In this document: positions 1 through 23,778 of the stretch, in pieces
How the letters are laid out: each line of letters opens with the position of its first letter
How positions within the stretch are numbered: position 1 is the first letter of the stretch
Virus record (IMG/VR): IMGVR_UViG_3300044633_000284
Span: 1 to 23,778 of that record
From: a virus
DNA length: 23,778 bases
Strand: one strand, 5' to 3'
The notes under the pieces: model-generated
Databases searched by the model: none
What the model was told of the DNA's origin: nothing
Seen by the model: only the letters and a program-made list of their open reading frames with translations
Made by a program: the position numbers and the translations under genes

Positions 1-761
1 GCGAGCGTCGGCTTAAACAGATCCGCGATCGATCCGGAAGGGTTCGGGTTGACCTCGAAACCGGCCAAGCTATTCAGATCCCTCTGCATATTGTCAACGC
101 GCACGGTGAGGTCACGAACGGCCTTCTCAGCCAGCCCCACGTCCACCCGCACCCCCTGCTCTTCCATGTCCATGATCACAGGCATCAAGTCGCGCTCGAG
201 CCGGTGGACTTGGGCAAGATTCTGCGTCCGCATCTGCTCCTCTTGCCAGTCGTACAGTGCTAGCGTGACCACGGCGTCCTGAATAGCGTATTTAGACACC
301 ATACTGATCGGAGCACGCGAAATGTTCGGCATCTGCGCATTCCGAGTCGAGCGGCCACCGAAGAGTCGTGCCATCTCCTCGTAGATCTCGTCGTCCTTCT
401 TCATCCCGCAGTATTTGCGGGCGAGGAAGTCGAGTGCATAGGTGGGTTCGTGTTCCGAGATCAGTGCGGCGCGGGTCATCGTGCAGTCGATTCTGTCGAG
501 GGGGATCGCCACCCCAGCTTCCCGGAGGAAGTGGAGATCGAATTTAAGATTGTGGCCAACCCACAGATTGACGCGTTTCTCGTCGATGAGGTCGTTGAGC
601 CACTTAATAACGTGTAGGTCAGCTCGAACATCCCAGTACCCCGAGAACCCGGGGAGCGCGATGGAGATACCGAACAGCTTGTCGGCCCACCATTTTAGCC
701 CCGTGGTCTCGGTGTCTATGACCACCACCGGAGCGTGGTCAATGCGTGGGAATTCGGTCAT
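1..761 (-). CDS. DNA polymerase, family A with 3'-5' exonuclease (N-terminal part, runs off the left edge)
   Basis: The first 253 residues are present and the reading frame stays open to base 1. The N-terminal DnaQ-like exonuclease is clear: Exo I VVIDTETTG (D16, E18), Exo II HNLKFDLHFL (H70-L79, D75) and Exo III YAIQDAVVTL (Y158, D162), giving a complete set of metal-binding acidic residues for proofreading. From about residue 185 the helical entry to a pol I-type polymerase domain begins (LMPVIMDMEEQGVRVD), but the palm and fingers motifs lie outside the window. The ATG at 761-759 overlaps the stop of the SSB-like gene as TGATG, so the two are translationally coupled and share the promoter at 1086-1058. 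It is the presumed replicative polymerase of the phage. The family is certain; only the full length is unknown. Confidence 0.93.
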   Translation of the reverse strand, partial: MTEFPRIDHAPVVVIDTETTGLKWWADKLFGISIALPGFSGYWDVRADLHVIKWLNDLIDEKRVNLWVGHNLKFDLHFLREAGVAIPLDRIDCTMTRAALISEHEPTYALDFLARKYCGMKKDDEIYEEMARLFGGRSTRNAQMPNISRAPISMVSKYAIQDAVVTLALYDWQEEQMRTQNLAQVHRLERDLMPVIMDMEEQGVRVDVGLAEKAVRDLTVRVDNMQRDLNSLAGFEVNPNPSGSIADLFKPTL

Positions 762-1021
762 CAGAACGGGATGTCGTCAGACACGAAGTTCGAATCGCTG
801 GCTGGTCGGCCAGTCATAGAACCGCCCTCTTTCCGATTAATCTTGATGGAGAAGAACTTCTTGCCTTCCATCTTGCCGCCCGGTTTACCGTCGTTTACCC
901 AAGCCGAGACCCAGTAGTCTACGCCCTCGACGTTAAGTGAGCCAGTGAATTCCGGGTGCTTGTCAGTCTTGCGATTATCGGCACGGGCCATCATGCCCTT
1001 ATTGGTATTGTCGTATTCCAT
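761..1021 (-). CDS. Small SSB-like protein with DDIPF C-terminal tip (86 aa)
   Basis: The 86-residue protein has a beta-rich middle (residues about 25-65, containing VEGVDYWVSAWVN and GKKFFSIKI) that could be one small OB-like barrel. A short polar linker and the tail SNFVSDDIPF follow. The last residues match the acidic-hydrophobic tip of bacterial SSB (DDDIPF), which recruits replication and repair partners. That resemblance is seen directly; single-strand binding is inferred, and no full SSB domain is recognisable. The ATG at 1021 has a good AGAGGA ribosome site. It is the first gene after a consensus promoter and is coupled to DNA polymerase. Similar short proteins are frequent beside phage polymerases, usually annotated as hypothetical. 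Confidence 0.85.
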   Translation of the reverse strand: MEYDNTNKGMMARADNRKTDKHPEFTGSLNVEGVDYWVSAWVNDGKPGGKMEGKKFFSIKINRKEGGSMTGRPASDSNFVSDDIPF

Positions 1022-1057
1022 CTTAGTGTCCTCTATCTGTTGGTTAATGAAGGTATT

Positions 1058-1086
1058 ATTATACCACCCGCGCTACTGTCTGTCAA
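1058..1086 (-). promoter_or_regulatory. Consensus sigma70 promoter (TTGACA-17-TATAAT)
   Basis: On the minus strand TTGACA (1086-1081) is followed by a 17-bp spacer and TATAAT (1063-1058), with TGG just before the -10 (extended -10). The start would be near base 1050, about 30 bp before the SSB-like ATG. The -35 begins 4 bp after the helicase stop codon, so it fires between genes of the same direction. An inverted repeat GGTAT-AATA-ATACC (1052-1065) overlaps the -10 and could be an operator. Confidence 0.88.
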
Positions 1087-1089
1087 CTG

Positions 1090-2505
1090 TCACAATTTGT
1101 AGCCGTTGTACCCCTCTACTATGTCTAGCACTCGCTTGGAGCGGGTCATTCCGACGTAGAACACTCGGACCTCGTCGTCCGGTGACTTCTCGGCGGTCTG
1201 CTGTACCCGCGTGGTCATGTCGGTGAGAAGAATGACTCGATCCGCCTCATGGCCCTTTGCCGCATGGATCGTAGAAAGTCGGATAGTGGGTTCGGTGTCG
1301 AGATCGGCGTCGGTGTAGAAGTCCACGACCCGGCCGGGGATTTGGAGAGCGACGTAGAACGGGGTGCGACCAAGAGTGGCGAGGTCGCCCGCTTCAAGAA
1401 GCCTGCGAGTCTCAGCGCTGGAAATGGTGAATATTGCATTTCGCTCCCCGTCCGTGACTCGCTCGCCTCGGCCAAGCTTGCGGAACGCCCGGATACCGGA
1501 GGCATAACGATTTTGATAAAGCCCGGGGCGGCCCGACTCTCGCGTGTATGGGATGCGCTGTTCGATAAGCGATTGTTCAACTTCGCGGAGGACTGAATGC
1601 GTCCGTCCCAGTAGTAGTATATCTTCCCCGTGGGTGATTTCCACCGAGTTGATCGATCCGTGTACTCGGACCAATCCCACATCTGCTTTGGGACTAAACT
1701 CCTTATCCACGCGGAATGCGACTCGACGGATGAGGTCTTGAGATCGTGCGTGGACTGAAGCAGGAAGTCGATGCGAGTGCGAGAGCACACGGCTATCACC
1801 CTTATGCTTTTGTGTAAATCTTGCCATACCGTGTACATCCGCACCGGCCCATGTATAAATCGCCTGATCGTCGTCCCCAGCGATATGCACTTCGTGAGAA
1901 CGTCTGACGAGCTTCTCGATGACAGCCCACTGAAGAGGTGATAGGTCTTGAGCTTCGTCGACAAATACAACCTCGGCGTCTGCTCGTACTGCGCCACGGG
2001 CGGCACGTTCAAGCATATCGGTGAAGTCGTAATAGCCATATGTAGATTTCCAATCAGCGTATGCCCGAACAAACGCATTGAACTCGGCCCGAGTACCCGG
2101 CCGGTCCGAGATGTCGTAAACTTCTGCCGGATCGGAAAAGGTGTTCCGGGCATAATTGAGTAGGTCAAGGTAGAAGTCTCCATCGGCACGCTCCTCATCG
2201 TCTTCCGGGGATTTCCCGATAATCGGTATCCCCATAACTGTTGAAAATTCGCGAAGCTTCATCGCGTCCACGACTTGCGTCTGCCGCAAGCCCATGTGAC
2301 GGAAGGCCATCGCGTGAATGGTGGACACATTGTCCGATCGCTTGAGGCCCAGCCGGGAGAGTGCCTCGGAAGCCGCCGCACGAGTAAAAGAAACGAAGGC
2401 CACACGTTCGGCTTGAACGCCTGAATCCCTAGTCTCTTTTACTCGCCGCAGTAGCTCCGTGGTCTTGCCAGTCCCGGGGGGTCCGTAGATGGCGTTAACT
2501 TGCAT
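1090..2505 (-). CDS. UvrD/PcrA-like superfamily 1 DNA helicase (471 aa)
   Basis: An ATP-driven DNA-unwinding motor. SF1 motifs appear in order: Walker A GPPGTGKTT (8-16), motif Ia VAFVSFTRAAA (35-45), Walker B VDEAQD (182-187), motif III GDDDQAIYTWAGAD (210-223), motif V LSTIHAAKGHE (410-420) and motif VI VFYVGMTRSK (448-457). At 471 residues it is shorter than cellular UvrD/Rep (about 670-720), so the accessory 1B/2B domains are probably reduced, as in other compact phage helicases. The frame extends upstream to an ATG at 2598. The start at 2505 is preferred because it puts MQVNAIYGPPGTGKT at the N-terminus and overlaps the previous stop as TAATG; the 31 extra residues do not look like helicase and lie inside the upstream gene. 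It likely works in replication fork progression or recombination. Confidence 0.93.
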   Translation of the reverse strand: MQVNAIYGPPGTGKTTELLRRVKETRDSGVQAERVAFVSFTRAAASEALSRLGLKRSDNVSTIHAMAFRHMGLRQTQVVDAMKLREFSTVMGIPIIGKSPEDDEERADGDFYLDLLNYARNTFSDPAEVYDISDRPGTRAEFNAFVRAYADWKSTYGYYDFTDMLERAARGAVRADAEVVFVDEAQDLSPLQWAVIEKLVRRSHEVHIAGDDDQAIYTWAGADVHGMARFTQKHKGDSRVLSHSHRLPASVHARSQDLIRRVAFRVDKEFSPKADVGLVRVHGSINSVEITHGEDILLLGRTHSVLREVEQSLIEQRIPYTRESGRPGLYQNRYASGIRAFRKLGRGERVTDGERNAIFTISSAETRRLLEAGDLATLGRTPFYVALQIPGRVVDFYTDADLDTEPTIRLSTIHAAKGHEADRVILLTDMTTRVQQTAEKSPDDEVRVFYVGMTRSKRVLDIVEGYNGYKL

Positions 2506-2723
2506 TAAACCGCGTTCTCGTTCAACTTGTGGTCGCCGCACCAATCCGACATGTAAACTACTGGGTAGCCATTCATAGTCGGTGCGTGACGGCGGCAACG
2601 GCCAACAGTCATAACCGGGTTGGTATCGGAATCGGCTGAGCCAATGCGATCACGCGATTTTTCGACGAACCACATACACGTTTTGCACGACATATTGGCA
2701 CTGCGGTGTTTCCATGGGTCCAT
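2505..2723 (-). CDS. Small Cys/His-rich (putative zinc-binding) protein (72 aa)
   Basis: No family is recognised. Residues 10-18 contain MSCKTCMWF with a CxxC pair. Further on there are RCRRH and DWCGDH, so four Cys and two His are spaced like the ligands of a small zinc ribbon. Metal binding is inferred from this spacing only. The ATG at 2723 has a GGGGGT ribosome site lying in the end of the preceding gene (2-bp gap). An internal Met before SCKTC is an alternative start. The stop overlaps the helicase ATG (TAATG), so it is co-translated with the UvrD-like helicase and may modulate it or the host. Confidence 0.78.
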   Translation of the reverse strand: MDPWKHRSANMSCKTCMWFVEKSRDRIGSADSDTNPVMTVGRCRRHAPTMNGYPVVYMSDWCGDHKLNENAV

Positions 2724-2725
2724 AA

Positions 2726-3043
2726 TTACCCCCTATACGTGATACCGCGCACTGCCCACATGCTGGCAGTCTCGGCGTTGGTGATCGCGACGGAGAACAT
2801 ACGCTGGACCTCTGCGTCGTGGTACGTGTCGCGCAGGATTTTGAGCATGATAACCGTGCCATCAAACGCCGCTTTAACTTGGTTCACACGACGCACCTCA
2901 TCCTCGGACAGAGGGTGGTAGGACGTGACCACTGGAGCGGGTGTGGGCTTAGGGGCCTCAATTACCGGCTCAGGGATCTCTTCGGTCTTCGTCGTGTCCA
3001 CGAAGCCTTCGGGCACTTCGTTCGTTTGCTTTTTAGTAGCCAT
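2726..3043 (-). CDS. Candidate Acb2/Tad1-hairpin protein, possible anti-CBASS/anti-Thoeris sponge (105 aa)
   Basis: Residues 1-40 are a Pro/Glu-rich, probably disordered arm. Residues 41-105 form a helical hairpin: SYHPLSEDEVRRVNQVKAAF, then a second helix with AITNAETASMWAVRGIT. The SYHPLS start, the small/acidic residues and the MWAV-x-x-IT end resemble the Acb2/Tad1 hairpin found in many phage small proteins. Characterised members bind cyclic (oligo)nucleotides or gcADPR signals of CBASS and Thoeris and so block defence. The resemblance is recalled from the family pattern, not computed, and sponge activity is inference; the long N-terminal arm is not typical. The ATG at 3043 follows AAAGGA with good spacing. 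It sits in the early/replication operon, a sensible place for an anti-defence gene. Confidence 0.8.
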   Translation of the reverse strand: MATKKQTNEVPEGFVDTTKTEEIPEPVIEAPKPTPAPVVTSYHPLSEDEVRRVNQVKAAFDGTVIMLKILRDTYHDAEVQRMFSVAITNAETASMWAVRGITYRG

Positions 3044-3058
3044 ACTAGTCCTTTAACA

Positions 3059-3072
3059 GGGGCCGAAGCCCC
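3059..3072 (-). terminator. GC-rich hairpin with UUCG loop (weak terminator, processing or translation-control element)
   Basis: In the minus-strand RNA GGGGC-UUCG-GCCCC forms a perfect 5-bp GC stem closed by the very stable C(UUCG)G tetraloop, right after the stop of the 247-aa gene. An outer TTAAC/GTTAA pairing can extend it up to the ribosome site of the next gene. There is no U-run after it, so full rho-independent termination is doubtful; attenuation or mRNA protection is equally possible. Confidence 0.5.
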
Positions 3073-3081
3073 CGTGGTTAA

Positions 3082-3825
3082 TTAATACTCGGAATCGGCG
3101 ACTTCAGTCACTTCACCGTCGTAGTCGTTCGAGACCTTGACAGCCCCGGTACGGATCGTTTCGTACAGCTTCTCGGCGCGCTCGTACAGCTCCTTGTTCA
3201 CGAACCCGAGGGCCGCGACGTTGAAGTTGAAGTAGCTCTCGTTCCGTGCGTTAGTCTCGGTCGTAGCCGACAGCTTGTAGGCGCGGCTGAACGAATCGGT
3301 GTTAGAGAGTCGCATCAGCGAGTTCCAACGCTTGGACACCTTGACCTTGGACTTGGCCATTGAGATGACCGCTTCTTGCCAGTCGTCGCCATTGCGCACC
3401 AGCACGAAGTGTTGAGCCGTGTCGGACACTTCCAACGCTTCTTCGGCCAGCTCCGCGATCGCACGGTCTGCCAATTCTTTACTAGCGAACGCACCACGAA
3501 AGCCGTTACTACCGCCACCACCCGCTTTGCGGTCTTTCCACACGAGGAACTGCTTCGTGTAGTACACCGGCACCACGGTCACTTCAGTGCCGTACAGCGT
3601 ACGGGTGACGTTATTGTACAGCATGCCTTCTTCCGCGCCTTCGATGTAGGCGGGGTCGCTTTTCTTGCGCACTGGGGACAGTGCTTGGATCAGCTCGATG
3701 CGGGGGATGATCATGTCGTCAGTGCCGACATTCTCCGCTCCGCGATTACCTTGCTTCATAAATTCCGGGATCTCGTTAGTTACGATCTCGAACTCTTCTT
3801 TTACTGCTACTTGATTTTTAGCCAT
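3082..3825 (-). CDS. Conserved phage protein, possible ssDNA-binding/recombination protein with acidic tail (247 aa)
   Basis: Residues 35-60 contain DDMIIPRIELIQALSPVRKK and residues 78-97 a beta-rich YGTEVTVVPVYYTKQFLVWK. These features are typical of a widespread phage protein found in replication/recombination clusters, usually annotated as hypothetical. The C-terminus is acidic and ends in an aromatic residue (SNDYDGEVTEVADSEY), as in phage SSBs such as T7 gp2.5, so single-strand binding is a reasonable guess but not shown. A Gly run (GGGGSNG, about 114-120) suggests a flexible loop. The ATG at 3825 follows AGGAG, which sits in the loop of a small inverted repeat (3827-3839). A GC hairpin lies just after its stop. 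Confidence 0.85.
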   Translation of the reverse strand: MAKNQVAVKEEFEIVTNEIPEFMKQGNRGAENVGTDDMIIPRIELIQALSPVRKKSDPAYIEGAEEGMLYNNVTRTLYGTEVTVVPVYYTKQFLVWKDRKAGGGGSNGFRGAFASKELADRAIAELAEEALEVSDTAQHFVLVRNGDDWQEAVISMAKSKVKVSKRWNSLMRLSNTDSFSRAYKLSATTETNARNESYFNFNVAALGFVNKELYERAEKLYETIRTGAVKVSNDYDGEVTEVADSEY

Positions 3826-3826
3826 T

Positions 3827-3839
3827 ACTAGCTCCTAGT
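3827..3839 (-). promoter_or_regulatory. Ribosome site in the loop of an inverted repeat (ACTAG-GAG-CTAGT)
   Basis: Two nucleotides upstream of the ATG at 3825, ACTAG and CTAGT flank the GAG core of the Shine-Dalgarno sequence. Folding would place the ribosome site in a tight loop, and the stem also contains the stop codon of the 45-codon ORF upstream. Ribosomes ending that ORF would melt the stem, so translational coupling is likely. The pairing is seen; the control role is inferred. Confidence 0.4.
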
Positions 3840-3972
3840 TACATGCACGCATTGCGTGCGGGATACCCGGCACCATTGCCGAATTGGGGTGGGGGACGTT
3901 ACTGCGACGCGGGGCTCGGTACCGAGCAGGTTTCCTTTGTCCGCCGCTGGCCACGCCGTCCCCCATAATCAT
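3835..3972 (-). CDS. Putative basic microprotein (45 aa)
   Basis: A 45-codon ORF fills most of the gap between its neighbours. Its ATG overlaps the stop of the 145-aa gene as ATGA (3972-3969), and its stop lies 9 bp before the start of the 247-aa gene. It begins MIMGDGVASGGQRK and is rich in Arg, Pro and small residues, with one Cys near the end, so it would be strongly basic and probably unstructured. No family is recognised. For: ATGA coupling and perfect packing. Against: low-complexity composition and two palindromes inside it, GCTCGGTACCGAGC (3914-3927) and GCACGC-ATT-GCGTGC (3845-3859), which could mean a non-coding spacer instead. Confidence 0.45.
   Translation of the reverse strand: MIMGDGVASGGQRKPARYRAPRRSNVPHPNSAMVPGIPHAMRACN
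3914..3927. repeat. Perfect 14-bp palindrome GCTCGGTACCGAGC
   Basis: The only perfect 14-bp dyad noticed in the replication operon lies inside the 45-codon ORF, upstream of the 247-aa gene. A second inverted repeat GCACGC-ATT-GCGTGC follows at 3845-3859. A dyad without spacer suits a dimeric DNA-binding protein, but no binder is known and chance cannot be excluded. Confidence 0.45.
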
Positions 3973-4406
3973 GTTCGCGTGATTGAGGCACGCGTAAAGG
4001 GCGACACATTCAGAAGCTGGTCTGGTACTTCTTCGCCTTCACGGAACATCTTCTTGACTGCCGCCTTAAGTGTTGAGGGGTTAATATTCTCCTGCAAGAG
4101 GTCGCCGCGCCCGTTGTCGCGGAGCCATGTGAAGAATTCGGACTTCTGGTCCGCTTTCACCGACACGTGCATGTCAGCCGTCAGCGACACGCGGCCAATG
4201 CCGGTCACATTGATGCGGTCCACTCCATCTTCTTCCATCTTGCTCGGCACTTTCGTGATGCGCAGGAAGTCGAACTCCCGATTGATCAGCTTGAGCTGGT
4301 CTTCAAGTGCTTCTTTGCGGTTCTGCATCGTGGACATCGCGTGCACCAAGTCCACCAGCGACATCGGGTCGTACTTCTTGAATTCGCTCTCGATCTCAAT
4401 AGACAT
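3969..4406 (-). CDS. Conserved phage protein of unknown function (145 aa)
   Basis: The function is not recognised. Residues about 15-50 are helical and likely coiled-coil (LVDLVHAMSTMQNRKEALED). Then come the motif KVPSKMEEDGVDRINVTGIG and a beta segment RVSLTADMHVSV. The C-terminal half has FFTWLRDNGRGDLL, NPSTLKAAVKKMF and the ending PFTRASITRT. This coiled-coil plus small alpha/beta layout recurs in small proteins of phage replication clusters that carry no assigned role. The start at 4406 has GGGAGAAGA in front and overlaps the previous gene by 11 bp. Its stop overlaps the ATG of the 45-codon ORF. Confidence 0.85.
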   Translation of the reverse strand: MSIEIESEFKKYDPMSLVDLVHAMSTMQNRKEALEDQLKLINREFDFLRITKVPSKMEEDGVDRINVTGIGRVSLTADMHVSVKADQKSEFFTWLRDNGRGDLLQENINPSTLKAAVKKMFREGEEVPDQLLNVSPFTRASITRT

Positions 4407-4737
4407 TCTTCTCTCCCTTTACTCCGATTCGGATCGCTGTGTATTGCCTGTCGCGGTTGTTCCACTTGAGGATGTTGAAGGTGTCTCCTTTTTCTCGAGC
4501 CATCGCAAATACCAACCCCGCGACTATAGGACTTCCACTGGGGGCAATGAAGTCAACGCCGGGGTCGTACTTATCGAATCGGCTTCGGATGAAGGAGATG
4601 AGCTTTTGGTTGTGGAGGGAATCCGGGACATTCGACACCTCGCTGGTGGATAAGAATACGGGTTCGCCAAAGCGTTCCACATCCTGATAATTGGCTGTCG
4701 TGACCTCTTGTGTCACGAATACTACGGGTTTTTGCAT
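4396..4737 (-). CDS. Unknown alpha/beta protein, possibly Rossmann-like (113 aa)
   Basis: No family is recognised. Predicted order: strand VVFVTQE (5-11), a helix near NYQDVERF, strand PVFLST, helix LHNQKLISFIRSRF, strand VDFIAPSGSP, helix IVAGLVFAMARE, then two strands (FNILKWN, YTAIRIG). Alternating beta-alpha with a Gly/Ser turn at PSGSP suggests a small nucleotide- or ligand-binding fold, which is only an inference. The ATG at 4737 has AGAGGAAG 1-8 bp upstream and lies about 25 bp after the expected start of the promoter at 4798-4770. It is thus the first gene of a sub-operon that also carries the candidate anti-defence protein. Confidence 0.82.
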   Translation of the reverse strand: MQKPVVFVTQEVTTANYQDVERFGEPVFLSTSEVSNVPDSLHNQKLISFIRSRFDKYDPGVDFIAPSGSPIVAGLVFAMAREKGDTFNILKWNNRDRQYTAIRIGVKGEKNVY

Positions 4738-4769
4738 ACTTCCTCTATGTTCTAATCTCTATGTATCCT

Positions 4770-4798
4770 ATTATACACTACGCGAGCATTCCTAGCAA
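4770..4798 (-). promoter_or_regulatory. Sigma70-type promoter (TTGCTA-17-TATAAT)
   Basis: On the minus strand TTGCTA (4798-4793, 4 of 6 consensus bases), a 17-bp spacer and a perfect TATAAT (4775-4770) precede the 113-aa gene. The -35 lies within the end of the SNF2-like helicase gene. It would add transcription of the downstream small genes and the UvrD-like helicase. Confidence 0.7.
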
Positions 4799-6520
4799 GT
4801 TCCGATCGTTTCGGTCGTTGATGCTTGTCCGCACGAACTCGCTCACATCTTTCTTCTCTCGCAACGCCTGATTGACGGCCGCATCTACAGTGCCCTCGGC
4901 AATGATGTCGATGTAGGTCACACTCCGCGTCTGCCCGATCCGGTGTGCACGATCTTCGGACTGCTCGCGATCGGTGAAAGAGAACGAGTTCGAGTAGTAC
5001 ACCACCAACTCGGCGCGGGTCATGTTAAGACCCACACCACCGGTGGCCGCGTTACCCACAAGAAACCGCGCCTTGCCGGTTTGGAACAGGTTCTGCACGT
5101 TGTGGTCGCGGTCGTTCTCGTTAATGCCGCCATGAATCTCCACCACGGAGTCGTGACCGTACCTTTCGCGCAAAGCCTCGCACACCATCCGAATCTCCTC
5201 GATGAACCGGCACCACACGATCGTGCTGGCGTCGTTCTCCTCGGCTATAGCGAGTAGCTCCTCGACTTTCGGATTCTTTCCTGCAATGCGATTATGCGTG
5301 AACTTCGCCGCATCGTAAAGGTCTGGGTTACGCTCAAAGGTGATGATACCTCCGGCGATCTCTTGGAGCCGGAGCATTCGCTCGAGCACTGTCTTGACGG
5401 TGATTCCTTGATCTCCAGATACCGTTTTGTCACGCTTAGCAATGTCTTTATATAGCCGTTTTTGTTCATCTGTCAGTTCAACCTCTCGGGTCTGGTACAC
5501 TTTAGGTGGTAGCTCCGTCAGCACCTCGGATTTGCGGACTTGATAGATGAACGGCGAGATCAGCTCGATAAGCTCTTCCATATTCTGGTAGCCTACCACT
5601 TGCCGATCCTCGTACCCACCCATGATCGCATATCGATTGCGGAAAGAGTAGAAATCCCCGATCCCGATAATGTTCGGATCAAGGAACTCGAATTGCATGA
5701 AAATGTCCATCGGGCCATTCGCCACCGGCGTGCCCGTCATGATCACTTTGTAATTCGCGGATTTGCCCAGCTTCACACAGTTCTTACTGCGCACGGCCGA
5801 GTGGTTTTTAATCATGTGTGCTTCGTCCACAATCATCCCGACCCGGGTACTGCAGTCCACGAACTTCTGCGCAAGATGCACCGCGCCCCCAGCCGCAAGC
5901 GACTCGGTGCCGACGATTAGGAACTTCAGCCGCCCATCGGTTGTGGTATTCCACTCCTCGAATGCCTTGGGCTTGCTGGTGTTCAGGATCATCGTATCGC
6001 ACTCCATCGGGCAGTGGATGAGGACCTCGCGCTCCCAGTTCTTACGCGTACTGAACTTGGTGACAATCAGCACCCGGTCCACCTTGCTGTCCATGTAGTA
6101 AGCGGCAAAGAGATCGAGCGAAGTCTTGGTCTTTCCCGTACCCATATCCATGTAGAACGCGAACGTGCTCTTGTTCCACGCATGGTCGAGTCCCTTGAGC
6201 TGGTACGGCCGGGGTGTGGTCTTGAACGTGTAGACGGGTGGGAACGCCGCTACTTGATTCGTGCGTACGCGCTCGATAGTCGAAGTTGCAACCGTGCGAG
6301 CATCGTCTGTGAATGTGTCAGCATCAAAATTACCCAGCAGAAACTCGCTATTAGCCCGAAGAGCAGGAGCTGTCCACACGCGGCGACGAGAATCCCAACG
6401 CCGATTGGGAATGCGGCGAATCTTGTCCACCATCCACGGCGGGGAGTGAATGACGAATCGGCTGGTCTTTGCGTCATATGCGATCTGCACCTTAGAATTC
6501 TGATCGGAACTTGGGTTCAT
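4778..6520 (-). CDS. SNF2-like superfamily 2 helicase/translocase (580 aa)
   Basis: A DNA-dependent ATPase. Residues 10-52 look like a HARP-type module as in SMARCAL1-like proteins (IPNRRWDSRRRVW), often a fork-DNA-binding part. The motor follows: PRPYQLKGLDHAW (Q-like region, 103-115), Walker A MDMGTGKTK (124-132), DEAH box VDEAHMIKN (231-239), motif III MTGTPVANG (261-269), and motif VI DREQSEDRAHRIGQTR (517-532), whose two Arg and RIGQ are diagnostic of SNF2. All ATPase motifs are intact. The start at 6520 has GAGGT 8 bp upstream and overlaps the primase gene by 29 bp. Expected roles are fork remodelling or strand annealing in phage replication; its exact job is not known. Confidence 0.94.
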   Translation of the reverse strand: MNPSSDQNSKVQIAYDAKTSRFVIHSPPWMVDKIRRIPNRRWDSRRRVWTAPALRANSEFLLGNFDADTFTDDARTVATSTIERVRTNQVAAFPPVYTFKTTPRPYQLKGLDHAWNKSTFAFYMDMGTGKTKTSLDLFAAYYMDSKVDRVLIVTKFSTRKNWEREVLIHCPMECDTMILNTSKPKAFEEWNTTTDGRLKFLIVGTESLAAGGAVHLAQKFVDCSTRVGMIVDEAHMIKNHSAVRSKNCVKLGKSANYKVIMTGTPVANGPMDIFMQFEFLDPNIIGIGDFYSFRNRYAIMGGYEDRQVVGYQNMEELIELISPFIYQVRKSEVLTELPPKVYQTREVELTDEQKRLYKDIAKRDKTVSGDQGITVKTVLERMLRLQEIAGGIITFERNPDLYDAAKFTHNRIAGKNPKVEELLAIAEENDASTIVWCRFIEEIRMVCEALRERYGHDSVVEIHGGINENDRDHNVQNLFQTGKARFLVGNAATGGVGLNMTRAELVVYYSNSFSFTDREQSEDRAHRIGQTRSVTYIDIIAEGTVDAAVNQALREKKDVSEFVRTSINDRNDRNLLGMLA

Positions 6521-8054
6521 CGACTTTTACCTCATGATCTTCGGTTATGGGGGCATACCAAACGTTGATGGGCTTGCCGCCCGGGATTCGGAGCTTGTCG
6601 TGGTCCGCGCCACAGTCGCGCCGGAGCGACGTCCACAGATCCATCCCCGTCATCACCTCGGCCTTGTTGCGCTTCAGGAATTCGGAGAATGCAGTGCCCC
6701 GGAACACGATGCACCGCGTGCCGTTGATGACCTGCACCACCGGGATGTTGCGGGTGAGTGCCTTGCGGTCCTCGGTGTTAGTACCATCCGAAGTGAGATC
6801 GGCCTTTTGTACGAACTCGTTGAACTTGGCGGCGATAATACCCGAGGCACTGGCCTCTTTTGGCACTTCAATCACTCGCAGAGTCGGGATAAGCGGATCG
6901 AGGATACGACGCCGCCACGAGTCCTGCGTGATTTTAGGTATATTGATCTTGAGCTGTTCGAAGATCAGCGTGCCCATTGCGGCGGGGTCACGTAGGATAA
7001 TAGTCGGGATGTTCGCGATGAGCTTCCCATTGACGTGGATACCCCAGCGCGGGGGTTCGGATTGGTACTCGATCAGCTCGGTAAACTGGGGCAGTTGATC
7101 CTGTGCATCCAGCTCTTTGCTCTCGTCGGTTGAGATGCCGAACTCGCGGGTAACACACACCTTGCGGTCGCAGAGCGATTTGCACGGCTCCTCGCTACAT
7201 TTGTAAAGGTAGTCCCGGCGCGACGCGGAGCGAATCACCTTCTTGGCTTCAGCGGGTCCCAGCGGCTTGTCGAACATCGTGCGGTTCAGAGCCATCGCAT
7301 CGTCAAAGAATGTGTCGGGGCGGGCACGTTTGAGGTACACCACTACGTTGTACATCGAGTCATTGCGGGAGCCGGACTCCACACCCGTGTGAATCATTTT
7401 CTGAATGCACGGCGGGGCTTCCAAGTGCTCCCGGTGGGCCATCTCCTGAAGTGCCGCCACTGTCACCCGACGCGACTGGGCGTAGGAGATGAACAACTCG
7501 AACGACATCTTCTGGCCTTTGTCATCCACCGCGTACCGCACCGTCTTGTCTTTGTCGAAGAATGGCAGGTTGATCCAGTTCCCCAGCGACTTTTCGCCAC
7601 TGGACGTGGTCAGCGAGTCCTGCTTGGGGAAGATGTCCACATGGTTCGGAATCTGTAGCATGTCGCGCCACGAATTCAGGAGCCGAATCACGAGCTTGGC
7701 CGGAAGGTACTCCTCGCCGAACAGGTACAGGTGCGCCCCGCCCGACTTGCTCCGGGTCGCCACCAACGGGAGCCGGTAGTGTTCGATCTTCTCCACCAGC
7801 TTGGGGATGTCGATGTCGGACCCATCCGAGCCTTTCCCGTGGTTATCCACATCGATACAGCCGAACAGCACTGTACCCCCGTCCGTGATCGGAACTATCC
7901 CCAGCCCCATCTTGCCGCCCAAATGGTCGGCGTAGTGTTGCAGGGTCACCTCGCTCTTCTCGGTTATCATATTACCCGTCGCGGGGTCCCACTGTCCAAA
8001 GGACCGGAGATTCCCAGCGAACAGATTCGCGTAGTCCTGAACTAGACTAGTCAT
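6492..8054 (-). CDS. AEP-type DNA primase, TOTE-primase-like (520 aa)
   Basis: It makes primers for phage DNA synthesis. Archaeo-eukaryotic primase motifs: GCIDVDNHG (65-73, metal ligands D68 and D70), TRSKSGGAHLYLF (100-112, with the SxH-type H108) and VDIFPKQ (139-145, D140), followed by NWINLPFF (159-166). The phrase RSKSGGAHLYLF is characteristic of the TOTE conflict-system primase branch. After PPCIQKMIHTGVESGSRN (214-231) four Cys (286, 291, 295, 300) form a likely zinc or Fe-S site. The C-terminal 200 residues are a less clear helical domain, with no Walker motif, so the helicase role falls to the next gene. The ATG at 8054 has GAGAGGTG. It is first in the replication operon, directly behind the promoter and repeat region. 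Confidence 0.92.
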   Translation of the reverse strand: MTSLVQDYANLFAGNLRSFGQWDPATGNMITEKSEVTLQHYADHLGGKMGLGIVPITDGGTVLFGCIDVDNHGKGSDGSDIDIPKLVEKIEHYRLPLVATRSKSGGAHLYLFGEEYLPAKLVIRLLNSWRDMLQIPNHVDIFPKQDSLTTSSGEKSLGNWINLPFFDKDKTVRYAVDDKGQKMSFELFISYAQSRRVTVAALQEMAHREHLEAPPCIQKMIHTGVESGSRNDSMYNVVVYLKRARPDTFFDDAMALNRTMFDKPLGPAEAKKVIRSASRRDYLYKCSEEPCKSLCDRKVCVTREFGISTDESKELDAQDQLPQFTELIEYQSEPPRWGIHVNGKLIANIPTIILRDPAAMGTLIFEQLKINIPKITQDSWRRRILDPLIPTLRVIEVPKEASASGIIAAKFNEFVQKADLTSDGTNTEDRKALTRNIPVVQVINGTRCIVFRGTAFSEFLKRNKAEVMTGMDLWTSLRRDCGADHDKLRIPGGKPINVWYAPITEDHEVKVDEPKFRSEF

Positions 8055-8081
8055 CGTTTCACCTCTCTATACGTCTATGTA

Positions 8082-8110
8082 TTGACACCACCTCTGTGGG
8101 CTGGTATAAT
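8082..8110 (+). promoter_or_regulatory. Consensus rightward sigma70 promoter (TTGACA-17-TATAAT)
   Basis: TTGACA (8082-8087), a 17-bp spacer and TATAAT (8105-8110), with TGG before the -10, make a perfect extended consensus promoter on the plus strand, where no protein gene follows. Transcription would start near 8117 and run through the repeat array toward the 3' end of the structural operon, opposite to it. Its -10 overlaps that of the leftward promoter by two bases. An inverted repeat CCAC-CTCT-GTGG (8088-8099) sits in the spacer. Confidence 0.8.
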
Positions 8111-8137
8111 TATAACATCTCGCCATCGGAACAGCAA
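8109..8137 (-). promoter_or_regulatory. Leftward promoter of the primase operon (TTGCTG-17-TATAAT)
   Basis: Minus strand: TTGCTG (8137-8132, only 3 of 6 consensus bases), a 17-bp spacer, and TATAAT (8114-8109) with TGT before it (extended -10). The start would be near 8102, leaving about a 48-nt leader before the primase ATG. The first GGAAC motif (8128-8132) touches the -35, and the rightward promoter overlaps the core, so RNA polymerase can occupy only one at a time. Confidence 0.7.
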
Positions 8138-8361
8138 CCCCCACCGTTTGTTCCACCGTTCCATAGCAATGGAACACACGATGGAACACCCCCTCCCATT
8201 CGACAGACGGCATAGCTGTTCCACCGTTCCATGCGCACGCGGGGAATTCTCTGTCAACGCTGTGGTTCGATACGGGGGGTATATGATGGAACGGGGGATA
8301 CAACGGAACACGGCACATTCAAGCCCCGAAGGACGCGGGCTTCGAGGCACTAGGGCGTTCC
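8128..8361. repeat. Array of ten TGGAAC-type motifs (iteron-like)
   Basis: GGAAC or its complement GTTCC occurs at 8128, 8150, 8158, 8171, 8183, 8218, 8226, 8288, 8305 and 8357, in both orientations. Eight of ten are TGGAAC. The 16-mer TGTTCCACCGTTCCAT is repeated exactly at 8149-8164 and 8217-8232. The four sites from 8150 to 8187 are arranged symmetrically, with a 7-bp perfect inverted repeat in the middle. Spacing (8, 12, 17 bp and larger) is too irregular for CRISPR and suits binding sites of an initiator or repressor. Confidence 0.7.
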
Positions 8362-8386
8362 AGACGCCGTACCATCTTAATGGTAC
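8354..8386. repeat. Two adjacent perfect hairpins
   Basis: GGCGT-TCCAG-ACGCC (8354-8368) abuts GTACCAT-CTTA-ATGGTAC (8369-8386) with no base between them. Both stems are perfect, so they would stack coaxially in RNA of either strand or extrude as cruciforms. The first includes the last GTTCC motif. They may serve as an origin structure or slow convergent transcription. Confidence 0.55.
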
Positions 8387-8434
8387 AGGTAGTCGATTCT
8401 AGGGTCTTCTCGTGCGTGCGCATGTAAGCGGAAG

Positions 8435-8457
8435 CCTCTCCGAGCGCATTGGAGAGG
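8435..8457 (-). terminator. Hairpin after the structural operon (possible terminator)
   Basis: A 7-bp perfect stem CCTCTCC/GGAGAGG with a 9-nt loop lies about 20 bp after the stop of the last structural gene. In the minus-strand RNA it is followed by a pyrimidine-rich CUUCCGCUU rather than a U-run, so it is at best a weak or factor-dependent terminator. Confidence 0.4.
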
Positions 8458-8477
8458 TGGGGAGCTATATTAGTAGC

Positions 8478-10532
8478 TTACTGGCCCATGGAACCCAAGG
8501 GAGAGGGCGGGGGACCGGCTGGCGGGGTCGCCATACCGGACAGCTCAATCCTTGGTGCCCGCGTAGGGGTCATGGAGTCCTCAGGGTACTGATCTTTGGG
8601 GTCCCGAGCGGCCGCGAGACCACCAGTGAGGGTAGCACCAGCGTTTGCAACACGGCTCGAAGTTAACAAGGACTGCTCTTGCTGTTTGAGCGATTGCATA
8701 ATACTGTCGATCACCGTGTCAACCTTGGCGGTTGGGGTCAGGAGCTTCTCGGTGGTAGGCTGAGCCACCCGGGGCGACATCCCGATCAGGTTCGGGAACT
8801 GAGCACGAAGCGCATCTCCGGCGGCAGTGAATGGACGACCAGCCATCAGATTAGCGGCGGCACCCACTCCACCCGCGCCTTGGTCGAGGTCGGTGTCCAG
8901 TGGTGTGCGACGAAACCCGGACTTCTCGGTCTGAAGCATTGTGCGCTCTTGGAGCAACCGATTCTTAAATTCATCAAAGGCGGCGTCATCGCGAAAGGCA
9001 CGACGAAGCTTCTGTTCAGCATCACGGGACAAAATGGACTTCATAGGGTCTGCCGTCGGGCCAGCGACTCGGAGTTTCTCTAGCATCGCTTGGGAGATAC
9101 CGGCGCGGAAGGCGTCATACTCGGAGGGGGAGTCCTTAAATCGGTCGATGAGCTTGCGCATATCCAACTCGGGCATTGTGTAAATCTGCTGACCCTCTTT
9201 CATAGCTGTCAACAGCTCGGAATCACCGGCGAATGTTTGTCGTGCTACGCGGTATTCAGGCGAAGCTTTTTCCATATCGGCGAGGAGTCGTCGTTTCATA
9301 TTCAGGAGTGTACCGGCTTGACCGCCTTTGCCTTCACGCATTGCGCTCTCGATCATGTCGTCCAGCGCGATCTTGGTCTCGTGCAGAGCACGCAAGGTAT
9401 TTCTAGGATCGGCGATGTCCAGCTCGTTATCTGCCATGCGCTTGGCACCAATCTTCATCGCCTCCTTGAAGGTAGGCAGGTTGCGTAGCTTAGCGATGTC
9501 GGGCGCAGTCGTGGGGTTAAACGTTGGGGCACTGGCCCAAGCCGCTTTATATAGTGGGTCGGCTTCTTCAGCGCGCTTTTTAGTGAGGTCCAGCACGTCT
9601 GTGTAGAAGTCTTTGGAACCTGACATCAATGTGCGTAAATCTTCCGATACGCGTGGGATGCGTTCCATCTCGCGGGTTGCAAGTTCGGACTTCCCTTGAA
9701 TCCGTGCGGGGGACGGAGCGGCGGTTGCACGGCGCAAAAGCGCGGCAGTGTTCTCGCCAAGGTCAGCCAGCGTTATCTCGCCACGGGACATCGATTGCAT
9801 CTTGGCCAGTGCTTGGTCGGGTGTCATCCCGTCCTTTTCCAGAGCCTTAACGATCGCAAGGTCAGCCGCCTTATTCGCATCGCCGAAACCCAGCGATTGC
9901 TTAATCTTGCTAAACGCTGGCATCGCCACGTACTTGCCGAGCAGTCCCAACGTGCCAGTGGTCACAGCACCAACAGTCGCGCCTTTGACTGCTTCGCCGC
10001 CCAATTCGCCGGGAGGCTTTTCGCTCGTACCGACTGCGGTCACGGCACCAGACCCAGCACCATAGCCCATCATTCGAGGGATGCTGGGAGCTTTACCAAA
10101 GAGCATACCAGCGAGCTTCGGGCCAACAGCTTTGGAGACCGACGGGATCGCGCCAGCACCACCGGTGAACAGAGCCGGAACCAATGCACCACCAAGCTCT
10201 GAGGCAACCGCAGTGCGGGGATTCTCTTCTGCGTACTTGCGTAGGCCTTCGCGTTCAGCTTTTACCAAATCTTCGTAGCTTTGATTGCCACCCATCGAGC
10301 GCAACCGAGCGATAGCTTCATCCGAGAAGCCCATCGATAGACCCTGAAGTGCCTGACCTGCCGCACCCGGAAGCATCGCGTTGGGGCGTGGGGCTTGTGG
10401 GCGTACCGGCGCGGCGGGGGCTTGAGTATCGGGTGTACCCGCCTTGTTCAGCGTGAACCTGCGAATCGTAGCCTCAGGCGTACCAGCGGGGAATTCGTAG
10501 ATCTTGCCGTCAATCACTCGTTCGATGGTCAT
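8478..10532 (-). CDS. Putative internal virion / DNA-ejection protein (684 aa)
   Basis: It begins with a short structured motif (GKIYEFPAGTPEATIRRF, 9-26) seen at the N-termini of other phage virion proteins. A Pro/Ala linker follows, then an Ala/Gly-rich hydrophobic stretch (about 110-215, such as ELGGALVPALFTGGAG and GAVTTGTLGLLGKYVAM) that could insert in or cross a membrane. The rest is long amphipathic helix with many charged residues, and the end is Pro-rich. Large helical proteins with such stretches, placed last in a podovirus tail block, are commonly ejected with the DNA (compare T7 gp14-gp16 or P22 gp7/16/20 by position). The role is inferred from layout, not homology. The ATG at 10532 follows GGGAG and overlaps the previous stop (ATGA). 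Confidence 0.88.
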   Translation of the reverse strand: MTIERVIDGKIYEFPAGTPEATIRRFTLNKAGTPDTQAPAAPVRPQAPRPNAMLPGAAGQALQGLSMGFSDEAIARLRSMGGNQSYEDLVKAEREGLRKYAEENPRTAVASELGGALVPALFTGGAGAIPSVSKAVGPKLAGMLFGKAPSIPRMMGYGAGSGAVTAVGTSEKPPGELGGEAVKGATVGAVTTGTLGLLGKYVAMPAFSKIKQSLGFGDANKAADLAIVKALEKDGMTPDQALAKMQSMSRGEITLADLGENTAALLRRATAAPSPARIQGKSELATREMERIPRVSEDLRTLMSGSKDFYTDVLDLTKKRAEEADPLYKAAWASAPTFNPTTAPDIAKLRNLPTFKEAMKIGAKRMADNELDIADPRNTLRALHETKIALDDMIESAMREGKGGQAGTLLNMKRRLLADMEKASPEYRVARQTFAGDSELLTAMKEGQQIYTMPELDMRKLIDRFKDSPSEYDAFRAGISQAMLEKLRVAGPTADPMKSILSRDAEQKLRRAFRDDAAFDEFKNRLLQERTMLQTEKSGFRRTPLDTDLDQGAGGVGAAANLMAGRPFTAAGDALRAQFPNLIGMSPRVAQPTTEKLLTPTAKVDTVIDSIMQSLKQQEQSLLTSSRVANAGATLTGGLAAARDPKDQYPEDSMTPTRAPRIELSGMATPPAGPPPSPLGSMGQ

Positions 10533-12148
10533 TGGGGAGTCTCCCGTCCTTGGCTATCAACACGCACTCGGGGCATGCTGAAGTATTGCTGGTAGGTCAT
10601 GCGGTTCGGATTGATAGATACCCGGCCTTTGTCGTCACGCACCGTAATTGGGTTTGAATCTAAATACCTGCGCCACTGGGCTTCGGCGTAAGGCGTGATA
10701 GCACCATTTACGGCGGCGTAGTCGGCCATGTACTTGTTGAACTCCGCATCGCGGCGGCGTTGAGCGATCTGGAACTCGAGCAGGGTTTTATTGGTAGACG
10801 GCTCTTTATCGGAGCTGAACGTGCCGAGTTGCATCATCTTTACGTCCAAGTTCGACACGTTGGAATCGCCGGGGATGCGGTTTTGTTTCGCGGCAAGTGC
10901 GGACAGTGAGTCGAACTCGTTGATCTTAGCGCGGTCGCCGGAGGAAAGCTTGGCAATGTCGCCGATCCCGAACCCGATACCGTAGGTGTACCCAGTGCTG
11001 ATCTCGGAGTTAAGCTTTAAAGCACGCTCAAGGTTACGAATATCGTCTTCGATTCCGGCAGTGAACGGCGAGATTTTCTCGCGTATATACTTGCCGGATT
11101 CTTCCAGATCCTTTTCACGCTTCTTGGCCATCTCGATCTTGTTCAGACCCCGATAGGAAGTCTTTGGATCGATTGGCACACCGACATCCATGGCTTTAGT
11201 CACCACCGCGTTAATGTCACCATTGCGGATGTGGTCGTCGATCTCTTGCTTGGTCCGGGTGGTCTGTGCGATCTGCGCTTGGATTGATGTACGCTTGCTA
11301 GTCTGGTCGAGGCGCACGTTCTCGTCCACAATCTTCTGTGCTCGCGCCAGATCTCTCGGATTGATCGGGTCGCCACCGAAAGTCTGTAGTGCGTCGCTGA
11401 CTAACTTGTTCTCAGCGCGGAATTTCTCGCGCTGAGCTTCCTGTTGTGCTTTAACGAGTTGCTCGGGATCGTTCAGATTCAGGTTCAGACGGGTCGCGAT
11501 GTCACGCAGTCCCTTAGTGTCCTCGAACATCTTGAACTTCATCGCGAAGCTCGGATCGGTGAGGGATACACCGGATTGTCCAGCGAACGCCTTCATCTCA
11601 GGCGTCGCTTTGTCTACCGCTAGCAGTTCTTTGACGCGGTTAATACCGGCCGGTGAGCGCGGATCGATGCCCTCGGACTGCACTTGCTTTTGGTACGCGG
11701 TCATCTGCGGGGTGAGCTTGGACACCACATTAAGACCGAGGCGGGCGGCTTCTTTCTCTTCTTCGACGGCCTTGAGCGACAGCTCGTAGCGCATCTTGGC
11801 GAGTTGGGCATTACGATCCGCTTCGGCTTCTTGGGCCTTACCATAAGCACCCACAGCAGTGCCTAATGACTCACCGAACGAGCCAGTGCGTGTAGGAGCA
11901 AGGAAGCCTTGAGCGAGTGCAAGGTAGGTAGGGTCAATCCGGCCCTTACGGTCTTGCAACGCTTGCTTCATGGTCTCGCGTGCGGCGTCTACTTCGGCTT
12001 TCGCGGCCTTGTAAGCATCAGTATCAGCACCCATCGCCTGTCGCCCAAGAGCCGAGAGCGAGACGCTCCCGATCTTCTCGGGGTCGATCTTCATCATCTG
12101 CGCGAGCAGTGGGCTGTAGCCGCTTGTTTCTTCAGTAGGTTCTGCCAT
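10529..12148 (-). CDS. Putative helical virion protein (539 aa)
   Basis: No enzyme motif is seen. The protein is almost wholly helical and highly charged, with probable coiled coils near residues 45-70 and 100-140 (AEADRNAQLAKMRYELSL). The C-terminal third is more globular (GYTYGIGFGIGDIAKLSS; MTYQQYFSMPRVRV). Position between two other large structural proteins, together with size and composition, points to an internal core or ejection component. It starts 2 bp after the previous stop, with AAGG upstream, and ends in an ATGA overlap with the 684-aa gene, so the set is made together. Confidence 0.87.
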   Translation of the reverse strand: MAEPTEETSGYSPLLAQMMKIDPEKIGSVSLSALGRQAMGADTDAYKAAKAEVDAARETMKQALQDRKGRIDPTYLALAQGFLAPTRTGSFGESLGTAVGAYGKAQEAEADRNAQLAKMRYELSLKAVEEEKEAARLGLNVVSKLTPQMTAYQKQVQSEGIDPRSPAGINRVKELLAVDKATPEMKAFAGQSGVSLTDPSFAMKFKMFEDTKGLRDIATRLNLNLNDPEQLVKAQQEAQREKFRAENKLVSDALQTFGGDPINPRDLARAQKIVDENVRLDQTSKRTSIQAQIAQTTRTKQEIDDHIRNGDINAVVTKAMDVGVPIDPKTSYRGLNKIEMAKKREKDLEESGKYIREKISPFTAGIEDDIRNLERALKLNSEISTGYTYGIGFGIGDIAKLSSGDRAKINEFDSLSALAAKQNRIPGDSNVSNLDVKMMQLGTFSSDKEPSTNKTLLEFQIAQRRRDAEFNKYMADYAAVNGAITPYAEAQWRRYLDSNPITVRDDKGRVSINPNRMTYQQYFSMPRVRVDSQGRETPQ

Positions 12149-12150
12149 AA

Positions 12151-13197
12151 TTAACCTTGTCGTGGTTCTTCCATGCCGCCGAACTCGTCAGTCTGGCCTT
12201 GCCAATTACTGTTATTGCCCGAGAAGTAATCGTTAAAGCTCGGGCTACTGAACAGGTTACCCAGTGTTGTACCCAGCGAGCTAAACGCATTGCCGAAACC
12301 GGTGGCGGCACTTGTCCCGCCTTGAGGCCCTGAAGCGAAGAGTGACCCGAGGCCCGCGATTTGGGCGAGTGGCGACGTGGAGTAGGCACCGGGAATCGGG
12401 GCACTGGCCTTCTCGGACACTGTGCTCGGCACTTTAACATTCGAGAACACGTTGGCCGCACCGGTGGCGGCGGCAAGCGGTGCCATAATCCCGGTCTGCT
12501 CGAGCTTCTGCTCTTCACTGCCGAGACTGTACAGGCGTTCGAGTTCTTTGAGCTTCAAGTCGAGTTCCGAGGACGCTAAATTGCGTTGAGTCTCGGCGGC
12601 GTTACGGTACAAGCCCGATTGCTCCATCGCGGCTTTTAGTGCACTGTCGTAGCCCGAAGCCATTTGCTTCGTTTGAGCACCCAACAAATTCGCTTGAGTA
12701 TCGGCTCCTAACTGACCCATTGCGTCGAACATCCGCTTGCCGCCTAACCCACCAGTACCAGCGAATGCGCCTTTGAGTGATGGTATCAACGAGCGTTGAA
12801 GGCTCTGCTGTTGGAGCCTTTCCATTTCGTCCACCACGCCGGGCATCTTCACACCTTTTGCATTGGTGTAACCCGAAATGTAGGGATTCATAAATGACTG
12901 AATCATGTCCGGCGTGATACCAGCGGCGGCAAGCGCGGCGGTGTCACCAGCGTCGCCCAGCATGGACTCATAGCCGCGAAGCCCAGTGCCTTCACCATCT
13001 TCGCCTTTAGCGTAGTCAAGAACGCTCGTCTGTAGGTCCGACATTGGAGCGACAAGCTCTTCGCCGGTCTTTTTCAGCAGTTCCGTGCCGGGTTCAGCGA
13101 GACCTTCGAGGTAAGTCGTGTACCAGTCCGGACCAGTGGTATCGACTACCTTGGTCGTGTCAATATTCGGTAGGGGATCGCCTTGAAGCAAGCTCAT
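12151..13197 (-). CDS. Conserved phage virion protein (348 aa)
   Basis: The central part (about 108-160: FMNPYISGYTN, DEMERLQQQSLQRSLIPSLK, AFAGTGGLGGKRM) is a pattern seen in structural proteins of many podoviruses, where it lies next to large internal proteins. The middle is helical (MASGYDSALKAAMEQSGLYR). The last 110 residues are Gly/Ser/Asn-rich and flexible. No catalytic motif is visible. The ATG at 13197 overlaps the stop of the 1555-aa gene (ATGA), with AAAGGTG 5 bp or so upstream. The exact place in the particle is unknown; tail-associated or internal core are both possible. Confidence 0.86.
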   Translation of the reverse strand: MSLLQGDPLPNIDTTKVVDTTGPDWYTTYLEGLAEPGTELLKKTGEELVAPMSDLQTSVLDYAKGEDGEGTGLRGYESMLGDAGDTAALAAAGITPDMIQSFMNPYISGYTNAKGVKMPGVVDEMERLQQQSLQRSLIPSLKGAFAGTGGLGGKRMFDAMGQLGADTQANLLGAQTKQMASGYDSALKAAMEQSGLYRNAAETQRNLASSELDLKLKELERLYSLGSEEQKLEQTGIMAPLAAATGAANVFSNVKVPSTVSEKASAPIPGAYSTSPLAQIAGLGSLFASGPQGGTSAATGFGNAFSSLGTTLGNLFSSPSFNDYFSGNNSNWQGQTDEFGGMEEPRQG

Positions 13198-16100
13198 AAT
13201 ACACCTTTCAGATATGCCAAGGGCGATTTAGCCGCTGGGGGAATTGATTTAATGGAGCCGCCGCGTTTGTGCTTGCGAATTGCTTCCCGCATCGCATCCA
13301 GCTTCTTGGCACCCTCTTTGTTCGAACCGTCGCCCAGTGCCGCCACAATATCCGCGTCGAACACGTATTCGCCGTCAGCGAGCTTCGCGGGGATGAGATC
13401 GTCCTGACCGCCGCCCGCGCCCTGTACGTAGTGTGAGCCTTTGTGTGGTACATCGCCGCCCGACGCCGCCATTAGTGGAGAAGCCATTATTTTACCACCG
13501 TCGGCATATTTCTGTACAGTCCCCCCATTCATGAACGGTTCGAGGACCTTGGAATAGGAGGGTTCAGTACCGTAGGCGTAATAATCGGCTTCGGGTTTCT
13601 CAGCCCCGTCTTCGATTCCAGAGGCTCGGCGTAGGGCTGAAAGTGCTTGGGCTTCTTGGAACATAGGAGTGTCTTGTGGAAGTAGTGCGCCCAGTCCGGC
13701 AAGTGGCGCGAGGTTGCGGAATCGACCACCGAGCCATGTCTCGGCAATGTTGCTGTCTTTGGCTTTGTACGCAGGCTCGTTGAACGATGGCCCGGCCATT
13801 ATACCCGGCGTCTGCTTTTTGGGCGTAGCTAGCTTGAGCTTGGCAGTTTCTTTGCGCCTCTCGACTTCTTCGGGCGTTAGAACTTCTCCGGTAGTTACGT
13901 CGATTGCAGTGCCATCTACCACCACCGTATTGCTATCAATGACTTTTCCGGGACCGTCTACGCTGGTGATTTCGCCCGTGTCCGTATTTACGTTGACCGT
14001 CGTAGTAGTACCGGTATTCGTATCCACCACAGTGTTGGTGGTAGTGTTGGTATTCGTGTCCGTCGTCGTGTTGGTATCAACGCCGGTGTTCGTGTTAGTG
14101 TTTGTGGTCGTTGTAACACCGGTATTCGTGTTCGTGCTTACAGACGTGTTAGTACCAGTAGTAGTGTTCGTGGTCGTGGTCGTTGTAACACCAGTATTGG
14201 CGTCCGTGGTCGTATTAGTAGTGACGCCGGTGGTCGTATTGGTGCTGGTGTTGCTGTTGGCATCCGTGGCTGTATTAGTGTTTGTGCCGGTGGTCGTATT
14301 GGTATTCGCACCAGTAGTCGTTGCGGCGTTAGTATTAGTCGTTGTTGCGACGTTAGTACCAGTCGTTGTTGCGGCGTTAGTACCAGTAGTCGTTGCGACA
14401 TTGGAGCCAGCGGTCACATTTGACACGGCTGTGGTTGCGGCGTTAGACGCAGTTGTTACATCAGCTCCTGCGGCTACAGCGGCGTTCGCGGCAGTTGCGG
14501 CTACTACATTCGCATTGGCACCTGTAGTATTTGCGGCGTTAACTACCGAGGTGACCGTGTTATTGACATCGGCACCGTTGCTGATCGCAGTGCCTACTGA
14601 TGTGTCGACGGCTTGGGTGGTGTTTCCAGTAGTCATGAAGATCGACGCGAAATCCGTCGCGGCGGCAGTGTCAGCTCCCGTCGCGGCAGTATTCGTCACA
14701 GCGGCCGTGTCAGCTCCCGCTGTTGCAGTGCCACTACCCGCGACATCAGTCGCAGTGGTTCCAGCGGTTCCAGCGGTTCCAGTCGCACCCGTATCGGTGA
14801 TTTTGGTAATGGTCTCTGGACGGAATGAGCCATCGGTGGACGTCAGGCCTTCAGATGCAAATGCTTGTTGAATATCTGCGGAGACGCTTGAACCAGCGGT
14901 GAGCGATCCGGAGGTTTTAGACCCGATCGTACTACCCGCAATGGATTTCGTCATGGCGGTCGCTAGGTCGTCCCCGGTTGCAAGCGCGACTGCAAGTTCC
15001 TCGAATCCTTCTTCTGCCCATTCCTTACCAACTGACGTGGTGGTCTTGCCGAAGACTTTATCCATCGCTCTTTCGTAACCTTTGATAAGTGCCGCATCCG
15101 CGAGAGTGGCAGTACCAGCGGTAATAGCAAATGCTTTCCAACCGTCAGCATTAGCTAGTCTTTCAGCCTGATCAACCGGTGTTCCTTTTGCGATCTCTTC
15201 ATTGAACTTCTGACGAGATTGCGAACCCATGGACTCCGAAGCGTTCATGAGAACGTCGGTGGCAATACCTGCAGTTTTACCTAGAATCTTGAATACCGCA
15301 CCGCCGGTAACGATCGGAAGCACCTCTTGGAGGCCTTCTTTAGCGACTTGAGTGAGCACCAATGGATTGTTGAGAACGGACCTGATCGCGGCGGCCGCTT
15401 TTCCAGCGTACGTATCCGCCCCTTCGATGTCGTTCATGAAGTTATTGGTAGCTTGAGTGACACCGGGTATTTCAAGCTTTTGCCCAGTACCTTCGAGTGA
15501 CTGGCCCAGTTGCACAAGCAAGTTATAACGCTCGGCCACCCCCATATTAGCCAGTGCAGTGCCGAGGTCCGCGATCTGCTCGCCACCCGCTCCGATCAAC
15601 GTTGAAAGTGTTTGACGAACCACATCGCCTGATGTGCCTTCGAGTGTGTTCGCCCAATTCACCAAGTTACCACCGGCCACGTCGAGATTCTGAGCCGCTG
15701 TAGGCACACCTCTATCGCCTACACCGGCGATATCGATCATTGGAACCGTGCTACCCGGAGCGTATTTTAGCCCGCGTTCATCATAAGCGAAGCCCTTGTC
15801 GTCAACCCACCGACCTTGATCATCTTTTCCGACAATAGCGGGTGCTTTGTTTAAGATGTCTTGGATCGACGCGTTTTTGAGCTGATCGACGGTCATCGAG
15901 TTGGCCGTATACGCTAACGCCGCTACTTCCTGATCGGTGAGCTTATCGAAGGATTTTCCAGTTGTTTTTTCGTAGGAGGTCACTAACCTATCGACTTCAG
16001 TGTTACGAGACTGCTGATCAATCGCTTGATCAACACCCTTGAATTCACCTAGATCGAAATTGCCAGTTGTACCAGCCGTGCCGGTCGTAACGTTATTGTT

Positions 16101-17861
16101 ACCAGCACCATTAGTCACCGTATTATTAGTAGTTTGGGTATTAGTGGTAGTGTTAACGCTTGTACCAGTATCAGTACCTGTGCCAGTCACAGTATTCGCG
16201 GCGACGAGAGCTTCTTCGTCAGTAGCACCAGCTTCTTTAGCCGCAACGAAAGCACCAGCACCATCAGTAACGCTAGTCGTGATCGACTTCGCGACTGTAG
16301 CATTCGTCAAATTGTTAGCCGCGTTAATTGTGTTGTTTAACCCACCCGCCGCGTTGATAATATTAACTGTATTACCGGAATCAATTGCGTTAACGAGATT
16401 CAGTGCGGCTCCGGCGGTTTTGAGATCGGAGCTGTTAGTGAGCGTTCCGAGTGATCCCAATGCACCAGCATAATTTCCGTCCTGAATGTTTACCACTGCA
16501 TTATAAGCGTTACCGGCATCCGCAAGCGAGATGGTGTCGGTCAGCATCGTACTACCGGCCAATGCACCCACCGTAGTATTCTGCAACAGCGATGATGCTA
16601 ATGCACCCATGTTACCTTGATCCAAAGCATTGGCTACCCGGAGTCCTGTAGCGACATCAGTGAACCCACCCATACCAGCTAGACTTGCGAGACCGCCGAG
16701 CACATCACCGTTGTCAATCGCGATTGCGGCATTTACGGCCATCGCGAACGGAGCGACTCCGGGGATAAATTGAGCAATGGCGAGCAGTGGTGCTAAATCG
16801 CCCACATCGCTACTGGATGCCCCGGTGGTGTAGAAAATTGGGCGACCTTGAGCGTCGAATGTTGTGCGGTACGCTGTGTTGCCCTTGCCGACGTATGTGC
16901 CGGACCATGCATCGCCCACACCGCCACGCTCGCCATAAGCGTTAATTAGAGCCTTACCAGTATCTTTATTCCCAATAACCGACTTGGTGCCGATCGGAGC
17001 CACGTAGCTAGTATAACCACCGCCGTCCCAATCGTAGATCTGTTCGGCTTTGACTAATGCTGGATCGACTGCTTTACCATTTTGATCTACATACCCGACC
17101 AACGTCGCGGTCATAACGGGTTGGCCGTCTTGGTCCACCTGCCCGGTGTTAGTGTACTCGTACTGTGGCGTGACTGTTACATCGACTTTTTGCTCGATTT
17201 TCCCGACTTGGTTAATGTCTGTGACGCCGTTGGCCACCAACTGCTCGGCCATCGCCTTGGCATTAGCCTCGGGAGAACCATACCCAGCACCCGACCACTT
17301 GGAAGTCGTACCCTGCGCAAGTATTTGTTGAGTTACTTTATCTACTGCGGCATTATTAATTGTGTATACCTGCCCTTCCAGTTCGATAGTGCTCGTGGCC
17401 GCATTATTCGCGGCGATGTTATCAGCTTGGGCTTGAGCTTGGCTATCCAAGAAGGCATCCTCACCCGACACTTGGGCCAGTGCACCAGTCGGGACGGTAG
17501 TTCCAGTTCCAGAGTCACTAGCCGTGGATTGCGTAGTGGTATCGCCCCCTGCCACCTGAACGAGCGTACTAGTCGGGGCAGTGTATATACTAGTCGGGGC
17601 AGTGTATGTACCAGTAGGGGCTTGAGCAGTGTTGTCTACGGTCACTTGGCTTAATGCGCCCGTGGATGCTGAAGAAGTTTCGGGCCGGTATGGGGCAAGT
17701 ACTGAGTCAATTACTGCATCATCTAAGCCCATTCCTCGGAAAGTCGCGATCAGATCGTTCGTGGCATCTTTACCGCCAAAGACGTCGTACAGATCCGCAT
17801 AATAACCAGTATCTTCATACGTATCTTCGCCGAATTGTTGTGCAAAGTAATCAATTGCCAT
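13194..17861 (-). CDS. Giant structural protein with Thr/Asn tandem repeats (1555 aa)
   Basis: The largest gene here. Layout: an acidic, Tyr-rich N-terminus (1-60); Thr/Gln linker with short repeats (YTAPTS; LxQV) at about 75-150; an Ala/Gly-rich helical middle with hydrophobic runs (about 355-385, LLAIAQFIPGVAPFAM); a second helical part (about 830-960) with KEGLQEVLPIVTGG; then a Thr/Asn tract (1155 to about 1294) built on the octapeptide VATTTGTN. The C-terminal 70 residues (IPAKLADGEYVFDADIV; LDAMREAIRKHKRGG; SPLAYLKG) match a tail found on many phage structural proteins. Likely a virion protein delivered with DNA or extending from the tail; no enzyme site is recognised. It starts 1 bp after the 86-aa gene. 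Confidence 0.9.
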   Translation of the reverse strand: MAIDYFAQQFGEDTYEDTGYYADLYDVFGGKDATNDLIATFRGMGLDDAVIDSVLAPYRPETSSASTGALSQVTVDNTAQAPTGTYTAPTSIYTAPTSTLVQVAGGDTTTQSTASDSGTGTTVPTGALAQVSGEDAFLDSQAQAQADNIAANNAATSTIELEGQVYTINNAAVDKVTQQILAQGTTSKWSGAGYGSPEANAKAMAEQLVANGVTDINQVGKIEQKVDVTVTPQYEYTNTGQVDQDGQPVMTATLVGYVDQNGKAVDPALVKAEQIYDWDGGGYTSYVAPIGTKSVIGNKDTGKALINAYGERGGVGDAWSGTYVGKGNTAYRTTFDAQGRPIFYTTGASSSDVGDLAPLLAIAQFIPGVAPFAMAVNAAIAIDNGDVLGGLASLAGMGGFTDVATGLRVANALDQGNMGALASSLLQNTTVGALAGSTMLTDTISLADAGNAYNAVVNIQDGNYAGALGSLGTLTNSSDLKTAGAALNLVNAIDSGNTVNIINAAGGLNNTINAANNLTNATVAKSITTSVTDGAGAFVAAKEAGATDEEALVAANTVTGTGTDTGTSVNTTTNTQTTNNTVTNGAGNNNVTTGTAGTTGNFDLGEFKGVDQAIDQQSRNTEVDRLVTSYEKTTGKSFDKLTDQEVAALAYTANSMTVDQLKNASIQDILNKAPAIVGKDDQGRWVDDKGFAYDERGLKYAPGSTVPMIDIAGVGDRGVPTAAQNLDVAGGNLVNWANTLEGTSGDVVRQTLSTLIGAGGEQIADLGTALANMGVAERYNLLVQLGQSLEGTGQKLEIPGVTQATNNFMNDIEGADTYAGKAAAAIRSVLNNPLVLTQVAKEGLQEVLPIVTGGAVFKILGKTAGIATDVLMNASESMGSQSRQKFNEEIAKGTPVDQAERLANADGWKAFAITAGTATLADAALIKGYERAMDKVFGKTTTSVGKEWAEEGFEELAVALATGDDLATAMTKSIAGSTIGSKTSGSLTAGSSVSADIQQAFASEGLTSTDGSFRPETITKITDTGATGTAGTAGTTATDVAGSGTATAGADTAAVTNTAATGADTAAATDFASIFMTTGNTTQAVDTSVGTAISNGADVNNTVTSVVNAANTTGANANVVAATAANAAVAAGADVTTASNAATTAVSNVTAGSNVATTTGTNAATTTGTNVATTTNTNAATTTGANTNTTTGTNTNTATDANSNTSTNTTTGVTTNTTTDANTGVTTTTTTNTTTGTNTSVSTNTNTGVTTTTNTNTNTGVDTNTTTDTNTNTTTNTVVDTNTGTTTTVNVNTDTGEITSVDGPGKVIDSNTVVVDGTAIDVTTGEVLTPEEVERRKETAKLKLATPKKQTPGIMAGPSFNEPAYKAKDSNIAETWLGGRFRNLAPLAGLGALLPQDTPMFQEAQALSALRRASGIEDGAEKPEADYYAYGTEPSYSKVLEPFMNGGTVQKYADGGKIMASPLMAASGGDVPHKGSHYVQGAGGGQDDLIPAKLADGEYVFDADIVAALGDGSNKEGAKKLDAMREAIRKHKRGGSIKSIPPAAKSPLAYLKGVL
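14280..14399 (-). repeat. 24-bp tandem repeats encoding the octapeptide (V/A)ATTTGTN
   Basis: Five consecutive 24-bp units encode VATTTGTN, AATTTGTN, VATTTNTN, AATTTGAN and TNTTTGTN (residues 1155-1194), followed by decayed Thr/Asn repeats to about base 13980. The plus strand is very GT-rich and the minus strand AC-rich, which keeps a false 400-codon plus-strand frame open. Units differ mostly at single bases, so slippage or unequal exchange is likely. Confidence 0.8.
17568..17609 (-). repeat. 21-bp direct repeat in the N-terminal linker of the giant protein
   Basis: ACTAGTCGGGGCAGTGTAT (plus strand) occurs at 17568 and again 21 bp later at 17589, with a decayed third copy from about 17610. 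It codes for repeated YTAPTS-like heptapeptides. The period is a multiple of three, so copy changes would keep the frame. Confidence 0.7.
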
Positions 17862-17862
17862 A

Positions 17863-18123
17863 TCAGTTCACCGCAGGGTTAACAGCGTTGACGAGTTGCT
17901 CGGCCCACTCCATCCAGTCGTCAAATTGGTAAGGTCCGGGGATACCCTCATTCGTGAACACATCGATAGCTTTAAGTCCCGCCGCCCAGTCTTTCCAGTC
18001 GGTAGTGGCATCCGGAATGCACAATTGTTGCGACGCGTACTGCTCGCACATCAGTGACGCCCATGACTCGAAAGTGTGATAACGAGGGTCGTAGACCAGA
18101 TTAGTATTAAGTATGATTGCCAT
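17863..18123 (-). CDS. Small phage protein with WA-x-x-L repeats (86 aa)
   Basis: A Trp-rich, acidic protein. Three similar helical pieces are visible: FESWASLMCEQY (18-29), DWKDWAAGLKAI (42-53) and DDWMEWAEQLVNAVN (68-82), each with an aromatic residue followed by WA or WAxxL. Small proteins of this pattern often lie between tail genes in podoviruses, but no function is assigned. The ATG at 18123 overlaps the stop of the nozzle candidate (TAATG) with GAGG upstream, and its stop is 1 bp before the giant gene. It may be a minor tail component or assembly helper; this is position-based inference. Confidence 0.82.
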   Translation of the reverse strand: MAIILNTNLVYDPRYHTFESWASLMCEQYASQQLCIPDATTDWKDWAAGLKAIDVFTNEGIPGPYQFDDWMEWAEQLVNAVNPAVN

Positions 18124-20105
18124 TATGGCCTCACGTCGCCGAGGTCGGCGTTTAGAATGACTTTACCGAGCTGGTAGTCGCCGCCCGCTACATTAGATAC
18201 GAATTTAAGGCGTAACTCGCGACGTTGTTCGAGCATGTCAATTTTGCCGGTGCTTGGGCCGAATGTGTAGGCCGCACTGGTGGTATCAGTAGTTTGAGCG
18301 AATGACCGCCCAGTGACGTACAGTTCCATGTCGCCGCTCTGCACGAAATCGGGTTCGACACGCTCCAACGCCAGCCACCTGTTGTCGCCTACCGGAGCGG
18401 GTTGTGAGGGTCCCCCGGCGACCCATCCAAGATCGTTAGTCTCGAAGAATGATTCTATAGCGATGGCGGTAGCACCCGACACCTTATCCGTTCCGATTTC
18501 GTTCTGGTACAGCGATACGAAGTTCATTAACGTGGCAACAGTCAGCACGAATCCCGCGCCTCCGGCTAGCGCGGCCGAGAGTGTGTTACCGACCGCATAG
18601 TTGATACCATGCCCATTGATGACTACAGCCGTAACGATGCCGCCAGCCACTGTGATGTTGGCTGTCGCCCCCGTCCCAGCACCACCAGTGAGAGAGGTGT
18701 TGTTAAAAGTACCATTGGTGTAACCGGAACCCGCGTTGGTGATAGTAGCGGTTAGAATACCACCGGAAGCATTGATATTCCATTCTGCGGCGATAGGATA
18801 AGGGAAAATCTGCGAAAAGAATCCGGCGGATCTTTGTGCCCCAGTCGCTTCGCCAGCGTCGTACCAGCAGTTCTCACGAACATTGTATATCACCGCGTCA
18901 GTACATTCAGTCGCAGTGCCTCGGGGGTAGAACCACCAAATCTCGCCGAATCGGGGGACCTTGGTGACCCACACCTTCTCGCGTGCGTCGTAGTTTAAGT
19001 TATCGAAGAAGTAATTCTGGTTAAACGTGTTCGGGATTTCTTTCACCACACCGTTATAGAGCAAGAATCGATCAACTCCGCACCAATAGTACACACCATC
19101 GTACTCGATGACAGACTGGGAAGACAAGATCGAGGACTGGCTCGAGATCAAGTCGTACCGCCAGAACTGTGGAGGAGTGCCAACACCACCAATGTAGGAC
19201 ACGCGGATCAGTGAGTCCAAGCTCCAAAAGAGGCCGGATGGGGCGTTCGATCCACCACGAACTGGAAGCCCTTGCACGATCTTGCCGGTGGCGACGGACA
19301 CTTCATTCGCGTCGGCCGATACCCAGTCATTAGCATTACCAGCTGAAGAGTTTCGAATCAGTCCATCATTGCCGTACACGAACACGTAGGGGTGGAGCGT
19401 TACAACACCACCCGATACTGACACGTTGTTATCGAATGTCAATGTGATTGAGGAACCGCTAGCCGTAGCTGGCGCGGAAATCACCAACGCGGTAGTGCTA
19501 ATCGAAACCACAGTCGCGCCGGAGGGTATACCTGTGCCGGATACCGACTGACCGGCACCAATTAAAATATTGGTCGAGGACAGTGTGATATTCGGCGACC
19601 CTGAAGTAATCGTGGCCGCAACTTGCGTAAACACGCCAATCGGTGCCATGGTAGTACCGGTAATAACGCCACCGAGCACTGGTGTGTTAATGTTGTTATC
19701 AATAAGTGTGAGGTTCTGACCGGGGTGTGCGAGCAAGAGGTTGTTACCAGACCCGCTTACGTCGTAGAATGCGTCAAATTGCCACAAATTATTCGCGTTA
19801 GCTGTGAACCCGGAAAGAGTCATATCGGTGATTCCGGACCCAATTCCCGAGTTACTTATCGGAAGCAATTGCAGACCGCCGGAATACCCGCTGAACACAT
19901 TATTAAAATTCTGCTGTGGATTCAGGTAAATGCCACGAGATGGTCCCGCCAAGTCGTTGACGATCTCGCGGAATCCGCCCATTTTCCGAGGACGGCCGCG
20001 CTGGAAGCGAACCCAACGGCCGGAATTGTAGAACTGCTTGTCGAACACCGTACCATCTCGCTGGACGCCGGGTTTAGTGTCGAGGGCGAAGACCTTTTTG
20101 GTCAT
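18123..20105 (-). CDS. Putative tail nozzle / P22 gp10-like tail protein with added adhesion modules (660 aa)
   Basis: The N-terminus (FNSGR-like YNSGRWVRFQRGRPRKMGGF, 26-45), the propeller-like core (IEYDGVYYWCGVDRFLLYNG; VWVTKVPRFGEIWWFYPRG; AVIYNVRENCWYDAGEA) and the end (RRELRLKFVSN, GGDYQLGKVILNADLGDVRP) are typical of podovirus tail tube or nozzle proteins (T7 gp12/P22 gp10 role). Two beta-rich inserts interrupt it: about 163-224 (GTGIPSGATVVSIS pattern) and about 445-525 (GSGYTNGTF and GHGINYAVGNTLS), modules otherwise common in phage adhesins. It lies two genes after the adaptor, as expected for a nozzle. The start at 20105 overlaps the fibre stop (ATGA) with GGGGGT upstream. Confidence 0.82.
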   Translation of the reverse strand: MTKKVFALDTKPGVQRDGTVFDKQFYNSGRWVRFQRGRPRKMGGFREIVNDLAGPSRGIYLNPQQNFNNVFSGYSGGLQLLPISNSGIGSGITDMTLSGFTANANNLWQFDAFYDVSGSGNNLLLAHPGQNLTLIDNNINTPVLGGVITGTTMAPIGVFTQVAATITSGSPNITLSSTNILIGAGQSVSGTGIPSGATVVSISTTALVISAPATASGSSITLTFDNNVSVSGGVVTLHPYVFVYGNDGLIRNSSAGNANDWVSADANEVSVATGKIVQGLPVRGGSNAPSGLFWSLDSLIRVSYIGGVGTPPQFWRYDLISSQSSILSSQSVIEYDGVYYWCGVDRFLLYNGVVKEIPNTFNQNYFFDNLNYDAREKVWVTKVPRFGEIWWFYPRGTATECTDAVIYNVRENCWYDAGEATGAQRSAGFFSQIFPYPIAAEWNINASGGILTATITNAGSGYTNGTFNNTSLTGGAGTGATANITVAGGIVTAVVINGHGINYAVGNTLSAALAGGAGFVLTVATLMNFVSLYQNEIGTDKVSGATAIAIESFFETNDLGWVAGGPSQPAPVGDNRWLALERVEPDFVQSGDMELYVTGRSFAQTTDTTSAAYTFGPSTGKIDMLEQRRELRLKFVSNVAGGDYQLGKVILNADLGDVRP

Positions 20106-21337
20106 GTGAACGTACCCCCAGCAATGCCCGTAGAGAATGTGCCGGATCCAGTCACGCTGACTCCGGTAGCAGTAATGCCAACACGCTTAGTTCCGAGCAC
20201 CGAGATTCCTAATTCGCCAGCTCCGGGACGGTACAACCCCGTGCTAGTCTCCGCCGCAAAGTTCAACGATGGTGTGCCGACAGTTCCGTCTAATAGACTG
20301 ACCGTGGATGCACCAGCTTGAGTGGTGTTGGCATTGAGGAAGTTAACACCGTCGCAGATCAATGTGGCTTGCTGTCCCGGAGGAATCGTCGCTGTAAACC
20401 CAAGGCCGGTCGTGACTGTAAATGTAAATCCACCAGCAGTCGTTTGATTCGAGATGACATACAAGTTTACGATAGCCGGGAACGTGACTGTTACATTGCT
20501 AGTCAGAGTACCGACGTATTCCTGAATGTTATTCGCCGCTTCATTGTTAGTGAGGAGCACTGAACCACCGGTCACATTCTTCGTAAGTGCTGTGAAAGTG
20601 AACTGGGAGCTAACGCCGTAGCCGACGGTGACGTAAGCCGTTCCGGTGCACACGATAAACGCGGACTCGGTCGGGTTGAACGTCTTCGTGCTGTTACCGT
20701 CGATTAGCTCCGCGCCAGTGCACGATATTGTGAAAGACCCAGTACCGTTGTTCTTAAAGAGCGTAAACCAGTTATTACCCAACGTCGCGGCGGCTGGGAG
20801 CGTTGCGGTGCCGGAGCCACTTGACCACACTCGGGTTTGCGCACGATCGGTAGCGGCGAAAGTCGTCCCAGTAGTGATTGCGGCACTTGGATGGCTTTGG
20901 TTTAGAGTCGCACCACTGGCGACCAGACCATAACCCGCGAGCGTTGCGGCATCGGCTGAAGACGTTCCAGTTCCGAAAGCGATAACGCCCCAAGTGCCTT
21001 GGGCATTAGCGTTGGTAGTGATGTATATATACTTGGATTCGCCCGCCGCCACCGAGACGATGGTGTTAACACCCGTGTAGTCTTTGACGGTAAATGTGTT
21101 CGCACCAATATTCCGGATGAGAGCGTCGTTACCCACCGAAGTCTGGTTCGCTGGCGGCATGAACAGGTTGAGACCAGCAGTGCTGGCCGTCACTTGCATA
21201 ATCCGAGCCGCGTAGTCAGCGTTCGTAGTGCTGTTCGATGGCCAATTCAGTTGGGTGTTCGCCGCCAGCGTAACGGCGCGGAAGCTCACATCCGTTGGCT
21301 GGATGACGTCACCGGTGAATGGGCTAACGTAGCTCAT
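20102..21337 (-). CDS. Tail fibre / receptor-binding protein candidate (411 aa)
   Basis: Almost wholly beta, rich in Thr, Gly, Ser and Asn. Three similar modules follow one another: LNLFMPPAN with NDALIRNIGANTFTVKD (about 55-88), TLPAAATLGNNWFTLFKNNG with FTISCTG (about 178-208) and VTVTFPAIVNLYVISN with FTFTVTTG (about 282-310). The C-terminus (SLNFAAETSTGLYRPGAGEL then ISVLGTKRVGITATG) is the repeated-strand ending often seen on trimeric phage fibres. No chaperone or enzyme domain is visible. It sits between adaptor and nozzle genes with 4-bp overlaps on both sides. Host binding is inferred from this architecture. Confidence 0.85.
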   Translation of the reverse strand: MSYVSPFTGDVIQPTDVSFRAVTLAANTQLNWPSNSTTNADYAARIMQVTASTAGLNLFMPPANQTSVGNDALIRNIGANTFTVKDYTGVNTIVSVAAGESKYIYITTNANAQGTWGVIAFGTGTSSADAATLAGYGLVASGATLNQSHPSAAITTGTTFAATDRAQTRVWSSGSGTATLPAAATLGNNWFTLFKNNGTGSFTISCTGAELIDGNSTKTFNPTESAFIVCTGTAYVTVGYGVSSQFTFTALTKNVTGGSVLLTNNEAANNIQEYVGTLTSNVTVTFPAIVNLYVISNQTTAGGFTFTVTTGLGFTATIPPGQQATLICDGVNFLNANTTQAGASTVSLLDGTVGTPSLNFAAETSTGLYRPGAGELGISVLGTKRVGITATGVSVTGSGTFSTGIAGGTFT

Positions 21338-21969
21338 GCATCCACCGCAATCGCTTGACGGTCGGCGATACGGAGTTTATCCTCCTCGGCCAACGTCCCC
21401 ATGATCGCGTCGTACTGCGACTGCCACATTGGAATGCGCTCATCATTCTTGAGGAATGGCATCGCTTGCAGGAGTGAACCGTAAAGCAACGCCTGTGGTG
21501 CGTAAATCGTGAACCAGTTGGTCTGATTACTCGAGTCCAGTGGCTGGACCCGCTCGTAGTATAGTACCTCGAACGCATACGCGGCGGCTGGTGTTGGAGC
21601 CACGAGCCAATTCGTGTAGTCGTAATCCGCGTAATACTCGGGGATACCAGTCGCTGTGGGGTCCGGCGAATAATTACGAAGATACTCGTACTTACGCAAG
21701 AGCACCGGGCGACGCTCCCCGGCTACTGTAATATTCAGCGATACTGTTTTGTGCCACCGAGCGGGCTTCGCGATTACCGCTGTCCCAATCACCATGCTAC
21801 TGGTGTTGACTGTCAGGTTACCGAGGAATTTAATCCGGGACGCAATCACCTGCTCGGCGAGCATGATGAAGAGAGGGATCTTGTCGAGTGTAGCGGTGTC
21901 AGTACGGTTAAGATATGACTGGATATTTTCAACAAGAGAGTCGTAGGTCATCACCGACGCGGCAGTCAT
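21334..21969 (-). CDS. Head-tail adaptor protein, SU10-adaptor-like (211 aa)
   Basis: It should bind beneath the portal and connect head to tail. The N-terminal half has the adaptor pattern TYDSLVENIQSYLNRTD (8-24) and IPLFIMLAEQVIASRIKFLG (31-50), then a small beta domain (AKPARWHKTVSLNI). The C-terminal half ends with YAPQALLYGSLLQAMPFLKN and MWQSQYDAIMGTLAEEDK, the helix pair typical of podovirus adaptors. Length agrees with the family (about 200). The ATG at 21969 has AAGGA 6 bp upstream. It is the first gene after the promoter at 22033-22005 and so heads the structural operon. Confidence 0.88.
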   Translation of the reverse strand: MTAASVMTYDSLVENIQSYLNRTDTATLDKIPLFIMLAEQVIASRIKFLGNLTVNTSSMVIGTAVIAKPARWHKTVSLNITVAGERRPVLLRKYEYLRNYSPDPTATGIPEYYADYDYTNWLVAPTPAAAYAFEVLYYERVQPLDSSNQTNWFTIYAPQALLYGSLLQAMPFLKNDERIPMWQSQYDAIMGTLAEEDKLRIADRQAIAVDA

Positions 21970-22004
21970 AGAAGTCCTTCACACGAATGGCTACGTTGGG
22001 CAAA

Positions 22005-22033
22005 ATTATACCACGCCTTTAGCATTTGGTCAA
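22005..22033 (-). promoter_or_regulatory. Structural-operon promoter (TTGACC-17-TATAAT)
   Basis: Minus strand: TTGACC (22033-22028, 5 of 6), a 17-bp spacer and TATAAT (22010-22005) preceded by TGG (extended -10). The -35 overlaps the endolysin stop codon. The start would be near 21998, about 29 bp before the adaptor ATG. It is one of the strongest sites in the window and would drive the 13.5-kb tail and virion block. Confidence 0.85.
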
Positions 22034-22473
22034 TCCAGCAAAGCGCACTCAGAAGTGCGCCTCTTGAGCAGTCCCGGCAACACCTTGCCGCCGCCTCGGG
22101 TCCACAGCATCAACTGCTCTTTCGCACCCTCCCAGTCTCCGGCGTTTACCTTGCGCTTGAGTGTGGAGGTCTGAAGTCGCCCGACACCAAGGTTGTAGCA
22201 AAAATCTACGATCGCGTTGCACTTTCGGACGTCCGTAATCAGCCCCGGGCAGTTCCGGAGAACCCCGGGAAGGTAGGTGTGCTCAAGCTCGATCATTAGT
22301 AGCTCCCGTGCCGTAGGTTCGTCCATCGGGGGATCCTCGAGAGTGACCTTTCGCTTGTCGGCGTAGTAGGTGCTCCCATACCCGATAGTGGCTACGTTAG
22401 CCGGACAGAGGTAGGGCTTGGCCCGATATCCCTCGTACCGGCGGCAGAGTTCAGCGGCGAGTTCGAGGTTCAT
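22030..22473 (-). CDS. Endolysin, GH24 (T4-type) lysozyme (147 aa)
   Basis: It cuts peptidoglycan glycan strands at the end of infection. The catalytic site is RRYEGYRAKPYLCPANVATI then GYG: Glu14, Cys23 and Thr29 have the E-x8-(D/C)-x5-T spacing of GH24 lysozymes, with Cys in place of the T4 Asp20, a common variant in phage lysins. The later helices CNAIVDFCYNLGVGRLQTST and LMLWTRGGGKVLPGLLKRR are also diagnostic (the WTxGGGKVLPGLxxRR motif). Length is normal for one catalytic domain without a cell-wall anchor. There is no clear signal sequence, so export depends on the holin. The ATG overlaps the holin stop (ATGA). Confidence 0.95.
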   Translation of the reverse strand: MNLELAAELCRRYEGYRAKPYLCPANVATIGYGSTYYADKRKVTLEDPPMDEPTARELLMIELEHTYLPGVLRNCPGLITDVRKCNAIVDFCYNLGVGRLQTSTLKRKVNAGDWEGAKEQLMLWTRGGGKVLPGLLKRRTSECALLD

Positions 22474-22964
22474 ATGCCGCGTTGCTTCAGAGTACGGTCG
22501 AGGAACCAGTAGTTAATGGTGCCGGACAGCAGGGCGGAGAAGTCGGGGGTCATCATAGTCTTGAACACCTCGACGGCGGGTGCACCGGCGAGCCAAGCAT
22601 TGTAAGCGAACCAAACGTGGATGAAGGACCAAACGAACAGCACCCAGTAAGTTACTAGGGGTCGGACGGAGGCCGAAAGACCCGCCACCCAACCGCCAGC
22701 GGCCTTGACCATCTCGGCTTGCTGGATGATGGCGTTGTTAAAGGCGTCCATCACTCCAACGTCCACTGCCGCTTCACGTTGTGCACCAATCTCCGCGAGC
22801 TTTTGCTGACCCCGAAGCTGTTCCAGCTCGCACTGGCGGGCGAACATATTCAACTCGTGCATCCGCTCGTTCTTTTTGTCGAAGAACTTCAGGACCTCGG
22901 GGGCCAAGCGGAACACGCCACCGAATATGGAGCCTAAAATACCGCCACTTAAGATATCTAACAT
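22470..22964 (-). CDS. Holin, GTA 3-TM-like (164 aa)
   Basis: It likely forms membrane holes that release the endolysin. A Gly-rich hydrophobic N-terminus (LSGGILGSIFGGVF, 5-18) is followed by a charged helix (about 28-66). The first clear membrane segment is at 102-122 after SASVRPL, with YWVLFVWSFIHVWFAYNAWL; the next is at about 138-156 (TPDFSALLSGTINYWFLDRT). The SVRP-then-two-TM layout is typical of the 3-TM holin family, often annotated in phages and gene transfer agents. The ATG at 22964 has AAGGAGT just upstream. It is coupled to the endolysin, as expected for a lysis cassette. Confidence 0.82.
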   Translation of the reverse strand: MLDILSGGILGSIFGGVFRLAPEVLKFFDKKNERMHELNMFARQCELEQLRGQQKLAEIGAQREAAVDVGVMDAFNNAIIQQAEMVKAAGGWVAGLSASVRPLVTYWVLFVWSFIHVWFAYNAWLAGAPAVEVFKTMMTPDFSALLSGTINYWFLDRTLKQRGI

Positions 22965-22966
22965 GA

Positions 22967-23251
22967 TTACTCCTTACAAGGTTTAGATTTATCGTCGTTC
23001 TGCATGAGTTTGATACCAGACAGGAACCCAATCATGCCGCCGATAAGAGTAGAAAAAGCGGGTGAAATCATCTTGAAGATCTCGGCGTTGTCCACTTCCT
23101 TCGCCCACAGACCAAGCATAAAGCTGATTACCATGGCCAAGACGGAGATGCACAGGGTGGTGCTTACCATTAGTGTGACGTACAGCGTTAATTTGTCCCG
23201 GGTGTCCGGCGTGGGCTTTTTGACTGGTCTGGGTATGGGTCGCTTCGTCAT
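22967..23251 (-). CDS. Small two-TM membrane protein, possible second holin or antiholin (94 aa)
   Basis: The N-terminus is basic and Pro-rich (RPIPRPVKKPTP, 4-15), so probably cytoplasmic. Two membrane segments follow: about 22-49 (LYVTLMVSTTLCISVLAMVI then SFMLGLW) and about 64-83 (PAFSTLIGGMIGFLSGIKLM). The loop and start of the second segment, AEIFKMISPAFSTLIGG (56-72), closely resemble VEVFKTMMTPDFSALLSG of the next gene product. The two may therefore interact or be related. The ATG overlaps the previous stop (ATGA), and the gene ends 2 bp before the holin ATG. Its function as antiholin or second holin is inferred from neighbours only. Confidence 0.82.
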   Translation of the reverse strand: MTKRPIPRPVKKPTPDTRDKLTLYVTLMVSTTLCISVLAMVISFMLGLWAKEVDNAEIFKMISPAFSTLIGGMIGFLSGIKLMQNDDKSKPCKE

Positions 23252-23487
23252 ACATATATATCCAGCTTACGGTTGGTAAAAATCTCAAGATTGAGCTTAT
23301 TACGCTCGGCTTTCTTCACGTACAGCTCAAATTCGAGATCGTCTATCTTGTCCTTCACCTTCTTCATCTTTAACGCTTGCGCATACTCTTCCTGCAAACG
23401 TTCCATTCTGCGCTCCAGCGCGTCTGTCTTAGTCGGCTCGCCTCCCGGCTGAACCATCGGATACCATTTGTTTAGCGGCGGAATCAT
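23248..23487 (-). CDS. Coiled-coil protein of the lysis region (79 aa)
   Basis: A highly charged helix fills residues 20-68 (DALERRMERLQEEYAQALKM, then KIDDLEFELYVKKAERNKLN), almost certainly a coiled coil. No membrane segment or lipobox is present, so it is not an obvious spanin on its own. The function is unknown. The ATG at 23487 has no good ribosome site. Translation could begin at the second Met (MVQPGGEP, residue 11), or depend on the overlapping membrane microprotein upstream, whose last 59 bp it shares in another frame. It is coupled by ATGA to the two-TM protein. Confidence 0.72.
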   Translation of the reverse strand: MIPPLNKWYPMVQPGGEPTKTDALERRMERLQEEYAQALKMKKVKDKIDDLEFELYVKKAERNKLNLEIFTNRKLDIYV

Positions 23488-23560
23488 TGTGAATAAAGAT
23501 CCAATAGATGTAGTTCATAGGCACTGCTAACCAAAGCAGTATTTCTAGTACATCAATCAT
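23429..23560 (-). CDS. Membrane microprotein (43 aa)
   Basis: The ORF begins at an ATG (23560) overlapping the stop of the edge gene as ATGA, behind a strong GGGAGAAGA ribosome site. Residues 4-23 are one hydrophobic segment (LEILLWLAVPMNYIYWIFI region); the remaining 20 residues are polar and end in SAGRRAD. The 3' part overlaps the coiled-coil gene by 59 bp in a different frame. The good start signals, the coupling and the sensible membrane helix support it as real. It is a lysis-region small membrane protein of unknown role (holin partner, release factor or spanin-like piece are guesses). Confidence 0.62.
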   Translation of the reverse strand: MIDVLEILLWLAVPMNYIYWIFIHNDSAAKQMVSDGSAGRRAD

Positions 23561-23778
23561 TTCTTCTCCCGTTCAAGCGCATCTTTGTATCCATGAATAA
23601 CTTTAGTTCTGAGTTCTGCTGAATCTGCTGTGCCCGCCCACTCGGACAGGTTGTTCCAAATGACTGTTAAATCTTGGCTTCTGCAAAACCGCACATTGTT
23701 TGTTAACCATATTGACATCTGTTGATGGCGCTCGGACGGGTTGTGGATTGTCCAAGCAATTGACCAAAACTCGCGCAC
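23557..23778 (-). CDS. Unknown protein, possibly cut by the right edge (73 aa visible)
   Basis: The frame is open to the last base of the window. The first codon there is GTG, so it may start here or continue beyond. Visible residues are Trp-rich and helical (EFWSIAWTIHNPSERHQQMS; LTVIWNNLSEWAG) and end in a charged helix (GYKDALEREKK). No family is recognised. Its stop overlaps the ATG of the membrane microprotein. It is either the first gene of the lysis block or the end of an upstream gene. Confidence 0.6.
   Translation of the reverse strand: MREFWSIAWTIHNPSERHQQMSIWLTNNVRFCRSQDLTVIWNNLSEWAGTADSAELRTKVIHGYKDALEREKK

Follow-up and report, generated by a model that had tools for sequence, protein, structure and literature searches.

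The DNA analysed here comprises positions 1–23,778 of the IMG/VR virus record IMGVR_UViG_3300044633_000284, and this whole stretch of 23,778 nucleotides is referred to below as the window. The genes of the window run leftward almost throughout. The part of interest is the intergenic region between the late structural module and the primase operon:

4778–6520, minus strand: SNF2-type helicase, the next gene in the operon of promoter L
6492–8054, minus strand: primase of the AEP type (Pfam AEP-TOTE, PHROG 21866), the first gene under promoter L
8055–8477: intergenic region with an origin-like iteron array (array 1), flanked by the late module and the primase operon
8478–10532, minus strand: 684-aa gene that closes the leftward structural module (PHROG 5880, function not known)

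A hairpin of the form GCTA-N6-TAGC (8463–8476) adjoins the stop codon of the last late gene and is kept in most relatives, including cultured ones; it is perhaps a terminator or a processing site. Elsewhere in the window, 2726–3043 on the minus strand encodes a protein with an Acb2/Tad1 hairpin domain, which may act in counter-defence against CBASS or Thoeris. A strong promoter-like site (TTGACC-17-TATAAT with TG; 22005–22033, minus strand) lies within the late module, just downstream of an endolysin-like gene, and has a counterpart in G001. A search for relatives of the primase in cellular genome contigs found none.

The intergenic region contains the following features:

8082–8110, plus strand: promoter R, with TTGACA at 8082–8087, a 17-nt spacer, TG at 8102–8103 and TATAAT at 8105–8110
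8109–8137, minus strand: promoter L of the primase operon, with TTGCTG at 8137–8132, a 17-nt spacer, TG at 8117–8116 and TATAAT at 8114–8109
8109–8110: bases common to both -10 boxes, invariant in 15 aligned relatives
8088–8099: inverted repeat CCAC-CTCT-GTGG in the spacer of R, which is also a stem-loop near the 5' end of the L transcript
8128–8154, plus strand: inverted repeat GGAACA-N15-TGTTCC near the start of the R transcript
8149–8188: first iteron block, two GTTCCA cores forward (8150, 8158) and two reverse (8170, 8182), the cores nearly invariant
8217–8232, plus strand: second iteron pair TGTTCCACCGTTCCAT, an exact copy of 8149–8164
8287–8292, minus strand: single iteron core, beside a TA-rich stretch in many relatives
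8357–8362, plus strand: single iteron core

The two promoters were first described in a sequence-only reading of the window, and direct reading places them exactly as it did: both strands carry TATAAT with a TG extension and a -35 box at 17 bp, and the -10 boxes overlap by two bases. R matches the consensus at 12 of 12 positions and has the TG in addition, as claimed. The same reading called the -35 of L poor, and it is only there that L is weak (3 of 6 consensus positions), its -10 being consensus with TG. Transcription starts are usually placed from the -10 by the -7/+1 rule, and this was used to predict a start for R at the A at 8117 (plus strand) and for L at the A at 8102 (minus strand). 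Using a promoter matrix of approximate E. coli frequencies, entered by hand, R scores 19.1 and L 13.9, these being sequence scores only; the same values hold for G001, and the L of G008, which has no TG, scores 10.9.

The exact pattern of R with its TG (14 specified bases) occurs twice in the window, at 8082–8110 on the plus strand and at 1058–1086 on the minus strand, compared with a back-of-envelope expectation of about 1e-4 per window. With up to three mismatches there are four matches, against 1.0 expected. The site at 1058–1086, on the gene strand, is the only other perfect TG-extended promoter in the window. It and up to about 10 further gene-strand sites in full-length relatives are early promoters that share TTGACA, a spacer ending in CACCYGTG, and TATAAT, and they make up a promoter family found across the phage, which may have an operator built in. 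An operator common to R and these promoters was considered and rejected, as R does not have the CACCYGTG spacer motif; in L016 the other early promoters keep CACC-type spacers while the dyad in R has changed.

Relatives were gathered by scans with the primase and helicase, giving dozens of sequences with primase identities from 100% down to about 30%. Promoters were surveyed in 23 representatives with primase identity of at least 68%. A rightward promoter scoring above 99% of the null is present at the R locus in 21 of the 23, every one of them TG-extended, and R outscores L in all 21, in agreement with the earlier suggestion that R is the stronger side. Changes per site were counted on the primase tree for the 15 relatives that could be aligned. 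The 12 positions that belong to R only have undergone 7 changes, the region mean being 2.4 per site (p ~1.4e-4 against random draws), so that they are about four times less variable than the remaining intergenic region and as constrained as the iterons. When the R pattern is slid along the region, eight offsets reach the same constraint, seven of them on the iterons and one overlapping R. Within R, variation falls on the unconstrained base that separates TG from the -10 and on the third position of the -10, where substitutions are tolerated, which is the pattern expected of a promoter. L is probably not a dead promoter either, to judge from its consensus -10 with TG, nearly invariant in the 15 aligned relatives, and from the TTG of its -35, which is invariant in them.

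R is the sole perfect promoter directed against the gene strand in G001, G002, G004 and G008, and the sole TG-extended near-consensus one in G007, G013 and G009; at a lower score cut-off, one further counter-strand site (13.5) is found in G008. R is absent from L049, and in L051 the only rightward site is another one, located past the array. R is also absent at this place from five cultured phages with 40–44% primase identity, namely Salmonella phage PMBT28, Acinetobacter phages SH-Ab 15497 and Barton, PSA28 and Kokobel2. Gene order is unchanged in all five, their intergenic region is rich in repeats, and the primase is preceded by a TG-extended promoter-like site. The distribution of R points most readily to its gain in the uncultivated clade, followed by loss in some members.

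The -10 is common to R and L in 16 representatives. In L015 an insert parts the two -10 boxes, and both promoters are kept, face to face. In L018, L053, L078 and L055, which belong to two clades, R and L share the -35 and not the -10. The comparison with relatives therefore bears out the conservation of both promoters but not that of the shared -10 core, which the sequence-only reading had joined to it. Given the usual size of an RNA polymerase footprint, R and L would lie within one footprint in every geometry seen. Joint occupancy is thus unlikely, and the proposal that only one polymerase can bind at a time holds well. What has been kept is the presence of R, its strength, and its steric overlap with L, rather than a shared -10. 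The best explanation of 8082–8137 is that it contains two real, selected and mutually exclusive promoters of the sigma-70 type; the pair is ordinary in kind, and unusual in strength and context.

R points to the 3' end of the 684-aa late gene (8478–10532), and no conserved reading frame was seen on it among the relatives, consistent with the claim that this side is non-coding. In the relatives that share the -10, the window's clade included, no terminator-like site was found within 420 nt after R. In the clades that share the -35, a terminator-like hairpin that has a T-rich tail lies at +10 to +25 of R (9891–9905 in L018, 4310–4324 in L055), with the same CAA loop and with stems that differ and are nevertheless paired. 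The predicted R RNA in the L018 and L055 clades is about 35 nt long and would stop before the iterons. Transcription through the array is therefore not a universal role of R, and the position of the hairpin favours an effect of initiation or occupancy over one of a long transcript.

The CCAC/GTGG dyad in the spacer of R lies at about +4 to +15 of the primase mRNA, where it forms a small stem-loop. Its arms covary (CCGC/GCGG in L020, CCGG/CCGG in L016 and L022), and it may protect or regulate the primase mRNA. L049, which is without R, still has a stem-loop near the equivalent position. The whole primase leader folds no better than shuffled sequence in most relatives.

It is worth adding that the origin-like array into which R points is the more informative context of the two promoters, and was missed by the earlier reading. 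Its GTTCCA repeats are paired 8 to 9 bases apart, and R starts some 30–32 bases from the first pair. Most full-length relatives have two clusters of such pairs per genome, as do PMBT28, PSA28 and Kokobel2. The ends of G008 share a 127-base repeat, for which reason it is taken as circularly complete; there the two arrays bracket the late module. In the uncultivated clade array 2 has the opposite orientation to array 1, and at the same end of it a TG-extended promoter-like site points into the array in 12 of 12 genomes. The core differs between lineages, being GTTACA in L016 and L022, GTATCC in L055 and GCAACC in SH-Ab 15497. These changes, and the mismatched arms of the first block in L055, make protein-binding iterons look likelier than RNA stems. 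The arms of the inverted repeat at 8128–8154 have changed and remain paired in L017 (GGTACA/TGTACC) and L073 (GGAGCA/TGCTCC). A TA-rich stretch is visible by the repeats in many relatives and is weak in the window. GC skew was considered as evidence for an origin and is uninformative in genomes with one-way genes. A fixed spacing between the iterons and L, as for an activator site, was rejected since the spacing varies in L073 and in the cultured relatives. The arrays are possibly replication origins.

On the basis of these observations, we tentatively favour, at somewhat below an even chance, the hypothesis that R is a competing promoter that brakes the primase operon, possibly with a link to origin control. 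L would drive the primase/helicase operon, while R would fire in the opposite direction to produce a short or non-coding RNA beside the iteron array. A polymerase sitting on or leaving R would hold down L until something puts R out of action, such as a protein binding to the iterons just downstream or a change of polymerase. The firing of R and L, their competition in vivo, and its resolution by an iteron-binding protein are all inferred; the iterons are possible sites for a regulator that acts differently on the two promoters. Against this hypothesis, two promoters crowded into a short space might overlap for that reason alone, L, with its TG-extended consensus -10, may still fire efficiently in the presence of R, and no candidate was found for a regulator that would throw a switch. 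Competition is plausible and agrees with what the relatives have conserved. The earlier description of the locus as a built-in switch for starting replication exceeds the evidence. Nor can R be generally required to start replication, as it is missing from L049, lies elsewhere in L051, and is absent from the five cultured phages, which have a primase promoter of their own. A brake on L would thus be dispensable.

A rather less probable explanation is that R serves the origin, its transcription or RNA acting on the adjacent iterons either to activate replication, by opening or priming the DNA, or to restrain it. This would fit the start of R about 32 bases from the first iteron pair, its direction into the array, the presence of two arrays per genome, cultured relatives included, and the inward promoter-like site at array 2. 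That site, however, also points to a terminase-like gene, which it may serve, and among the window's nearest relatives it scores only modestly, at 9 to 10.5. There is a parallel in phage lambda, where the oop RNA is situated next to the origin and, together with iterons, silences theta replication (PMC3349717). The leader of R folds better than shuffled sequences over +1 to +80 (mean z -3.4); however, the opposite strand also does so (mean z -2.0), and the inverted iterons largely account for the folding. From +81 to +160 and from +161 to +240 folding is no better than in shuffles, and an Rfam search gave no match. A conserved RNA structure over the whole rightward transcript was rejected, because the inverted iterons dominate the alignment fold. 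Two further observations count against an origin role: the R RNA of about 35 nt would end before the iterons in the L018 and L055 clades, and the cultured relatives keep the array without R.

The braking and origin roles may also be combined, though we regard this as unlikely: the polymerase would choose between making the replication proteins from L and transcribing or opening the origin side from R, an iteron-bound initiator would decide, and exclusion would be kept while its geometry was rebuilt.

It is improbable that R acts in an antisense or insulating manner, with its RNA or a head-on polymerase limiting read-through from the late operon into the primase operon. R does face the 3' end of the last late gene, and the relatives that share the -10 have no terminator-like site for 420 nt after it; but two clades have a terminator-like hairpin directly after R, and conserved hairpins already stand at the end of the late operon.

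More doubtful still, and to be given little weight, is that R arises from the near-symmetry of the -10 as a side effect, as in the bidirectional promoters that are widespread in bacteria. Overlapping divergent -10 boxes are indeed common there (PMC10268837), and TATAATTATA is near-symmetric. However, R carries a nearly invariant -35 of its own and a TG that does not vary, it persists in relatives that have given up the shared -10 (L015, L018, L055), and the predicted starts are 15 apart and not the usual 18. The other strong promoters of G001 and G008, moreover, have opposite partners scoring about 4 to 12, whereas R, the partner of L, scores 19.1. That R expresses a small protein is scarcely credible and was rejected: an open frame of 106 codons overlaps the region, but one-base indels between relatives break it within the array, and no shared frame was seen.

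The observations suggest a conserved brake or timing device on the replication genes, beside a probable replication origin, and parts of this arrangement resemble known systems. As in SPP1 oriL/oriR (PMC6316719), there are two separate direct-repeat arrays in a genome with genes running one way, although the origin function is here putative; unlike SPP1, the repeats are paired 8 to 9 bases apart. As with lambda oop and pO, R opposes the replication operon near iterons (the origin again being putative), and its RNA is predicted to be about 35 nt in two clades. It differs from oop in that no antisense target like cII was found, and in the window's clade, with no terminator-like site within 420 nt, R would not make a short self-terminating RNA. 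The replication proteins also differ from those of lambda, being an AEP primase and an SNF2 helicase.

In the conjugation system of pLS20, the overlapping divergent promoters Pc and Pr, of unequal strength, form a switch in which the polymerase itself can regulate, and the weak promoter makes the regulator RcoLS20 (PMC4207663). R and L likewise overlap and differ in strength (19.1 and 13.9, here by sequence score). Unlike pLS20, the strong side is non-coding.

The bidirectional promoters of Salmonella and E. coli are divergent sigma-70 pairs that overlap at a near-symmetric -10, one of the RNAs being non-coding; starts 18 bp apart, such that -7 and -11 coincide, are the commonest arrangement, and others occur (PMC10268837). 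The -10 elements of R and L similarly diverge and overlap (8105–8110 plus, 8109–8114 minus), but their starts (8102 and 8117) are 15 apart with an overlap of two bases, and each has its own TG and constrained -35, both sides being conserved. In bacteria, non-coding promoters of divergent pairs are commonly taken to result from the symmetry of the -10. In the present case the non-coding member has retained a -35 and a TG of its own, has a higher score than the promoter of the genes, and survives changes of geometry in an uncultivated clade. If the reading of R as a competing brake is true, the locus would allow promoter competition to be tested as a control device in a clean natural setting, next to what is probably a two-origin replicon with cultured relatives.
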